From: Saprospiraceae bacterium
Lineage (GTDB): Bacteria; Bacteroidota; Bacteroidia; Chitinophagales; Saprospiraceae
Direction: 5' to 3'
DNA: 64,000 bases
Assembly: GCA_027080725.1 (NCBI GenBank)
Contig: JALWRC010000105.1
Location: forward strand, 1-64,000
The position numbers were made by a program, and so were the translations under genes. Positions within the stretch are counted from its first letter, which is position 1, and every line of letters starts with the position of its first letter. Below are positions 1 through 64,000 of this stretch, piece after piece. Under the pieces are notes generated by a model. It did not search any database. It saw nothing but the letters and a program-made list of their open reading frames with translations, and was not told where the DNA came from.

Positions 1-352
1 CTTCATAAAGAATGGAGTTCTATCAAGAGTAAGATTCCAAATGAAGAGACCGGCTCTCTTACACGAATATACAAACACAAAAAATAACGCACAAATAATA
101 AAAAAAGCCCATAACCATTTTATTGATTTTTTACGATTATGAGAGGCATCAGATTAGTCCTGAGTATTAAAGATTTGCCTACAGAAAGTTTGCTTTTTTC
201 TAACTTAGAGCTCTATTTCATGCAAGCACCAGGCCAACAACTAAAAGAGGAAGAAGAGATGTCCTGATTCCAAACTTCAGGAATCCATTTACTGTAAAGA
301 TTAAACCAACATCCTCTCATTCAAGAAATTATAAAACAAACAACACAAGCAA
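1..352. other. window edge, no confident gene
   Basis: No recognisable gene. The + strand frame 1 is open from the window edge to a TAA at 85-87, giving a 28-residue tail (begins LHKEWSSIKS, ends KHKK), which could be the C-terminus of a gene outside the window. Frame 2 is also open to about 140, so neither frame is preferred. The remainder is AT-rich and leads into the DUF2520 gene. Confidence 0.3.
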
Positions 353-1195
353 ATGAAGAAAGACCTAACAATACCAAAAATCACCATAATTGGAGCGGGA
401 AAAATGGCTTACAATTTAGTCCATGCATTGGCGAGAAAAAATATCATGCCATTGGCAATCATCAATCGCACCCTCGAGCCGGCTCAAACCCTTGCCAATG
501 CTCACCGAATAAGCGGCTTCTCCAACAAGTTGGAGGACATCCCCGAGGAGTCCAATCTCATTATAATCGCCGTCACAGACGATGCAATATCCTCCGTCGC
601 TCAAAAAATCTTCCCTCATGTTCCGAAAGGATGCGTCCTTACGCACACTTCCGGTGTCACTCCAATAAGAACACTAGACCGTTTTGAACGCTATGGGCTA
701 TTCTATCCCTTGGCTTCCTTCAATCAGTCGGTCCTTACAAACTTTGACACAATCCCCATCATCACCGATGGTAACAACACCGGGGTAAGGCAATTCTTGA
801 GCATTATCGCGCATCGATTAAGCCAATACGTCTATCATTTGACGGATGAGCAGCGCCCCTATCTTCATCTTGCGGCGGTTTTCGCCAATAATTTTACCAA
901 TGCCCTCTTGGGCGCGGCCTTTCAATTATTGGAAACTCATAAGATAGAGAAGAAGATACTCTACCCCATCATCGAGCAGACATATAACAGGGCGCTCACT
1001 TCTGACCCCATAAAAATCCAAACCGGACCCGCTGTCAGAGGTGATAACCATACGATTGAGAAGCACCTTCAGCTCCTCAATGACCTAAAGCCGGATATAC
1101 TGTCCTCGCTCTATATTACCCTGACCCAGCTCATTATTGAGCAAAAGGAAAACGCTACAAAAGGAAATAACAATAACGACGGGAATTATATCTAA
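353..1195 (+). CDS. Rossmann-like / DUF2520 domain dehydrogenase-like protein
   Basis: Cytoplasmic NAD(P)-binding protein of 280 residues. The N-terminus is a Rossmann dinucleotide fold: a beta strand followed by GAGKM at residues 14-18, then a second strand ending IINRT, as in the F420-dependent NADP oxidoreductase / pyrroline-5-carboxylate reductase superfamily. The C-terminal half (about 150-265) is the helical DUF2520 domain, with HLAAVFANNFTNAL typical of this family in Bacteroidota. The physiological substrate is not known; the fold indicates an oxidoreductase acting on a small keto or imino compound, which is inference. The last 15 residues are Asn/Lys-rich and probably disordered. It stands alone, convergent with the adhesin gene to its right. 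In many Bacteroidota this gene neighbours kdsC, which here lies 53 kb away. Confidence 0.8.
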   Translation: MKKDLTIPKITIIGAGKMAYNLVHALARKNIMPLAIINRTLEPAQTLANAHRISGFSNKLEDIPEESNLIIIAVTDDAISSVAQKIFPHVPKGCVLTHTSGVTPIRTLDRFERYGLFYPLASFNQSVLTNFDTIPIITDGNNTGVRQFLSIIAHRLSQYVYHLTDEQRPYLHLAAVFANNFTNALLGAAFQLLETHKIEKKILYPIIEQTYNRALTSDPIKIQTGPAVRGDNHTIEKHLQLLNDLKPDILSSLYITLTQLIIEQKENATKGNNNNDGNYI

Positions 1196-1392
1196 ATCAA
1201 GGCGCCGGAATGGGGGCACCCCTTTGGTTGGAGGACTGCTCGACGAACGAAACATTAGAAGCAAAGAGCGAGAATATATCTACTACTCATCGGGAATGCA
1301 AAAAACATACAAACAAGGTAAAGAGTACACCGGCCCCTCACTATTTGCCAGCACTCCACCATTTCATACCCCTTAATCCCCCCAAAGAATCA

Positions 1393-4300
1393 TCACCTAA
1401 GAATGATAGAAACATTGCCTGTCCGCGAAAATTGCTCGTCGTTAATGCAGGTGTATCGAAGTATGAAATTGTACACGTCAGAAGTCAAGCCTCTCCCTTT
1501 GAACCGGCCATCCCATCCCTCGCTTTGGTCAGTGGACTCAAACACTTTCTCTCCCCATCTGTCATAAATACTCAAGTTCATATCCTTTATCACATAGCCG
1601 CGCACGCGTAACTCATCATTAACACCATCTCCGTTGGGCGAGAACGCATTGGGAAGAAATACCCCTTTTTCGCAGTCCAAAGGCAACACGTGAACGAGGA
1701 CGGTATCCATCGCCATACATCTATATTCATCCGTCACTTTGACCTTAAACACCACATCACCCGTTTCGTTTAATGTCGCTACGGGGGACTTTTTTGAAGG
1801 ATCGTCCAACACATCTGTTGGGGTCCATTGGTAGGAATACCCACCGGGCTCAACATCCAATTGCACGGTACGCCCTACTACAACACGCCTTGGATCAGCA
1901 GTTGCTACTACCTCCCCATCGTCAAATCCATGAACATTAATATCAATATCTTCTTCATACACACAACCATCACCGTAGGTCACCCGAACGTGATAGGTAT
2001 GTGCCGCCTTCGTCGGACGGACAATGATTTTCGGATCGATTAACTCTACTTGCTCACTAATTCTCCAAGTAACATGAATCGGCTCTCCATGGTTTACGAC
2101 TTCTAAGACAACACTATCTCCCGAACAAACATCCTTCGCGTAAACTACTTCAAAATCCGGATGATACGAGCGAATGAATACCGTATCACGCGTAACACAT
2201 CCCAAACTATCTGTCACTTTAAGGATATAATTAGCACTGTCCTTGGGTGAAAACCGGATTGGATTGCCCGTCCCAATGGTATTGCCGGAAGCGTCACACC
2301 AAGATAGACTGCCTCCGTCCGGAGACACCTTTACATCGAGCGTCAAGGTATCCATATCACAAAGTATGGTATCCACCGGCAAGTTGGATATGGTAAATTT
2401 GGGACCGACCTTCACCTCTACGTCCAATTCCATTTCACACTGGGGAAATGAAGGGTCTGTCACCGTCACATGAAAGGTTTGCGAGTGATTCAGCTTTGCA
2501 CGTGGATTGGCCGAAGTGCTATCATCCAAAAATACTCCGGGCCTCCATTGGTAGGTCAAGGAAGTATCTCCACCCGGATTGAGGTCTACCTCCCCACTAC
2601 CATAACATATGATCTGCTCGCCGGGGATATGTACGTTCCTACCCCCATAAACAATCCTTCGACTACTCACACCCTGGCATTCCTCCTCTTCGCCTGCTCG
2701 CACATAGATCGTTGTGTCCGTATCTACCGTTATCTTAAGGGTATCATCTCGGGATATAACATCTGTAAAACCATCATTATAAGCCCACTCAAAAGTAGTG
2801 GTCCCGGGGGAATGTGCTACAAGGACCACCTGCCCATCACAAGTCGTATCTGTCCCCGTGATAACAACAGGAATCGTATCATGCACCTCGACATAAACAG
2901 AGTCCACAAAGGAGCACGTATCATTAGTGATGGTCACATGATAAGTCGTACTCTCATCGGGTGATGCGATGGGATGTCCGGGGTCAGATAAGTTGAGGCC
3001 CTCCGTAGGTGACCACTTATAATGATAAAACGGGCGGGAGGATTGAAGCAAAGCGACCGAATCTCCTTGACAAATCTCCAGGCTGTCCCCGGCCCACTCT
3101 ATATCGATATTCGGCAGGTAAAGGGATTTTTCGAGGCTAGCTTTACACCCGTTGACATCAGTAACTTCGAGCGTCACCTTCACCTTAGCACCTTTAATCA
3201 ATCTGACGGTAGCACTCTTACCCGAAGCTGTATAAGTCCCCTTGGGGTCTACCACCTTCCACTCCCATCCGACGAGGCTATCATTACCGGTAGCTTTACT
3301 TGTAAGCACCAAGGCTACAGAGTCCTCACACAATAATTCATACTCGAAGTCCACCTTAATATCGGGATGAAGCACTTTTAGGATATGAAAGACAGAATCG
3401 GTACATCCATCGTTATCCACCTTTAACAGCACCTTGTACGTTCCGGCAGAATCAAAGGTAAAGGTTGGATTTTCCTCAGTTGAAGTCTTTGTCCGGTCTC
3501 CATCTGCATCAAAAAACCACTGATATTTTTTTGCATTCGTGGAAGTATTTTTAAACGACTGGGTCAATCCGTCACAGGGGTCCGAGGACACTTCAAAATC
3601 CGCTACGGGCTTTTCTCCACAAGCTCTGACATTGAACTCAAAATCCCGGTACGTTATTCCAATCAATTGGCCGTTTCTATACTCCTTTACACACACTCCC
3701 ACCAGGTACTGCCCAATGGTAGAGGGCACCGCGGTCATAAATCCGGTATTCGCATCAATTGTCAATGGGTCCCCTCCCATAATGTCCGTCAGAGAATACG
3801 GTGCCTTCCATACCACCGGCTCGTAGGGAGGAGGATCGGCCTTTAAAGACTGAGGCCGTGCAAATGTCAAACCTTGAAATGGGGCGCAAAGCGAATACTC
3901 GAGACGGTCTCCATCTGCATCCTTCGCTGCATGGTCAAACCGCAGAGGCAGGCCAGAACAAATATAAATAGGGGCCCATGCATTAAATTCCGGAGAGGAA
4001 TTGCAGAGTCCCTCCGATTCGGGTAATATGTGGGCAAAGTAGGTGGTACCGGTCAACAACGGATCAACAATATTATTGAGGGTCCAGTTGCGGCAACATC
4101 TTTGATATGCCAAAATATATCCGGAAGCTTCCCCGCCGGGTAAAAAGACCGTACCGGTGTATTTGGCCTCTTCGACACAAACCGGATTTCCCTGTGAGAT
4201 ACAGCCTCCATCCAAGTCTGAATCCACCGGTGTGACGCCCAGAAATTTCATTGCTACATAGCCGTTTTGACCGAGCTGCACTAAAAAATTGCCCTCACCG

Positions 4301-4503
4301 TTATAAATCGTCAGGTGTAGATCTTTATCGAATGGTTCCTGACCAAATTCGCAATCCCGACGTATAGTTAGAGAAAATTCGTACATCCCGTGCCCAAGAC
4401 ACTTGTACGTAATATTGCCACCCACGATGTGTGTTGCCATAGCAACATGCGCGCTCAATACGCTTACTATAGTAATTAGTACAAATCGAAAAATCGTTTT
4501 CAT
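1393..4503 (-). CDS. giant PKD-domain cell-surface protein with T9SS type B (CHU_C) sorting domain
   Basis: Secreted adhesin-like protein of 1036 residues. A Sec signal peptide covers about residues 1-23 and ends in VAMA. A Cys-rich N-terminal region follows, then PKD/Ig-like beta-sandwich repeats (for example GTYKVLLKVDNDGC at about 350, and repeats with the pattern YxWxP...L.dp....P.a). The C-terminus (about 945-1036) is the gliding motility-associated CHU_C domain with PNAFSPNGDGVND, YDRWGEKVFES and GWDGRFKG, the type B T9SS sorting signal. Type B cargo in other Bacteroidota depends on a PorP/SprF-like partner, and one lies two genes upstream in the same transcription direction. The start codon is the ATG ending a dispersed hairpin repeat at 4504-4627. 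Ligand unknown. Confidence 0.88.
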   Translation of the reverse strand: MKTIFRFVLITIVSVLSAHVAMATHIVGGNITYKCLGHGMYEFSLTIRRDCEFGQEPFDKDLHLTIYNGEGNFLVQLGQNGYVAMKFLGVTPVDSDLDGGCISQGNPVCVEEAKYTGTVFLPGGEASGYILAYQRCCRNWTLNNIVDPLLTGTTYFAHILPESEGLCNSSPEFNAWAPIYICSGLPLRFDHAAKDADGDRLEYSLCAPFQGLTFARPQSLKADPPPYEPVVWKAPYSLTDIMGGDPLTIDANTGFMTAVPSTIGQYLVGVCVKEYRNGQLIGITYRDFEFNVRACGEKPVADFEVSSDPCDGLTQSFKNTSTNAKKYQWFFDADGDRTKTSTEENPTFTFDSAGTYKVLLKVDNDGCTDSVFHILKVLHPDIKVDFEYELLCEDSVALVLTSKATGNDSLVGWEWKVVDPKGTYTASGKSATVRLIKGAKVKVTLEVTDVNGCKASLEKSLYLPNIDIEWAGDSLEICQGDSVALLQSSRPFYHYKWSPTEGLNLSDPGHPIASPDESTTYHVTITNDTCSFVDSVYVEVHDTIPVVITGTDTTCDGQVVLVAHSPGTTTFEWAYNDGFTDVISRDDTLKITVDTDTTIYVRAGEEEECQGVSSRRIVYGGRNVHIPGEQIICYGSGEVDLNPGGDTSLTYQWRPGVFLDDSTSANPRAKLNHSQTFHVTVTDPSFPQCEMELDVEVKVGPKFTISNLPVDTILCDMDTLTLDVKVSPDGGSLSWCDASGNTIGTGNPIRFSPKDSANYILKVTDSLGCVTRDTVFIRSYHPDFEVVYAKDVCSGDSVVLEVVNHGEPIHVTWRISEQVELIDPKIIVRPTKAAHTYHVRVTYGDGCVYEEDIDINVHGFDDGEVVATADPRRVVVGRTVQLDVEPGGYSYQWTPTDVLDDPSKKSPVATLNETGDVVFKVKVTDEYRCMAMDTVLVHVLPLDCEKGVFLPNAFSPNGDGVNDELRVRGYVIKDMNLSIYDRWGEKVFESTDQSEGWDGRFKGRGLTSDVYNFILRYTCINDEQFSRTGNVSIILR

Positions 4504-4627
4504 CCGTTTGCTTTTTATAGTCTTTTAAAGGTCAGATGCAACCTTGGATGATTAAAACAATCCTTTCACCAGTCCAGTCGGGACAGGTTTTGTGTGTTTA
4601 ATAATTGTCTAATCATGTCGGTTTCAT
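4504..4627 (-). repeat. dispersed micro-ORF/hairpin element, copy upstream of adhesin gene
   Basis: Read on the minus strand, this begins with a micro-ORF ATGAAACCGACATGA (M-K-P-T-stop; first base 4627). A stem pairing ATTAGACAAT with ATTGTTTTAAT follows, with an enlarged loop compared with the other copies. The 3' box CATCTGACCTTTAAAAGAC then leads, after about 18 nt, into the ATG of the adhesin gene at 4503. The same layout lies upstream of xdhC (24052-24289) and of the DUF4340 gene (62796-62902). Function unknown; the placement suggests a 5' leader. Confidence 0.7.
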
Positions 4628-4653
4628 TTGAATTAAATTTAAAGAGAACGCTA

Positions 4654-7092
4654 TTACTTTTCAGAAACATTAGAAATATCAATTCGACGCATGCCGGAAG
4701 CCTCCGGGCTATAAATCGAGTTTCTCTCATCTTGCAAATTCTCCAATATAGATCGAATCCTCAATATCTCAGGTGGCAGCTCGCGCTCGCCGATGGCTTT
4801 CTCTCTGACGATGACCAACTTGCCGTTCTTCATGAATGGGATGAGCACTCCTCCTTTGTATTGTTTAAACTCATTATTTATAGAACTTATCCGTCTGGCC
4901 GCCAGATTGTTATTGTACCCTGAAGACGCACGAGGTGACGTATACCCTCTAATCTCTATTTTGTACTGTCTCCCTGCATTCATCTCCTCCAGGAGGACTT
5001 CCATAAAAAGTTGCAATTGGTCATAGCCTCCCTTTACCTTTTCATCAAAGAAGGCAGCGATTCGTGCACCATCCTCCGGTCCACCGCCTTTGGAGAAGGC
5101 CTCGACAAACTCGGACCGCTTTGGGAAATATTCCCGGTAGGTCTCGGTATAGGTTTCCTTTGTGGTACGCTTCCAAGATCTTCGACCGGGTCTATCATTG
5201 TCAAAATACAGCGCGATGGGCAGGACACTACCTAAGGAAGGCATCAAATACAACTTTATCTCATACGGGCCATGCACTTCCCCGAGCAAGTCGAGCTCTT
5301 TGGAATCCGGCAAAAAGGCAAACTTCTCCCCTTTTATCCTAAAAACTTTGCCGGGGATTAGAGTAAAACTCACTTCATTGTCCAATCCGGTATTCTTTGA
5401 AGAAATAAGCTTCATTCCATTCAAATCAGAACATCTGACATCAACACCTGATAGCGGTTTTCCCGTCTTTTTATTAAAGGTAGTAACCCTAACCTGTATC
5501 CGTTGCGGCTGTAAGTACAAGGTCCTAAAAATCGTAGTATCCGCTACACTTCCCGGAGTATTCAAATCGACAAATGCGGGCAAATACCCGGGCTTTGATG
5601 CGATCAATTTGTAGTGGCTTCCACAATCTACCGGCACATTATAACGACTCAATTGGCTATCTTTCAAGAGCGTGGTATCCTGTGTATCCATATTAACAAG
5701 GAGCAGCTTAGCTCCTCGAATAGAATCCTTGGATTCCGCATCCAAAATAGATGTAAGTAATTTTATATTGCAAGGGAGGTAAGTCACTTGATAGATATCA
5801 TAGCAACATGCCTTGGGCTTTTCTTCCAAATGCAGTGCATCGATACGATTAGAGGCGAGATAGGCTTCCTCCCTGTTGTCAGACAAGGTATAATAGATAT
5901 CATTATAGCTCGAATTAACCGGATAAGGCAAGGGCTCCACCTTGCCCCAGCCCTTGCCACCGACAAAGCATTTATATATATCAAATCCTCCCATGCCTCT
6001 GTAACCATTCGAACTAAAATACAGCATTTTACTTCCTGTGTGAAGGAAAGGGGCGATATCATCCCCGGAAGTATTGACACCACTGAGATTGACCGGCATC
6101 GAATATTCCATATCTGACGTCAACACACTGTACCATATATCCTTCCCCCCTTGTCCGCCGGGCATGTCGGAGACAAAGTAAAGTACGTATTTGCCCATGC
6201 GAGCATCAAATGCAATAGCAGGATCGGTCGCGGTAAATCCGGGGTTATTAATCTGCTCGGGCAAGAGTTGGGGTGCTCCCCAACCGTCATTTGTTTTCTT
6301 TCGAGAATAAATCTTACAATTGAGCTTACTGTCCGTCACATAGTCACAGAGCGTATAGTAAAGCATCTGCCCATCTGCAGTAACAGAAGTATGTGCGGCA
6401 CCATGGATATCGTCAACAAGAAAATCTTCTTGCTCCTCAGCAGTCTCCTCCCCACCCTTCAACAAAATCTTCGATCGCAATTTGTCTACTCCATTCTTAT
6501 CATTGCTACGGGGAAAGCGCATAGAGGAAAAGTACAGCTTATCACCGTGCTTTAGTGCACCAAATTCGGAATAGGGTGTATTGACCGTCTCATCCAGATG
6601 TTCGATCATGATATTATCCGGTGCGTTTTGCATTCTCCTGTTGGCCCATAGGCAAGCTTCCCTTTGCATGGACGCGCGCTTGGTCAGAAAGTCATCCTCG
6701 CTGCCAAATTCTGTTATATACAAATTGTAATGCTCTGAAGCGTCTTTATATTTGCCTTGAAATTGTTGCATTTCTGCCAGATAATACATCGCCTTGGGGT
6801 ATTCATTGCCCCGGTCGCTTTGGACGACTTGGGTATACCTTTTTTCGGCATAATCATACGCTTGGAATAATCTTGCGGATTCTGCAAGACGATAAGCTAT
6901 ATCTATATCGGTCGTATCAAACAAAAACGCCTCTCGATAATACCGGAAAGCCGAGAAATAATCTTCCGACCGGGTAGCTTGTTCACCCAACTTCAGATAC
7001 TCCGACCTTTGCTGTCCGGGACGATATAAATCCTGAGCCTGACTATGGAGGGCCGGTAAGAGGAATGCAATGAGGTATAATAATTTTTTCAT
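4654..7092 (-). CDS. PorE-like protein: TPR, PD40 propeller, carboxypeptidase-regulatory and OmpA-like domains
   Basis: Cell-envelope protein of 812 residues with signal peptide MKKLLYLIAFLLPALHSQAQ. TPR-like helices (about 25-140) precede a WD40-like PD40 beta-propeller (about 165-430) with repeated blades such as KLYFSSMRF, YVLYFVSDMPGGQGGKDIWY and KMLYFSSNGYRGMGGFDIY. One or two carboxypeptidase regulatory-like modules follow (about 435-620). The C-terminus has an OmpA-like peptidoglycan-associating region (YKIEIRGYTSPRASS, then NNNLAARRISS), a layout known from the T9SS component PorE and from SprE/PorW-linked proteins. It sits between a PorP/SprF gene 27 bp upstream and the type B adhesin downstream, so it probably anchors or supports display of that cargo. 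The stop is about 25 bp from the hairpin repeat at 4504-4627. Assignment as a true PorE orthologue is uncertain. Confidence 0.82.
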   Translation of the reverse strand: MKKLLYLIAFLLPALHSQAQDLYRPGQQRSEYLKLGEQATRSEDYFSAFRYYREAFLFDTTDIDIAYRLAESARLFQAYDYAEKRYTQVVQSDRGNEYPKAMYYLAEMQQFQGKYKDASEHYNLYITEFGSEDDFLTKRASMQREACLWANRRMQNAPDNIMIEHLDETVNTPYSEFGALKHGDKLYFSSMRFPRSNDKNGVDKLRSKILLKGGEETAEEQEDFLVDDIHGAAHTSVTADGQMLYYTLCDYVTDSKLNCKIYSRKKTNDGWGAPQLLPEQINNPGFTATDPAIAFDARMGKYVLYFVSDMPGGQGGKDIWYSVLTSDMEYSMPVNLSGVNTSGDDIAPFLHTGSKMLYFSSNGYRGMGGFDIYKCFVGGKGWGKVEPLPYPVNSSYNDIYYTLSDNREEAYLASNRIDALHLEEKPKACCYDIYQVTYLPCNIKLLTSILDAESKDSIRGAKLLLVNMDTQDTTLLKDSQLSRYNVPVDCGSHYKLIASKPGYLPAFVDLNTPGSVADTTIFRTLYLQPQRIQVRVTTFNKKTGKPLSGVDVRCSDLNGMKLISSKNTGLDNEVSFTLIPGKVFRIKGEKFAFLPDSKELDLLGEVHGPYEIKLYLMPSLGSVLPIALYFDNDRPGRRSWKRTTKETYTETYREYFPKRSEFVEAFSKGGGPEDGARIAAFFDEKVKGGYDQLQLFMEVLLEEMNAGRQYKIEIRGYTSPRASSGYNNNLAARRISSINNEFKQYKGGVLIPFMKNGKLVIVREKAIGERELPPEILRIRSILENLQDERNSIYSPEASGMRRIDISNVSEK

Positions 7093-7119
7093 GCTATATG
7101 AAAATTAGATAAAAATCAA

Positions 7120-8139
7120 TTAATAAATAGGACAAGTTTTAAAATCTCTGATGGGCTGAACGTGGACAATTCTGTAAATCAAGGAGAATTCAGGACCACC
7201 CAATTTACCCGTGGCCCGTTCAAAATCGGAGATATTGATATCATAACTCAAACCGGCATACCACATACTCCATTCGGCGGCTATCTTAGGGATTATGGCA
7301 TCTTTATGCCTTACGGAGAGCCCCAAAAGTATATCAAACTCGCGCCCTCTCTTTTGATTGAGGAGAAACTTTCCATACCCACCATATACCAGCTCTTTGT
7401 AGGGCCCTTGCGTCTGATACAAGACATGCCCCAGGATATCAAACTGTGAGAGGAGCGGCCATTCAAACATCGCATGATACGCCATCCTGCGCTCCAACGG
7501 ATAGTTAGTAGTACCGGCATCAAACGATTGGTTGGGCCGGTTGATGTGAGCCATTCCCACCCCGAGATTGAATTTCTTTCGGTAGCTCTGTTGCCATTGG
7601 TAATTCAATCCGGCAGAAAAATCCACAAATGAGCGGGCCAGCTTATCAAAAGCTTCTCCGCTCGGCAAAGAGGGATCTACGACATCCCCATTCCATTGGG
7701 AGTCCCACACCAAATCATCTGTGCGAAATCGTCTTTGGGCAAGTCCAAACATCACCCCTCCACTTAAGAAATTACGGTAATTGATTGGGTAAGTATAGGC
7801 GAGCGCTCCCCCGAAATGGATTAATCCCAACTTAGAATCCCCGGCTTTGTCATAGTTAAATATAGCACCGAGAGACCAAAATCCAGGATGCCGCTTCGAA
7901 TACAGTTTCGTGTCAGCATGCAGGGAGCCCGTACGATAACGGGCAAGGTTATTGGTATACCACTGACTACGCAGATTGACCCCTACCCGTGTATCCCCGT
8001 TGAAAATCCCGGTCATCGAGGGATTGAGATTAAGGGGAGAGGTATAAAACTGAGAATAATGCAAATCCTGTGCTATCAGCGTCAATGCAAAAACACTTAG
8101 CAGCAAGACTATCAGTAACTTAAATCGAATTATCTTCAC
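7120..8139 (-). CDS. type IX secretion system membrane protein, PorP/SprF family
   Basis: Outer-membrane beta-barrel of 339 residues, with signal peptide (about 1-24, ending LTLIAQ). It has the family signature near the N-terminus: DLHYSQFYTSPLNLNPSMTG followed by FNGDTRVGVNLRSQW. The length is normal for PorP/SprF proteins (about 300-350). SprF-like members are needed for secretion of cognate type B CTD adhesins, which fits the CHU_C gene two positions downstream. It is the first gene of a leftward three-gene operon (27 bp to the PorE-like gene). A promoter candidate lies at 8223-8254. Confident as family; the specific partner is inference from neighbourhood. Confidence 0.9.
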   Translation of the reverse strand: MKIIRFKLLIVLLLSVFALTLIAQDLHYSQFYTSPLNLNPSMTGIFNGDTRVGVNLRSQWYTNNLARYRTGSLHADTKLYSKRHPGFWSLGAIFNYDKAGDSKLGLIHFGGALAYTYPINYRNFLSGGVMFGLAQRRFRTDDLVWDSQWNGDVVDPSLPSGEAFDKLARSFVDFSAGLNYQWQQSYRKKFNLGVGMAHINRPNQSFDAGTTNYPLERRMAYHAMFEWPLLSQFDILGHVLYQTQGPYKELVYGGYGKFLLNQKRGREFDILLGLSVRHKDAIIPKIAAEWSMWYAGLSYDINISDFERATGKLGGPEFSLIYRIVHVQPIRDFKTCPIY

Positions 8140-8222
8140 GACTTATGATTTTAGTGTATAAATACAATAAAACCGGTCTTATGGGAAAGTAATATAAAAG
8201 TGTTCGCCTTTAAATCACACCA

Positions 8223-8254
8223 CAAATATATGCATAATAGTAACAATGTGTCAA
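8223..8254 (-). promoter_or_regulatory. Bacteroidota-type promoter for the porP operon
   Basis: On the minus strand a TTG (8252-8254) is separated by 21 bases from TATATTTG (8223-8230), matching the known Bacteroidota pattern TTG-N17-23-TAnnTTTG. Transcription would start near 8217, leaving an 80-nt leader before the ATG at 8139. Confidence 0.55.
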
Positions 8255-8375
8255 TATTTTGCATATATTTTTAATTCACATTCAAAAGAAAAGAGAATCT
8301 GAACTGCTTAGCGTTAGCGAAATGACGATTGTCCTTTCTACGCCCTTTAAATGTCATCATATCTCTATTCTTTAA

Positions 8376-8383
8376 TACCTTTG
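8376..8383 (+). promoter_or_regulatory. -7 box upstream of SDR gene
   Basis: TACCTTTG matches the TAnnTTTG -7 consensus, 29 bases before the ATG at 8413. No clear -33 TTG was seen at the expected spacing. Confidence 0.45.
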
Positions 8384-8412
8384 TATTTTTATGTACATCG
8401 AAACTCTAACCC

Positions 8413-9210
8413 ATGACAACTCAAGATAAAACAAGGACTATTTGCATCACGGGAGCGACATCCGGAATTGGGCGTGCCAGTGCATATATTTTTGCAGAGA
8501 ACGGATACCGCCTTCTGCTCATTGCACGGCGCAAAGAGCGTTTAGAGCAACTTAAGGATGAGCTGAACAAGCGATTTAACGCCAACGTCGATATACGATG
8601 TTTGGATGTAAGGGATTACTCCGCACTAAAGGAGGAATTGGCGGATGTCCTGGAGGGGAAAACTGAGATTGATTTGCTGCTCAACAACGCCGGTTTGGCT
8701 CTAGGACTTAAAGGCATTGACGAGGGGGAACTCACCCACTGGAACCAAATGATTGACACCAACATCAAAGGAGTGCTGCACATGACCAAAATCGCAGTAC
8801 CGGGAATGAAAAAACGAAAAAAAGGCCATATCATCAACATCGCTTCCATCGCGGGGAAGGAAGTATACCCCAATGGCAATGTCTATTGTGCGACCAAACA
8901 CGCAGTAGAAGCATTGACCAAGGCCATGAGAATCGACCTGTTACCCTACAATATCAGGGTAGGCCAAGTAGCACCGGGTCATGTGGAGGATACCGAATTC
9001 GCGTTGGTTCGCTTCGAAGGAGACCGGGATAAAGCTCAAATATATCAAGACTTCAATCCTGTCAAATCCTCCGACATCGCTGAAATTATTTATTTCATGG
9101 CGACCAGGCCGTCGCATGTCAACATCCAAGATGTATTGGTCACCGGCACCCAACAAGCATCGGCCACCATCCTCCAACGCAATGGAAGGATTTTTGATGT
9201 CCCCCAATAA
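8413..9210 (+). CDS. SDR family NADP-dependent oxidoreductase (YdfG-like)
   Basis: Cytoplasmic classical short-chain dehydrogenase/reductase of 265 residues. The cofactor motif TGATSGIG lies near residue 13, the NNAG motif near 90, the catalytic Ser in NIASIAG near 140 and the catalytic YCATK near 157. A basic ARRKER segment at the end of beta-2 (about 38-43) points to NADP rather than NAD. The closest characterised relatives are YdfG-type 3-hydroxy acid / serine dehydrogenases; substrate cannot be read from sequence. It is monocistronic, converging on the MscS gene with a 12-bp gap. The ATG at 8413 is supported by the -7 box 29 bases upstream. Confidence 0.88.
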   Translation: MTTQDKTRTICITGATSGIGRASAYIFAENGYRLLLIARRKERLEQLKDELNKRFNANVDIRCLDVRDYSALKEELADVLEGKTEIDLLLNNAGLALGLKGIDEGELTHWNQMIDTNIKGVLHMTKIAVPGMKKRKKGHIINIASIAGKEVYPNGNVYCATKHAVEALTKAMRIDLLPYNIRVGQVAPGHVEDTEFALVRFEGDRDKAQIYQDFNPVKSSDIAEIIYFMATRPSHVNIQDVLVTGTQQASATILQRNGRIFDVPQ

Positions 9211-9222
9211 AATCAAGAGTGA

Positions 9223-10281
9223 TTATTTTTCCTCTTCAAATTTTTCAATCACCTCGTCAATTTTTTGAACCAGCTTCTCGCGTCCATCCTTGAGTTTTTT
9301 GAGTCTCGCTTTTAGGGACTCCACTTTTTTATTATCTTTTTCTCCTTTAATCGCCTGTTCTATCTCATTGATTTTGGCATCGAGTTCATGTTTTATTTCC
9401 TTGCGTTTTTCAATGGATTCTGCCTTTTCTGCCTTATCAAAAATAATATTCTCAGGGTTGCTCTCTTGTAAGCTTTCTTCAGAAGATAGCCTTGTTTTTG
9501 GTGACTTTGGAATAAAGATCTGACCACTGATCTGTCTCTGATTCATAAACGTCGGGGACACGATCTCTATCCCCTTTGCATGCAGGGAATCCATGACAGC
9601 GGTATGCAATTGAGATTTTTTACTAGGTAAGGTATTGACATTTTTCAACAGGCCATTCACTTGATAGAGCACCGAAAAATCACCCAATGACTTGACGTAA
9701 ACAAATGGAGCTTCCAACCCAATCTGTTTTGCTGCTTCCAGGAGGCAGACCTCGATAGTAGAATGATGAATATCGTACCCCAAGGAGACTTCAGCGGAAA
9801 TAATAGTACCGGAAGGTCGAAATACCTCTACGGGGTGATTGACCAGATACAAATTGGGGATCGTAACCAGATTACTACTGATATCTTGTATTTCGGTATG
9901 AAAAAGTCCTTGTTCGGTCACCTTGCCAAAATACTGATCCGTCTGAATCATGTCACCCGGCTTAAAGGTGCCCACCATTTTATGAAAAATCCCGGCGAAA
10001 GCATTGCCGATAAACGTAGTGGAACTCAAGGCCAGGACGGCGGATATCACAATCCCGAGCAGACTGGTTATATTAGATTTCATTACGTCTCCCATTGGTA
10101 TAGCGAGGATGACCGCCACAAAGCCGATCAAGGCTATCCCTGCCAAGGTGAGTTGCCGGATTAACTTTTTTGACTGGAGCCCTTTGAGTTTACTTTTAAA
10201 CGCGATACTACTAAGGACATACAACAGAACAAAAAAGCCAATGGTAAAAAGAAAATGTTTCCAAACATACAATTGCTCCAT
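9223..10281 (-). CDS. mechanosensitive ion channel protein, MscS family, with C-terminal coiled coil
   Basis: Inner-membrane channel of 352 residues. Three N-terminal hydrophobic segments (about 10-27, 45-65 and 75-100) precede the Gly/Ala-rich pore-lining helix and MscS beta domain (FAGIFHKMVGTFKPGDMI, then VTIPNLYLVNHPV). The cytoplasmic domain (about 160-250) is followed by a highly charged Glu/Lys coiled coil (about 280-352), an unusual tail for small MscS proteins. The family releases osmolytes on hypo-osmotic shock. The ATG at 10281 was chosen over the GTG one codon upstream. It is convergent with the SDR gene. Confidence 0.86.
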   Translation of the reverse strand: MEQLYVWKHFLFTIGFFVLLYVLSSIAFKSKLKGLQSKKLIRQLTLAGIALIGFVAVILAIPMGDVMKSNITSLLGIVISAVLALSSTTFIGNAFAGIFHKMVGTFKPGDMIQTDQYFGKVTEQGLFHTEIQDISSNLVTIPNLYLVNHPVEVFRPSGTIISAEVSLGYDIHHSTIEVCLLEAAKQIGLEAPFVYVKSLGDFSVLYQVNGLLKNVNTLPSKKSQLHTAVMDSLHAKGIEIVSPTFMNQRQISGQIFIPKSPKTRLSSEESLQESNPENIIFDKAEKAESIEKRKEIKHELDAKINEIEQAIKGEKDNKKVESLKARLKKLKDGREKLVQKIDEVIEKFEEEK

Positions 10282-10408
10282 CACAATATTGTGTTAGTTG
10301 TGGTAAAGGTAGGAATTATTGACCACATCACAACTGCGAGATGCGCACCGCTTTAATACGCCAACCTATCGATGGATAATAAGGGGAAATGCCGGCCGTC
10401 TCCGGGCA

Positions 10409-11152
10409 CTATTGCTCCGGATTTAATGCATCGATCAAGTCTTCCAATTGCCAGGCTTCCTCCAAAGAATAAGTACCGATATGGGTACGGACTAATCTTG
10501 TCAGATAGGCCCCATTCCCGCACGCCTTGCCCAAATCATGGGCGAGAGATCGGATATAAGTCCCTTTGGAACATCGGACATTAAAGTCAAATTCCGGCCA
10601 TTGTTTTTCCATGATATCAAACTTGTAAATATGCACTTTCCTGGGGTTTAATTGGACCTCCTGCCCCTTGCGAGCATATTTGTATGCCGATTTTCCATCC
10701 TTTTTTACTGCCGAAAAAACGGGTGGAATTTGGTAGATATCTCCTTTGAAAGCCGGGAGGTGCTTCAAGATGATTTCTTTGGACAACGTCTCGAGATCAA
10801 ATATCTCATTTGGGGACATCTCTGAATCATAGGTGGGAGTACTCGCCCCAAAGCACATAGTCCCTTGATATTCCTTAGGCAAGTCCTGGAGTTCTTGCAA
10901 TCGCTTGGTCATTCGTCCGACGGCAAGAAGGAGCAGACCGGTGGCCAAAGGGTCGAGCGTCCCTGCATGCCCGACCTTGACTTTTTTAATCCCCAGTCGA
11001 CGCCGTACTGCATACCTGACTTTATTGACTACGTCAAAGGAGGTCCAATGCAGTGGTTTATCAACCAGAAAAAGTTGACCGGACAAGAGATCGGTATCCG
11101 GCGTGATTGCTTTAAGCGGTGTTATCCCTTTGTCATCAGTATCCAAACCCAT
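10409..11152 (-). CDS. truB: tRNA pseudouridine(55) synthase TruB
   Basis: Converts U55 of tRNA to pseudouridine. The conserved block GHAGTLDPLATGLL carries the catalytic Asp. The N-terminal LFLVDKPLHWTSFDVVNKVR and the later FSAVKKDGKSAYKYARKG and CSKGTYIRSLAHDLG are all TruB hallmarks. The start at 11152 (residues MGLDTDD) gives 247 residues, a normal TruB length; the reading frame continues 25 codons further upstream to 11227, but those residues (rich in R, K, V and W) do not look like TruB and lie inside uppP. With this start it overlaps the uppP stop by 31 bases, suggesting translational coupling. It is the second gene in a leftward cluster ftsX-DUF3098-uppP-truB. Confidence 0.93.
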   Translation of the reverse strand: MGLDTDDKGITPLKAITPDTDLLSGQLFLVDKPLHWTSFDVVNKVRYAVRRRLGIKKVKVGHAGTLDPLATGLLLLAVGRMTKRLQELQDLPKEYQGTMCFGASTPTYDSEMSPNEIFDLETLSKEIILKHLPAFKGDIYQIPPVFSAVKKDGKSAYKYARKGQEVQLNPRKVHIYKFDIMEKQWPEFDFNVRCSKGTYIRSLAHDLGKACGNGAYLTRLVRTHIGTYSLEEAWQLEDLIDALNPEQ

Positions 11153-11925
11153 CCTATCATTCCTATTGTTAGACAATACCAACCAAAATACGACAACCGT
11201 GCCTTTTTTACGATATCGATCATCCATTTACACGCAAAATAGCCGGCGATTAATGCAGAAGTAAATCCTATAAGTAGACTAGAGCTTGCAATCGTGGTTT
11301 GCGCATAATCTCCTTGCAACAGGTCGAGAAACACCTTTCCTAAAATCACAGGAATCACCATAAGAAAGGAAAATCGGGCTGCTTTCTCTCTTGAAATTCC
11401 AAGCATCAAAGCCGTACCAATGGTGGCTCCTGAACGGGAAATACCCGGAAGAATCGCCACTGCTTGTGCCAGTCCAATCATGACGGCCGATCCTTTTGAA
11501 ATACTCTTCTGCTGCGTTTTTGGTTGCCTATCGGCCAAGAGCAACCATATCCCGGTAAGGATGAGCATACTTGCTACCAACAAAATATTACTGGAGAACA
11601 AGCTATCAATGGCATCTTCGAATAAGACTCCAATAAATACCGCAGGAATCATCGAAATGATGATAAACCCGGCAAATCTTAATTGTTGAGAATCGCGGTT
11701 CAAGACCCCCTTAAGAATCTCCCCGATATCCTTTCGAAAGACCAACAACGTCGCCACAACGGTCGCCACATGTAGGGTCACCGTCATCAGTGCTTGCTCT
11801 TTGGGTAAGCCATGGTCACCAAAAAAGGAATTGGCCAACTCCAAATGCCCACTGCTACTGACGGGTAAAAACTCCGTCAATCCCTGGATAATACCAAGGA
11901 TTAACGCCTTTAAACCTTCTCCCAT
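11122..11925 (-). CDS. uppP: undecaprenyl-diphosphate phosphatase UppP (BacA)
   Basis: Integral membrane enzyme of 267 residues that dephosphorylates undecaprenyl diphosphate to recycle the lipid carrier of peptidoglycan synthesis; family members confer bacitracin resistance. Both signature regions are present: GLTEFLPVSSSGHLEL near residue 15, and GISRSGATIGTALMLG near 160, which together form the active site. About eight hydrophobic segments are seen, as expected. It lies 2 bp after the DUF3098 gene and overlaps truB, a gene order common in Bacteroidota. Confidence 0.94.
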   Translation of the reverse strand: MGEGLKALILGIIQGLTEFLPVSSSGHLELANSFFGDHGLPKEQALMTVTLHVATVVATLLVFRKDIGEILKGVLNRDSQQLRFAGFIIISMIPAVFIGVLFEDAIDSLFSSNILLVASMLILTGIWLLLADRQPKTQQKSISKGSAVMIGLAQAVAILPGISRSGATIGTALMLGISREKAARFSFLMVIPVILGKVFLDLLQGDYAQTTIASSSLLIGFTSALIAGYFACKWMIDIVKKARLSYFGWYCLTIGMIGWVWILMTKG

Positions 11926-11927
11926 AC

Positions 11928-12224
11928 TTACTTAAAGATAGAATATAAACCAATCCCCAAACCGGCTAAAATTACGATTGGTGCGAGAGTAATCCTTCTA
12001 AAAGAATATATAATATTCTCGTCCCAGACATCAGGAGAAGGCATACCGCCTCCCATCATCAATATCATTCCGAGGGCAACTACAATAAAGGCTACCCCCA
12101 TTAGAATATAATTTTGCTTTCCGAATATCAAAGTATTCTCTTGTGCTTTAGAGAGTTTGGATGATGAAGGGGTGGTCCTTGAAGTCGTCACCACAACAGT
12201 TTTTTTCTTTTGTTTTTCAGCCAT
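11928..12224 (-). CDS. DUF3098 domain membrane protein
   Basis: Small inner-membrane protein of 98 residues. A basic, Thr/Ser-rich cytoplasmic N-terminus (about 1-30) is followed by LIFGKQNYILMGVAFIVVAL, the DUF3098 signature, and two transmembrane helices (about 35-55 and 77-97) separated by MMGGGMPSPDVWDENIIYSF. DUF3098 is found almost only in Bacteroidota and almost always between ftsX and uppP, exactly as here. Role unknown; the neighbourhood suggests cell-envelope growth or division. Confidence 0.9.
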   Translation of the reverse strand: MAEKQKKKTVVVTTSRTTPSSSKLSKAQENTLIFGKQNYILMGVAFIVVALGMILMMGGGMPSPDVWDENIIYSFRRITLAPIVILAGLGIGLYSIFK

Positions 12225-12269
12225 TGCAAGAAGTATGTTTTGTAGTAATATAGTTAGAATTATAGATAT

Positions 12270-13139
12270 CTAATGTCCTAAAAACTTTCGCAGTACGACA
12301 AAGGTACCGCTAATAAACAAGATCAAACTAAAAATAAGCAAGATAATCATCGTAACAATAACGTAGGACATATTGAAATATTCCCCAATGCCAGGTATAT
12401 AGATTAAAATACCTACGACACAAAGGCCTAACAAAAAGGATGCGATACTGGCACTTGCCACGGCATACTTTACGGATTTACGATAAAACGGCATACGTAT
12501 AAAGCTCCAGGAGGCACCTACCAGTTTCATTAAATGAATGCTGTATGCTTTGCCCTCAATCATCAGCCGGAGCATGTTGAATATTAGGCCTACAGCCAAG
12601 ACACTTAGAATTGCCCCTACAATTGTGAGCAACTTATTGATACGGTGCTTCCATATATCCCAATACGAAAGGTACTCTGTCTGTGCATACACCTCTTCGA
12701 TGGCCTCTTGTCTTTTGAGCTCACGTAAAAGCAAGGCAATATCCTCTTTGGTAGAATGCTTAGCCTTGACGTTAAATCGATAGATATCGCGAAATGGATT
12801 TTCTTCATCCCCGGTCAATAAATCCTCACCCAAATCCGACTTCATCATATTGAGTGCGGCAAATTTATCCACAAAATGTACCGTTCCCGGCCGGATAAAT
12901 GCATGCTGTTTGAGAATATTCCCGACTTGCTTCACCTCTTCAGGGGATGCTTTTGCTTTCAATTCAGCAACAATATTAGTGTTCTCCTTAAAAAAGTTGA
13001 CGATGTTATCATCGTGCATCCAGAATAGAATCAGCACCCCTATCACCCATAAAAAAAGGCTGGCACTCACAAGAGTCAGTAAGACACCTGTCCATTCGTT
13101 ACCGACATTTCCCGAACTCTTAGCCACTTTGGATTGCAT
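12270..13139 (-). CDS. ftsX: cell division protein FtsX-like permease
   Basis: Permease-like partner of FtsE that transmits ATP-driven signals to peptidoglycan hydrolases at the septum. One N-terminal transmembrane helix, a periplasmic domain of about 120 residues, then three C-terminal helices within the FtsX fold are visible. The start at 13139 (MQSKVAKSSG) is preferred to the upstream ATG at 13172, because TATCTTTG (13144-13151) ends only 4 bases before it and would then be a promoter box; this gives 289 residues. The gene is head-to-head with ftsE rather than downstream of it, which is unlike the E. coli operon. Confidence 0.87.
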   Translation of the reverse strand: MQSKVAKSSGNVGNEWTGVLLTLVSASLFLWVIGVLILFWMHDDNIVNFFKENTNIVAELKAKASPEEVKQVGNILKQHAFIRPGTVHFVDKFAALNMMKSDLGEDLLTGDEENPFRDIYRFNVKAKHSTKEDIALLLRELKRQEAIEEVYAQTEYLSYWDIWKHRINKLLTIVGAILSVLAVGLIFNMLRLMIEGKAYSIHLMKLVGASWSFIRMPFYRKSVKYAVASASIASFLLGLCVVGILIYIPGIGEYFNMSYVIVTMIILLIFSLILFISGTFVVLRKFLGH

Positions 13140-13143
13140 ATCG

Positions 13144-13151
13144 CAAAGATA
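13144..13151 (-). promoter_or_regulatory. -7 box abutting the ftsX start
   Basis: TATCTTTG on the minus strand fits TAnnTTTG and ends 4 bases before the proposed ATG at 13139, so the mRNA would be leaderless or nearly so. No -33 TTG at consensus spacing was seen. If the upstream ATG at 13172 is real, the box is simply coding sequence. Confidence 0.35.
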
Positions 13152-13229
13152 CACATTCTCATTCATACACATTAAAATAATATCAATATACCGTTAAATG
13201 AGATTTCCCTTCACATCAGGGATAATCCT

Positions 13230-13237
13230 TACCTTTG
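13230..13237 (+). promoter_or_regulatory. -7 box abutting the ftsE start
   Basis: TACCTTTG fits TAnnTTTG and ends 6 bases before the ATG at 13244, implying a leaderless or very short-leader ftsE transcript. Confidence 0.45.
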
Positions 13238-13243
13238 CGTATT

Positions 13244-13966
13244 ATGGAGCATATTATTCATTATAGTGGTGTTGATCTTGAGGCCACACCTCTATTGGGT
13301 GGCAAAGGTGAGAAAAAAACAATCCTTTCTGATGTGGGAATTGAGTTGGGAACGGGTGAATTCTGTTATCTAATCGGGAAAAGCGGCAGCGGCAAGACTA
13401 CCCTCCTTCGTTCTTTGTACGGGGATTATCCCATTGCACGGGGTACGGCCACGGTAATGGGCACTTCACTCCATGCACTAACCTTTAACACCCTCCCTGC
13501 ATTTCGCAGGCAGGTAGGGATGATTTTCCAGTCCTTCTACCTTTTCAACGACAAAACCGTTCGCGCCAATCTCGCCACCGTACTTCGGGCGACCGACTGG
13601 AAAGATGGTGAGGCCATCGAAAAAAGGATTGATGAAATGCTCGATCGGGTAGGCTTATTGGATAAAAAAATGCACCTCCCCATCGAGCTCTCCGGCGGAG
13701 AGCAGCAACGCGTCGCCATCGCCCGGGCCATCCTCAACAAACCCAAGCTCATCATTGCAGATGAGCCCACCGGCAACCTCGATCCGGCCACCAGTGATGC
13801 TGTCTTATATCTGTTGCGGGACCTGGCAGAGGAATATGCGCTCACGGTGGTTTTTGCGACACATGACTACCGGTTGTTAGAAAAATTTCCCGCCCGAGTG
13901 TATCATTGCAAAGCCGGAGCAGTGGCAGAAATCCCCAGTGGAAGCATTGCTGGAACCGATATTTAG
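13244..13966 (+). CDS. ftsE: cell division ATP-binding protein FtsE-like
   Basis: ABC transporter ATPase of 240 residues that pairs with FtsX. Walker [10 protein letters not shown] lies near residue 45, the Q-loop in GMIFQSFYL near 85, the signature [14 protein letters not shown] near 140 and Walker [13 protein letters not shown] near 160, followed by an H-loop ATHD. The ATG at 13244 is chosen because a TTG nine bases upstream overlaps the promoter box and adds only MRI. Divergent from ftsX with 104 bp between proposed starts. A LolD-like lipoprotein exporter ATPase is the main alternative, but the adjacent FtsX argues for FtsE. Confidence 0.87.
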
Positions 13967-14067
13967 CAACACCTTAAACCTTCTTCCTCAAGCATTTTAT
14001 ATCAGGTTTGAAAAGATGATATGGAGTACCTGTAAGAAAACGCTTCAAATCAGAAATGCATCTTTTC

Positions 14068-14742
14068 TCATTTGTCCACCAACTCTTTCCTTCTCTTGAA
14101 TATGCCAACTACATAAGCAATCAATAAAGGTATAGACAGAATCAATGAGAGACCCGTCAAAACAAACAAGACATCATACGATGCATTATGAGGGGTCGGA
14201 TTTCGCACACCTCCCATCATATCAAAAACGACCCTGTGCAAATTCAATATTGTCAATATGGATATAATCACACAAATGGGCATTAAAGTGACCGTGATAA
14301 TATTGCCTCTACTCAATCCTGTAAAGCGTTTCAAAAAGAAATAGAGCAAAGCCAATCGCCAAGCGGCAACGAAAGCGAGAAACCAAACATTGACAGTATT
14401 GGCCGTCTCCACCGAGAAGAATTTTTCTACAGGGATAGCATAGACCACGCCGGGAAAAGAAGTGAGGGCTACAAAGGTTAAAACAGTGAAATAACGCCAG
14501 CGGTCGATTCTGAATGGAACCAAAATAGCCCAAATAAACAGTGCCAGCAGGAAAATATAGATAACAGACCCCAACCCCAAGTGTTGCACCCATTTTGCAC
14601 CACTATCATCCCAATACCTCCCCATTCCTACCACCCAAGTCCCGGCTAAACCCAGAAGAAAATGTCTAATGTCAAAAGACAACATTTCTTCCCTGGTCAA
14701 CTTAAAGAACAACAGGCGGTATAAGGTCTTGAGTAGGTCCAT
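14068..14742 (-). CDS. integral membrane protein of unknown function
   Basis: Not recognised. A 224-residue protein with six hydrophobic segments (about 25-42, 57-75, 84-104, 118-137, 150-168 and 190-212), a basic C-terminal tail (KRRKELVDK) and no catalytic motif that can be named. The topology and Trp-rich loops vaguely resemble Yip1-like membrane proteins but no defining motif is present. It stands alone between ftsE (convergent) and murB (same strand, 52 bp away). Confidence 0.7.
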   Translation of the reverse strand: MDLLKTLYRLLFFKLTREEMLSFDIRHFLLGLAGTWVVGMGRYWDDSGAKWVQHLGLGSVIYIFLLALFIWAILVPFRIDRWRYFTVLTFVALTSFPGVVYAIPVEKFFSVETANTVNVWFLAFVAAWRLALLYFFLKRFTGLSRGNIITVTLMPICVIISILTILNLHRVVFDMMGGVRNPTPHNASYDVLFVLTGLSLILSIPLLIAYVVGIFKRRKELVDK

Positions 14743-14794
14743 AAATCATTGAATTACTAATGTTCATAAATAGAGTATGATTATTTTATCTTCG

Positions 14795-15823
14795 CTATGG
14801 CCAGATATTGACTTCCGGCTCGATCATCAATCCAAAACGCTCTTCGACATCCGCTTGAATCGCCTTTGCCAGTCGGAGGATTTCCCGGCCGGACGCCTTT
14901 CCGTGATTGACCAATACCAACGCCTGATCCTTATGACATCCTGCCTCTCCGATCCGTCTTCCTTTCCAACCGCATTGGTCGATCAACCAACCGGTGGGAA
15001 TCTTGAAGTTCCCATTGGGCATCTCGAACGCCTTGATTTCAGGAAAGCGAAGACCAAGCGCTTTCATTTTTTCTTTATCCACCTCGACATTCTTAAAAAA
15101 GCTTCCCGCATTGCCCAACACCTCCGGATCCGGCAATTTGGAGGAGCGAATTTGGATGACGGCCTTACTGATGTCCCGGATATCCGGCGCTGAAATATGG
15201 TGTGCTGCCAACCATTCCTTAATCGCCCAGTAATCGTCCACTATGCGGTGATTTCGAAGGGTTAATCTAAAATCAACAGCAATAATAAAATACTGCCCCT
15301 TCGCCTCTCGCTTAAATATCGAATCCCGGTATCCAAACCGGCATTCCTCAGCACGCAGTGTCACTTCTTCTCCCGTCTCCATATCCAATGCGTGTACCGC
15401 CACAATTATATCCTTAACTTCTACACCATAAGCGCCTATATTCTGTATAGGCGCAGCGCCAACCGTGCCGGGTATCAAACTCAAATTTTCAAGCCCGCCA
15501 TACCCCATAGACAAGCTCCACAAGACAAAATCATGCCACCGCTCTCCGGAGGCGACACGCACCGTTATATGGTCTGGGGTTTTGTCCACCATTTCATACC
15601 CCCGCAAACGATTTACCAGCACCAGCCCCGGAATATCATCCGTCAAAAGGATGTTGCTTCCGCCGCCTATGATATGAAATGGCTGACCGCCGGCTATGAT
15701 GTCCTTCAGCCGGCTCGTCTCAACAATCATCTCCAGACGACCTGCAGAAGCGTCGATATGAAAAGTATTGTAAGCCTGCAAGGAGACCGGAGATGTCATC
15801 GATTCAGATTTATTGAAAATCAT
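14795..15823 (-). CDS. murB: UDP-N-acetylenolpyruvoylglucosamine reductase MurB
   Basis: FAD enzyme that reduces UDP-GlcNAc-enolpyruvate to UDP-MurNAc in cytoplasmic peptidoglycan precursor synthesis. The FAD-binding N-terminus contains NTFHID, then FHIIGGGSNILLTDD; IPGTVGAAPIQNIGAYGVEV and CRFGYRDSIFK follow. The type I active-site loop LGNAGSFFKN provides the catalytic Ser, and the C-terminus EPEVNIW carries the catalytic Glu. At 342 residues it is the E. coli-like type I length. It starts 7 bp after the DUF6794-like gene and is probably cotranscribed with it. A core copy of the over-represented ACCATTTCATACC motif lies inside it at 15588-15600. Confidence 0.95.
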   Translation of the reverse strand: MIFNKSESMTSPVSLQAYNTFHIDASAGRLEMIVETSRLKDIIAGGQPFHIIGGGSNILLTDDIPGLVLVNRLRGYEMVDKTPDHITVRVASGERWHDFVLWSLSMGYGGLENLSLIPGTVGAAPIQNIGAYGVEVKDIIVAVHALDMETGEEVTLRAEECRFGYRDSIFKREAKGQYFIIAVDFRLTLRNHRIVDDYWAIKEWLAAHHISAPDIRDISKAVIQIRSSKLPDPEVLGNAGSFFKNVEVDKEKMKALGLRFPEIKAFEMPNGNFKIPTGWLIDQCGWKGRRIGEAGCHKDQALVLVNHGKASGREILRLAKAIQADVEERFGLMIEPEVNIWP

Positions 15824-15830
15824 TTTCTTT

Positions 15831-16391
15831 TCACTTAGTGGATTTGTCTGAAGTGCGCTCTTCCGGACGAACTTTTCTACGGGATATCACTTCCGATTTC
15901 TTCTTGGACAATCGACGGAGGCGGGCTTCATTGCGCCGTTTTACCATAAATTCCCCCATTTCTTTTAATTGGAGCGGTCGATTATTGAGCCGGCGATGGA
16001 GTGCGCGAATTATAAACTCGGTTATATCTTTCGGGTGCGAGACCCCATAATGCGTTTTGATGTAATGGGTGATTCGCGAGCCTTCATCAAATCCCCAACG
16101 AACAGCAATCCATTTGCCCAAGCCCCACCTTAGACCATTTGCTGCAACTTCTTCCGGGACACTTTTCATCTTATTCAACCCCTCGTCATCCGAAGCATCG
16201 ATAAGGACCTCTATGGCATCTTCTACGTCCCTTGGAATATAAATTCCGTCAATATAGGCTTTTTTGATGCGTATCCTGTAATTGTGCTCATAGCGCTCGG
16301 CTTCCGTCAGGCCGGTATTCCCGGTGGTATCCTGTGCCGTCACGGCGCCTACGCAAACGAAAATGAAAAAAGAAAATAAGAGATATCGCAT
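15831..16391 (-). CDS. secreted DUF6794-like protein
   Basis: A 186-residue exported protein with a signal peptide (about 1-19, ending GAVTAQ). The central part reads YIDGIYIPRDVEDAIEVL, then a GLGKWIAVRWG..GSRITHY segment and FIIRALHRRLNNRPLQL, the pattern of the DUF6794 family common in Bacteroidota (my recognition, not a search). The last 30 residues are very basic and low-complexity. Function unknown. Placed immediately upstream of murB (7-bp gap), so probably in one transcript. Confidence 0.72.
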   Translation of the reverse strand: MRYLLFSFFIFVCVGAVTAQDTTGNTGLTEAERYEHNYRIRIKKAYIDGIYIPRDVEDAIEVLIDASDDEGLNKMKSVPEEVAANGLRWGLGKWIAVRWGFDEGSRITHYIKTHYGVSHPKDITEFIIRALHRRLNNRPLQLKEMGEFMVKRRNEARLRRLSKKKSEVISRRKVRPEERTSDKSTK

Positions 16392-16493
16392 TATAGTAAA
16401 TTTAGATACGTATCTAACGAACGCTAAGGTATAAATGTTTTACTCTACATAGAGTATGCTAGTACTCCGTATGATATAAAATGGCAAAACAGG

Positions 16494-16522
16494 TTGTATA
16501 TCAAAAGTAAATATTACTTTTG
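16494..16522 (+). promoter_or_regulatory. typA promoter
   Basis: TTG at 16494-16496, 18 bases, then TACTTTTG at 16515-16522: a full match to the Bacteroidota consensus TTG-N17-23-TAnnTTTG. The ATG lies 32 bases downstream. Confidence 0.65.
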
Positions 16523-16554
16523 CGCCTCATTTATAAAATGCACACAAACAATTT

Positions 16555-18315
16555 ATGCAAGCGATTAGAAATATCGCCATTATCGCCCACGTCGATCATG
16601 GCAAAACTACCCTAGTGGATAAAATTCTTCATGAAGCCAGTATCTTTAGCAAGCACAAGGACGCAGGGGACTTAATACTGGACAGTAATGACCTCGAAAA
16701 AGAACGGGGCATCACCATTTTGTCCAAGAATGTATCCATCACTTACAAGGACACGAAGATTAACATCATCGACACCCCCGGCCACAGTGATTTTGGAGGA
16801 GAGGTCGAAAGGGTACTTAAGATGGCAGATGGCGTTTTGTTGCTCGTCGATGCATTTGAGGGGGCCATGCCACAGACCAGATTTGTCTTAGGAAAAGCAT
16901 TGGAATTGGGTTTAACCCCCATCGTGGTCGTCAATAAAGTGGACAAAGAAAACTGCACCCCCGAAGAGGTCCACGAAGATATCTTTGACCTCATGTACAA
17001 TCTGGGAGCGACAGAAGAGCAGCTTGATTTTCATACGCTATACGGATCAGCTAAACAAGGATGGATGAGTGAAGATTGGAAGGCGCCAACCGACACGGTC
17101 AGGCCTCTCCTGGATGCCATTGTAGAGCACATTCCGGGTCCTGAAGAGCGACCGGGGCCATTGCAAATGCAAATCACTTCCCTCGACTATTCTCCTTTTA
17201 CCGGTAGAATTGCCATCGGCAGGGTCTTTCAAGGAGAAGTGGAAGAAGGTAAGGATTATATGCTCTGCGTCAAGGAGGGAGATCCAAAGAAAGCCCGGGT
17301 TAAAGAATTATACATTTTCGAAGGGCTCGGCAAGAAAAAAGTAAAAAAAGTCGTCAATGGAGATATCTGTGCGATTGTAGGAATGGAGGGGTTTGAGATA
17401 GGAGATACGATTGCTGACTTAGAGAACCCCATCCCTCTTCCCCGTATTAAAATCGATGATCCGACGATGAGCATGCTGTTCACCATCAACACTTCGCCTT
17501 TCTTTGGTAAGGATGGCAAGTACGTCACATCGAGACACCTGCGCGACCGATTGTTCAAGGAAACGGAAAAGAATCTCGCATTGCGGGTGGAGGAGACGGA
17601 TTCGGAGGATAAGTTTATCGTCTATGGAAGAGGAATTCTCCACCTATCGGTACTTATCGAAACCATGAGGCGGGAAGGCTACGAACTACAAGTCGGCAAG
17701 CCACAAGTCATCATTAAGACCATCGACGGTCAACAACATGAACCTTATGAAACGTTGGTCGTGGACGTCCCCGCAGAACACTCCAGCAAAGTGGTCGATC
17801 TCGTGACACGTCGTAAAGGAGAAATGCATGTCATGGAGCCCAAAGGTGATGTCCAGCACCTCGAATTTGAGATTCCTTCGCGTGGACTAATTGGACTGCG
17901 GAATATGATCTTGACCAACACCTCCGGGGAAGCAGTCATGAATCACCGCTTCTTAAAATACGGCCCCCTCAAAGCCGATATCGAGACGCGCGCAAAAGGC
18001 TCCCTCGTATCAATGGCTACCGGCAAAAGCACTGCTTTTGCGATCGACCGCCTTCAGGACAGAGGTCGATTTTTTGTCGGCCCTGGAGAAGAAATCTACA
18101 AGGGGCAAGTGGTAGGTGAACACACCAGATCCAATGACCTGGAAGTCAATCTAATCAAAGGCAAGAAACTCACCAATGTCAGAGCATCCGGTTCTGATGA
18201 TGCGGTCAAAATCGCACCAAAAGTAGATTTCTCATTGGAGGAAGCGATGGAATTCATCAAGGACGATGAGCTATTGGAGGTGACCCCTCTAAATATACGA
18301 ATGCGGAAAATGTAG
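16555..18315 (+). CDS. typA: translational GTPase TypA/BipA
   Basis: Ribosome-associated GTPase of 586 residues with roles in 50S assembly and stress adaptation. The G1 motif AHVDHGKT (about 11-18), G2 ERGITI, G3 DTPGHSDFGGE and G4 NKVDK are all present, followed by EF-G-like domains and the TypA-specific C-terminal domain (MEFEIPSRGLIGLRN-like block and a Lys-rich KGKKLTNVRASGSD segment). Length is slightly short of the usual 600 but complete. Monocistronic, bounded by its own promoter (16494-16522) and terminator (18360-18404). Confidence 0.96.
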   Translation: MQAIRNIAIIAHVDHGKTTLVDKILHEASIFSKHKDAGDLILDSNDLEKERGITILSKNVSITYKDTKINIIDTPGHSDFGGEVERVLKMADGVLLLVDAFEGAMPQTRFVLGKALELGLTPIVVVNKVDKENCTPEEVHEDIFDLMYNLGATEEQLDFHTLYGSAKQGWMSEDWKAPTDTVRPLLDAIVEHIPGPEERPGPLQMQITSLDYSPFTGRIAIGRVFQGEVEEGKDYMLCVKEGDPKKARVKELYIFEGLGKKKVKKVVNGDICAIVGMEGFEIGDTIADLENPIPLPRIKIDDPTMSMLFTINTSPFFGKDGKYVTSRHLRDRLFKETEKNLALRVEETDSEDKFIVYGRGILHLSVLIETMRREGYELQVGKPQVIIKTIDGQQHEPYETLVVDVPAEHSSKVVDLVTRRKGEMHVMEPKGDVQHLEFEIPSRGLIGLRNMILTNTSGEAVMNHRFLKYGPLKADIETRAKGSLVSMATGKSTAFAIDRLQDRGRFFVGPGEEIYKGQVVGEHTRSNDLEVNLIKGKKLTNVRASGSDDAVKIAPKVDFSLEEAMEFIKDDELLEVTPLNIRMRKM

Positions 18316-18359
18316 TCTTCAGCTGTATATCCCTATAAAAAAGGCGCAAGGCCTTAAAT

Positions 18360-18404
18360 ACAGGGTTTAGCTGAGACCATCCATCTCATCTAAACCCTGT
18401 TTTA
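18360..18404 (+). terminator. intrinsic terminator after typA
   Basis: An 11-bp perfect stem (ACAGGGTTTAG with CTAAACCCTGT) encloses a second small stem TGAGA/TCTCA and is followed by a short T run. Confidence 0.8.
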
Positions 18405-18539
18405 ATGTATGGACCGGCGATTTTATGAGTTGAGTTGACCAATATGAGCAAGACAAAGGCTAAAATGAGCAATCACAATCAAATAAAATATTTGATCTTT
18501 GTGCATGAAAATAATCCAATAACTTTTTAATTAAGCCTT

Positions 18540-19445
18540 ATGAAAACACGACTGCTCACTTACTGTCTCTTTGCAAGCATATTGACCCTTTCGGGGCAAG
18601 ATTTATCCAGATACGATAAAATTGCAGATTATCCTCTCTCCAAGGACGGTCGCGACATCACCGGTCGATACTCCGACATCCAACTCCAGAACACTCATTT
18701 TGCACAGGGAGGGGTCTACTCCAATGGAAAATACCTTGGGACTACACCGGGGGGAAGTTTTATAATTACCCCACAATTGTCGGGCCTAACAACCTCCCAT
18801 TTTGCTTTCCGGCTATCGTTCAATGTAGATTCTTTGCCCAATACCTTGTTTGTATTTGGAGACCGATGGAGGTGGCTTAAAGGGGAAGTGGCCTCTGATT
18901 CTACCATTTTAATAACCGTAAGCAAGAAGGATGGGTTTGGTAGGAGCATAAGGTCCAATTATCACGTTGATAAAGGTGAATGGTATACTCTAGGGTTCGA
19001 ATATGACTCCATCGTCGGGTCATTTACACTATACATGAATGACACCTTGGCCGGCTCCATCCAATTGCACTCACCCATTGAGATGCATAATGACCTCCGG
19101 GTAACCAATGAAGACGCAGGCTTGGGCCATACCTTCAAGGGATATTGGAAGGACCTGCGCCTCTATTCCGCCAAATCCAATGCGGTTAAGACACCAAAAG
19201 ATTCCAGAATCGGGATATACTATGCCCCAAAACGAAAGTGTATTTATATCCATCGCGGCCTACGGATCGTAGAGCAGAAATCGTTTTTCTATACTATCAC
19301 TAATCTTGCAGGCATAACAATACAAACAGGTATTTTACCCAAAGGTCAAGAACAAATTCGCCTTGACATTTACCCTGTGGGCATTTACGTTATGAAATGG
19401 TACATTGCAGGGGATGAAGGGGGATTTCGCTTTGCAATAGAATAA
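18540..19445 (+). CDS. secreted LamG/concanavalin A-like protein with T9SS C-terminal domain
   Basis: A 301-residue exported protein with a signal peptide (1-19, ending LTLSGQ). Residues about 30-215 resemble a laminin G-like/ConA-type jelly roll that starts with YPLSKDGRDITG and ends FKGYWKDLRLYS, the usual pattern of LamG_3-type domains. The last 80 residues look like a type A T9SS sorting domain (IYYAPKRKCIYIH, then a final GIYVMKWYIAG segment), though the canonical PNP motif is missing. Probably binds or displays a carbohydrate ligand; that is inference. It stands alone. Confidence 0.7.
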   Translation: MKTRLLTYCLFASILTLSGQDLSRYDKIADYPLSKDGRDITGRYSDIQLQNTHFAQGGVYSNGKYLGTTPGGSFIITPQLSGLTTSHFAFRLSFNVDSLPNTLFVFGDRWRWLKGEVASDSTILITVSKKDGFGRSIRSNYHVDKGEWYTLGFEYDSIVGSFTLYMNDTLAGSIQLHSPIEMHNDLRVTNEDAGLGHTFKGYWKDLRLYSAKSNAVKTPKDSRIGIYYAPKRKCIYIHRGLRIVEQKSFFYTITNLAGITIQTGILPKGQEQIRLDIYPVGIYVMKWYIAGDEGGFRFAIE

Positions 19446-19468
19446 AAGACATCGATACATTGAACCAC

Positions 19469-19507
19469 AAAAAAAACAGCCCGTCACAAAAAATTATGAC
19501 GGGCTGT
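19469..19507 (-). terminator. intrinsic terminator of the cox operon
   Basis: An 11-bp stem, ACAGCCCGTCA with TGACGGGCTGT, is followed on the minus strand by eight T residues (A run 19469-19476 on the plus strand). It ends the leftward coxGSLM operon 26 bp after the coxM stop and may also stop readthrough from the LamG-like gene. Confidence 0.82.
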
Positions 19508-19532
19508 CCTATCTATGGGGAAAACATTATTA

Positions 19533-20339
19533 CTATAAGGCCTCCAATGCTCTTCTGGCCATCACCTTAGCGAGATGCGCTCGATATTCTGCATCCGCAA
19601 AATGATCGCTCATCACCTCTACCCCATCTACTGCGTGGCTTGCTGCACTTGAAGAACCATCGTAGGCTGCTTCGACAGCCGTTGCGCGATAAGGAGTATC
19701 TGCCACACCGGTGACTCCGACCCGTATCCCACCGTCGGGAGCTTGAACAGCTGCCACCCCTACGACCGCAAAGCGAGAAGCGGATTGGTAGAACTTCTGA
19801 TAAGATCCTTTACGCACTTTCGGAAATTTGACAGCGACAATGATTTCATCGTCTTCCAGGGCCGTCGTATAGATGCCTTGAAAAAAGTCTGATGCGGCTA
19901 TCACCCGGCTTCCTCCGCCGCCTTCTACTACGATTTGAGCGTCACATGCCAATACCGTCGCCGGATAATCCGCAGCGGGATCAGAATGCGCAAGGCTTCC
20001 TCCTATGGTACCGCAATTGCGCACTTGCACATCGCCAATGGTCGAGGCGGTTTGTGATAAAATGTTCACCTCTTTTTGTATCAAACCGGAACTGGCTATC
20101 TGCTGATGGGTGCAATTGGCGCCTACAATTACAGCGTCCCCATCCTCCTCAATCTTATTCATCCCTTCTATTCCACTGATATCGATAAGAACGCCCGGAG
20201 AATTAAGTCTCAGCTTCATAGCGGGAATCAGACTATGTCCACCTGCCAGTATTTTGGCATCATATCCATGCTCCTTGAGCAATGCGACCGCCTCGCTAAT
20301 AGAAGAGGCCTTTTTATAATCAAATTTTGTTGGTATCAT
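19533..20339 (-). CDS. coxM: xanthine dehydrogenase family FAD-binding subunit (CoxM-like)
   Basis: Medium subunit of a molybdenum hydroxylase, 268 residues. It binds FAD and passes electrons onward from the Fe-S subunit. The two FAD motifs are visible: AGGHSLIPAMK near residue 35 and GTIGGSLAHSDPAADYP near 110. Start FDYKKASSISEAVALL is typical of CoxM/CutM. It is the last gene of the operon coxG-coxS-coxL-coxM, 20 bp after coxL. The symbol is by family; CO as substrate is not implied. Confidence 0.9.
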   Translation of the reverse strand: MIPTKFDYKKASSISEAVALLKEHGYDAKILAGGHSLIPAMKLRLNSPGVLIDISGIEGMNKIEEDGDAVIVGANCTHQQIASSGLIQKEVNILSQTASTIGDVQVRNCGTIGGSLAHSDPAADYPATVLACDAQIVVEGGGGSRVIAASDFFQGIYTTALEDDEIIVAVKFPKVRKGSYQKFYQSASRFAVVGVAAVQAPDGGIRVGVTGVADTPYRATAVEAAYDGSSSAASHAVDGVEVMSDHFADAEYRAHLAKVMARRALEAL

Positions 20340-20359
20340 GATTTAATTTTTTTTAATGG

Positions 20360-22723
20360 TTAATTCTGATTCATAGCCTTCCATACCCTTTGGGGAGTCA
20401 AAGGCATCTGTATATCTTTGACCCCAAGATGCCAGAGCGCATCGATGACGGCGTTGACTACCGCCGGTGTGGAGCCAATGGTACCTGCCTCCCCTGCCCC
20501 CTTGGCTCCAAGCGGGTTGTGAGGGCATGGTGTGACCGTATTATGTGTCTCAATCATCGGCACATTATCTGCACGGGGCATCGCATAATCCATATAAGAC
20601 CCGGTAATCATCTGTCCGGATTCGTCATATACCACCTCCTCCAACAATGCTTGACCTATACCCTGTACCACTCCCCCGTGGATTTGCCCATCGACTATCA
20701 TGGGGTTCATGATATTGCCCACATCGTCGCAAGTCACAAAACGCTTAATCGTGACCTTCCCGGTCTCGGCACAGACTTCGACAATAGCTAGATGAGCTCC
20801 AAAGGGAAAGGTAAAGTTGGACGGATCGTAAAAACTCGAGAAATCCAATCCTGGTTCCAATCCTTCCGGATAATCATGCGGCACATAAGCAGTGAGAGAA
20901 ACATCACCAAAAGCAATGGATTTATCCGTTCCTTTCACCGTCCATTTACCTTCGGCATACTCCAAATCCTCGACGGCTGCCTCCAATTTGTGTGCCGCAA
21001 TTTTTGCCCCTTTCTCAAGCACCTTATCGATACTTTTTATTATAGCCGATCCTCCTACCGCCAAGCTTCTTGATCCGTATGTACCCATACCAAATGCAAC
21101 TTGTTCGGTATCTCCATGCACGATTTCGACATCATCCATCGGGATACCCAACTTATCTGCTACAAACTGTGCAAATACCGTCTCATGCCCTTGTCCATGC
21201 GAGTGAGCTCCGGTATATACCGACACCTTTCCGGTCGGTTGGACCCTTACGTGTCCTACTTCATACAGTCCGGCCCGGGCTCCAAGTGCACCGACGACGG
21301 CAGAAGGAGCGATACCACAACCTTCGATCCAAGTCGAAATCCCTAAGCCGAGGAGTTTCCCCTCCTTTCTGGCGGCTTCTTGTTCTTTTCTAAAATCTTC
21401 ATAACCTATTGCCTCAAGTGCCTTTTCCAACACGGGAGCATAATTGCCACTGTCATATTGCAAAGCGACTTGCGTTTGGTAGCCGGGTTGGTTCACCCCA
21501 TCGAAAGGTGGAATAAAGTTCTTATATCTGATTTCCGCAGGGTCCATTCCCATTTCCTTAGCGCCCTTGGATACCAAGCGCTCGATGAGGTAGGTGGCTT
21601 CCGGTCGTCCTGCACCTCTATAAGCATCTACACTGCACGTGTGTGTAAATGGCGCCGTCACGTTGACATGAATCAATGGGGTCTTGTAGAGCCCTTGAAA
21701 CAAGGTGCCGTGCAGATAGGTGGGAACTGCAGGCGCAAAGGTGGAAAGATACGCTCCCATAGAGCAATATTCGTCCGTCAAATGCGCTACGATATTGCCC
21801 TCTTTATCAAATCCCATTTTGGATTTGACGACATGATCCCTCCCGTGCGCATCCATGAGAAAAGCTTCACTTCGGTCTGCTGTCCACTTGACGGGACGGG
21901 CAATTTGCTTGGAAACCCAGGTGAGCAATGCCTCCTCGATATAATGATAAATCTTGCTTCCAAATCCACCTCCTACATCGTAAGACACTACTCGAACTTT
22001 ATGCTCAGGAATTCCTAGCACAAACGCACATAACAACAAGCGGATAAGGTGCGGATTCTGCGTACTGGTGTACAAGGTCCATTTATCCCCATTGACGTCA
22101 TAATCCGCAATATAACTTCTCGGCTCAATTGCATTGGGCGCCAACCTTTGATTGATAAACTCGAGCTCTGTCACGTGATAGGCATTGTCAAGAGCGGCTT
22201 CGACCTCTGCGCGGTCATTGCCGATGCACCAATCGAAGGCCGCATTGTCCGGAAAGTCATCATGGACAAGGGGAGCCCCGGCCTGCATGGCTGCCTTGGG
22301 GTTGGTTACAGCAGGCAACTCCTCATACTCTACATCTACCAGCTCTGCAGCATCTCTTGCCAAGGCCAATGACTCGGCAATCACTATCGCGACAGGCTCG
22401 CCGACGTGCCTAACTTTGCCTTTTGCCAAAAGAGGATGTTGGGGTTCGCGCATTGTATCGCCATTCTTAAAATTGACCTGCCAACCACAAGGTACGCCAT
22501 AATCCCCGGGACCGTCGGCCGCTGTATAAACGGCGACCACCCCTTCAGCTATTTTGGCGGCGGTAGTATCCACATTCAGTATTCTGGCGTGTGCATAGGG
22601 ACTTCTCACAAATGCAGCATGCGCCATATTGGGCAATTTGATATCGTCCGTGTATTTGCCCTTTCCCGTCAAAAAACGGGCATCTTCTCTTCTCTTAATC
22701 GATTTACCTATAAACTTTCCCAT
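20360..22723 (-). CDS. coxL: xanthine dehydrogenase family Mo-binding subunit, form II CoxL-like
   Basis: Large catalytic subunit of 787 residues, carrying molybdopterin cytosine dinucleotide. The N-terminal GKSIKRREDARFLTGKGKY and VGEPVAIVIAES, the GGGFGSK motif (about 251-257), and the C-terminal GAKGAGEAGTIGS with the catalytic Glu are all present. The active-site loop at residues 367-373 reads AYRGAGR, which is the form II signature; true aerobic CO dehydrogenases (form I) have AYXCSFR there with the Cu-binding Cys. The enzyme is therefore probably a hydroxylase of an aldehyde, purine or other heterocycle rather than a proven CO dehydrogenase. Located 3 bp after coxS. Confidence 0.92.
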   Translation of the reverse strand: MGKFIGKSIKRREDARFLTGKGKYTDDIKLPNMAHAAFVRSPYAHARILNVDTTAAKIAEGVVAVYTAADGPGDYGVPCGWQVNFKNGDTMREPQHPLLAKGKVRHVGEPVAIVIAESLALARDAAELVDVEYEELPAVTNPKAAMQAGAPLVHDDFPDNAAFDWCIGNDRAEVEAALDNAYHVTELEFINQRLAPNAIEPRSYIADYDVNGDKWTLYTSTQNPHLIRLLLCAFVLGIPEHKVRVVSYDVGGGFGSKIYHYIEEALLTWVSKQIARPVKWTADRSEAFLMDAHGRDHVVKSKMGFDKEGNIVAHLTDEYCSMGAYLSTFAPAVPTYLHGTLFQGLYKTPLIHVNVTAPFTHTCSVDAYRGAGRPEATYLIERLVSKGAKEMGMDPAEIRYKNFIPPFDGVNQPGYQTQVALQYDSGNYAPVLEKALEAIGYEDFRKEQEAARKEGKLLGLGISTWIEGCGIAPSAVVGALGARAGLYEVGHVRVQPTGKVSVYTGAHSHGQGHETVFAQFVADKLGIPMDDVEIVHGDTEQVAFGMGTYGSRSLAVGGSAIIKSIDKVLEKGAKIAAHKLEAAVEDLEYAEGKWTVKGTDKSIAFGDVSLTAYVPHDYPEGLEPGLDFSSFYDPSNFTFPFGAHLAIVEVCAETGKVTIKRFVTCDDVGNIMNPMIVDGQIHGGVVQGIGQALLEEVVYDESGQMITGSYMDYAMPRADNVPMIETHNTVTPCPHNPLGAKGAGEAGTIGSTPAVVNAVIDALWHLGVKDIQMPLTPQRVWKAMNQN

Positions 22724-22726
22724 TTT

Positions 22727-23191
22727 TTATTGATTTAGTGTTTCAGCGGCACGCTGAACAGATTTAACAATATTGTGATATCCGGTGCATCGGCAATAAT
22801 TTCCTTCCAATCCATGACGGATTTCGGCTTCCGTGGGCGTGGGATTGTTCTTGAGAATGTCCGCTGCGGTCATAACCATCCCAGGAGTACAAAAGCCGCA
22901 CTGTAGTCCGTGTTCCTCTTTGAATGCCGCTTGAATGGGATGCAATTCGCTACCATTGGCCATTCCCTCGATGGTTATAATCTCACATCCATCCGCTTGT
23001 ACGGCAAGTAAAGTACATGATTTTACGGCACGACCATCCAAAAGGACCGTGCACGCTCCGCAGCTGCTGGTATCGCATCCGATGTGCGTCCCTGTGAGGT
23101 CGAGCACCTCTCTCAAATAGTGTGTCAAACTCAATCTGGGTTCGACATCATGGGAATACTCCTTCCCATTGACTGTTAGTTTTATTTGCAT
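22727..23191 (-). CDS. coxS: xanthine dehydrogenase family 2Fe-2S subunit (CoxS-like)
   Basis: Small subunit of 154 residues with two [2Fe-2S] clusters. The plant-type ferredoxin half has [21 protein letters not shown] near residue 40-60, and the helical half has QCGFCTPGM near 97 and [11 protein letters not shown] near 131, so all eight cysteines are present. It transfers electrons from the Mo site to FAD. It lies 3 bp before coxL in an S-L-M order typical of form II operons (form I operons are usually M-S-L). Confidence 0.94.
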
Positions 23192-23258
23192 AACTCAAGT
23201 AATTTATATAGTTAGCTGAATGATAGTATCCAATCGTTATTTCAAAAATTACAGGTGG

Positions 23259-23711
23259 CTATTCTTCCTCTTCCTTTTGTATCAATTCCGTCAATGCAGC
23301 AAAAAACTGTTTGGACAAAGTGCTGACGACCCCGCCTATAATCCTCTGCCCCATACGCCCGAGCATGCCGGACATTTTGACATCACCTGTATAATGGATT
23401 TCCGTTTGGCCATCCTCCAAAGGGTGGAGTTGAATCCCAATCTCAGCAAGAGCGTTGCCCATACGGCTCTTTTGGTCCAAAGCGACCACCATGCGCTGTT
23501 GTTCCTCTTTATCCTTAAGGTGCAATGCGCCCTCAAAACGACCCCGAACCGGTCCGATCTTAACCTCTGATACCGCCTCGTATTGGTCATCTCCTTTGGA
23601 TATGAGTCTCTTGACACCCGGTGTAATTTTCTCTAAGACACCGGGATCATTAATCATCTTCCAAACCTTTTCTACAGGAGCATCCATTACGTATTTGCCA
23701 CTAATCTTCAT
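23259..23711 (-). CDS. coxG: SRPBCC family protein, CoxG-like
   Basis: A 150-residue START/SRPBCC protein with the CoxG opening MKISGKYVMDAPVEKVWKMI and GVLEKITPGVKRLI. CoxG recruits CO dehydrogenase or related Mo hydroxylases to the membrane in other bacteria; family members usually have a C-terminal membrane-associating helix, and here the end (MGQRIIGGVVSTLSKQFFAAL) is amphipathic. It is the first gene of the leftward operon (67 bp before coxS). Promoter not identified. Confidence 0.88.
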   Translation of the reverse strand: MKISGKYVMDAPVEKVWKMINDPGVLEKITPGVKRLISKGDDQYEAVSEVKIGPVRGRFEGALHLKDKEEQQRMVVALDQKSRMGNALAEIGIQLHPLEDGQTEIHYTGDVKMSGMLGRMGQRIIGGVVSTLSKQFFAALTELIQKEEEE

Positions 23712-24051
23712 ATCAATCTAAAGGTTTTAACTTCGATATTGTCGTTGAGCTCAAAAGGAATAGCAGAATATTAGCTACTGGAGAATAGAAAAACCACACT
23801 TCGAGCAAATATGACGGTAAAATTAAAAAAACATTTTAATTCCACAAAGAATACACAAGGGTTTTCTATAATCCAACTCGAAATTACCGCAGGAAAATCG
23901 TTTAATGATGTATTTAGTATGACACCCCAACAGGTAGAGTCCGTTTATTAACCAAAAATGTCCTATTTTTGAAGTGCGTACCATATATTAGAGCCAGTTT
24001 TACCATTTCATACCCGATAAATTATATCACAAAATCAAATCACTATTTTAT
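23712..24051. other. intergenic region between divergent coxG and xdhC
   Basis: AT-rich, with no supported gene. It holds one exact copy of the 13-mer ACCATTTCATACC (24002-24014). The divergent layout means both the cox operon and xdhC promoters should lie here or in the following repeat; no TAnnTTTG box at convincing spacing was seen. Confidence 0.5.
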
Positions 24052-24294
24052 GACCTTTAAAAGACAATAAATAGTAAGCAGATGAAACCGACATGATTAA
24101 AACAATTATTAAACCCACCAGGGAATGATTGTTTTAATCATCAAAGGTTCCATCTGACCTTTAAAAGACAATAAATAGCAAGCAGATGAAACCGACATGA
24201 TTAAAACAATTATAAAACTCACCAGGAAATGATTGTTTTAATCATCAAAGGTTCCATCTGACCTTTAAAAGACAATAAATAGCAAGCAGATGAA
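24052..24294 (+). repeat. 104-bp tandem repeat with micro-ORF and hairpin, ending in the xdhC start
   Basis: Two full 104-bp units (24052-24155 and 24156-24259) and a third 5' portion (24260-24294). Each unit has the box GACCTTTAAAAGACAATAA, then a micro-ORF ATGAAACCGACATGA (at 24082 and 24186), then a stem ATGATTAAAACAAT / ATTGTTTTAATCAT with a loop of about 20 bases, then CAAAGGTTCCATCT. In the third unit the ATGAAA at the same place is the xdhC start (24290). Units differ at a few bases only, so the duplication is recent. Dispersed single copies lie at 4504-4627 and 62796-62902. Confidence 0.85.
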
Positions 24295-25357
24295 AGAAAT
24301 AAAAGATATCATCCAAGCATATGACCAATTGGACAAAAAATCCATCAGACTGGCTTTAGCCACCGTCATCTATGTCGCCGGTTCCTCTTACCGGCGAACG
24401 GGAGCGCGCATGCTGGTGCAAGACAACGGGACTTACACGGGGGGCATTAGCGGTGGATGCCTGGAGGGCGATGCTTTGAAGAAAGCCAATTACTGTCTCG
24501 CACGCAACAAAACGGAGTTGGTGCGCTACGACACCACTAAGGAAGGAGAGGATGAAATCGGGGTGGGCCTCGGCTGCAATGGCATCATCGACGTGTTACT
24601 CACTCCCATTGATACCGCTTCCCCCGACAATCCGGTCGAGCTCCTCCGCTCTTGTATAAATGACAGGGCAACGCATTGTCTCATCACCATCGTTTCCTCC
24701 GACCGAGAAGACCTTCCAGCCGGTAAGATGTTCCGGTTTGACCGGAATAATAACCTGCCGGAAGAACTTAGTGCGGATGCCATCAAAGCGCTTCAATCCA
24801 ATAAATCTGTGGTAAAAACTTACGAGGATTTCACTGCCTTTATTGAGATTATTCCGCCCGCCTTGCGCGTGGTGCTGTTTGGTTACGGCTACGATATTTA
24901 TCCTCTTTTAAGGCTCGGCAAGGAACTTGGCTGGGAAATGTGTCTTTCCACTAATCCACTGAAAGCTGCACCGGCTATGAAATCGTTGGCTTCTTCCTTT
25001 TACCCCACCGGTGAGGCCATCCCTGTGGACGATTATACTGCGTACGTGCTCATGGCGCATGATTATAATACAGACAAAAACAATCTCTCCATGGCCCTCC
25101 ATTCCAACGTCCCCTACATCGGCATGTTGGGTCCGCTTAAACGTCGTGCAAAAGCGCTGGAGGAATTGGAAGAGGAGGGACAAAAGTTCTCTGCCGGACA
25201 ACTCGAGCGTTTGTACAACCCTGTAGGATTGGATATCGGGGCCACCTCTCCGGAAGAAATAGCTCTTGCCATCCTTTCAGAGATACGCGCACATTTCTCG
25301 GGTAAAAACGGAGGTTTTTTACGATTAAAGCGGGGCCCTATCCACCAAAGGGAGTAA
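24290..25357 (+). CDS. XdhC/CoxI family molybdenum hydroxylase maturation protein
   Basis: Cytoplasmic 355-residue protein that in relatives binds the sulfurated molybdenum cofactor and hands it to xanthine-dehydrogenase-family apoenzymes. The N-terminal CoxI domain shows YVAGSSYRRTGARMLV and YTGGISGGCLEGD, with the Cys characteristic of XdhC; the C-terminal Rossmann domain has VVLFGYGYDIYPLL (an altered Gly motif) and ends with PYIGMLGPLKRR and a SPEEIALAILSEI block. It is divergent from coxG and next to a cysteine desulfurase, consistent with cofactor sulfuration. Its start lies within the tandem repeat. Confidence 0.9.
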   Translation: MKEIKDIIQAYDQLDKKSIRLALATVIYVAGSSYRRTGARMLVQDNGTYTGGISGGCLEGDALKKANYCLARNKTELVRYDTTKEGEDEIGVGLGCNGIIDVLLTPIDTASPDNPVELLRSCINDRATHCLITIVSSDREDLPAGKMFRFDRNNNLPEELSADAIKALQSNKSVVKTYEDFTAFIEIIPPALRVVLFGYGYDIYPLLRLGKELGWEMCLSTNPLKAAPAMKSLASSFYPTGEAIPVDDYTAYVLMAHDYNTDKNNLSMALHSNVPYIGMLGPLKRRAKALEELEEEGQKFSAGQLERLYNPVGLDIGATSPEEIALAILSEIRAHFSGKNGGFLRLKRGPIHQRE

Positions 25358-25364
25358 TCTCCCC

Positions 25365-26504
25365 CTATCCTCGCAGTTGCCGGATGGCAGGGATGAGTTT
25401 TTGCAGAGCTGATTCGATCTCCTCCCGGGTCGTGGGGATACCCAAGCTAAAGCGTATAGAGGAAAGCGCTTCCTCTTCACTCGCTCCCATGGCCGTGAGC
25501 ACATGGGAAGGCAAGATGGAGGCGGAATTGCAGGCCGAACCCGCTGATAAAGCCACATGTGTACTCAATGCCAACATCAGTGCTTCCGCCTCTACGCCTT
25601 CGAAGTGAATATTGGACACATGGGGCAGTCGCTCTATTTGCCGGCTGTGGACCGACACGCCGGGCAATTCGTCCATGAGTCTCTGCTCGAGTTCATCCCG
25701 CAAGGCAGCAATACGACCGGCATATATGCCGGGATGTTCTCCAGCCAAAACCGCCGCTTCACCCAATCCGACAATGCCCGGAACATGAAGTGTCCCCGAG
25801 CGCCGGTTGCGCTCATGTCCACCGCCATTTTGTTGTTCGACGATTTTCACTTCTTCATCGACAAAGAGCCCTCCTATTCCTTTTGGGGCATACATCTTAT
25901 GACCGGAGAAGGCCATGAGTTGTACTCCGAGTTCCTTTGGGTGTACCGGTATCTTTCCTATCGCCTGGGTGGCATCGCTAAAAAGGACCACCCCGCTTCG
26001 GCGGCAGACCGCACCGATTTCTTTGAGTGGATGGATGCCACCGGTTTCATTATTGGCCAACATGACAGATACGAGTAGTGTCCTTGGGGTTATCGCACTT
26101 TCCAACGCATCCAAATCGAGCTGTCCCTGCTCGTCCACCTCCAACAATGTCAAGCTTGCGCCCCGGTATTTTTCGAGATAGTGACATACATCCAACACGG
26201 CTTTATGCTCGGTGGAGACAGTGATTATGTGATTTTTTCCGGTATGAAATTGTTGATCATACAGCCCCTTGATGGCCAAATTGACCGACTCCGTAGCTCC
26301 TGAAGTGAATACCAACTCCCGTGTAGTGATGCCCAACAATTGCGCTACCTGTTTTCTGGCCTTTTCAACCGCTTCCCTGGCGTCCCATCCATAGAGATGG
26401 GTGCGACTCGAGGGATTGCCAAAAAACTCGCTAAAATACGGCTGCATCGCATCATAAATACGCGGGAGAACCGGTGTCGTAGCATTGTAATCCAAGTATA
26501 TCAT
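25365..26504 (-). CDS. cysteine desulfurase, NifS/IscS-like class V aminotransferase
   Basis: PLP enzyme of 379 residues that removes sulfur from cysteine as persulfide. The start MIYLDYNATTPVLP, the TSGATESVNLAIKG substrate loop, the PLP-Lys motif AFSGHKMYAPKGIGGLF and the active-site Cys loop SAGSACNSAS (about 325) are all typical of group II-like NifS proteins. Convergent with xdhC by only 7 bp, it probably supplies the terminal sulfur ligand of the Mo cofactor, as NifS4 does in Rhodobacter; that is inference from neighbourhood. A general Fe-S cluster role is the alternative. Confidence 0.9.
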   Translation of the reverse strand: MIYLDYNATTPVLPRIYDAMQPYFSEFFGNPSSRTHLYGWDAREAVEKARKQVAQLLGITTRELVFTSGATESVNLAIKGLYDQQFHTGKNHIITVSTEHKAVLDVCHYLEKYRGASLTLLEVDEQGQLDLDALESAITPRTLLVSVMLANNETGGIHPLKEIGAVCRRSGVVLFSDATQAIGKIPVHPKELGVQLMAFSGHKMYAPKGIGGLFVDEEVKIVEQQNGGGHERNRRSGTLHVPGIVGLGEAAVLAGEHPGIYAGRIAALRDELEQRLMDELPGVSVHSRQIERLPHVSNIHFEGVEAEALMLALSTHVALSAGSACNSASILPSHVLTAMGASEEEALSSIRFSLGIPTTREEIESALQKLIPAIRQLRG

Positions 26505-26566
26505 TCTCGTTAGCCCAATATTCTGATTGTAAAAAAGCCTCTTCCCACCATTCTACCAAAACCCCT

Positions 26567-26574
26567 TAACTTTG
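26567..26574 (+). promoter_or_regulatory. -7 box upstream of mocA-like gene
   Basis: TAACTTTG fits TAnnTTTG and lies 49 bases before the ATG at 26624. No -33 TTG was found at the standard spacing. Confidence 0.4.
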
Positions 26575-26623
26575 CAAGACTTTGTCAGCTGTAAAGCTAC
26601 AACTATATTGCCACAATTTATAG

Positions 26624-27232
26624 ATGATGCCGTACCCAAAAAACAACACCTCAGCAATTATCCTGGCAGCGGGCACCTCCACACGCATGGGGGCGCGCAA
26701 CAAACTCCTTCTCCCCCTTTCCCCCGGCGGTCTGCCACTCATCCGGGTGGTAGTAGAACGTGTGTTGGCAAGTAACTGCGGCGAGATTATCGTCGTATTA
26801 GGACATGAAAAAGAGAAGGTAAAAGCGGTTTTAGAAGATTTGGATATTCGCTTTGCCACCAATCCCATGTATCGCTCCGGAATGACCTCCTCCATACAAT
26901 CCGGTGTTGGTGTCGTCGCCCCTGAAAGTGCCGGTGTTTTGATATGCCTGGGAGATATGCCGCTGCTAAACACAGAAGACTACAACCGGGTAACGGAGGC
27001 CGTCACGGGTGCCCCACAGATTATTGTTCCGGTATTCGAAGGACAAAATGGACATCCCGTATTCTTTTCCCACCATTTTATCTCCGACATCCTTGCCCAT
27101 GACCAACCCGAAGGCTGCAAATCCATTGTCTCTCGCAACAAGGACAGGGTAACCCGCATTGCCGGCCCCAATAGTCATATATTGAAAGACATCGACCTTC
27201 CCGAAGATTACCATCGCTTATTGAAATGGTAA
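26624..27232 (+). CDS. mocA: MocA-like molybdenum cofactor cytidylyltransferase
   Basis: Nucleotidyltransferase of 202 residues. The sugar-nucleotide transferase motif AIILAAGTSTRMGARNKLLL is near residue 11, and the MocA-type blocks NPMYRSGMTSSIQSGV, LICLGDMPLL and GQNGHPVFFS follow. MocA converts Mo-molybdopterin with CTP into the cytosine dinucleotide form used by xanthine-dehydrogenase-type enzymes, which fits the neighbouring coxL. MobA is a less likely alternative because its family motifs differ (LAGGxSxRMGxDK). It has its own -7 box. Confidence 0.88.
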   Translation: MMPYPKNNTSAIILAAGTSTRMGARNKLLLPLSPGGLPLIRVVVERVLASNCGEIIVVLGHEKEKVKAVLEDLDIRFATNPMYRSGMTSSIQSGVGVVAPESAGVLICLGDMPLLNTEDYNRVTEAVTGAPQIIVPVFEGQNGHPVFFSHHFISDILAHDQPEGCKSIVSRNKDRVTRIAGPNSHILKDIDLPEDYHRLLKW

Positions 27233-27269
27233 GACCCGTGCTCGGGGAACAAAAATGCAGCTCATAATA

Positions 27270-27291
27270 AAAATGGTTAAAACCATTGCCA
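27270..27291 (+). repeat. 22-bp direct repeat, left copy
   Basis: Begins AAAATGGTTAAAACC and is identical over 22 bases, in the same orientation, to 33503-33524. Its centre can form a small ATGGTT/AACCAT hairpin, as in REP-type elements. The two copies bracket the AT-rich T9SS block. A shared AAATGCAG lies just upstream of both. Confidence 0.75.
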
Positions 27292-27627
27292 TAATCCGGC
27301 TGTAACATCCAACCCTAATCATCTCAAAAAAAGGCCCGAAATGAAAAACAATATAGTTTCACATAATTTTTTTTATCAATCCAGATATGTATTACATTGT
27401 ATTTATAACTCTTACGTATTAGTCATAATTTTATATGAATTTGATTCCAAATTTTAACACTTTTTTCTTGGGTTATTCAAACATTTTGTCGTAACTTGCA
27501 CATTGTAAACCGATATAAAACCCTATGTTTACACACAGACACCATATCACCCCATCCATTCCGGAATCGATTTCTGCCCGGATTCACAGGATATTTTCGT
27601 ATCTTGTACCTCTATTTTATTATATAA

Positions 27628-27711
27628 GCCCGAAGCCCGAAGCCCGAAGCCCGAAGCCCGAAGCCCGAAGCCCGAAGCCCGAAGCCCGAAGTCCGAAGTC
27701 CGAAGCCCGAA
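27628..27711 (+). repeat. heptanucleotide tandem repeat GCCCGAA x 12
   Basis: Nine perfect GCCCGAA units, two GTCCGAA units and a final perfect unit, each 7 bp. The unit is not a multiple of three, so any reading frame through it would change with copy number. No gene spans it convincingly. It is far more GC-rich than its surroundings. Confidence 0.95.
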
Positions 27712-28069
27712 GCCCCGTTGGTACGTTGCTATATGCCTTATAAAAATTCAATTAATACTCCGGCGTGCATTCATCACCCCGGACCGGTATAAACCTATAA
27801 CCCCGAAATCCGTACAGGAGGCACTCCTCCCGCTGAAAAAGTGGCAGGAAGACCCTCCCTTCTTAGAACGACGAGTCAGTAATAAGGAAGCATACGATTA
27901 GAGCAGTGCCTGTTCTCAATATTCGACTGGATGACTCCGTTAGGGGGCGAGATGAGAAGAGTATGTCTCATAGCCCCACACGGAATGGCGTATGCCTAAG
28001 ACCTAATGCCTGATATTACTGACGTTAAACTCCGGAAAACACAAAACACACAACGTAAACCCCTATAAT

Positions 28070-28117
28070 AAAAAAGCCCGCCTCCGGGGTATCGCCATAC
28101 CACATCCGGAGGACGGG
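28070..28117 (-). terminator. strong hairpin with minus-strand terminator polarity
   Basis: CCCGCCTCCGG (28077-28087) pairs with CCGGAGGACGGG (28106-28117) with one bulge, enclosing a second stem GGTAT/ATACC. The A run 28070-28075 makes it an intrinsic terminator only when read on the minus strand, although no minus-strand gene lies to its right. On the plus strand it would sit in the 5' leader of the gene at 28147. Confidence 0.55.
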
Positions 28118-28146
28118 AATTAAAAAACCACACAAATTTAGAAAAA

Positions 28147-30990
28147 ATGAAAAAATTTATAAATAAACTCACGATAATATTATTAATAATAACCATTCTT
28201 GGCCCTAATTTTATTTCTGCACAAATGGAATGCAATACACCACAATCCCAAGAACCTCCTGAATTGCCCCCAATGGGACAAGGGTGTTCTAGATTTTTAG
28301 ACCCAGACAGAGCGGGAAGTTATCCTGTATTTACGATAAATGTTGCTATTCACTTTATTGGGGTCGGGCATGGTAACTTTTATGATGGCCCTATAGATGA
28401 TTGGGACCACTTAAATGGTACAACGGAAGCCATAGCATTTCTCAATAAAGCAAATTCTATATTAGCCAATATTGAAGACAATCCAGCGCAAACTGAGGAT
28501 TTCTTAGGAGATTCAAAAATCAGGCTGCGCATTGTCCCAAATTATGAAGATGGTGTTCATTTTTGGAATTCCCCCTCAGATTATATTCCTGTACCCGGTG
28601 TTCTTAACATTAAGTGCATTGATGAAGCCTGTCCACCAACCGGGTGCCTAAAAGGATGGACTTGTCACTACTGTAACGTCATTAATCTTGTAGGCTGGTA
28701 TTGGGATGAATGGAACAACAAATGGCATTCGTGGGATTTTGCGCATCTGTTATTACATGAACTTGGTCATGTGTTAGGGCTGGATCATTCATGGTACTCT
28801 ACAGCTGAATGTTCAGATGTTGATATAGATTATGTTCAAGAATTAAATAGCAATTGGGGAGGACCTTCCACAAACATGATGCATTACAACAACTCACAGC
28901 GTGCCTTATCCCCCTGTCAATGGAGTCATATGTACTCAAACGTCTACGATGGTGTTTTTGATTTAGCCGAAATAGATTGCAACATCCAATACGACGACAT
29001 TATTGTTTCTTCGGATGAAACTTGGGATGAAAGAACCATCGTAATGGGCAATGTCATTATTACGAATAATGCTACTCTCACCATTACTTGTGATGTTGAT
29101 TTTAATCAAAACTCAATAATAAGTGTTGAATCCGGAAGCAAACTTATCGTAGATGGTGCAAAACTTTCAACCATCGCCCAATGTACTGACACATGGAAGG
29201 GAATTCGTGTAGCCGGTGGTAATTCTGATTTTGATGTTAGTTTGCAAAACGATGCGGTAATAGAAAACACCTCCGGACCGGCAGTTTCTATGTTCCCAAA
29301 CTTACCTTGGCCGCAAATGCAACAATTCGGCAATGGAATACTGCATGCAACCAACACGACTTTTAATAATTGCAACAGAATGGTTGAATTTATAGCATTT
29401 ACCCCATCCATTAATCTTAGCTATGTATCTCAATGCACACAGAATGGCGGTACGTGGGGAATAACAAATTGGAATTGTCAGGGAATTTCCGTTAGTAATA
29501 ATGTTTTCAACAACATCCAAAAGTATTGCATGGTAACCGAAGCTGGCTCCATAACTATAACCAATAATGAATTCCATAGTTTGGAAGGGGATGTGCTTTT
29601 CAACAATGTCTCTGCAGGTATTCCATCTGCTATCAATAACAACCAGTTTTATGGAGCTAATACCGGTTATAAAGCCCTGGGAACCACCTTTGGCCAGTAC
29701 ACCATTTCAAACAATACGTTTCAAAATGGATTGTATGGGATGTACTTAGATGGCTCAAATCGATTTATAGCAAATAATAATGATTTCGTCACATCTCCTG
29801 TTGGTGCTTTGTGTATGTCGAGTGGCGCTCAATTTGATGACAATCTTTTTGATTTCAACACTTTCTCCGGCAATACCATTGGGATTACGCCATTATACGA
29901 CAATCCCTCGCTTAATTTTACACAGAATTGCTTCACAACGACCAACACAGATGTATATATCATAGGAGATGTTAAAGGAGTCATCTCCAATAATGGAGAA
30001 TCTGCCGACAATTGCTTCACACACCAAGGTGACCCCAATAGTCCTGTGGTTGATTTGGGTGGAGTGCCAAACCCCTTCATCTATGTCGAACCATTTGAGC
30101 ATCCGGGATTTGACTGTTACAATGCCATTAAAGCGCACCCCAACGTCATAAGGGATCAAACTGGCAGTACAGGATATCCCTGTGGGGGCATGGAGCCCAA
30201 TGGACTTGTGAGTGGCGGCAACACCTTGGCTCATGACAGCAAATCTCCACTGCAAAACAGCATTTCACCCATTTTCTCTGTTGAAGAGCTTCGTGCAAAG
30301 GCAGAGAAAGAGGGTTCCATTAGCAGCTTGAAGCCTGTATTGAATGCTATTGCTCCGCAATGGAGAGAATCAAAAGGAACGACCTCTTCCATCGGCGCAC
30401 CGAGCGATGATGAAATCGTACTTGCATTTAGCACTTATTTACTTGATGGTGATATTGATGGTGCTAAAGAATATTTAGACAATATTGTTCCAAACTCTGA
30501 AGCTCTCAGTGATTTTGTAACGGTACAAAATATCAATATTTGGAGGCTTCAAAACGGTCCTTTTGCTGAGGTATCACCATCTGATGTAAGCACTTTATAT
30601 CAAATAGGAGTCAAAACACATCCTTATGCGACCTATGCAAGAGCCTTATATTTTGTACTGACAGGTGAGGAGTTGAATGTAGAATTACCTGAATTTTTAC
30701 AACAGATACAGGTCAGGCAGGAGAAAAAAAACGACTTATCCTCCAAGTTAGACTGTATAGTATCTCCTAATCCATTTTCAGATATGTTACTAATCAAAAA
30801 TGAGTCATCTACTCAGGTATTAGTTTCTATAAATGACCTACAAGGCCGCAGTATCTTTGAAAAACATTTATCCGGGAAACAAAGTAAAACAATCCTCACA
30901 TCCGATTGGGCGGAAGGTGTTTACATCGTTTCATTTGCTAACTCGGATAATAAAATACTTTATAAGTCTAAATTAATCCATCTACCGTAA
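28147..30990 (+). CDS. secreted metzincin-like protein with beta-helix and T9SS type A sorting domain
   Basis: Exported protein of 947 residues with a signal peptide (about 1-26, ending NFISAQ). An N-terminal domain (about 30-285) contains the zinc-protease motif HELGHVLGLDH near residue 219 (HExxHxxGxxH) and a following Met (NMMHYNN near 250) that could be the metzincin Met-turn, so a pappalysin/M43-like or related protease domain is likely. Residues about 300-640 are Asn-rich parallel beta-helix repeats (NNVFNNIQ, NNEFHSL, NNTFQNG, NNNDFVT). After a linker region, the C-terminal 75 residues form a T9SS type A domain beginning CIVSPNPFSDMLLIKN. Its base composition is visibly AT-richer than the flanking genes. 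Followed by a terminator at 30997. Confidence 0.82.
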   Translation: MKKFINKLTIILLIITILGPNFISAQMECNTPQSQEPPELPPMGQGCSRFLDPDRAGSYPVFTINVAIHFIGVGHGNFYDGPIDDWDHLNGTTEAIAFLNKANSILANIEDNPAQTEDFLGDSKIRLRIVPNYEDGVHFWNSPSDYIPVPGVLNIKCIDEACPPTGCLKGWTCHYCNVINLVGWYWDEWNNKWHSWDFAHLLLHELGHVLGLDHSWYSTAECSDVDIDYVQELNSNWGGPSTNMMHYNNSQRALSPCQWSHMYSNVYDGVFDLAEIDCNIQYDDIIVSSDETWDERTIVMGNVIITNNATLTITCDVDFNQNSIISVESGSKLIVDGAKLSTIAQCTDTWKGIRVAGGNSDFDVSLQNDAVIENTSGPAVSMFPNLPWPQMQQFGNGILHATNTTFNNCNRMVEFIAFTPSINLSYVSQCTQNGGTWGITNWNCQGISVSNNVFNNIQKYCMVTEAGSITITNNEFHSLEGDVLFNNVSAGIPSAINNNQFYGANTGYKALGTTFGQYTISNNTFQNGLYGMYLDGSNRFIANNNDFVTSPVGALCMSSGAQFDDNLFDFNTFSGNTIGITPLYDNPSLNFTQNCFTTTNTDVYIIGDVKGVISNNGESADNCFTHQGDPNSPVVDLGGVPNPFIYVEPFEHPGFDCYNAIKAHPNVIRDQTGSTGYPCGGMEPNGLVSGGNTLAHDSKSPLQNSISPIFSVEELRAKAEKEGSISSLKPVLNAIAPQWRESKGTTSSIGAPSDDEIVLAFSTYLLDGDIDGAKEYLDNIVPNSEALSDFVTVQNINIWRLQNGPFAEVSPSDVSTLYQIGVKTHPYATYARALYFVLTGEELNVELPEFLQQIQVRQEKKNDLSSKLDCIVSPNPFSDMLLIKNESSTQVLVSINDLQGRSIFEKHLSGKQSKTILTSDWAEGVYIVSFANSDNKILYKSKLIHLP

Positions 30991-30996
30991 TCAATT

Positions 30997-31040
30997 ATTA
31001 TCGAGGGGAGTCCATGGTACTTCCCTCGATAATTTTTTTT
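30997..31040 (+). terminator. intrinsic terminator after the metzincin-like gene
   Basis: An 11-bp perfect stem, ATTATCGAGGG with CCCTCGATAAT, is followed by eight T residues. Confidence 0.85.
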
Positions 31041-31072
31041 CTTTCATAACATTTAGCTAAATCCACTTTATT

Positions 31073-33217
31073 ATGAAAAAGATGTATCTCTTATCACTAC
31101 TTAGCATTATTCCGCTCCTGTCTATAGCACAACCCACATTTAAGAAGATTCTTGACTTGGGATTCGGATGGCATAATTCTCCCTTTAATATTGCAGTAGA
31201 TAACAATCGGTTGATTGTATACGCGGCACATGTTTGTTATGAAGATACGTTTCCTTGTGCAAGTATCAATACATTTATGATGGACACATTTAACTATATA
31301 CGTGAAGGGGCCTACTCAGTCAACAAATTCACCGCCAACCCTAATTCTTTTGTGTATGACCCTATTGAGCACACTGTATCAGCTTTAGGCTCCATTGAAT
31401 GGGAGCATCAGAACGGTTTCTACAGTTTCAAGTCAGAATATCCCCTAACAAAAAAACCAATAAAACTTAGGCATTTCCAAGATCAGGGGCTTCGCTTTTT
31501 TAGGCCAAAACTTTTCAAACTCCACAACAAATATTACAGTTATGGGCAAGTTGAAAAAACAAGTACAAATTGGCTGGGAGCTTCCATTATTCATTGGGGT
31601 GATAGTTTATTACAGGCAAAAAAATGGAATAATTTTGATATAGGGTCAAATGCGGATTTTATCAATGACATGCAGGCAACAAATGATAATCATTTAGTGT
31701 TTTTACACACGACTGGTTGGGATTATAATACCCCTTCACATGATCCTTATTATACTTTTTACGAAATGGACACATCCGGTGCTATTCTAAAACAAAAAGA
31801 TATTTATTACCCTCTTGCCTCAAGGAAGTATTTTAGCTTTCTTTATACTCCTTCAAAAAATTTAATAATAGCGGACAGAGGTATACCATTTCATGAAGCG
31901 TTCGAGCCGGGAATACCGCCTTCTCTTTCAATTACAAAGCTCACAAAGAACTTTGAATCAATTGCTTGGACTTTAACTCCTCCTACAGCCTATGGTATTT
32001 TAGAAAGAGCTTACAGGGTTTCTGATATGATAGAGGCTAATAATGGAGATATAATAATTGTAGGGCTTGCTGGAATGTATCAATATAAACAACGACATGG
32101 CTTTTTCGCCAGAGTGGACAAGGATAACGGACAGTTGAAGTACATGAAATTATACACCGTCCCCAATACAGATCCCAACCGGCAAGAATTCGGCGAATAC
32201 ATAAATAGTGCCATATGGCATATCCGTGAGCTCGATGACGGTCAATTAGTTATGGTTGGCGGGACTTATCCATATGATCAGTACGGCCAGCCAGGTCTCA
32301 GTCTTTTATGGATTATGAAGACCAATCCGGATGGTTGTCTGGATGATTTTAAATGCGAAGATTTTTTAGTCGATTTATCGACACAAAAGTTCAAGAGTGA
32401 TAAAGATTTTGTCAATATCTCCAACATATGGAATATCATCCGTCAGAACCCCAATGGCCTTCCGTTTCCTATTATGCAGAAATATAAGTTTTCTCTTGGT
32501 TCGTTTGTCCATTACAATAACCATGATTATTATTCCCTATATAAATCTAAAGATAGATGGGGCCAAAAATGGGAAGATTTGCATCTTTATTTTAGACAAG
32601 AAGGACAAAAGGTGTGGCTGATACGTCAAAAAACATTATTCAAGGAGGAATTAGTCTATGATTTTAGCTTGGAAGAAGGAGAAACATTCAAGACAAACCT
32701 GCTGGATAAGGACATCGAGTTAATTGTCCGTAAAGTGGACAGCATAACCTTACTGGACGGAACAAAACGAAAGAGGATGGTGTTAGGATGCAAACAAGCA
32801 GGAGGGATAACCCGCACTTGGATTGAAGGAATAGGAGACACCCTTGGCATCTTGGCACACCTTTGCGGATGTAATATTGATTGCGATGAAGAGTCGCTCG
32901 TGTGTTACTCGCAGCTCGAACGTCATTTGTATCAAAGCCCGAGTTGGAATTCATGTTGGGTTACAACAAGTACTAAAAAACCAAGAATTAGAAAAAGCTC
33001 TCGTTTTCTCCAAATCTACCCAAACCCTTCGTCTGGCAAGTTCAGGATTGCCGGATTAAACGGAGAAATACAATATGGCATCTACAACCTCAATGGCTCT
33101 TTAATAGATTTTGGAAAAACAGTACACCACGGTTTCAAACTAAGTCATCCTGGCATTTATATTTTACGATTGTATTTGCCTGAACATTTAGTAACCCGTA
33201 AGTTAGTTGTGGAGTAA
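31073..33217 (+). CDS. secreted protein with T9SS type A sorting domain, function unknown
   Basis: Exported protein of 714 residues with a signal peptide (about 1-20, ending LLSIAQ). The middle (about 25-450) has repeated beta-strand pairs of the kind found in beta-propellers (for example RLIVYAAH, IIIVGLAGMY, GQLVMVGGTYPYD), but no named propeller motif is clear. A Cys-containing region near 455-640 follows, with CGCNIDCDEESLVC. The C-terminal 75 residues form a type A T9SS domain beginning LQIYPNPSSGKFRIAG and ending in KLVVE. It is AT-rich like the preceding gene, with which it may have arrived. No catalytic motif recognised. Confidence 0.75.
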   Translation: MKKMYLLSLLSIIPLLSIAQPTFKKILDLGFGWHNSPFNIAVDNNRLIVYAAHVCYEDTFPCASINTFMMDTFNYIREGAYSVNKFTANPNSFVYDPIEHTVSALGSIEWEHQNGFYSFKSEYPLTKKPIKLRHFQDQGLRFFRPKLFKLHNKYYSYGQVEKTSTNWLGASIIHWGDSLLQAKKWNNFDIGSNADFINDMQATNDNHLVFLHTTGWDYNTPSHDPYYTFYEMDTSGAILKQKDIYYPLASRKYFSFLYTPSKNLIIADRGIPFHEAFEPGIPPSLSITKLTKNFESIAWTLTPPTAYGILERAYRVSDMIEANNGDIIIVGLAGMYQYKQRHGFFARVDKDNGQLKYMKLYTVPNTDPNRQEFGEYINSAIWHIRELDDGQLVMVGGTYPYDQYGQPGLSLLWIMKTNPDGCLDDFKCEDFLVDLSTQKFKSDKDFVNISNIWNIIRQNPNGLPFPIMQKYKFSLGSFVHYNNHDYYSLYKSKDRWGQKWEDLHLYFRQEGQKVWLIRQKTLFKEELVYDFSLEEGETFKTNLLDKDIELIVRKVDSITLLDGTKRKRMVLGCKQAGGITRTWIEGIGDTLGILAHLCGCNIDCDEESLVCYSQLERHLYQSPSWNSCWVTTSTKKPRIRKSSRFLQIYPNPSSGKFRIAGLNGEIQYGIYNLNGSLIDFGKTVHHGFKLSHPGIYILRLYLPEHLVTRKLVVE

Positions 33218-33264
33218 ACTATTGCTTAAATTTAATCTCCTATACCCCAATGATTTTAACTTAG

Positions 33265-33441
33265 TATATTTCTGTAAAAGGTAACCTAACTTATCCCTAC
33301 TTATTCGACCTCTCCGGCCGTCTCCTGCTGTCCGGTCAAAACACCGACTGCCTACCGTCCGGTGACCTCCCCACAGGTATGTACTTTCTAAGGGCCATGC
33401 GAGGCCGGCAAATACTCGTGCAGAAGGTGCAAATCGAGTAA
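33265..33441 (+). pseudogene. decayed T9SS C-terminal sorting domain
   Basis: In frame from 33265 to the TAA at 33439-33441, with an upstream TAG and no start codon, 58 codons translate to a recognisable sorting-domain tail: LFDLSGRLLLSGQ, LPTGMYFLRAMRG and LVQKVQIE. This matches the last two thirds of type A CTDs in this genome. Codon use and GC content resemble the housekeeping genes, not the AT-rich gene directly to its left. It is probably the tail of an older secreted-protein gene whose front was lost. Confidence 0.75.
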
Positions 33442-33502
33442 GGGATAGTGCGCCGGGAACAGAATAAATGCAGTAAAACTTGCGCTTTAGGTGTACATGA
33501 CT

Positions 33503-33524
33503 AAAATGGTTAAAACCATTGCCA
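33503..33524 (+). repeat. 22-bp direct repeat, right copy
   Basis: Identical over 22 bases and in the same orientation as 27270-27291. It is followed 21 bases later by a related palindrome at 33546-33565. Confidence 0.75.
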
Positions 33525-33545
33525 GGGATTGTCTCGTATCCTATA

Positions 33546-33565
33546 CCCACGGTTAAAACCGTGGG
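33546..33565. repeat. REP-like palindrome
   Basis: CCCACGGTTAAAACCGTGGG, a 9-bp stem with a 2-base centre. Sequences of this kind (GTTAAAAC cores in GC stems) are common dispersed REP elements in Bacteroidota. No TnpA-REP transposase is present in this window. Confidence 0.7.
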
Positions 33566-33615
33566 CTATGTTTGCTCCCGTTTAGGCGCTTTGATCCGGG
33601 GATGAAGGGTTGCAG

Positions 33616-34800
33616 TTAATCTTGTGGGAACTTTATTGCAGGAGCGTTCGAACGCCTTTTGCCCAGCTCGCGCATGACCTTCCGGAGGCTCTCGAGGTTG
33701 TGCGCCGAAGCCATAACATCGATGTAGGGTAACGCAGCTTTCAGCCCGGTCACCTCCGGTGAAAAATGCGGACTTCCCGCCATGGGGTTGAGCCAAATCA
33801 CCTTCTTTGATGCCTTATAAATCCGGCGCATGGCCGTACGCATAAGCTCCGGATGACCGGTATCCCATCCGTCACTCAGGATGAGCACAATCGTCTTTTT
33901 ATCCAGCAGACTATAGCCGTAATCCTCAGAAAATCGATTCAAACACGAACCGATGGTCGTACCACCCGACCAGTGCGGCACACGCTCCGAGATGATCCCA
34001 AACGCCTCTCCCGGCGGGTTATTGTCCAGAATCTCAGTCACCCGGTGCAGGGCAGTGCTGAACACGAAGGTCTCTATCCTGTCATATGCATTTTGAAAAG
34101 CATAAATCAGATGAACGAAAAAACGGCTGTACAAATCCATGGACTTACTGACATCGCAAAGGAGTACCAACTTCAACCTCTTCTGTTTTCTTTGGCTGAA
34201 TTGGAGTTTTTCGATATCCCCTCCCCTACGCATATTGTACCGGATCGTCCGCTTAATATCGAGGTTCCGGTATCGCTTGGCAGGTTTGCGAAGCCGGCTT
34301 TCCCGGTGGGCCAAGCGCCTGGCCAGACGTTCGATCAAACGAAACATCAACCGCAATTCTTCTTCACTCAACTCATTAAAATGCTTCTTGCCCAGCACCT
34401 CGAGATCGCTGTATGCCGCCACTTCCTTCTCTTCACTGGCAGGGGACAGATTCAACCATTTTTTCAGGGCTTCAAACTGTTCCTGTTTCTTTTGTGCTTC
34501 CGATTTATTATTTTTCCTTTGTTGGACATCCTTGACTTTAGAGTTGGCTGCCCGCTCCAATTGGTCCCAAAACTCAGTGTACAATTCATCAAAACGGCTC
34601 TGTTGATGCCGGTTTTTGCAAAGGACGGCGCTCAATGCCTCTTTAAACAGCAATTCCGAATCAACAGGAAGGAGGGTCAAAGCCCGCAGTGCTTCCGCCT
34701 CCTCTGTAGAAGAGAGGTTAAACCCGTTTTTCCTGAGATAACGGCAGAGCAACACCACATTGGCGGATAGGGAGGTCTGGTATGAAAGGAGGACGTCCAT
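33616..34800 (-). CDS. coxE: VWA domain protein, CoxE-like
   Basis: Cytoplasmic protein of 394 residues. The C-terminal half is a von Willebrand A domain of the CoxE type with a metal-binding MIDAS DVSKSMD near residue 215, GGTTIG near 285 and LSDGWDTG near 310. The N-terminal half is helical and charged. CoxE works with the AAA ATPase CoxD to insert or mature the Mo centre in form I CO dehydrogenases, and VWA/MoxR pairs act as metal-centre chaperones elsewhere. The upstream coxD stop is 9 bp away. Separated from the other cox genes by the AT-rich block, see findings. Confidence 0.87.
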   Translation of the reverse strand: MDVLLSYQTSLSANVVLLCRYLRKNGFNLSSTEEAEALRALTLLPVDSELLFKEALSAVLCKNRHQQSRFDELYTEFWDQLERAANSKVKDVQQRKNNKSEAQKKQEQFEALKKWLNLSPASEEKEVAAYSDLEVLGKKHFNELSEEELRLMFRLIERLARRLAHRESRLRKPAKRYRNLDIKRTIRYNMRRGGDIEKLQFSQRKQKRLKLVLLCDVSKSMDLYSRFFVHLIYAFQNAYDRIETFVFSTALHRVTEILDNNPPGEAFGIISERVPHWSGGTTIGSCLNRFSEDYGYSLLDKKTIVLILSDGWDTGHPELMRTAMRRIYKASKKVIWLNPMAGSPHFSPEVTGLKAALPYIDVMASAHNLESLRKVMRELGKRRSNAPAIKFPQD

Positions 34801-34809
34801 AGCAAAACA

Positions 34810-35703
34810 CTAACCTATACGGGATTGGACACCGGTCTTTTCCAGCAATTCGGATAACGCATCTTTGGTATGCCGCATATCCTGCCAGTCTTTGAGTACG
34901 ACCCCGAGCGTATCTTCCACTGTTTGTTTGTCGAGATGGTCCAGATGCATGCCGGCCAGGGCGCGTGCCCAGTCCAGGGTTTCGGCCACTCCGGGTGTTT
35001 TTTCGAGTTTCATTTGCCGCAGGGCATCCATAAAGATGCAAATCTGCTCACTCAGTCTTTGGTCTATCTCCGGGACTTTGGCACGTACGATGGCCAATTC
35101 CTTTTCATACCCGGGATAATCAATCCACAGATATAAGCATCTTCTTCTTAGAGCTTCGGACAACTCTCGGGTGCGGTTGCCCGTGAGCACGATAAAAGGA
35201 CGGCTCGTCGCTTCGATCGTACCAATCTCGGGTATCGTCACCTGCCAATCCGACAGCACCTCCAACAAAAAGCTCTCAAACTCCTCGTCGGCCCGGTCAA
35301 CTTCATCTATTAACAGAACGGGGGGGGCCTCCCGGGTGATGGCTTTGAGAATGGGGCGCTTCAACAAAAAACGCTCGGAAAAAATACTTCTTTCCAATTC
35401 ATCCTTGGATACCCCGGACTCCGTGTTCATCTTCAAGTAAAGCAACTGATGCTGATAATTCCATTCGTATAGCGCATCGGTACTATCCAAGCCCTCATAG
35501 CACTGCAGCCGAATCAATTGCGTATCCAGTGCCCGGGCCATCACCTTGGCAATCTCCGTCTTGCCTACCCCGGCCGGCCCTTCGACCAATAGCGGCTTTT
35601 CCAACTTCATCGAAAGATATATCGACATAGCAATACCGCGTTCACTGATGTATCCCTGCTCTCTCAGCATCCTTTGTATGGTATCCAATCCGACCTTTTT
35701 CAT
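34810..35703 (-). CDS. coxD: MoxR-type AAA ATPase, CoxD-like
   Basis: ATPase of 297 residues. Walker A GPAGVGKTEIAK near residue 40, Walker B VLLIDEVDRAD near 130 and sensor GNRTRELSEALRRRCLYLW near 170 follow the CoxD pattern. The N-terminal GYISERGIAMSIYLSMKLEK is also typical. It forms an AAA/VWA chaperone pair with the next gene (coxE) and was shown in relatives to insert Cu and S into CoxL; here it probably matures the form II enzyme at 20360-22723. It starts a two-gene leftward operon. Confidence 0.88.
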   Translation of the reverse strand: MKKVGLDTIQRMLREQGYISERGIAMSIYLSMKLEKPLLVEGPAGVGKTEIAKVMARALDTQLIRLQCYEGLDSTDALYEWNYQHQLLYLKMNTESGVSKDELERSIFSERFLLKRPILKAITREAPPVLLIDEVDRADEEFESFLLEVLSDWQVTIPEIGTIEATSRPFIVLTGNRTRELSEALRRRCLYLWIDYPGYEKELAIVRAKVPEIDQRLSEQICIFMDALRQMKLEKTPGVAETLDWARALAGMHLDHLDKQTVEDTLGVVLKDWQDMRHTKDALSELLEKTGVQSRIG

Positions 35704-36141
35704 ATTATTAAATTAACGTTTATCTTAATGAGCCGGCTGACGACTTACTCCACATTGTTATTTGGATGTAAAAATGCGATAATTTTCGCATTAACCCAAC
35801 TATTTCAATAAGGAATAATACGCCAGCTACTTTAACGCTAAAATAACGGACATCAGAAGCCCCATACTTGCAAAAGCATTTTCAAACTTCAAGGGGGTCA
35901 TAAACAGGACTTATTAATATCTCAACATGTTCAAACATCTCCTCCACCATCATTTCAAAGAGGACATCGACAACTCTACCAATGCACCCTTTCTTCCTCC
36001 GGATGTCTTCGGCCTGTGGTCATGGCGACACAGCTACAAAAGAGGTATAAAAAACATCAAAAGAGGTTCTTTTTCTCATAACTCGAGACAAATTTTTTCC
36101 CGATTTGCCAATATCGAGACTACAGGCGGGGTAAACGGATG
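35704..36141. other. gene-free region upstream of coxD
   Basis: No supported gene. The 76-codon frame at 35927-36157 has no recognisable domain and ends inside the small-ORF promoter. A coxD promoter should lie near 35704-35760, but no TAnnTTTG box was seen. Confidence 0.5.
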
Positions 36142-36149
36142 TATTTTTG
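36142..36149 (+). promoter_or_regulatory. -7 box of a tiny transcript
   Basis: TATTTTTG fits TAnnTTTG and ends 4 bases before an ATG at 36154, the same tight spacing seen at ftsX. No -33 TTG at consensus spacing was seen. Confidence 0.4.
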
Positions 36150-36153
36150 CACC

Positions 36154-36207
36154 ATGAACACCTTAACACATCAGACTGACACTCTGAATCGGGCTGATAC
36201 ACTATGA
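36154..36207 (+). CDS. possible 17-residue leader peptide or microprotein
   Basis: ATG to TGA gives MNTLTHQTDTLNRADTL: 5 Thr and 3 Leu in 17 residues. It is preceded by a -7 box at 36142-36149 with a 4-base gap and followed 3 bases later by an intrinsic terminator (36211-36237). This unit (about 85 nt) could be a small RNA, a leader peptide with attenuator, or a microprotein. The downstream paaG gene has a separate promoter candidate at 36402. There is no homology claim. Confidence 0.35.
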   Translation: MNTLTHQTDTLNRADTL

Positions 36208-36210
36208 AAA

Positions 36211-36237
36211 GAGGCTTCCCTTGAAGCCTCTTTTTTT
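36211..36237 (+). terminator. intrinsic terminator after the tiny ORF
   Basis: GAGGCTT with AAGCCTC as a 7-bp stem, six-base loop, followed by seven T residues. The stop codon of the 17-codon ORF lies 3 bases before the stem. Confidence 0.8.
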
Positions 36238-36401
36238 GCCTCTAAAAGCGCTTTCCGGGAGGTTCACCTATTCCCCGTCTCAATATCAGGAATGGGTGAA
36301 TTGGATAATTCTGAAGGAGGAGAAGGATGAATAATGATTTTGCCCCCTCACTTTTTAAGAATCCCTTCTGCAAATCATAGCTCCATTTCCCGCCAAGGAT
36401 G

Positions 36402-36409
36402 TACTTTTG
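36402..36409 (+). promoter_or_regulatory. -7 box upstream of paaG-like gene
   Basis: TACTTTTG fits TAnnTTTG, 60 bases before the ATG at 36470. A core ACCATTTCATA motif (36444-36454) lies in the leader. Confidence 0.45.
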
Positions 36410-36469
36410 CATCGTCGGTTGTTTGCCAAATAGTCGAGATTCAACCATTTCATAACAAAAAAACTCATT

Positions 36470-37246
36470 ATGGCTTATACCATCTTCACTGTACAAGACG
36501 GGGTGGCGACGCTCACGTTCAATCGCCCTGAAAAATACAACAGTATCCACCGGGAAATGGCCCTACAGATTCAAGCACACCTCGACACGGCACAAGAAGA
36601 GGACAGTATCCGGGCATTGGTTATCACAGGAGAGGGCAAGGCCTTCTGCGCGGGACAAGACCTGGCAGAAGTAGTGGACCCGGACGGGCCGCCGCTGAAG
36701 GACATCGTCACAAAGCACTACAACCCGATTATCCGGAAAATCACCTCGCTCAAAAAACCCGTCATCGCTGCGGTCAATGGTGTCGCAGCAGGGGCCGGAG
36801 CCAATATTGCACTCAATTGTGATATCGTCGTCGCCAAAAAGTCCGCAATTTTCATTCAGGCTTTCTCCAAAATCGGACTCATTCCGGACAGTGGCGGAAC
36901 CTATATCTTGCCCAGGCTCGTCGGCTACCAGAAGGCCTTGGCCATCACGATGCTCGGAGATAAAATTTCTGCTGTGGAGGCCGAACGAATGGGAATGATT
37001 TACCAATTTCTCGAAGAGGAGAGCTTTGAAGAAGGGGTGCAGGCTCTTGCTCAAAAATTAGCTCAGATGCCAACTTACGGCTTGGCTTTGACCAAACAAG
37101 CCTATCAATTGGGCGCACAAAACACGCTGGAACAGCAGTTGCTCGTCGAAGGACATCTTCAGACCCTTGCCGGACAATCCTACGATTATAACGAAGGAGT
37201 ACAAGCCTTTTTAGAAAAGCGAAAACCCAGTTTTAAAGGAAAATAG
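36470..37246 (+). CDS. enoyl-CoA hydratase/isomerase family protein, PaaG-like
   Basis: Crotonase-fold enzyme of 258 residues. The oxyanion-hole segment AFCAGQDL is near residue 62, and GVAAGAGANIAL near 103 carries the second oxyanion Gly. The region KIGLIPDSGGTYILPRLVG contains an Asp where PaaG isomerases have their catalytic Asp. The C-terminus (DYNEGVQAFLEKRKPSFKG) is the crotonase/PaaG tail. In phenylacetate degradation PaaG isomerises ring-epoxide-CoA; without other paa genes nearby a general beta-oxidation role is equally possible. Cotranscribed with the next gene (1-bp gap). Confidence 0.82.
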   Translation: MAYTIFTVQDGVATLTFNRPEKYNSIHREMALQIQAHLDTAQEEDSIRALVITGEGKAFCAGQDLAEVVDPDGPPLKDIVTKHYNPIIRKITSLKKPVIAAVNGVAAGAGANIALNCDIVVAKKSAIFIQAFSKIGLIPDSGGTYILPRLVGYQKALAITMLGDKISAVEAERMGMIYQFLEEESFEEGVQALAQKLAQMPTYGLALTKQAYQLGAQNTLEQQLLVEGHLQTLAGQSYDYNEGVQAFLEKRKPSFKGK

Positions 37247-37247
37247 T

Positions 37248-38417
37248 ATGGATAAAATCACCATTGGAATCGCAGGCGCAGGAGCTATGGGCTCCGGTAT
37301 CGCCCAAGTGGCGGCCACCGCCGGACATCCTGTATGGCTCTTTGACATCTCGGAAGAAGCCCTCGTCAAATCCAAGAGTAAGCTGGATAAAATCATGGCC
37401 AGGTTAGTCGAAAAGGGGCGCATTTCAGCAGAGCAATCCTCCCAAATACGCGGGGCAATACGGTATACGACCACTTTGGAGGATTTGAAGGATAGCGAAC
37501 TGGTAATAGAAGCTATTGTCGAGCGCCTGGAGGTAAAATCAAAGGTTTTTGAATCCCTCGAGACCATCGTTTCCCAGCAAACCATACTCGCATCCAATAC
37601 TTCTTCGCTTTCGATCACCTCGATTGCCGCTGCCTGCAAAATCCCCGGCAGGGTTATCGGACTTCATTTTTTTAATCCGGCCCCTCTGATGAAATTGGTG
37701 GAGGTCATCCCGGCCATCCAAACGGAGGAGAGCTTAGCTTCAAAAATGGCAGATTTGATGAAGATGTGGGGCAAATACCCGGTCATCGCCAAAGACACTC
37801 CGGGCTTTATCGTCAATCGCATAGCCCGGCCTTACTATGGGGAAGCGCTGAAGATATACGAAGAGGGATTGGCAGATATTCCTGTTATTGATGCGGCCAT
37901 GACGGAGGTGGGCTTCCGTATGGGCCCGTTTACCCTGATGGATTACATCGGCAACGATGTCAATTATACCGTGGCGAATACCGTGTTTGAAGCCTTCTAT
38001 AGAGATCCGAGATATCGACCTTCTATCTTGCACAAACGCATGATGGAAGCGGGCTATTTGGGACGCAAATCCGGACGGGGTTTTTATCGGTACGATGAAA
38101 ACCTTCGCCCTGTACCCATCGCAGCTTCACAGATGGTGCTCAACAAAGAGCAAATCGCTCATCGCATCATTTGTATGCTAATCAATGAAGCGGTGGATGC
38201 GCTCTATCTGCAAATTGCCAGCCGGGAGGACATAGAGACGGCTATGACGATGGGCGTCAACTATCCGAAAGGGCTTTTGGCCTGGGCGGACGAAATCGGA
38301 ACAAAGAGATGTGTGGATACCTTAGATGAATTGTATGATTGGTACCACGACATGCGATACCGCTGTTCGCCGCTCTTACGGCAAATGGCGAAAGAGGATA
38401 GAACCTTTTTTCATTAG
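37248..38417 (+). CDS. 3-hydroxyacyl-CoA dehydrogenase, PaaH-like
   Basis: NAD-dependent enzyme of 389 residues. The Rossmann motif GAGAMGSGIAQ is near residue 10, the conserved ASNTSSLSIT near 122 and the catalytic-region GLHFFNPAPLMKLVEV near 145 (His and Glu of the dyad) follow. A second, C-terminal 3HCDH domain includes GYLGRKSGRGFYRY. It oxidises 3-hydroxyacyl-CoA to 3-ketoacyl-CoA and forms a pathway pair with the preceding hydratase. Its TAG stop overlaps the stop of the convergent YwaF-like gene by 3 bases. Confidence 0.9.
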   Translation: MDKITIGIAGAGAMGSGIAQVAATAGHPVWLFDISEEALVKSKSKLDKIMARLVEKGRISAEQSSQIRGAIRYTTTLEDLKDSELVIEAIVERLEVKSKVFESLETIVSQQTILASNTSSLSITSIAAACKIPGRVIGLHFFNPAPLMKLVEVIPAIQTEESLASKMADLMKMWGKYPVIAKDTPGFIVNRIARPYYGEALKIYEEGLADIPVIDAAMTEVGFRMGPFTLMDYIGNDVNYTVANTVFEAFYRDPRYRPSILHKRMMEAGYLGRKSGRGFYRYDENLRPVPIAASQMVLNKEQIAHRIICMLINEAVDALYLQIASREDIETAMTMGVNYPKGLLAWADEIGTKRCVDTLDELYDWYHDMRYRCSPLLRQMAKEDRTFFH

Positions 38418-39127
38418 GCAATAGCAGCAGTCTTTTTCTTCCTCTTTTTTTGGAGGTACCGAAAAAGCAAATAGAGCAAATAAATATGTATCAATCCAAA
38501 CACCTGAATACCTATGAGATAATACGGCCATTCACCGATGATAAGCGGATTGTCCACCAAGGGTTTTTGACACAGATAGATATAATTAGACCCTATGAAA
38601 TGGTTGATTGTGCCGACAATGATTAAAAACAGGTTGCCCAACAAAAAAGCATTGAGCCAGCTGTTTTTCCGGATATCCCGTTTCTCTATAAAAAAGAAGT
38701 ACAGCGGCATAGCGATGATGACTGCATGGCCGAGATAATATTCGACAATCAGGAGAATCGAACTATCCCCGTGCGGCATTTCAGGGGTCAAGAAGGATTG
38801 AAAGGCTCCGGCCATACCGAGAAGAATAAGAAATTCGTATAGCAGCTGGTTAAATCCAAACATTAATACAAGGGTAACAAATCTTGAAATGGCACACATA
38901 TGCAAGGGCAAGGACTCTTGAATATTCCAAATCCCCAGGTGATTCAAGTAAGGATGAAGCAGGAGCTCACGCAATATCAATGCTATTCCTATCGCTTTTT
39001 TAAGTGTTTGTCGATGCTGTGGATACTTTTTGCCGATATAAAAAATAACAGCAATAAACACGACCAGCGACAACATACCTTCAAACCACCTCGTGCTAAA
39101 AAACGCTACAGTTGCATGATGTTCCAT
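38414..39127 (-). CDS. TIGR02206/YwaF family membrane protein
   Basis: Integral membrane protein of 237 residues with about six helices. The motifs LPLHMCAISRFV near residue 75, FLTPEMPHGDSSILLIVEYYLGH near 115 and the C-terminal GEWPYYLIG near 200 match the TIGR02206 (YwaF) family, in which His and Tyr residues recur on the membrane faces. Function unknown. Convergent with and overlapping the paaH-like stop. Confidence 0.8.
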   Translation of the reverse strand: MEHHATVAFFSTRWFEGMLSLVVFIAVIFYIGKKYPQHRQTLKKAIGIALILRELLLHPYLNHLGIWNIQESLPLHMCAISRFVTLVLMFGFNQLLYEFLILLGMAGAFQSFLTPEMPHGDSSILLIVEYYLGHAVIIAMPLYFFFIEKRDIRKNSWLNAFLLGNLFLIIVGTINHFIGSNYIYLCQKPLVDNPLIIGEWPYYLIGIQVFGLIHIYLLYLLFRYLQKKRKKKTAAIA

Positions 39128-39166
39128 GTAATTTAATTTTTACCATAAAATCCAAAACACTATAAA

Positions 39167-39778
39167 TCAATGTAATTTTGCATGGATGGGGGTACTCAGA
39201 AGGACATCTCCTTCTTGTCCAATCCACCATTTCAAGCGATCTAATACTACTTCATCCGGAAAATACTTTCTCGCCATTTCGACAAAGAGGGATCCATGCG
39301 TAGCTTCCGCCCGCCAAAGCTTATCGTAATACGCCTTCAACTTCTCATCATCCAAATGCTCTGACAAGGTCTTAAACCGCTCGACTCCCCGGACTTCCAC
39401 CACCCCACTCACCAGCAACCTGTCCAGAAAGCGCTCATCCCTGCCATGCCGGCACAATCCGTGCAAAGCTTGCATATACATATCTTGGGGGATCTTATGT
39501 GGTAGCTGCAGGCCCCTTGACTCCATCAGGGCATACACTTTTTGGAAGTGCTCCAATTCTTCGATAGCGGTTTCGATGAGCTCAGGAATAATCTCGGTAC
39601 GATCGGGGTATTTCGCTACGAAACTCATAAGCATGCTGGACGCCTTGCGTTCACAGTTGGCGTGATCGATCAAAAATGCATCAAAATCAGACAGCACCGC
39701 ATTGACCCAATCCAAGGAAGAAGGCAAAAGGTCCCCCACGCTCACCCAAGGGGTGGTCGTAACATCTAAGCTATGCAT
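39167..39778 (-). CDS. miaE: tRNA-(ms2io6A)-hydroxylase MiaE
   Basis: Non-haem di-iron oxygenase of 203 residues that hydroxylates the isopentenyl side chain of 2-methylthio-N6-isopentenyladenosine at tRNA position 37. The ferritin-like fold motifs are visible: FLIDHANCERKASS near residue 35 (first Glu/His), TAIEELEHFQKVY near 88 and a late ATHGSLFVEMARKYF near 170. The length matches known MiaE. The ATG at 39778 overlaps the stop of a 43-aa microprotein gene by 8 bases, so translation is probably coupled. Confidence 0.9.
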   Translation of the reverse strand: MHSLDVTTTPWVSVGDLLPSSLDWVNAVLSDFDAFLIDHANCERKASSMLMSFVAKYPDRTEIIPELIETAIEELEHFQKVYALMESRGLQLPHKIPQDMYMQALHGLCRHGRDERFLDRLLVSGVVEVRGVERFKTLSEHLDDEKLKAYYDKLWRAEATHGSLFVEMARKYFPDEVVLDRLKWWIGQEGDVLLSTPIHAKLH

Positions 39779-39902
39779 TTCTGATAAACATTAGATAGAT
39801 AATAATCAAGACGATAATGGTCACAATAATTAATACTCTAAAGAACTTGCGCTCTTGTTGCTTCAACGCTTTTTCTTTTTGAATCTTCTTCTTGCGTTTC
39901 AT
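39771..39902 (-). CDS. 43-residue membrane microprotein overlapping miaE
   Basis: Starts at the ATG 39902 and stops at TAG 39771. The first 20 residues are strongly basic (MKRKKKIQKEKALKQQERKF) and the remaining 23 form one hydrophobic helix (FRVLIIVTIIVLIIIYLMF). This fits a single-pass, N-in small membrane protein. The stop codon overlaps the miaE ATG (AATGCATAG). Too short for most gene finders. Function unknown; the overlap suggests that the two products are coupled in translation. Confidence 0.65.
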   Translation of the reverse strand: MKRKKKIQKEKALKQQERKFFRVLIIVTIIVLIIIYLMFIRNA

Positions 39903-40102
39903 AACCCACGGTATTTTTATATTGGCAAATCAAGTTGGTTGGCAAAGCATCAAACTTTAACCAGGCCGTTTTGTCCAACAGATAATCGATAGTAACAATC
40001 GCATAAAGTTAGTAAAAAAAAGACAGAACAAAAGAATTCGGATAAAAAAAACAAGGAAAGTCAAAAAAGTACACCATCGGACCGGAGAGTTGTCCTATAC
40101 AT

Positions 40103-41422
40103 TTATCGCGCACTGTAATAAAAATCAATTATGTCCGGATCGGTAATGATATCCCGGCCGGTAATGAGCTTACGGAGATAAACACCATCCAGGGATGTAC
40201 ATCGACTAAGTGCGACATAAGTTTGGCCGGATTCGAATGCTCCATGTCCAAGATCTATATAAACGCTTTCGAAAGTTTTGCCTTGGCTTTTATGAATCGT
40301 CAGCGCCCAGGCCAATTTTAAGGGAAGTTGGGAGAAGGTTCCAACCGTTTTGGTGTCAATCTTATTGCCGTCTTCGGATAATTCGTACTTAATAATTTCC
40401 CATTCTTCTCTGACAACTTTAATAATCTTTTCTTCTCCCGAAGAGGAACGAACACTTACGGAGACACTATCATCGGAGAGCTTCACCACTGTCCCAATCG
40501 TTCCATTGACATATTGCCCTTCGGCGTCATTCTTAACAAAGATAACCTGGGCATCGATTTTTAGCCTAAGAAATGCGTCTGCAGGGGCGCGTCTTTCGGG
40601 GAAGTTACCGGAGATTTTCGCATCATATTGCCTCAATGGACCTTCGATGGCATCGAGTTTTTTTTGGTTGATGGAGTCCGCTATCCTGTTAGTCGTACAG
40701 AGGTAAATATACGGTTGACCGGAGGGAGGGGCGGCAGCCACCCGCTCATTCAATGCCTCCAGCACATCCCAATCGATCTCCCCTGTACGAACGGCATCCA
40801 ATAGCCGGACGAACGACCTATTGCGCTGCCGAAAGACTGTCTGCAACTCAATCATCTCAAAAGATGCGCCTAGTGCATCAAAAGCATGTGCTGAAAAGAA
40901 CCAGGGAGAGTTATAATGCATCGAAAGAAATTGGCGTTCTTCCGGGGAGCTAATCACCGGAGGCAACTGAAATAAATCCCCGAAGAAAATCATCTGTACA
41001 CCTCCAAACGGTGTGGCATTGGATCTGTTTATTCGCAAAAAACGATCCATGGCATCCAATAAATCTGCGCGTACCATGGATATTTCGTCGACAATAATAG
41101 TATCTATAGAGCGGTACAACTTACGATTATGACGCTTCTTTATGTGTTTATGCAATTGGAGATGCGCCGGAAATCCAAAAAACGAATGAATGGTTTGTCC
41201 TTTGACATTGACTGCGGCGATCCCTGTAGGAGCCAAGACGACCGCCTTCTTTTTTGTCGTATCTCTGAATAGCTTAAGAAGAGTGGACTTTCCGGTACCT
41301 GCCTTACCTGTTATAAAATAATGCTTACGGGTATTCTCCATCTGCTCCAAAGCGTACTTGAAGTCAGCGTTTAGAACAAGGGGGCCGCTTCCCAACGGTG
41401 ATTTATTTGGGCCGAACGACAT
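40103..41422 (-). CDS. PIF1/RecD2-like superfamily 1 DNA helicase
   Basis: ATPase of 439 residues. Walker A FITGKAGTGKSTLLKL, followed by VLAPTGIAAVNVKGQTIHSFFGF, Walker B DTIIVDEISMVRADLLDAMD, GGVQMIFFGDLFQLPPV, and near the C-terminus LTIHKSQGKTFESVYIDLG and YVALSRCTSLDG. This order is that of PIF1-family helicases that unwind 5'-to-3' and resolve G-quadruplex or displacement structures. The start at 41422 (MSFGPNKS) is used because 18 upstream codons lie inside the neighbouring gene and do not look like the family. Overlaps the EEP gene stop by 20 bases. Confidence 0.88.
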   Translation of the reverse strand: MSFGPNKSPLGSGPLVLNADFKYALEQMENTRKHYFITGKAGTGKSTLLKLFRDTTKKKAVVLAPTGIAAVNVKGQTIHSFFGFPAHLQLHKHIKKRHNRKLYRSIDTIIVDEISMVRADLLDAMDRFLRINRSNATPFGGVQMIFFGDLFQLPPVISSPEERQFLSMHYNSPWFFSAHAFDALGASFEMIELQTVFRQRNRSFVRLLDAVRTGEIDWDVLEALNERVAAAPPSGQPYIYLCTTNRIADSINQKKLDAIEGPLRQYDAKISGNFPERRAPADAFLRLKIDAQVIFVKNDAEGQYVNGTIGTVVKLSDDSVSVSVRSSSGEEKIIKVVREEWEIIKYELSEDGNKIDTKTVGTFSQLPLKLAWALTIHKSQGKTFESVYIDLGHGAFESGQTYVALSRCTSLDGVYLRKLITGRDIITDPDIIDFYYSAR

Positions 41423-42485
41423 ACATATATACTGGAAAGTGATCACTGTATCCGCCTTGCCAGGTATCCCTGACAAAACTCCTTTTGGGGTATCCTTTGT
41501 ATTTCCCCAAAGAATTTATCATAAACCTGCGGTTAAAAATACCGGTTTTAACCAAATGCCACCCTTTCTTATCCTCCAACAATGGAATAGAGACAATGGC
41601 TTGATCAAACAGGCTCCAGGCATCTCGATAGGCAGTAGATCCAATACCCGACTTGTAGAGGTGATAAGTGGTATTGTACAGGGCTGTCCGATCTTTTGGA
41701 TGCTTATCCGGCCCTGCTCTAAGAAAACGGACGACGCTTTCATTGTTGGGGTTGTCATTAAAATCCCCGACTACAAATATTTTCGCTTGAGGTTCTTGAG
41801 CAAACACCTTATTGATGGCCCTTCTCGCAACGGCTGCAGCACTATCTCGCCGCCACCTCGAAGCCTCTTCCCCACCACTCCGTGAGGGCCAATGATTTAC
41901 AAAATAATGAATGCGCTCTCCTAGTAAATCTCCTGTCACTTCGAGTACATCGCGTGTATAATCCCGACTCCCATCCGCATTGTAGAGAAAGACCGGATGG
42001 GTCTGCACATCTGAAGGATGAAAGTATTTGGGCTGGTACAACATCCCCACATCGATCCCCCTTTCATCAGGAGAATTGCGATGAATCACCTGAAATCCCT
42101 TAGCCTTTAATGGGGACTCTTTAACCAAGTCCTTGAGAACTCCATAATTCTCCACCTCACTCACTCCCAAGATAGCCACGCCATCAGGAGTAACATCCTT
42201 TCCGATTTGGGCGATCACCTCCGCCAATTTGCCCAGTTTTTCCCGATAAATCCTGGTATCGTAATGCCTTTTGCCCGAAGGGGTGAACTCGGAATCCCGT
42301 ACATCCGGTTGGTCGATGGTATCGAAAAGGTTCTCCAGATTCCAAAAACCCAAAGTCACCACCTCTTCCTGTCCGGACACCCTTGTCCTATGTCCTTTCT
42401 TAGCGATACTGCAGGACTCAAAAATCAGGAAGGCGAGAACAATCATTGTCAGGGAGGACCTCCATCCGGAGAGCATCGTCGTCAT
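41403..42485 (-). CDS. endonuclease/exonuclease/phosphatase family protein
   Basis: Secreted or lipoprotein-type nuclease-fold protein of 360 residues. A hydrophobic N-terminus with LIFESCSIAKK (lipobox-like, Cys near residue 25) is followed by TLGFWNLENLFDTID, the EEP metal-binding opening, then VSEVENYGVLKDL, FVVGDFNDNP near 250 and the catalytic SDHFPVYMYV near the C-terminus. Members cleave phosphodiesters in DNA, lipids or inositol phosphates; the specific substrate cannot be read. It overlaps the PIF1-like gene and is likely cotranscribed. Confidence 0.84.
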   Translation of the reverse strand: MTTMLSGWRSSLTMIVLAFLIFESCSIAKKGHRTRVSGQEEVVTLGFWNLENLFDTIDQPDVRDSEFTPSGKRHYDTRIYREKLGKLAEVIAQIGKDVTPDGVAILGVSEVENYGVLKDLVKESPLKAKGFQVIHRNSPDERGIDVGMLYQPKYFHPSDVQTHPVFLYNADGSRDYTRDVLEVTGDLLGERIHYFVNHWPSRSGGEEASRWRRDSAAAVARRAINKVFAQEPQAKIFVVGDFNDNPNNESVVRFLRAGPDKHPKDRTALYNTTYHLYKSGIGSTAYRDAWSLFDQAIVSIPLLEDKKGWHLVKTGIFNRRFMINSLGKYKGYPKRSFVRDTWQGGYSDHFPVYMYVVRPK

Positions 42486-42540
42486 GGTCTATCAGTTTTA
42501 CTTCAGCCCACAAGGTACAAATTGTTCGCCAGCTACAAGG

Positions 42541-45006
42541 CTACATTTTCACAAAATGCTTTATTATCTCCATTTGCCGCTGATCATCAAAACATCGCAG
42601 AAAATAATTCCCATGGCTTAGATGAGCCACGGATATGACTGTCTCCTTATCCTTTAATTCACCTTTTAACAGTGTCCTCCCTACAGTGCTTACGATTTCA
42701 TACCTCGTAACCATCTTCTCCAATTGTTTTATATGTATGAAATGGGAAGCCGGATTGGGAAATAATGAGATATTCAAATCGACTTTGTCTACTGACTTCG
42801 TAGCTACTACCGGAGGAAAATCGGCCATCCAGGCCCCACGTCCATGTGTAAATACAAAGAGTTTATTATCTCTCGGACGGATTTTGACCTGAAAAACCGC
42901 CACGTTTGGGATAGTGGGATCTCTTTGCCAATGGACTCCTCCATCGATGGTGGTAAACACTCCATAGCTGGTCCCTACAGCTATTTGATCGGGATTGCTA
43001 TTGGATATCGCGACAGTATTGACAGGTAAGTACTTGGGCAAATCACCGGAGATGTTTACCCACTCAGGGTCGTCCGAAAAAACACCTTCCACCCTCCAAA
43101 CTCTCCCTTTATCGGACACCGATGAAAAGCCTACAATGAGGGCATTGGAATCAACAGGATCTAATTCCATCGTCCGAATAAAAGCATTGCGGAGACTTCT
43201 TGGTGCCCGGGTATTGAGTCGTATACCTATTAACGTAGAATCCTTTGGGGAAACGTCATCAAATCTATACAATCGCGTATTAAGGCCACCGACAAACACA
43301 TATCTTTTATCATTACGCTGCATTATAATGCCGGCATACATCCCATTCAGAAGGGAATCTACCGCATACCATTCTTCCCCAAAATCAGGAGTAAACCAGA
43401 CTCCCCCACGCTTAACAAAAAGGAGTTCATCCGTACTTTGTTGGTTCATATAAAACGGATTGATAAAATAACTACCTTCTTGAACTTGTAAGGTAAGATA
43501 TTTCCAGGGAATCTGCGTCCTTTTGAAATGACGTGTCCCAAACAAATTCCCCTGTTGTGTGGACACCACCACCTTGTCCGGGTTGTCTTGAGCTACCGCA
43601 CAAAATCCACCATCTGCACCAAATTTTTTCTCAAAGACCAAATTTTTATCCGTGCCGGTAGTAGTGCCGTTATCTTGAGCCCCACCTATTACCCTGTTTT
43701 CATCGGGAAAGATATCTCCGGCGTAGTATTGGGTCACGTTAAACCCCCTGCTCAATGATTCGCTAAATTGCAATTTGCCAGACCAGTAATAATAGTCATC
43801 TATTCCTCCATCATGTGTGGCAATCATATGGTCCGGATCATGGGGGTCGAAATAGAATAAGTGCTTATCCGCATGGCTACTGGTCAACTTATTCCAGGTT
43901 TGTCCCCCATTGTAGGAGGCTGCCATCTGTATATTCCCATAAATCACGATATCCGGGTGGGTAGGGTGCACCTGTAATGTGTGGGTATACCAGGCATAAT
44001 TGTTGGCAATCCCAGGATATCCCACTTTTTTCCAGGTCACCCCTCCGTCATCCGATCGAGCGATACCTAGAAGCTTGGTTGAATTTCCATCTTCAAATGC
44101 AGCATACAAGACCTCGGAATGCGCTCTACAATAAGCCATTTCTATTCGTCGAATCACTTTGCCGTCATACACCGGCAAATCGAGCAAGGTAGCTTGTGTT
44201 AAGTTGCCTTCATTTCCCCGGTAGATGCCCCGACTTTTGATGGCATAATATACGGTTGAATCCTCCAATATCTCGATATCTGTACAATCGCCCACGACTT
44301 CCAATCGGAAGGTCTCCCCCGCATCCCTTGATACGTAAATTCCTCTTGGAGTGGCTACATAAAGGGTATTGGAATCCGTCTTGGAGCATTCTACTCGCCA
44401 GGAAGAAAACAAACCGTTTTGCTGGGAGCCGGGCAACAGTTCAAAAGACCTTCCGCCATCTTCACTTTTGAAAACCCCTACCCCATTTAGACGTGTCGAA
44501 TTGCCGGCAACCTCTCCGGTACAATAATAGATAATATCCGGATTGAACGGATTTTGAGAAAGGTAAGTTACAGACATATTCTCTTCATGATCGGATTGTG
44601 GGACCCAATGGCCACCTGCATCCCATGATTCCCACAATCCTCCGGAGACGCTCCCCGCCAGATGATGGTCGGGGTCTTGCCGGTCTATCAAATACGCCCG
44701 CGAGCGACCACTGATATTGGAAGGCCCCATTTCTTGCTGGTTAGTGAGGTTGGAAGGCAAGCGGAAAGCGACGCTTTTCTGATGATGGAAGAGGCGATAA
44801 TAATAAAGACTAAGATTTTCCGGGGCTTCTTTGGACTCCTTGTACTGAAAAACCTTTAAATCTTGCTCCCATCCCGGCTTTTCTTCTGCTAATTGATCAT
44901 CGGTAGCATGTGACGTCTTGTGATTTGTGCCGGATTGATTGGTGCAATGAATTCCGACATACATCAGAAATAAGGCCAAAATTGCTATGAAGATTTTCTT
45001 TATCAT
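42541..45006 (-). CDS. secreted sortilin-like beta-propeller protein with T9SS domain (paralogue B)
   Basis: Exported protein of about 821 residues. The ATG at 45006 (MIKKIFIAILALFLMY) starts a normal signal peptide; the longer frame adds 11 non-signal residues. Repeated BNR/VPS10-type blades carry the S-x-D-x-G-x-x-W/F motif: SEDGGRSFELLPG, SRDAGETFRL, SDDGGVTWKKV and TIDGGVHWQRD. The C-terminal 80 residues are a type A T9SS domain beginning FPNPASHFIHIK. It is a close tandem paralogue of the next gene upstream (shared GSVSGGLWESWDAG, NVTQYYAGD and VFTHGRGAWMADFP). Ligand and cleavage activity unknown. Confidence 0.85.
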   Translation of the reverse strand: MIKKIFIAILALFLMYVGIHCTNQSGTNHKTSHATDDQLAEEKPGWEQDLKVFQYKESKEAPENLSLYYYRLFHHQKSVAFRLPSNLTNQQEMGPSNISGRSRAYLIDRQDPDHHLAGSVSGGLWESWDAGGHWVPQSDHEENMSVTYLSQNPFNPDIIYYCTGEVAGNSTRLNGVGVFKSEDGGRSFELLPGSQQNGLFSSWRVECSKTDSNTLYVATPRGIYVSRDAGETFRLEVVGDCTDIEILEDSTVYYAIKSRGIYRGNEGNLTQATLLDLPVYDGKVIRRIEMAYCRAHSEVLYAAFEDGNSTKLLGIARSDDGGVTWKKVGYPGIANNYAWYTHTLQVHPTHPDIVIYGNIQMAASYNGGQTWNKLTSSHADKHLFYFDPHDPDHMIATHDGGIDDYYYWSGKLQFSESLSRGFNVTQYYAGDIFPDENRVIGGAQDNGTTTGTDKNLVFEKKFGADGGFCAVAQDNPDKVVVSTQQGNLFGTRHFKRTQIPWKYLTLQVQEGSYFINPFYMNQQSTDELLFVKRGGVWFTPDFGEEWYAVDSLLNGMYAGIIMQRNDKRYVFVGGLNTRLYRFDDVSPKDSTLIGIRLNTRAPRSLRNAFIRTMELDPVDSNALIVGFSSVSDKGRVWRVEGVFSDDPEWVNISGDLPKYLPVNTVAISNSNPDQIAVGTSYGVFTTIDGGVHWQRDPTIPNVAVFQVKIRPRDNKLFVFTHGRGAWMADFPPVVATKSVDKVDLNISLFPNPASHFIHIKQLEKMVTRYEIVSTVGRTLLKGELKDKETVISVAHLSHGNYFLRCFDDQRQMEIIKHFVKM

Positions 45007-45063
45007 TTCTTTTATTTTTCTTATATCTATTAGTGACATACTCCCAGCAAGTATACCTCATAA

Positions 45064-47574
45064 TTATGGAATTTTCACAAAACGGTTGGAATAATGGCTT
45101 CCCTTCTTATTATATGTGATGAGGACATGTACTCCAGGTTTTAGGCTGGACACATTGATTCCTTCCGCGATATCCATTTGCACACCGGATTGGACAATTC
45201 TACCCCGTTGGTCGACGATTTCATACCGAAATAATGATTGCACCTTCGTCAACTTGTCTGAATGTTTAAAACGAAGTATGTCACTAACGGGATTGGGATA
45301 AATTCCCCAAGTATTTTCCGCCTTTTGGACATCTCTAGATGCAATGGGAAAGACCGGGAAATCCGCCATCCAAGCGCCTCTACCATGCGTAAATGCAAAG
45401 AGTTTATTGTCATTTGGACGAATCTTGACTTGAAAGACCGCCACGTTGGGGATAGAGGCATCCCGTTGCCAATGCTTCCCTCCATCCATAGTCGTATAGA
45501 CTCCATAATCCGTTGCCGCTGCGATTTCCTTTGGATTGATGACCGAAACAGCGATGTCGTTGACGGGAAGGTAAGGAGGCATATCTCCCGAAATATTGGT
45601 CCAAGTGGCGTTCTTACCGTCGAAAATATGGTCCACCAACCAAATTCGAGGTTGCTCCGAAACGGTAGAATAACAGACGATAAGCGATTGGCTATCTGTT
45701 GGCTCTATGGCCATCCCCCGAAGGAATGCTTCATTCAAAGAGGATGGGGCGTTGGCGCTCAAATCATCGGGATGACCAAATGACTTTCCATCTTTTGCCA
45801 TCTCATAACGACTGAGCAAATTTCGACCTCCTCCGACAAATATATGAAGTCCGGAATCATCTCTTAAAAACTCAGCTTTATATGGATTATAGATATTAGA
45901 ATCCACCGCAATCCAGGTTTGCCCAAGATTGGCGGTGTACCAAAAACTACTCGTCTTCATCAGTAGGAGCTCTTCAGAATTATGCGCATTGAGATAGAAA
46001 GGGGCAATGAAATAGTCATTGCCTCCCCTGCCCTTCTCAAAATAAGCGACAATCGAATAAAAAGATCTTCTATTCTTAAACTTAAAATTCCGGCTCAAAT
46101 ACACTTTTCCATTCTGTGTTCCTATAAGGACTTTTGTTGGATCATCCTTAGCCACCGCGGTATAAGTACCATCCGCCCCATACACTTTCTCAAAATTCAT
46201 ATCGTCCTCTCCACCTGCCGTAGTCCCGTTGTCTTGTGCTCCCGCAATAACTTGATTTGTCTCCGGAAAGTAATCCCCGGCGTAATATTGTGTGACGTTA
46301 AAGGTTTGGCTATGAGAGCCATCAAATATCAGTTTATTCTTATTGAAATGGTACTCATCGATCCCCCCATCTGAAGTAATTATCAGATGATTGGGGTCAT
46401 GTGGGTCAAAGTAGGCCAAGTGTCTATCCGAATGGGAGCCCTGTACCTCTATCCAATTCAATGCGCTCAAGGTGGACATGGCCATACTCACATTGCCAAA
46501 CACGACAATATTTGGCTTTGTTGGATGGACTTGTAAAACGAGATTATACCAGGATTGAGCCGTATAAACCTGGGGATCCGCCATTCTCCGCCAGGAATCC
46601 CCGCCATCTTTCGATCGGGCAATAGCTAGTAATCCATAATTAGGATTATTCTTTGCAAATGCGGCATACATCGTTGTCTGTTTGGATGGAGCGATGGCGA
46701 TTTCGATCCGCGAATATGCTCCCCCCAAAGAGGGTAAATTGAGGCGCTCCCAGTCTTTCAAATTATCCTCATGTCCACGATATATCCCTGATCTCAGCAC
46801 CGCTAGAAATATTGTTCCATCATCCGTCACTTCAATATCCGTACATTCACTAAAGTAGAATTTTTCGAAAGAGTCTCCTGCGTCCCTGGACACATATGCT
46901 CCTTTTCGAGAGGCTATATAAATGGTGTTTTTATCGTTAGGAGAGCATACAATTCTCCATGTACTAAAAAGACCATTTATTTCAGAACCGGGAAGGAGCC
47001 GAAAGTTCTTTCCCCTGTCTTCTGATTTGAATACACCAACACCCACAACGCCTTGGGAGTTGCCTGCGACCTCTCCCGTAGAATAATATATTATATCGTG
47101 GTCAAACGGATTTTGGGCAAGATATGCAATAGACATGTTTTCATCGTGATCAGATTGGGGGTGCCAGGTTTTGCCGGCATCCCACGACTCCCATAGTCCC
47201 CCTGAGACACTTCCTGCAAAGTGATGATTCTTGTCGTCTGCGTCAATCAAATACGCCCTACTCCGACCGCCGATGTTGGCAGGGCCCAGTTCTTTGACAT
47301 GGTCCAACTGTCGGTCTGTCCGCAACAGTGCTCTGCGCTGTCTATCCATCTTTCGGTAGTAAAGAGGTAAATTTTCAGGGCCACCAGTCGATTCTCTATA
47401 CTTGAACAGCTTTAGATCTTTCTCCCAGCCGGGGTTCTCTTGGAGGACAGGTATTGTATTATGGTCTATGGTATGAAATGGTTGGCTATTATCTATAAAG
47501 AAATAGCTTCCTCCGATCACAATGGGCATCAAAACCAGGATTGTTTTAAGAGAAAAAAGACGTTGTTTTAACAT
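45064..47574 (-). CDS. secreted sortilin-like beta-propeller protein with T9SS domain (paralogue A)
   Basis: Exported protein of 836 residues with an N-terminal hydrophobic segment MLKQRLFSLKTILVLMPIVI. The propeller blades carry SEDRGKNFRLLPG, SRDAGDSFEKF, SKDGGDSWRRM and TMDGGKHWQRD, and the conserved NVTQYYAGD, AGAQDNGTT and LPVNDIAVS segments match paralogue B. The C-terminus is a T9SS type A domain beginning WGIYPNPVSDILRF. The two genes are arranged in tandem with 57 bp between them, so they arose by duplication. An exact 13-mer ACCATTTCATACC copy (47470-47482) lies in this gene. Confidence 0.86.
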   Translation of the reverse strand: MLKQRLFSLKTILVLMPIVIGGSYFFIDNSQPFHTIDHNTIPVLQENPGWEKDLKLFKYRESTGGPENLPLYYRKMDRQRRALLRTDRQLDHVKELGPANIGGRSRAYLIDADDKNHHFAGSVSGGLWESWDAGKTWHPQSDHDENMSIAYLAQNPFDHDIIYYSTGEVAGNSQGVVGVGVFKSEDRGKNFRLLPGSEINGLFSTWRIVCSPNDKNTIYIASRKGAYVSRDAGDSFEKFYFSECTDIEVTDDGTIFLAVLRSGIYRGHEDNLKDWERLNLPSLGGAYSRIEIAIAPSKQTTMYAAFAKNNPNYGLLAIARSKDGGDSWRRMADPQVYTAQSWYNLVLQVHPTKPNIVVFGNVSMAMSTLSALNWIEVQGSHSDRHLAYFDPHDPNHLIITSDGGIDEYHFNKNKLIFDGSHSQTFNVTQYYAGDYFPETNQVIAGAQDNGTTAGGEDDMNFEKVYGADGTYTAVAKDDPTKVLIGTQNGKVYLSRNFKFKNRRSFYSIVAYFEKGRGGNDYFIAPFYLNAHNSEELLLMKTSSFWYTANLGQTWIAVDSNIYNPYKAEFLRDDSGLHIFVGGGRNLLSRYEMAKDGKSFGHPDDLSANAPSSLNEAFLRGMAIEPTDSQSLIVCYSTVSEQPRIWLVDHIFDGKNATWTNISGDMPPYLPVNDIAVSVINPKEIAAATDYGVYTTMDGGKHWQRDASIPNVAVFQVKIRPNDNKLFAFTHGRGAWMADFPVFPIASRDVQKAENTWGIYPNPVSDILRFKHSDKLTKVQSLFRYEIVDQRGRIVQSGVQMDIAEGINVSSLKPGVHVLITYNKKGSHYSNRFVKIP

Positions 47575-47847
47575 AATCTTGTTTATTGATTATTCATTTA
47601 ACAAAAATACACGAGTGTTTTTGGTAGAAAAGAATAGGCATCGGTTGCTATTTCATTCATCTCATACGCTGAGTGCCATACATGCCTATTTTACCTCATA
47701 AACCGAAGGACACATGCCGTCTTAGGCAATATTTAGAGGAAATGCACTCCTTGTTAATATAAAAGACTTCGAAGGCGCAAAACGTTGCATCGAGAACCAA
47801 AATATATTGTTTTGCCTCATCCGGAAAATGGTGGTATTGGCCAAAAA

Positions 47848-48336
47848 TCATGTTAAGGCGACCGAATACGAGCGCCCCAACTCTACTTCGATGTGATCCT
47901 GAATCGTTGTCGCCAAAGACATCCCCACAAAATCCACATGTACCGGAAATGATTTGTGCATTCGATCGACCAGGACTGCCATTTGCACCTTGGCCGGAAC
48001 CACCTCCATTAGAGGTTTTGTCGCATAAAACAGGGTTCTACCTGTATTCGCTACATCATCGACGACGACAATCGTCTTTCCTCGAAGTGCACCAACCTCC
48101 ATATCAAGCCGGACGTCCTCTTGGTTGGGCTTTGCAGGATTCAGACGAAGACGTGACAAGACAATCCTCCCGGGCATCACTACCTCCAGTGAACGCGCCA
48201 GCAACTGGGCAAATCTCCATCCATTGTTATTAATCCCAAGCAGTACCAATTCCTTTGCATCGAAGTTCTCTTCTGCCATTTGATACGCCAATCTTACAAT
48301 CTTTTGCTTAATTGCTGCATTTTTTAATATAATCAT
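47848..48336 (-). CDS. phosphoribosyltransferase family protein (PyrR-like)
   Basis: Cytoplasmic protein of 162 residues. The PRPP-binding motif VVVDDVANTGRT is near residue 98, with LLGINNNGWRFAQLLA near 33 in place of the PyrR substrate loop. The end region, PVHVDFVGMSLATTIQDHIEVEL, is also PyrR-like. PyrR proteins attenuate pyr mRNA and often have uracil phosphoribosyltransferase activity, but no pyr genes are adjacent. The ATG at 48336 was chosen over the ATG at 48375, whose extra 13 residues are atypical for this family. Confidence 0.8.
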   Translation of the reverse strand: MIILKNAAIKQKIVRLAYQMAEENFDAKELVLLGINNNGWRFAQLLARSLEVVMPGRIVLSRLRLNPAKPNQEDVRLDMEVGALRGKTIVVVDDVANTGRTLFYATKPLMEVVPAKVQMAVLVDRMHKSFPVHVDFVGMSLATTIQDHIEVELGRSYSVALT

Positions 48337-48538
48337 AGCCTCTGTTTCTAAAGATATCCTTAAACTTGCACACACAAATTATCATTCGTTGTTGGGTATG
48401 GAGAAAAAAGTAGAGCAGGAGTAAAATTGCAATTACGTCCTATAACATTACTTTTCTACATGCCACGACAAGAAGAAGAAAAGCCAATACTTTTAAACCG
48501 CCCACCTCTTTTATTTTGGGTAAAAATACAAGAATCTA

Positions 48539-49870
48539 ATGAATCAACCCATGATAAGTCAAATTATTTTCGCTTTTATCACGGCCGCGACCATTTACGT
48601 CGCTTACAAACTCTACTCCAAGGTGTTACTGGGGATTGGCCTGGGCAAGGGCGATTGGCCGCAGGACCATCCTGCCAAACGGAGAAAGCAAATGCTTTTG
48701 ATTGCATTCGGACAGAAGAAGATGTTCAAACGTTGGATTCCCGGAGTGCTTCATTTTTTTATTTATACTGCCTTTTTGCTTACCCAAGTCGAGCTCCTCG
48801 AAATGGTCATTGATGGACTTTTGGGGACCCACAGGATATTGAGGCATTTATTAGGCCCCCTTTATGTATTCGTCGTAGGGAGTATCGAAGTACTCTCCGT
48901 CCTGGCACTCATCGGCACCACTGTCTTCCTTATCCGAAGGAACATCTTAAAACTCAAGCGCTTTCACAATCCGGAAATGAAAGGCTGGCCCTTTAAGGAT
49001 GCCAATCTCATCTTATTGGGCGAAATCCTGCTTATCGCCGGGCTTTTTATGATGAATGGGGCAGAAACCGTTCTTTCCGAAGACCATCCCTTTTTCCCTT
49101 TTAGCAGTGTTTTTGGTCCGATGGTTTTCGGAAGCATGACAGAAGGGAGCCTTCATTTCTTCCAACATGCCGGCTGGTGGCTACACATGTTGGTCGTCTA
49201 TGGGTTTATCCTTTATCTCCCCTTTTCGAAACACCTCCACATCCTCTTTGCCTTTCCAAATACGTATTACGCTAAGCTCTCCCCCCCCTCAGAAATGGAA
49301 AATATGCCCGAAGTCGAACAGGAAGTGAAGAGCATGTTAGGCTTGTTGGATGAAGAGGTGCCGATGAGTGAAGACATCCCCGAGTTTGGCGTCAAGGACA
49401 TCTTCGACCTCCCAAAGACTACCTTACTCGCTGCCTATACCTGTACGGAATGCGGACGTTGTACGGACAATTGCCCTGCCAATATCACCGGCAAAAAGCT
49501 TTCTCCGCGCAAAATCATGATGGACATCCGGGACCGGGTGGACGAAGTGGCTACCAATATCCGGGCCGGCAAACACCTAAAGGATAATATGGAGGATGCC
49601 CCCATCAGCCAACGGTATGACGATGGCAAAACCCTTCACGATTACATATCTCCGGAAGAGATTTTTGCCTGTACGACTTGTATGGCTTGTATCGAAGCAT
49701 GTCCGGTACTCATTCGCCCGATGGATCCGGTTCTCGAGTTGCGGCGCTATCACATTCTGACCCTTGCTGCCGGCCCCCAGGATTGGCTGCCTATGTTTAC
49801 GAGCCTTGAAAACAATGGGTGTGTGTGGCAAATTCCGGATAGCCGACTCAAGTGGGCAGAGGAATTATAG
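48539..49870 (+). CDS. membrane (Fe-S)-binding electron-transfer protein, HdrD/NarI-like
   Basis: Inner-membrane protein of 443 residues. Five to six N-terminal hydrophobic helices (about 10-30, 65-85, 100-135, 150-175 and 215-240) with His residues could hold haem as in NarI-type subunits. The C-terminal half has two 4Fe-4S motifs, CTECGRCTDNCPAN near residue 302 and CTTCMACIEACPVLI near 380. This layout is found in Bacteroidota next to a CCG-domain (HdrB-like) partner that would take the electrons; no such partner is adjacent here. Probably shuttles electrons between a quinone and a cytoplasmic Fe-S partner. Monocistronic. Confidence 0.82.
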   Translation: MNQPMISQIIFAFITAATIYVAYKLYSKVLLGIGLGKGDWPQDHPAKRRKQMLLIAFGQKKMFKRWIPGVLHFFIYTAFLLTQVELLEMVIDGLLGTHRILRHLLGPLYVFVVGSIEVLSVLALIGTTVFLIRRNILKLKRFHNPEMKGWPFKDANLILLGEILLIAGLFMMNGAETVLSEDHPFFPFSSVFGPMVFGSMTEGSLHFFQHAGWWLHMLVVYGFILYLPFSKHLHILFAFPNTYYAKLSPPSEMENMPEVEQEVKSMLGLLDEEVPMSEDIPEFGVKDIFDLPKTTLLAAYTCTECGRCTDNCPANITGKKLSPRKIMMDIRDRVDEVATNIRAGKHLKDNMEDAPISQRYDDGKTLHDYISPEEIFACTTCMACIEACPVLIRPMDPVLELRRYHILTLAAGPQDWLPMFTSLENNGCVWQIPDSRLKWAEEL

Positions 49871-49902
49871 CCCTATGATTAGATTTATTTTATGAGGATA
49901 GA

Positions 49903-51075
49903 TTAAGAATCCTTCAAGGACAAGTAGTCGACAATTTCAAGCCCATAACCATCCAATGCAATCGGGCGGGTAATGTTATTGGTAAGCAATCGAATCTTGC
50001 TAATGCCCAATTCCCTAATTATTTGCGCTCCGACTCCGATGTCTCGCTCCTTTTCACTCAAGGTAGCTGCATCGGGCAATCGGTCCGGCCCTTCTTTTGT
50101 TACAATCGCTTTGAGGTGCGCCAGGAAGTCCGTTTTATAGGTTTTGTCCGAATGACGCATAATTACCAGTGCGCCATGTCCTTCTCTTTCGATCTGCTGG
50201 AGAGTGCGACTTATATTATCCATATCCTCACTACAAAGGGCGCTTAAAATATCCAAAGATACCGGAGAGGATTGTACACGAACCAAAGCCGGAGTGCCCG
50301 GGTCAAAAGTTCCTTTCGTGAGGGCGAGATGGATATCTCCTGTCGTCGTTTGCTGAAAAGCTGTTACGTCAAAATGGCCAAAACGCATCTCCCAGGGATG
50401 CGAAAACACCTTTTCGACGATGCGCTCCCGCTGCATTCTATAAGCGACAAGATCACGAATCGAAATAATCTTTAAGTCCAGCTTTTTTGATAAGTCAAGC
50501 AGTTGAGGCAACCGCGCCATGGTCCCGTCATCATTCAGTATCTCTACCAATACCCCGGCGGGCGACAGTCCCGCCAATTTCATTAAGTCCACCGCAGCTT
50601 CGGTATGTCCGGTCCGGCGGAGCACACCACCGGACTTGGCGATTAAAGGAAAAACATGTCCTGGGCGTGCCAAGTCCTCCGGGCGCGTGTCCGGGTCCAC
50701 CAATGCCTGAATGGCCGTGGCTCGATCATGTGCTGATATCCCGGTGGTGCACCCCTTCCCCAAGTAATCGATAGAAATAGTAAACGCGGTCTCATGAAAT
50801 GAATTATTGGAGGAAACCATCATATCCAAATCCAATTCCTTCGCTCTCTCCGCTTCGATTGGGGCACATATCAACCCCCTGCCTTCCTTGGACATAAAAT
50901 TAATAATCTGAGCGTTGACGGTTTCTGCGGCACAGATAAAATCGCCTTCATTCTCCCGGTCCTCATCGTCCACTACAATAATCACTCTACCTTCCTTCAA
51001 ATCCTGAAGTGCTTCATCGATAGTATGTAGTTTTACTTCAGGACTCACTTGTTCTTTTAGGTGGTTGCCAAACAT
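49903..51075 (-). CDS. ribB: 3,4-dihydroxy-2-butanone-4-phosphate synthase with degenerate RibA domain
   Basis: Riboflavin biosynthesis. The N-terminal RibB domain is intact: DDEDRENEGDF near residue 37, the TGISAHDRATAI and RPGHVFPLIAKSGGVLRRTGHTEAAVDL blocks all have their catalytic residues. The C-terminal half has the GTP cyclohydrolase II fold end (IRLLTNNITRPIALDGYGLEI) but the zinc-binding Cys cluster (usually CxxDxxGSxRCDCG) is replaced by SSPVSLDILSALC and the RxxGRGIGL loop is missing, so it is probably inactive as GCHII. A separate RibA would be expected elsewhere. Last gene of the leftward kdsC operon and overlaps the GT gene by 38 bp. Confidence 0.88.
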   Translation of the reverse strand: MFGNHLKEQVSPEVKLHTIDEALQDLKEGRVIIVVDDEDRENEGDFICAAETVNAQIINFMSKEGRGLICAPIEAERAKELDLDMMVSSNNSFHETAFTISIDYLGKGCTTGISAHDRATAIQALVDPDTRPEDLARPGHVFPLIAKSGGVLRRTGHTEAAVDLMKLAGLSPAGVLVEILNDDGTMARLPQLLDLSKKLDLKIISIRDLVAYRMQRERIVEKVFSHPWEMRFGHFDVTAFQQTTTGDIHLALTKGTFDPGTPALVRVQSSPVSLDILSALCSEDMDNISRTLQQIEREGHGALVIMRHSDKTYKTDFLAHLKAIVTKEGPDRLPDAATLSEKERDIGVGAQIIRELGISKIRLLTNNITRPIALDGYGLEIVDYLSLKDS

Positions 51076-52240
51076 TTGTCTTTATTCCTTTTAAGTATTC
51101 AATAAACCCCTGCAAAAGGGCAATGTTCATCATTACAAAATATCGAATATGCAAAAACAATGGGACATGAATTCCAAAACGCGAAAGTACCACATCCAAA
51201 AGGGGAATTCCCACGGTGCCCAATACCCCCAAACTCCAAATAACCGGATATATCCACACCTTGCGAATCGCGAGATAACTCAGGGCTAAAAAACCGGCAA
51301 GCATAATCAGCGGCCCCAACCAACGAAGCACCTTGTGCGAAAAAAACACAAAGGCCCGCCAAAAGGGAGCACTCCAAAGCATGGAACGGAAATAAGCCAA
51401 ATTTTGGAAATTGCCCGATGAAATTCGCCGTTTCCGCCGGTATTCCTCCCGGATATCATGGGGGATCGATTCATAAACCCTGGCCTCCAAATCACTCAAC
51501 ACCTTCCCCCCTTTTTGTATGGCCTTCATCGAAATAAAAAAATCGTCCACCCGGAACGTATCCGGTACGGGTTCATAATAATCACTCCGAAGTGCAAAAC
51601 ATCCTCCAAAAGGTCCCATCAAGACTCCTCCCAACAATCCCTCCCGGTGCTTGATCATCACTTCTCTCGAGATATAGCGGGATTCCGATAGGCTGATATC
51701 CTCTCTGTTGCTCCCTATGTTTATCATTCGGGTATCCACCAGAGCCACTCCGGGATCACGAAAGTGTCGGACCAACTTGCGGTAAACATCTCGCTCTAAA
51801 ATCACATTGGCATCGGTAAATAAATAGATATGTTCCGGATTCTTGGTATGAAATTGTTGCACCTCCCGCTCCAAATGATTAATCATGCGCACCTTACCGG
51901 AACGTTGTGTCGAAGGGTAAAAATGCACATTGGGCTTACCTTCCGCCCAAGAGGCGATAATCTCATTTGTCCTATCATCCGAAGCATCCGAACCGATAAA
52001 AAACAACATGCGCTCCGCAGGATAGTCCAGCTGCTCCAGACTATCGAGTTTTTCCCGAATGATAGCTGCTTCATTGTAAACGGACATCATTAGGGTCACC
52101 AAAGGAAGTATCTCTTCCCCCCCAACAGTTGGCAGTGATTTACCTCGCGCCATCCACTTCAGTAATAACGGAAACAACACATAAGAATGCAGTATTGCCA
52201 TTGCGCTAAGCCAAAACACTATATTTGCAATTAGGAGCAT
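51038..52240 (-). CDS. membrane-anchored glycosyltransferase family 2 protein
   Basis: A 400-residue protein with an N-terminal membrane helix (about 1-22), a GT-A glycosyltransferase domain (LVTLMMSVYNEAAIIREKL near residue 45; SDASDDRTNEI near 100; TDANVIL near 142, the DxD position) and four C-terminal transmembrane helices (about 295-375). It resembles GT2 enzymes that act on cell-surface polysaccharides. It is the fourth gene of the kdsC-ubiA-maf-GT2-ribB run, starting one base into the maf stop (TGATG), so probably translationally coupled. Confidence 0.87.
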   Translation of the reverse strand: MLLIANIVFWLSAMAILHSYVLFPLLLKWMARGKSLPTVGGEEILPLVTLMMSVYNEAAIIREKLDSLEQLDYPAERMLFFIGSDASDDRTNEIIASWAEGKPNVHFYPSTQRSGKVRMINHLEREVQQFHTKNPEHIYLFTDANVILERDVYRKLVRHFRDPGVALVDTRMINIGSNREDISLSESRYISREVMIKHREGLLGGVLMGPFGGCFALRSDYYEPVPDTFRVDDFFISMKAIQKGGKVLSDLEARVYESIPHDIREEYRRKRRISSGNFQNLAYFRSMLWSAPFWRAFVFFSHKVLRWLGPLIMLAGFLALSYLAIRKVWIYPVIWSLGVLGTVGIPLLDVVLSRFGIHVPLFLHIRYFVMMNIALLQGFIEYLKGIKTNVWQPPKRTSES

Positions 52241-52860
52241 CAGGCCGTCATCTCTTCAGAAGGATTAGAGGAAAACATCTCCACTAAGTTGCGGATGAAT
52301 GTATAGACCTTCTCCGTCGGCAAGCCCATCACATTGGTATAGCTGCCTGTTATTTCTGCAATCTTGCATCTACCTATCCACTCTTGAATGGCATAGGCTC
52401 CGGCTTTATCAAATGGCTTGTAATGTTCGATATAATACGTCACCTCGTCATGCACCAACTCTCGAAAAAGGACGGAAGTCGAACTCGCAAAGGAATACTC
52501 CTTGCCTTTATAAATCAGACAAACCGCTGTAATCACTTCATGCCTCTTGCCCGACAAACGCGCCAGCATGCTGTATGCCTCTTTGGCATCCTTGGGCTTA
52601 CCCATTACGACGCCTTCCTGCACTACTATGGTATCGGCGGACAGTATCATCTTTTCGTCATCCCCTATTTGGCGGGCCACATCCATCGCCTTTGCTTTGG
52701 CCGTCTCGATGGCTCCAAGTCGAGGGGAGCGCCCTTCAATTTTCATCTCGGGTGCGGTGGAAGGGTGCACCTCAAAACGAAATCCCATCTCTTCGAGCAA
52801 TTGGGCTCTGCGAGGAGAAGCCGATGCCAACACAATATCAATATTCTCTCTCCAATTCAT
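52240..52860 (-). CDS. maf: Maf family nucleotide pyrophosphatase
   Basis: Hydrolyses non-canonical or modified nucleoside triphosphates to monophosphates (house-cleaning, division-linked in Bacillus). The N-terminus DIVLASASPRRAQLLEEMGF, then SADTIVVQEGVVMGKPKDAKEA and AGAYAIQEW are Maf signatures. At 206 residues it has normal length. Located 9 bp after the UbiA gene, a pairing seen in many Bacteroidota, and ends one base inside the GT2 start. Confidence 0.93.
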   Translation of the reverse strand: MNWRENIDIVLASASPRRAQLLEEMGFRFEVHPSTAPEMKIEGRSPRLGAIETAKAKAMDVARQIGDDEKMILSADTIVVQEGVVMGKPKDAKEAYSMLARLSGKRHEVITAVCLIYKGKEYSFASSTSVLFRELVHDEVTYYIEHYKPFDKAGAYAIQEWIGRCKIAEITGSYTNVMGLPTEKVYTFIRNLVEMFSSNPSEEMTA

Positions 52861-52869
52861 AAACCGTTT

Positions 52870-53823
52870 TTACTTCAACACATAACCGTACATCAGGATA
52901 TGCAGGCACAAAAATACCATTCCCAAGAGCATTATGCCTTTTAAATAGAGACTAATTGTATGAAAACATGCCTTTTCGCTGCACTTCATACTCTTGTAGC
53001 CCGTAGCCCCCAACAAAATGAAGATGACCACCCCCATCCCTATACTCCAATATGTCCCAACAACTCCTCCCCACAAGAGGACCAATAGCGCTGTAAGGGC
53101 CATCAATACAACAACAAAGCGCACGGTTTTCTCTACACCGGCCACGATGGGCAGGGTCAGGAATCCCGCCACTTTATCCCCGGCAATATCTTCGATATCC
53201 TTTATGAGCTCGCGGCTCCAGGACACCAAAAAGGCAAATCCGCTAAACACCAATAATACCCCTATAACTCGAAACATTTCATCCGGGTATTGACGCCCTA
53301 ACTGCCGGAGGGCGGGCTCTTCCGCCAACAGGTAAAACAATGGAAATATAGCTGACAACATAGCTACCAGCAGATTGCCTGTCAAGGGCCTCTTTTGAAG
53401 GGAGTGGCTGTAGAACCAAAGTTTGATACTAAAGAGCACGTAAATCAGAAAGTACAGAAAATGCCCTATTCTCCAAGCCAGAAAGGCGGCTATTAGAGCC
53501 CCCACGACCACAAGCGCATAATAAAAATGAATGGCGCTATCCAAGGAAATCTCTTTGTTGACAATGCGCTTCTCCGGTTTGTTGACCGCATCCACCCCTA
53601 CATCGTATATGTCATTGATGACATAACCGGCCGCCGTTATTAGAAGCGTACAGACCGCCAACAGTGTGGCATCTAAAGACTGCAAAACCGGTGCAATACC
53701 AAAATGGCGCAGCGCAGGAGCAATCCATCCAAACCAGATAACCAACTGGAGGAAGAGCACCATTACCAGATTGGGCCATCGTATGAGTTGTATATATTTA
53801 ACCAAGAAAACAAGATTTTTCAA
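52870..53823 (-). CDS. UbiA family prenyltransferase (probable geranylgeranylglycerol-phosphate geranylgeranyltransferase)
   Basis: Integral membrane enzyme of 317 residues with about eight helices. It has the first Asp-rich motif NDIYDVGVDAVNKPEKRIV near residue 67 and a second region DIEDIAGDKVAG near 210. UbiA members transfer a prenyl chain to an aromatic or glycerol-phosphate acceptor; in Bacteroidota a gene of this type between kdsC and maf is commonly assigned as a GGGPS-type ether-lipid or menaquinone-like enzyme. The acceptor cannot be determined here. Confidence 0.88.
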   Translation of the reverse strand: MKNLVFLVKYIQLIRWPNLVMVLFLQLVIWFGWIAPALRHFGIAPVLQSLDATLLAVCTLLITAAGYVINDIYDVGVDAVNKPEKRIVNKEISLDSAIHFYYALVVVGALIAAFLAWRIGHFLYFLIYVLFSIKLWFYSHSLQKRPLTGNLLVAMLSAIFPLFYLLAEEPALRQLGRQYPDEMFRVIGVLLVFSGFAFLVSWSRELIKDIEDIAGDKVAGFLTLPIVAGVEKTVRFVVVLMALTALLVLLWGGVVGTYWSIGMGVVIFILLGATGYKSMKCSEKACFHTISLYLKGIMLLGMVFLCLHILMYGYVLK

Positions 53824-54068
53824 TGAATATCAACTAAACTTCATCGTCTCCACCAATCCAAACGGCTTTACCTTCTTCTTGTTGTTATTTTGCTCGTCAT
53901 AATTTACTTATAACTACCTACCTACCTTCCTGCCTATTTGATGGGGTTTTGACAATTTATGGTGAAATGCATCCAACTACCGGCTTAAAAGCGTTTGTCA
54001 TTCATCATAATGCCCTTGATGATGAGGCTGGCCACTTCATAGCCTAACCATCAAAAGGGCACCGGGTT
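53824..54068. other. intergenic, no feature seen
   Basis: No gene or strong hairpin was found between kdsC and the UbiA gene. The gap (245 bp) is large for an operon, so ubiA may have its own promoter. Confidence 0.5.
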
Positions 54069-54572
54069 CTAGACCGCCGGCCAAAGATTCTGCGATTTCA
54101 TAACGCGCTCTATGACATCCCGTACACACCCTGCTCCCCCCTTTACAGGAGATACATAATCCGATACCTTGAGGGCCTCAGAGGCCGCATTGGCGGGACA
54201 AGCCCCGATACCTGCGTATTGGATACATGCCAGGTCGGGCAAATCATCCCCCATATAAAGCAATGCTTCCGGAGAGATGCCCCACTCATCCAGCAGCTGC
54301 TTGAGGACGGGTAATTTATCGGATACCCCGGCAAAGTAATGCTCTACGCCCAGCCCTCGAAGGCGTAACGCGACCCCTTGGCTATTGCCCCCGGTGATGA
54401 CTCCGATGTTCAAGTTGACCCCAAGGGCCATTTTGACCGCCAATCCATCTCTGGTGTTCATCCGTCGCAACAATTCCCCACGCTCCGTGACCAAAAGGCG
54501 GCTATCCGTGAAGACCCCATCCACATCAAAAACCAAGGCTTGAATATTCTCAAAACACGCTTCTTTTCGCAT
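54069..54572 (-). CDS. kdsC: KDO-8-phosphate phosphatase KdsC (HAD family)
   Basis: HAD-type phosphatase of 167 residues that releases KDO from KDO-8-phosphate for lipopolysaccharide. The motif I VFDVDGVFTDSRL, then LNIGVITGGNSQGV (motif II) and GDDLPDLACIQYAG (motif IV) are all present. The start at 54572 (MRKEACFENIQALVFD) gives the normal KdsC length; the longer frame to 54707 would overlap the nfeD gene and adds 45 residues unlike the family. It heads the leftward operon. Confidence 0.92.
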   Translation of the reverse strand: MRKEACFENIQALVFDVDGVFTDSRLLVTERGELLRRMNTRDGLAVKMALGVNLNIGVITGGNSQGVALRLRGLGVEHYFAGVSDKLPVLKQLLDEWGISPEALLYMGDDLPDLACIQYAGIGACPANAASEALKVSDYVSPVKGGAGCVRDVIERVMKSQNLWPAV

Positions 54573-54604
54573 ACCATTTGATTCTCTATCCGTGATTAAA
54601 ACAC

Positions 54605-54612
54605 CAAAAGTA
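54605..54612 (-). promoter_or_regulatory. -7 box upstream of kdsC
   Basis: TACTTTTG on the minus strand fits TAnnTTTG, 33 bases before the ATG at 54572. This supports the shorter kdsC start. Confidence 0.45.
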
Positions 54613-54709
54613 CGTATTAATCTATTTATTGCTGTTCTTAATCGAAGAAGTTGTAGGTTATGGAACTTTTTTTCTACTATTGTACTTATTAACATTAAAC
54701 CATCCACGT

Positions 54710-55150
54710 ATGACTTATTGGCAAATTTGGCTTAGTATCGGTCTGGTGCTCTTTGCACTGGAGGTTTTTACCTCAGGATTTGTACTGGGATGTCTCGGAA
54801 TAGGGGCATTTCTAACGGTACTATTTACCCTAATCGTTGACACTTCGCTTCCTTATCAACTGATCATTTTTGCCATCGGCTCTTTATTGAGTCTCTTCTT
54901 TATCCGCCCACTCGTGACACGTCTTTATGGCGAGGATGTACCGATGAATATCTATTCGTTGGTGGGCAAAATTGCGATTGTAAGCAAGGATTTTGACCCT
55001 AACACCCACATCGGGCGGGTTAAAATTGACGGAGACGATTGGCGGGCACTTGTAGAGACAGAAGAAGATGCTTCTGAATTGAGTATAGGAAGCCCGGTTA
55101 GCATCGTCAGAGTGGACAGCAATACTTTGATTATAAAACCTAAAAAATAA
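54710..55150 (+). CDS. NfeD family membrane protein
   Basis: Inner-membrane protein of 146 residues. It begins MTYWQIWLSIGLVLFALEV, with three hydrophobic helices to about residue 75, and ends in a soluble OB-fold (VGKIAIVSKDFDPNTHIGRV near 90). NfeD partners SPFH/stomatin proteins, and one follows 7 bp downstream, so the two form a membrane-microdomain pair. The start at 54710 is preferred to 54629 because the extra 27 residues are poorly conserved and would overlap the kdsC leader. Confidence 0.85.
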   Translation: MTYWQIWLSIGLVLFALEVFTSGFVLGCLGIGAFLTVLFTLIVDTSLPYQLIIFAIGSLLSLFFIRPLVTRLYGEDVPMNIYSLVGKIAIVSKDFDPNTHIGRVKIDGDDWRALVETEEDASELSIGSPVSIVRVDSNTLIIKPKK

Positions 55151-55157
55151 GACCCAT

Positions 55158-56165
55158 ATGATTTTCGCTCTCAGTTTTCTAGGCGGTGCTTCTACGGTAG
55201 CCATCGCTCTTTTGGTATTTGCTGTTTTTGTTCTTGCCAAAGGACTAAAAATTATCAAACAGTCGGAAGCCATGATCGTCGAGCGCCTCGGAAAATACCG
55301 CAAAACACTCCACGCCGGATTGAACATCATTATCCCCTTTATTGATGCCCCACGGCAAATACACTGGAGGTATTTGCGAGTGAGCAGAGATGGACGTAAA
55401 ATACCGGTGATTACCACACGGGACCGCATAGACTTGCGGGAAACCGTCTATGATTTCCCCAAGCAAAACGTCATCACGCGTGATAATGTCGTCACAGAGA
55501 TCAATGCGCTCCTTTATTTCCAGGTAGTGGATCCGGTAAAGGCCGTCTATGAAATCGCCAATCTCCCCAATGCGATCGAAAAACTCACCCAGACGACCCT
55601 TCGTAATGTCATCGGCGAAATGGATTTGGATGACTGTCTGAGTTCGCGGGATGTCATCAATATGAAATTGCGCGAAATCCTCGACGATGCGACCAACAAA
55701 TGGGGTGTCAAGGTCAATCGCGTCGAACTCCAGGACATCAATCCTCCTAATGACATCCGTGCAGCCATGGAAAAACAAATGCGCGCCGAACGAGACAAGC
55801 GCGCTCAAATCATAGAAGCGGAAGGACTCAAACGCGCACAAATCCTCGAAGCCGAGGGAAGCAAAATCTCCGCCATCACAAAAGCAGAAGGTATTAAAGA
55901 CGCAGACATTCTGGAAGCGGAAGGAAAATCGAAAGCTCGTAAGCTCAAAGCGGCAGCAGAGGCTGAAGCCATCAAATTGGTTACCGAGGCCATCAAAGAC
56001 GGTAAAGCCGGAGACCCAACCAATTACCTCGTAGCTATTAAGTATGTCGATGCGCTCGAACGCATGGCGGAGGGGCAAGACAATAAGGTCGTATATATGC
56101 CTTATGAGATATCCGGAGTCCTCAGCTCTATCGGTGGGATTAAGGACTTGGTGAAGGAGAAATAA
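55158..56165 (+). CDS. SPFH domain / stomatin-like (paraslipin) protein
   Basis: Membrane-anchored scaffold of 335 residues. One N-terminal helix (about 8-30), then SEAMIVERLGKYRKTLHAGLN and FIDAPRQIHWRYLRVS, and the typical SPFH block NVVTEINALLYFQVVDPVKA. The C-terminal half is a long coiled coil with Ala/Glu-rich repeats (EAEGLKRAQILEAEGSK and its relatives, about 215-280). Members build lipid microdomains and associate with proteases. It is an operon partner of the NfeD gene (7-bp gap). Confidence 0.93.
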   Translation: MIFALSFLGGASTVAIALLVFAVFVLAKGLKIIKQSEAMIVERLGKYRKTLHAGLNIIIPFIDAPRQIHWRYLRVSRDGRKIPVITTRDRIDLRETVYDFPKQNVITRDNVVTEINALLYFQVVDPVKAVYEIANLPNAIEKLTQTTLRNVIGEMDLDDCLSSRDVINMKLREILDDATNKWGVKVNRVELQDINPPNDIRAAMEKQMRAERDKRAQIIEAEGLKRAQILEAEGSKISAITKAEGIKDADILEAEGKSKARKLKAAAEAEAIKLVTEAIKDGKAGDPTNYLVAIKYVDALERMAEGQDNKVVYMPYEISGVLSSIGGIKDLVKEK

Positions 56166-56321
56166 TACACCACTACGGTAGAGGGTTAACTACGCTTGTT
56201 TTGAAACTAGTGCGTCAGGAACAAAGTTCATCTAGTATAGAGTGTATAGACGCAATGCATTGCATCTTCGGTTGCTAAGGGTAATTATTTCATGCGCGTA
56301 GCACTCATCGATCGTTTCCCT
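56166..56321. other. intergenic with a REP-like palindrome
   Basis: Between convergent SPFH and hydrolase genes. The only feature seen is the palindrome at 56248-56267. No strong terminator with a T run was found. Confidence 0.5.
56248..56267. repeat. REP-like palindrome
   Basis: AGACGCAATGCATTGCATCT is palindromic apart from one mismatched pair. Similar GCAATGCATTGC palindromes are dispersed in many bacterial genomes. Only one copy in this window. Confidence 0.5.
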
Positions 56322-57539
56322 TCAATCCTCATAATCCACCCATTCGGTATGGATGACGCTACTCTGTTGTAAGGTCTTGTGCACCGGGCATTTTGCTGCT
56401 ATTTGGAGGAGGCGTTTGATTTGGGCTTCAGAAAGTTCCCCCTCGAAATCCAATGATTTGTAAAACACATTTTGCATTGGGTTTCCATCGAGATTTTCGC
56501 AATCCTCACAATGCTCGCGCCTATAATTGACATAGGTTCGCACTGCTTCCAGCGGCCATTCTTTCCGTCTGGCATACATCATTAATGTGATATCGGTACA
56601 TGCCGCAAGAGCCGCCGAGAGCAATTCGTAAGGAGTCGGACCAAAGTCGTTGCCTCCATAGGTTTCGGGTTCATCCACAATGAGGCCATGTTGTCGCATG
56701 CGCACTTGCGTGTCATACCCTTCATCATCGAGATAAGCGACCACCTTACCCCGTGGATTAATGGAGGGCTCGGCGGGTGCTTCTATGTACAATCCGGCCC
56801 ATTGGGCGATTACTCCACCGACGTATAGCGAATGTTTCTTATTGGAAAGCAGGTGATTTGCCCCGGGAACAGAAATAAAACTCTTTGGATGACGGGCGGC
56901 CTTATAGATTTCAGCTGCATTGGATACCGGAACGATTTCATCCGCCGGTGAATGAATGATGAGAATGGGAACATCGAGTTCGTTGAGTGCCCGATCCATA
57001 TTGTGTTGTCGGATATCATCCAAAAATTGTTTTTTTATCATAAAAGAGCGTGGCCCGATACGGACCACAGCATAGCCCTTGTGCTCGATATCATCCAACT
57101 TGCCGCCAAACAACCGGAGTACGTGCTCCGCACATGAGGGCGCTCCAATGGTAGCTACCGCACGGACTGAAGGGATTTTGCTCGCAGCAAATATCACCGC
57201 TGCCCCACCCAAAGAATGCCCTACCAACAAAGAAGGAGCAAAAAAATGAGCGGTCAGGTATTGGGCCGCAGCTACAATGTCTTCGATATTGGAGCTGAAG
57301 TTCATCTCCGAAAAATCGCCTTCGCTCTCCCCAAGGCCCGTGAAGTCAAAGCGCAGCACTGCAAACCCTTCCATATTGAGGGTTCGTGTGATGTTGCGCA
57401 TGGCAGAGAGGTCTTTGCTCAGCGTAAAACCATGGGCCATCACCGCCCAAGCGATCGGATGCCTATCCGGTGGAAAGTCCAACCGCGCAGACAATAACGC
57501 GCCGGAAGACCCGGAAAATTGAATTTTCTTATACTGCAT
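56322..57539 (-). CDS. alpha/beta hydrolase fused to an OsmC domain
   Basis: Fusion protein of 405 residues. The N-terminal alpha/beta hydrolase domain has MAHGFTLSKDLS, the nucleophile elbow LLVGHSLGGAA near residue 108 and a late PGANHLLS with the catalytic His near 220. The C-terminal OsmC domain (about 260-400) has YELLSAALAACTDITLMMYARRK with the redox Cys and ends CPVHKTLQQS with the second Cys, so both peroxidatic cysteines are present. This bifunctional architecture is known from many bacteria, and probably links an esterase to detoxification of organic hydroperoxides. Confidence 0.9.
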   Translation of the reverse strand: MQYKKIQFSGSSGALLSARLDFPPDRHPIAWAVMAHGFTLSKDLSAMRNITRTLNMEGFAVLRFDFTGLGESEGDFSEMNFSSNIEDIVAAAQYLTAHFFAPSLLVGHSLGGAAVIFAASKIPSVRAVATIGAPSCAEHVLRLFGGKLDDIEHKGYAVVRIGPRSFMIKKQFLDDIRQHNMDRALNELDVPILIIHSPADEIVPVSNAAEIYKAARHPKSFISVPGANHLLSNKKHSLYVGGVIAQWAGLYIEAPAEPSINPRGKVVAYLDDEGYDTQVRMRQHGLIVDEPETYGGNDFGPTPYELLSAALAACTDITLMMYARRKEWPLEAVRTYVNYRREHCEDCENLDGNPMQNVFYKSLDFEGELSEAQIKRLLQIAAKCPVHKTLQQSSVIHTEWVDYED

Positions 57540-57549
57540 AATTATACGT

Positions 57550-58887
57550 TTAATAAGGAAGAACTGCCAAAGGCAGTTTCGCTTTACTCGTTATGAAATA
57601 GTAGAGACCTGGTGGTAATCCGGTGATGTCCACTGTCGCCTCAGCATCCAAAACCCCGTTTAAAGTCCTGTTTCCCGCGGCGGAGACAATGGAATAGGGC
57701 ACAGGAAAACGGTCTCCCATTAGTGAACAAAGATAAATGACCCTATTGGCAGGGTTGGGACAAATCCGGATACTACCACTGCTCTTGTTATCCCCTTCGA
57801 CCACCTTTGTTATGCGCTGTCCGGTAACCCGTAGAATAGCATCACTCACCTGTTGCCGCTCCCGCATCCCTCCCATCAAATAAATGGTAGAATCATTGGT
57901 CGCAGCGGCCCCGCGGAGATCCATGGGCAGACCGGGCAAGGGGCCTGACTCCAATACCAAAGGCTGTGACCTCTTTAGAGAAAAAACCCTTTCATCGGGG
58001 GGGACGCCTTTGCCCGTCCGGTAAGCCTTACCATCGTAATTGTAGGTCTCCCCTGAGCCCCCAAACCAATAGGGCTGTTCCTTCAGTTTTGCACAGGCTG
58101 AGCGATAGATTCCGTCAAATCCGGATGGTCTGGAAGAGTGCCACTCGATCCTCGTGGGATGCGCCGAATCTATAATGCCCCATCTAAGTACATTCTGAAT
58201 CGGGAAATTACGCCCATCCGAAGCCCCTCCCAAATAATAAATGGTATCTCCTACGATACATCCGGAAGCCCCAAAGGATTTATATTGCGCATTATTGGGC
58301 ACCGGGTCCGCCGCTGTCCAGGTATTCGAAACAGGATTATAAACTTGCACATTGGAGACATTGGAGCGATTGCTCCACCCTGTTATCACATAAATCAGGC
58401 TGTCCCTCCAGACCGCTTGAACATGGTCGTCTATCGGTACAGGAAGGGGGGCGGCATCAGGTATAAAATGGTTGGCTTCCGTGTCAAAGCGATGCACTCT
58501 CAGGGAGGACTTCTCCGCACCGTTTTTATAGACGTGGTACCCGCCAATGATATAAATGATGCGACCTATTCTGGAAGCCGCCATCGCAATCTTCCCCCTC
58601 GAATCCGGAATATCTTCTATCCTTTGAACCTGCCGGCTTATCGTATTATAACGGTAGGAGCGCAAATGAATTCCATTGTACTTCTTCGTTTTATCCAATC
58701 CCCCAAATGCATAAACAAAGGGAGTATCGCTGACCGTTGCCGACACCACTGCGGTATTGGTGAGGGGTTCCGGAAGATACCCTACGGTGTCGATATGCCA
58801 TTGTTTATCCTGCGTATGGCTTTGCCGGGTGCACAATACGACAAGGAAGATAAAGGAGATGCGAAAGAAGAAACCATCTGTTTTCAT
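57550..58887 (-). CDS. secreted kelch-repeat protein with T9SS-like C-terminus
   Basis: Exported protein of 445 residues with a signal peptide (MKTDGFFFRISFIFLVVLC, cut near QSHTQ). Six or so kelch blades are visible as repeats ending in G-G (for example FVYAFGGLDKTKKY, IIYIIGGYHVY, DTIYYLGGASDGRN, TIYLMGGMRER). The C-terminal 70 residues look like a type A T9SS domain (ICPNPANRVIYLCS, then LPPGLYYFIT). The ATG at 58887 is used because the 17 upstream codons contain the over-represented 13-mer and no signal-like residues. It has no assigned ligand. Confidence 0.85.
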   Translation of the reverse strand: MKTDGFFFRISFIFLVVLCTRQSHTQDKQWHIDTVGYLPEPLTNTAVVSATVSDTPFVYAFGGLDKTKKYNGIHLRSYRYNTISRQVQRIEDIPDSRGKIAMAASRIGRIIYIIGGYHVYKNGAEKSSLRVHRFDTEANHFIPDAAPLPVPIDDHVQAVWRDSLIYVITGWSNRSNVSNVQVYNPVSNTWTAADPVPNNAQYKSFGASGCIVGDTIYYLGGASDGRNFPIQNVLRWGIIDSAHPTRIEWHSSRPSGFDGIYRSACAKLKEQPYWFGGSGETYNYDGKAYRTGKGVPPDERVFSLKRSQPLVLESGPLPGLPMDLRGAAATNDSTIYLMGGMRERQQVSDAILRVTGQRITKVVEGDNKSSGSIRICPNPANRVIYLCSLMGDRFPVPYSIVSAAGNRTLNGVLDAEATVDITGLPPGLYYFITSKAKLPLAVLPY

Positions 58888-58909
58888 GCATGATATATTA
58901 CTGTATTCA

Positions 58910-58922
58910 ACCATTTCATACC
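58910..58922 (+). repeat. over-represented 13-mer ACCATTTCATACC (one of six exact copies)
   Basis: Exact copies at 1358-1370, 15588-15600, 24002-24014, 58910-58922 and 63000-63012 (plus strand) and 47470-47482 (minus strand). The 11-base core ACCATTTCATA occurs additionally at 36444-36454 and, on the minus strand, at 19391-19401, 38594-38604 and 62616-62626. Copies lie in intergenic DNA, in leaders and inside genes, in all three reading frames. Function unknown. Confidence 0.85.
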
Positions 58923-59017
58923 AAAAGCAAAAATGCATTATTTTATTGAAAGGAATAGCACTTTCCTACCCTACTCCACCGTAATGTCGTATGGCTTACT
59001 TTGTAGCATAAAGCGCA

Positions 59018-60130
59018 TCATATCTTCACATAAATCCCCTTGCGATCCATCGCGAAGAGTATCGCCCAAATGAGCAGCATATAAACCAAAGCAAATGCGA
59101 ACGACCCCGGGTAGTTGCCCAATACGGGCTGGAAAACACGGGTAAAAAGCCAATGGTATCCGTTCTCAATGGTGCCATCAGCTTTGGTGTATTTCCACAC
59201 ATAGAGCATGATTTTGACAAAGAAAATCGAAAGGACAAACCCCATCAAGGCATTGCGTCCAAAGACCAAAAAAAAGTAGTTTCCCCGCTTCCAATTAATA
59301 ATATCAAGCAGATAGGCCAATCCGGCCAATATAACGATGCCCAGCCCGGTCGTCAGCAATACATAGGAACTCGACCAAAGACTCTTGTTGATCGGGAAAA
59401 AGAAATCGACGAGGTAGGCTAAGACTACTAGAGCCAACCCCAAGGCGGCACTGGCCCGAAGGAATGGGACGGTCACTTTCTGAACCTTCATCTGATAGCC
59501 AAACAAAAATCCACTTATCGTGGTTACCACCGCAGGAAATGTGCTCCATATCCCCTCGGGGTCAAATGCGATGCCCAAACCACGCCAGAGGTGCTTCTCC
59601 CCCAAGACAGCTAGATCGATCCTCCGCGGCAAGTTGGCCTCAAGTGAAAACGGGTCTTGCCCGCCCCAATACCAAAGACTCCACCAATAAACCGCCAAGA
59701 TAAGGAGCCCTAAAATCAACAAATGGCGACGCGAAAACAACGCAACCGCAAAAGAAGCGAGCAAATACACCCAAGCTATGCGCGGCAATACTCCCATCCA
59801 TCGAAAGGTCTCAATATCAAATCCCGTAAACGGGAAAGCTCGCAGGGCCCAGCCAATGAGCAATATCACTGCCCATCTGCGCAGCACTTTCTTAGTAAAA
59901 GACGGACTTATCCGGTAGTCATACTTCGCAAAAGAGAAGGCCATGGACACGCCCATGATGAATAGAAAAAATGGAAAAACCAGGTCCGTGGGGGTCCACC
60001 CGTGCCAATGCGCATGCCTGAAAGGGGGATAGACATAAGACCAACTTCCGGGGGTATTGACGATAATCATGAGTGCGATGGTCATCCCTCGAAAAACGTC
60101 AATGGATACAATTCTTGATGAAACTTTCAT
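59018..60130 (-). CDS. DUF5009 / NagX-like acyltransferase-family membrane protein
   Basis: Integral membrane protein of 370 residues with ten or so helices. The opening SIDVFRGMTIALMIIVNTPG, then PTDLVFPFFLFIMGVSMAFSF, is the signature of the DUF5009/heparan-alpha-glucosaminide N-acetyltransferase family (HGSNAT-like, YeiB/NagX). These catalyse acetyl transfer to glucosamine ends of surface glycans. The start at 60130 was chosen over 60169 because a TAnnTTTG-type box (60167-60174) ends 36 bases upstream. Substrate not determinable. Confidence 0.87.
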   Translation of the reverse strand: MKVSSRIVSIDVFRGMTIALMIIVNTPGSWSYVYPPFRHAHWHGWTPTDLVFPFFLFIMGVSMAFSFAKYDYRISPSFTKKVLRRWAVILLIGWALRAFPFTGFDIETFRWMGVLPRIAWVYLLASFAVALFSRRHLLILGLLILAVYWWSLWYWGGQDPFSLEANLPRRIDLAVLGEKHLWRGLGIAFDPEGIWSTFPAVVTTISGFLFGYQMKVQKVTVPFLRASAALGLALVVLAYLVDFFFPINKSLWSSSYVLLTTGLGIVILAGLAYLLDIINWKRGNYFFLVFGRNALMGFVLSIFFVKIMLYVWKYTKADGTIENGYHWLFTRVFQPVLGNYPGSFAFALVYMLLIWAILFAMDRKGIYVKI

Positions 60131-60166
60131 GAACTTTGTTTTGTAGAAAGGGGCAAAACATTTCAA

Positions 60167-60174
60167 CAAAGTTA
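60167..60174 (-). promoter_or_regulatory. -7 box upstream of DUF5009 gene
   Basis: TAACTTTG on the minus strand fits TAnnTTTG; its end lies 36 bases before the ATG at 60130. Confidence 0.45.
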
Positions 60175-60400
60175 GTAAAATAATTATGGTACGTCTCCTG
60201 GGTCACTGTGTGTACTACAAACTGCACAAAAATGAGCCTTCGCATTGTTTTGTCACTATTTTTGCAAACAACACTTCTCACGTATTTACACTATTGTGCC
60301 GGGCAAAAATACCGCCAAAACGGCTTTGGGTGCTCTTATTAGTGTCTGCCAGAGAACTATCAAATTTTATGAAATGAGAGATTTTGGATGAGCTTTTTCG

Positions 60401-60446
60401 TTTTTCTCAACTCACTGATGCCCGGGCATCAGTGAGTTGAGAAAAA
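60401..60446. repeat. 46-bp perfect palindrome without spacer
   Basis: Two 23-base arms meet at CCCGGG (60421-60426) with no spacer; the left arm starts TTTTTCTCAACTCACTGATG. Neither strand has a T run after the stem, so it does not have the shape of an intrinsic terminator. It lies between two leftward genes. Confidence 0.9.
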
Positions 60447-60610
60447 TAAAAAGATCGACAAAAGATACATTTCTAATTTTGAAGAGTTCTCTTGCATACA
60501 CTATTTACCCTGCACTTCGCTGTCGCTTGTACAGGGCTACAAAGATGGCATCCCTACGGGATTGTTTCAATTTCTTAAATCAAAAAAGTGCACTTTGTAA
60601 TACACACGGG

Positions 60611-61828
60611 TCACTTCAGGTGGCACCCGGATGTCTCCACCTCATTCTTGATGGAATCCTGTAAATTCGCACGACGCAAATACCGGAACCTCCAATCTTT
60701 GGGAAGCTCCGGCTGCCCTGCATCGACCCAGGCCGTCATCCACAGCGAGCCTATACCACGTATAGCGGCGCGCATTCTGTCTTCCACCATGTCGTGCATG
60801 GATGATTCGTATTGGGAAGCAAACTCGGAAGATTCTTTCCGGACGATCTGCCCACTACGTTCGATAAATTGATATTGCTTATCTGCGGGAATTGCATTTC
60901 TAAGCGAATCCTCCACATGGAGCACCCTATCTACGAGCCGGTGAGAAGAACGGACGACATTCGATGCCCATTGCTCGACATCATCGATATACTTGGCCTT
61001 ACCTGCAAACAAATCAAATTCCCGTTCGGCCATGAGTTCGGGAATGCGCGTCTCCCAAAATGCGTGAATGCCCTCCTGCCCCGTTTTTTGTCCGTCGTAA
61101 TTGGAAGTGGTGTGCAAGGGGACATGCGCATCCGCTATGTAATGCCCCAAATCCGCTGAAATCCGAATAATAGCAGCATAACGATGGTGCTCGAATGCAT
61201 TCCTCAAACGGCGATACTGATAGGCTATAATAAAAGGCACGACACCGTGCTTGGCTCCATGAATCCCCTGATAACAATCATACTGTGAAAATCCGGAAAA
61301 AAACACGGGAAAATCCTCCAAAACTTGCTCTTCGGGAAGTTGCATTAAGAGGGCAGCTGACAGCGAATCCAAATATGTTAGAACGTTGTTGGACACATCC
61401 ACCTCGCTTTTTAAGCTATCCCTCGAATAAATCATCGTATCGCGCCCATGTATGAGTTTCAAATAATAAAACTTCATCGCAAAGCTGTCCCAGGCTGCCG
61501 GCAGATTCCTCCCGGCATCATCCCAATAGTCCAAATCGATGTAATGCCGGATGGCTTCATGAGACGAACTGTACCTCCGTCTATCCGGGTCCACGGCATG
61601 TTCGTAGAGATAGGAGGCATTGGTCTTATAAAAAGGGAGCATGTCGTAAGGGAGGGTAAATACCGCATACTTGTTGATCAACTTATGCGGATAGAATCCC
61701 CATGGAACAGAAGTATTTTCTCCCATCAAAGAAAGCGCAAATACAACCAATACAAACAAGACGCTCAGCGAAAGGAACTTACTTGCGCATGACGAAAAAA
61801 TCCGGGTATTTTGCAAATATTTTCTCAA
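60611..61828 (-). CDS. zinc-dependent phospholipase C family protein
   Basis: Exported protein of 405 residues with a signal-like segment (KFLSLSVLFVLVVFALSLMG). Bacteroidota zinc-dependent phospholipase C / S1-P1 nuclease-like signature: WGFYPHKLINKYAVFTLP near residue 43, RRYSSSHEAIRHYIDLDYWD with metal ligands, GHYIADAHVPLHTTSNYDGQ near 226 and IHAFWETRIPEL near 255. The zinc-binding His and Asp residues are all present. Hydrolyses phospholipid or nucleic-acid phosphodiesters; which is not known. The ATG at 61828 overlaps the DUF4340 stop by 50 bp, so the start could be later, but a clean later ATG would remove the signal. Confidence 0.85.
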   Translation of the reverse strand: MRKYLQNTRIFSSCASKFLSLSVLFVLVVFALSLMGENTSVPWGFYPHKLINKYAVFTLPYDMLPFYKTNASYLYEHAVDPDRRRYSSSHEAIRHYIDLDYWDDAGRNLPAAWDSFAMKFYYLKLIHGRDTMIYSRDSLKSEVDVSNNVLTYLDSLSAALLMQLPEEQVLEDFPVFFSGFSQYDCYQGIHGAKHGVVPFIIAYQYRRLRNAFEHHRYAAIIRISADLGHYIADAHVPLHTTSNYDGQKTGQEGIHAFWETRIPELMAEREFDLFAGKAKYIDDVEQWASNVVRSSHRLVDRVLHVEDSLRNAIPADKQYQFIERSGQIVRKESSEFASQYESSMHDMVEDRMRAAIRGIGSLWMTAWVDAGQPELPKDWRFRYLRRANLQDSIKNEVETSGCHLK

Positions 61829-62795
61829 TTAGGGGTCTTTGGACCAGTACCAGGTCATTATCATTTACCTTACAAACATAGCGAAAAAAATCGGGACTGG
61901 CAGGTGAATACCCTTTGATATCGATTTTTCCCTTTTCCGCATTAAAGGGAAAGACCTGGATAGCGATGCTCTTATCTCCTGTTGATAAGTGTACATTGGC
62001 GAAAGGGACAACATTGGGTAAGGTGTCACGAATAGGGTTTTTATTGATAAAACCCTCCACTTCGACCTTACTAAAATGGTACAAATAATCCTCTAACAAG
62101 CTTTGATTCGGCTCGCTGCCGGTTGGGCGGGGTGTGCCCTGGGCCAAGGGACTTATCACAAGAGATTGTCCGGCTTTCTGTTGGATTCTAAACCCATCCC
62201 CTTCTGCATATGGATATTCGACGGTGACCTCTTTGATTTGGGAGGGTTTATAAGGAAAGATAAACGGGTCCCGCAAGTCATCTATCGTAAGGTCAAAGAC
62301 GGCCCGGACGTCGCCATCCGTCAGTTTTTTGTGAATCACAAAAGGCTGGTCGCTTCCGGCCAACATCGCGTAAGTGCCATAGCTATCCGGAGGCGTACCG
62401 CCCAGATAGATGGTTTTCATATTATTGCCATCCTTGTCGTACACCTCTATTTTCATAGCGTGATTGGCGAGATTGTGCATCACATTGAGATACGCTTTTC
62501 GGGGAGGTTTATACTGGATGGTTAAATCGTGTAAGGTAGCCAACATTCCCTTTACGACAGTTTGATTGGCTGGCATTCCATCGACGGTCCATCTTCCATC
62601 GTCCCCTTTTTCCAGTATGAAATGGTAGCCATTGAGGCGTTTTGCAACGAATATCTTCCGGATGTCTTGAAAGTTTTTAATTGCAAAATTCCGTTCGTAT
62701 TTCAGGAAGTCAGTAGAAGACCCACTCCAATAGTAAACCCCTCCACCTACAGCAATCAAGAGCAACAATAGGAATGGTAATCTATTATTTTTCAT
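61779..62795 (-). CDS. DUF4340 domain membrane protein
   Basis: A 338-residue protein with an N-terminal membrane anchor (MKNNRLPFLLLLLIAVGGGV). The DUF4340 repeats follow, with NFQDIRKIFVAKRL near residue 40, GDDGRWTVDGMPANQTVV near 67 and YLGGTPPDSYGTYAMLAG near 130. The family often follows gldG in Bacteroidota, as here. Function unknown, presumably with the Gld ABC-type transporter (GldA/F/G). Its start is the ATG that ends the hairpin repeat at 62796-62902, which separates it from gldG by 236 bp. Core motif copy at 62616-62626. Confidence 0.85.
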   Translation of the reverse strand: MKNNRLPFLLLLLIAVGGGVYYWSGSSTDFLKYERNFAIKNFQDIRKIFVAKRLNGYHFILEKGDDGRWTVDGMPANQTVVKGMLATLHDLTIQYKPPRKAYLNVMHNLANHAMKIEVYDKDGNNMKTIYLGGTPPDSYGTYAMLAGSDQPFVIHKKLTDGDVRAVFDLTIDDLRDPFIFPYKPSQIKEVTVEYPYAEGDGFRIQQKAGQSLVISPLAQGTPRPTGSEPNQSLLEDYLYHFSKVEVEGFINKNPIRDTLPNVVPFANVHLSTGDKSIAIQVFPFNAEKGKIDIKGYSPASPDFFRYVCKVNDNDLVLVQRPLIEKIFAKYPDFFVMRK

Positions 62796-62902
62796 CTGTC
62801 TGTTTTTTATTGTCTTTCAATGGTCAGATGGAATCTTTGATAAAAAACAATCATGCCGATTGGTAAAAATCCTCGTCAGATTATTTTTTATGTCGATTTC
62901 AT
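62796..62902 (-). repeat. dispersed micro-ORF/hairpin element, copy upstream of the DUF4340 gene
   Basis: Minus strand: micro-ORF ATGAAATCGACATAA (M-K-S-T-stop; first base 62902), a stem ATAAAAAATAAT pairing with ATTGTTTTTTAT (one G-T wobble), the box CATCTGACCATTGAAAGAC and then the ATG at 62795. The sequence differs from the xdhC copies at many positions, but the layout and pairing are kept. Confidence 0.7.
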
Positions 62903-63031
62903 AAAGTGTATTTATTAATTCATTTTTTTAGAAAGAGTACGGCCAAACCGCAGTAACATTCCGCTACTTATATGGCATTTGCCCGGCACATTGTTGCCAA
63001 CCATTTCATACCAACAACAATACAAACATAA

Positions 63032-64000
63032 TCAAATACCGGTAAACCGGCGTCGACGATAAAACCGGAACAACAATCCAATGAGCACAAACAAAAAGAT
63101 GGGGACAAGCGTATTAACCAATTGCCATTGGGTCCGTTCGGATTTGGTTCTGACACGATCGAGGAGACGGAGTTTGAGTTCCTTACCCCGCGCTCTCAAA
63201 ATACCCGAATCATCCAGCATATAGTCTATGACATTGAGGATAAACTGCCGGTTGCCCTGAAAGACATTGTGTTCCCAGATATTGAACCCCAAATCGTGTA
63301 CCTTACCGGTCTTCCTATTGGTCACTGCCCGGACAAAGTCGGCATCGCTTACCACCAACATTTTATTGGGCTTTGGGGTCTCCGACAAAACATCCCTACC
63401 GATTTGCTTCAGCCCCGCTTTCATCTCAGGAGACACCCTGCCTGCATAAAAGGAAGAAAACTGTCCTTCAAGCAGCACTGCCAGCGGCAAATGCGGGCGA
63501 TTAAATTTGCTCGGATCCGGTGTGTACCTCAGTATATCAAAACTAATCGGTGAAGGGCTCATGACGAACCGGCTGTGGGCGGAAGAACGCAAGAGTATAT
63601 GCTTCTTCAGAGGGAGTTTTGTCTTGAGGGTATCTATACTGGAGGGATAGAACAAATTTACCCGGTCGATATTCTTAACCGCAGGATGATCCGAAGCAGG
63701 AGTGGCTAAGACATGGTAATACCACGGAAACATCTCGATCTGAGGTTTGCCGCCGGCTTGTCCGACGACTTGCGGAATGCGGGTGCATTCGAGGTCCAAC
63801 ACGAGGTCATCTTTAATGCGAACCCCGTACTTGAAGAGTTGGTCATCGATATTGAGGTCACGGGCCAAGGGGACAAAAGCATCCCGTCCCTTGAGACTAT
63901 CCATATCCATCCCCAATTTGTCGATAAGCCAAAGCACTTTCCCTCCGTGCATAATAAACTGGTCCAAGGCGAATTTATGCTTTTCTGAAAATGGGCGTTG
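63032..64000 (-). CDS. gldG: GldG, gliding motility ABC transporter substrate-binding-like protein (5' truncated)
   Basis: The C-terminal 322 codons of GldG, open to the window edge. Frame from 64000 reads QRPFSEKHKFALDQFIMHGG, matching the GldG pattern before the conserved KVLWLIDKLGMDMDSL. A C-terminal membrane anchor (LVNTLVPIFLFVLIGLLF near the end) with a basic tail follows. GldG acts with GldA and GldF as an ABC-type complex needed for gliding motility in Flavobacterium; gldF should lie just outside the window. The upstream TTG at 63967 is not the real start. Confidence 0.9.
   Translation of the reverse strand, partial: QRPFSEKHKFALDQFIMHGGKVLWLIDKLGMDMDSLKGRDAFVPLARDLNIDDQLFKYGVRIKDDLVLDLECTRIPQVVGQAGGKPQIEMFPWYYHVLATPASDHPAVKNIDRVNLFYPSSIDTLKTKLPLKKHILLRSSAHSRFVMSPSPISFDILRYTPDPSKFNRPHLPLAVLLEGQFSSFYAGRVSPEMKAGLKQIGRDVLSETPKPNKMLVVSDADFVRAVTNRKTGKVHDLGFNIWEHNVFQGNRQFILNVIDYMLDDSGILRARGKELKLRLLDRVRTKSERTQWQLVNTLVPIFLFVLIGLLFRFYRRRRFTGI

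Follow-up and report, generated by a model that had tools for sequence, protein, structure and literature searches.

Small hairpin elements that probably insert, in sense, directly at bacterial start codons

Mobile elements usually damage their target or settle between genes. Several known systems share features with the element that we describe here. MITE-like repeats (Correia/CREE, ERIC, RU and BOX) are likewise about 100 bp long, non-coding, close to genes and present in many copies per genome; unlike them, our element lacks terminal inverted repeats, always has ATG at its junction, lies in sense and shows covariation across a whole bacterial class. Attenuator leader RNAs also place a short ORF, a hairpin and the gene start within about 100 nt and can form mutually exclusive pairings, whereas the present element precedes unrelated genes, appears to be mobile and has a short ORF without class-wide conservation. 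IStrons and group I introns leave the host product intact after insertion and carry an internal guide that pairs with both junctions; our element is far too small for a known ribozyme, precedes the coding sequence and has no known splicing. Arrays of the TAACTGA heptamer in Beggiatoaceae, Cyanobacteria and some Bacteroidetes are also found directly 5' of the starts of unrelated genes and are patchily distributed, but they are seven-base direct repeats without a hairpin, a guide or defined ends (PMC4679880). Finally, IS200/IS605 elements such as IS608, PATEs and REP/TnpA-REP systems resemble the element in their short imperfect hairpin and fixed orientation, and IS608 chooses its target by pairing a guide with it (PMC5934647).

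We propose that the repeats described below are small (about 90 to 140 nt), structured, non-coding and non-autonomous mobile elements that would insert immediately at start codons, in sense, and we put the probability of this reading, which is drawn from comparison of sequences, at about 0.65.

Copies in the window and in its genome

The window, the 64,000-nt stretch of DNA that was analysed, belongs to a genome of 3.8 Mb (G000). An earlier note had described one layout, with a four-codon ORF, a hairpin and a box, in front of three unrelated genes and had taken it for either a mobile leader repeat or an unrecognised regulatory RNA. The layout is present at all three places, and the names of the genes (XdhC, CHU_C/Ig_7/PKD adhesin and DUF4340) were upheld. 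It is far from a product of chance: the 19-base box occurs five times in the window with at most 3 mismatches, against a mean of 0.09 in shuffled sequence, and none of 100 shuffles reached five. Altogether, the window holds four full copies of the element and one truncated copy. Where the earlier note saw a single copy before xdhC (24290..25357, plus strand), the layout stands but is doubled: two full copies of subtype A, each of 104 nt and 96% identical, lie in tandem on the plus strand, the first reaching from its left ATGAAAC to its right CAG at 24082..24185 and the second, at 24186..24289, adjoining the xdhC start codon at 24290. The right end of a truncated, older copy (24051..24081, plus strand; matching query positions 74-107) lies 5' of copy 1. 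On the minus strand, a full copy of subtype A with an enlarged loop (4504..4627) adjoins the start, at 4503, of the CHU_C/PKD adhesin gene (1393..4503), and a full copy of subtype B (62796..62902) adjoins the start, at 62795, of the DUF4340 gene (61779..62795). The distances that had been given from the ATG of the short ORF to that of the gene are correct: 104 nt for xdhC (24186 to 24290), 124 nt for the adhesin (4627 to 4503, minus strand) and 107 nt for DUF4340 (62902 to 62795, minus strand).

About 45 copies are present in G000, in which a search with the box pattern gave 52 matches and the reversed control only 1. The plan of the unit is ATGAAAC, a hairpin, GTTCCATCTGACC, an A-rich tail and CAG, followed by the ATG of the gene, in sense orientation; the copies of G000 can be read as one unit, ATGAAACCGACATGATT-stem-loop-stem-CAAAGGTTCCATCTGACC-WTTRAAAGACAATAAAAAGCAAACAG, with ATG next, and the base preceding the left ATG varies among them. 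They fall into subtypes A (MKPT*) and B (MKST*), the stems of which differ by compensatory changes. In three mixed tandems (contigs C28, C69 and C15) a B copy is upstream and an A copy adjoins the gene, as though new copies enter at the gene's ATG. Codon 2 of the host genes that abut hairpin copies in G000 is AAA in 20 of 22 and AAT in the other 2, compared with AAA in 8 of the 39 genes of the window. From their N-termini, we take hosts in G000 to include purH, queA, an osmC-like gene, sppA, an M29 peptidase gene and an ABC permease gene. Across genomes, dnaN, lpxB, purH, pheT and galE are among the hosts, with unrelated functions. G000 also contains a 75-nt deletion derivative (contig C35, near 9493) that still abuts a gene start codon, and four solo right ends, made up of box and tail without the hairpin, upstream of ATGs, for example before fabD.

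A covarying hairpin and guide-like motif

The element folds into a lower stem, ATG.AAC/GTT.CAT, an internal loop and an upper stem that varies; for the xdhC copy, folding gives z = -6.2. In copy 2, fold and covariation place the upper hairpin at 24197..24245 (plus strand; arms 24197-24213 and 24229-24245). GA stands opposite GA between the lower and the upper stem in many members from the class, as judged by eye. The earlier note had treated the box as a separate part; the box is present, but its CAT sits in the 3' arm of the lower stem. A guide-like anti-start motif, GGTTCCATCTG, occupies 24250..24260 of the plus strand in copy 2 (24146-24156 in copy 1), and next to it is the A-rich tail with the terminal CAG (24261..24289, plus strand), which is new sequence just 5' of the xdhC ATG. 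In the tail, positions -6, -12 and -13 are A but -3 is mostly C; a favourable start context in F. johnsoniae has A at -3, -6, -12 and -13 (PMC6847099).

Covariation across genomes, which the earlier note had proposed to look for, is present both in the stem and in the guide-like motif. The stem has 19 covarying cells, compared with 4.8 in shuffles (none of 500 as high), and is also above slid controls. The guide-like CATNTG covaries with CANATG at the gene start, and each of the four Watson-Crick pairs occurs where the sequence varies (C-G 22, A-T 7, G-C 6 and T-A 2). The two motifs pair in 119 of 132 cases, compared with 98.5 after shuffling, and 0 of 20,000 shuffles were as high, an exact figure that is optimistic because the statistic treats lineages as independent. 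In the xdhC copies, CATCTG is complementary to CAGATG at the gene start, and the motif also pairs with the left ATG-AACC; because both pairings use the same CAT, they are mutually exclusive. A CAG|ATGAAAC junction, such as a circular form would have, is matched by the guide along 11 positions, one of them a mismatch. Where A copies depart from the usual pair, the sense strand has G-U 13 times and A-C 3 times (p 0.02), a mild hint that it is the sense strand that folds.

These features could be expected of a cis-regulatory RNA leader, in which the anti-start motif would cover either the upstream ATG or that of the gene as a translational switch, the copies would coordinate genes, and spread would be secondary. 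Both sets of covariation, the two exclusive pairings and the excess of G-U over A-C agree with such a leader, as do the sense orientation, the placement at start codons and the presence of the element at some orthologs of both G000 and its congener G001 (see below). However, the host genes share no function, the sets of host genes differ for the most part from species to species, numerous copies in G000 and G001 have no gene after them, congeners have empty sites, and the frame of the short ORF is not kept. On balance, we consider the leader an unlikely explanation of the family, while a regulatory role of the mobile element that we favour is possible.

The short ORF consists of ATG, three codons and TGA or TAA. 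It reads MKPT* (ATG AAA CCG ACA TGA) at the left end of copy 2 (24186..24200, plus strand) and likewise in copy 1 (24082-24096, plus strand), and its counterparts on the minus strand are at 4627-4613 in the adhesin copy and at 62902-62888 in the DUF4340 copy. In the element's own family it is kept, as MKPT, MKST, MKRT, MKRP or MNRP. Across the class it is not: the frame is read through in four members (L313, L324, L327 and L328), and the emphasis of the earlier note on the ORF is not borne out. Because the frame is not kept across the class, the ORF is more likely a by-product than a leader peptide; it probably reflects the left ATGAAAC together with the conserved CATGA, and would arise as the native start region comes to read into the left end of the element. 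A leader-peptide attenuator is not supported, as the reading frame is not conserved class-wide and the host genes share no pathway.

Probable insertion, placement and spread

For three copies, the flanks were joined and compared within their genus to find empty sites. At galE (L313), G483 has the element, and G557 and G336 are contiguous (92% identity): AAAAAAGAAAATTAACA directly precedes ATGAAAATACTC in the latter two, and G483 reads AAAAAAGAAATTAATA, the element from ATGAAACGAGTC to AAACAG, and then ATGAAAATACTC. At a second site (L329), the element is present in G336 and G557 is contiguous (95% identity); the empty site of G557 is CAGTTAAATT followed by ATGCGATTA, and the filled site of G336 is CCGTTAAGTT, the element from ATGAAACGACC to AAACAA, and then ATGAGACTAAGA. 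In both empty sites the native upstream flank directly meets the native ATG, which is the exact position of the element. The comparison also indicates that the second codon at the right-hand side is the native one (ATGAGA, with ATGCGA and ATGAGA in homologs) and that the left end is ATGAAAC. Each empty site is a difference between species rather than an observed event, and gain appears likelier than loss because the element is so widely spread.

Split operons provide further evidence of how precisely the element is placed. At four loci, the left ATGA supplies the TGA stop of the upstream gene of an operon and the right ATG is the start of the downstream gene, and a fifth split ATGA stop/start overlap was read from sequence (L310). 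Both genes stay whole in all five cases. The C-terminal lengths of two of the upstream gene products match those of homologs; one is proline-racemase-like (GFQVI* versus GFQVS*) and the other is an ABC ATPase. Mobility and precise placement are hence well supported at the sequence level by the many copies per genome, the two empty sites, the split ATGA overlaps and the tandem stacking. The mobile side of the earlier alternative is thus supported, and its regulatory side is possible. Two congeners, G558 (L340/L357, contig C41) and G523 (L310, contig C58), share the element at an orthologous start codon; in G558 the match between the guide (CATGTG) and the right end (CAGATG) has been lost.

The copies are in sense orientation and most of them immediately precede a start codon, the arrangement that the earlier note had suggested checking. 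When copies without another copy next in line are counted, 24 of 35 in G000 directly adjoin an ORF of 60 aa or more and 11 do not. The corresponding numbers are 17 of 17 at gene starts in G118 and about 22 of 25 among class representatives, and representatives from many families end exactly at the gene's ATG, nearly always ATGAA. G001 is less start-biased, with about 10 of 24 copies away from starts. As a background, non-coding ATGAA sites of the window lie at starts and elsewhere in a ratio of 12:35, and against it the bias of the copies is significant in G000, in G118 and in the sample from the class (Fisher p 2e-5 or less); the 30:12 used for G000 in this test was counted by hand, with indel variants and solo right ends included. 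A clear interruption of a gene was seen for none of the copies. Because non-start copies exist in G000 and G001, the preference may partly reflect survival, and the bias could stem either from insertion that favours start codons or from faster loss of copies elsewhere.

As a DNA sequence, the element is missing in 40 relatives, among them the congener G001, which at first suggested a species-specific repeat. This was overturned by the shared layout in G001: the leaders of orthologous genes there carry a different repeat that ends at the ATG, a 140-nt version that occurs at least 51 times and is built alike (ATGAAACGAACATGA, hairpin, GGTTNCAT, tail, ATG). Of 15 orthologs compared between G000 and G001, three clearly and three more probably have the element in both, with very different sequences, which would not be expected of a simple random inserter. 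Three such pairs (L062, L066 and L088 in G001; L020, L002 and L043 in G000) carry very different versions and look, from their sequences, as though old copies gave way to new ones at the same start codon.

Covariance models for the diverged versions (R1 and R2; E-values rough) found these in 9 of 150 genomes of the family, 36 of 395 of the class (the sampled class is taken as Bacteroidia, on the basis of named relatives of XdhC) and 6 of 396 of the phylum, often in many copies. G118 has 18 copies and G806 has 8, with hosts in G806 that are, judging by sequence, presumably dnaN and lpxB among others. The family could in principle consist of AT-rich hairpins brought together by chance, or of mobile promoters spread by recombination, with no dedicated insertion mechanism, and many of the class-level matches indeed have modest E-values of 1e-4 to 1e-3 under a rough calibration. 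This explanation is highly improbable, as it is already contradicted by the reversed control (1 match versus 52), covariation above shuffles, exact ATG junctions in independent genera and precise empty sites.

Phage and plasmid collections gave no match to the element, and neither of two pattern matches on viral contigs had a full element. One viral contig (IMGVR_UViG_3300010430_006947) has ATGAAACGCAT-GTTCCATCTGAC-tail-CAGATGAA before an ORF, without the hairpin, and this is possibly a deleted copy in a phage. At three loci each in G065 and G162, the loop or the stem of the element itself contains inserted short palindromic repeats of other kinds (for example, CCTGCCTGCCGGCAGGCAGG). Rfam had no match at the gathering score in the window or in 14 diverse loci; permissive searches returned only sub-threshold matches to eukaryotic miRNAs or snoRNAs and a staphylococcal sRNA, or none. 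A literature search, with subscription journals mostly outside its coverage, found no description of the element family. The family is real, wide and apparently undescribed.

Candidate movers and the proposed recognition of start codons

What moves the element? No mover was identified from linkage to Y1_Tnp (PF01797) or in the surroundings of solo right ends. Near the solo right ends examined (at fabD, a TPMT-like gene and an AAA-ATPase gene) there was no transposase or second end of an autonomous parent. The element could be of the REP/PATE type and be moved in trans by an IS200/IS605-like Y1 (HUH) transposase, and Y1_Tnp is present in 9 of 11 carriers. In addition, the hairpin with its interrupted stem, the fixed orientation, the short fixed target kept at the left with no long target duplication, and the guide-like motif complementary to both junctions resemble IS608 (PMC5934647) and REP/TnpA-REP (PMC8266576). 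However, the domain was not found in one carrier, G065 (95% complete), whereas 13 of 19 non-carriers have it, and the Y1 genes of carriers have no copy of the element at their flanks, so a link to Y1_Tnp is not supported. At four loci these genes are preceded by other short repeats (for example, GTCCTGAAAGGACGG, by eye), which are perhaps their own REP partners. The guide is 3' of the hairpin in our element and 5' in IS608; the analogy is a functional one only, and the element further departs from IS200/IS605 kin in having one hairpin, a start codon as target and a right end with a translation start region. Hence, we think it quite unlikely that a Y1 enzyme of this kind is the mover.

The left end of the element, ATGAAACC, and its right end, AAACAG, do not form an inverted repeat, and no known transposase class therefore fits. 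A variable target-site duplication was not seen either; the left and right flanks do not covary and have only ATG(A) in common. Both in split overlaps and in empty sites, the ATG(A) of the left junction resembles native sequence, and either ATG could be the original. A MITE of a DDE transposase does not fit, as there are no terminal inverted repeats and the left is a constant ATGAAAC while codon 2 on the right is native (for example, ATGAGA). An integron attC site, suggested by the AAC/GTT stem, was set aside on the position of the junctions alone, and self-splicing on the small size of the element and on the finding that no copy clearly interrupts a gene.

We hypothesize that on insertion the tail would replace the native translation-initiation region, such that the full protein of the host gene and its translation are preserved, and insertions in essential genes could then survive. 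The guide-like motif would direct recognition of the ATGs at the left and right junctions during transposition, in the manner of IS608; in addition, it may enable the RNA to cover one or the other start codon. A more far-reaching proposal, which we hold tentatively and at somewhat less than even odds, is that these elements form a new mobile class that recognizes start codons as such by a guide to the junction ATGs and brings its own translation-initiation region, so that any gene, even an essential one, could be invaded with its protein undamaged, and that the class-wide set constitutes fast-evolving, exchangeable 5' leaders. Recognition by the guide would possibly involve RNA or else exposed strands.

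In summary, the element settles where a gene is most sensitive, at the start codon, and leaves protein and reading frame unharmed. Its proposed mode of insertion would account for repeated leaders across a bacterial class, and short upstream ORFs in carrier genomes may be by-products of insertion. The copies would represent a natural set of transplanted translation-start regions for the study of initiation without Shine-Dalgarno sequences, and they raise the testable question of what moves the element and how it finds start codons.
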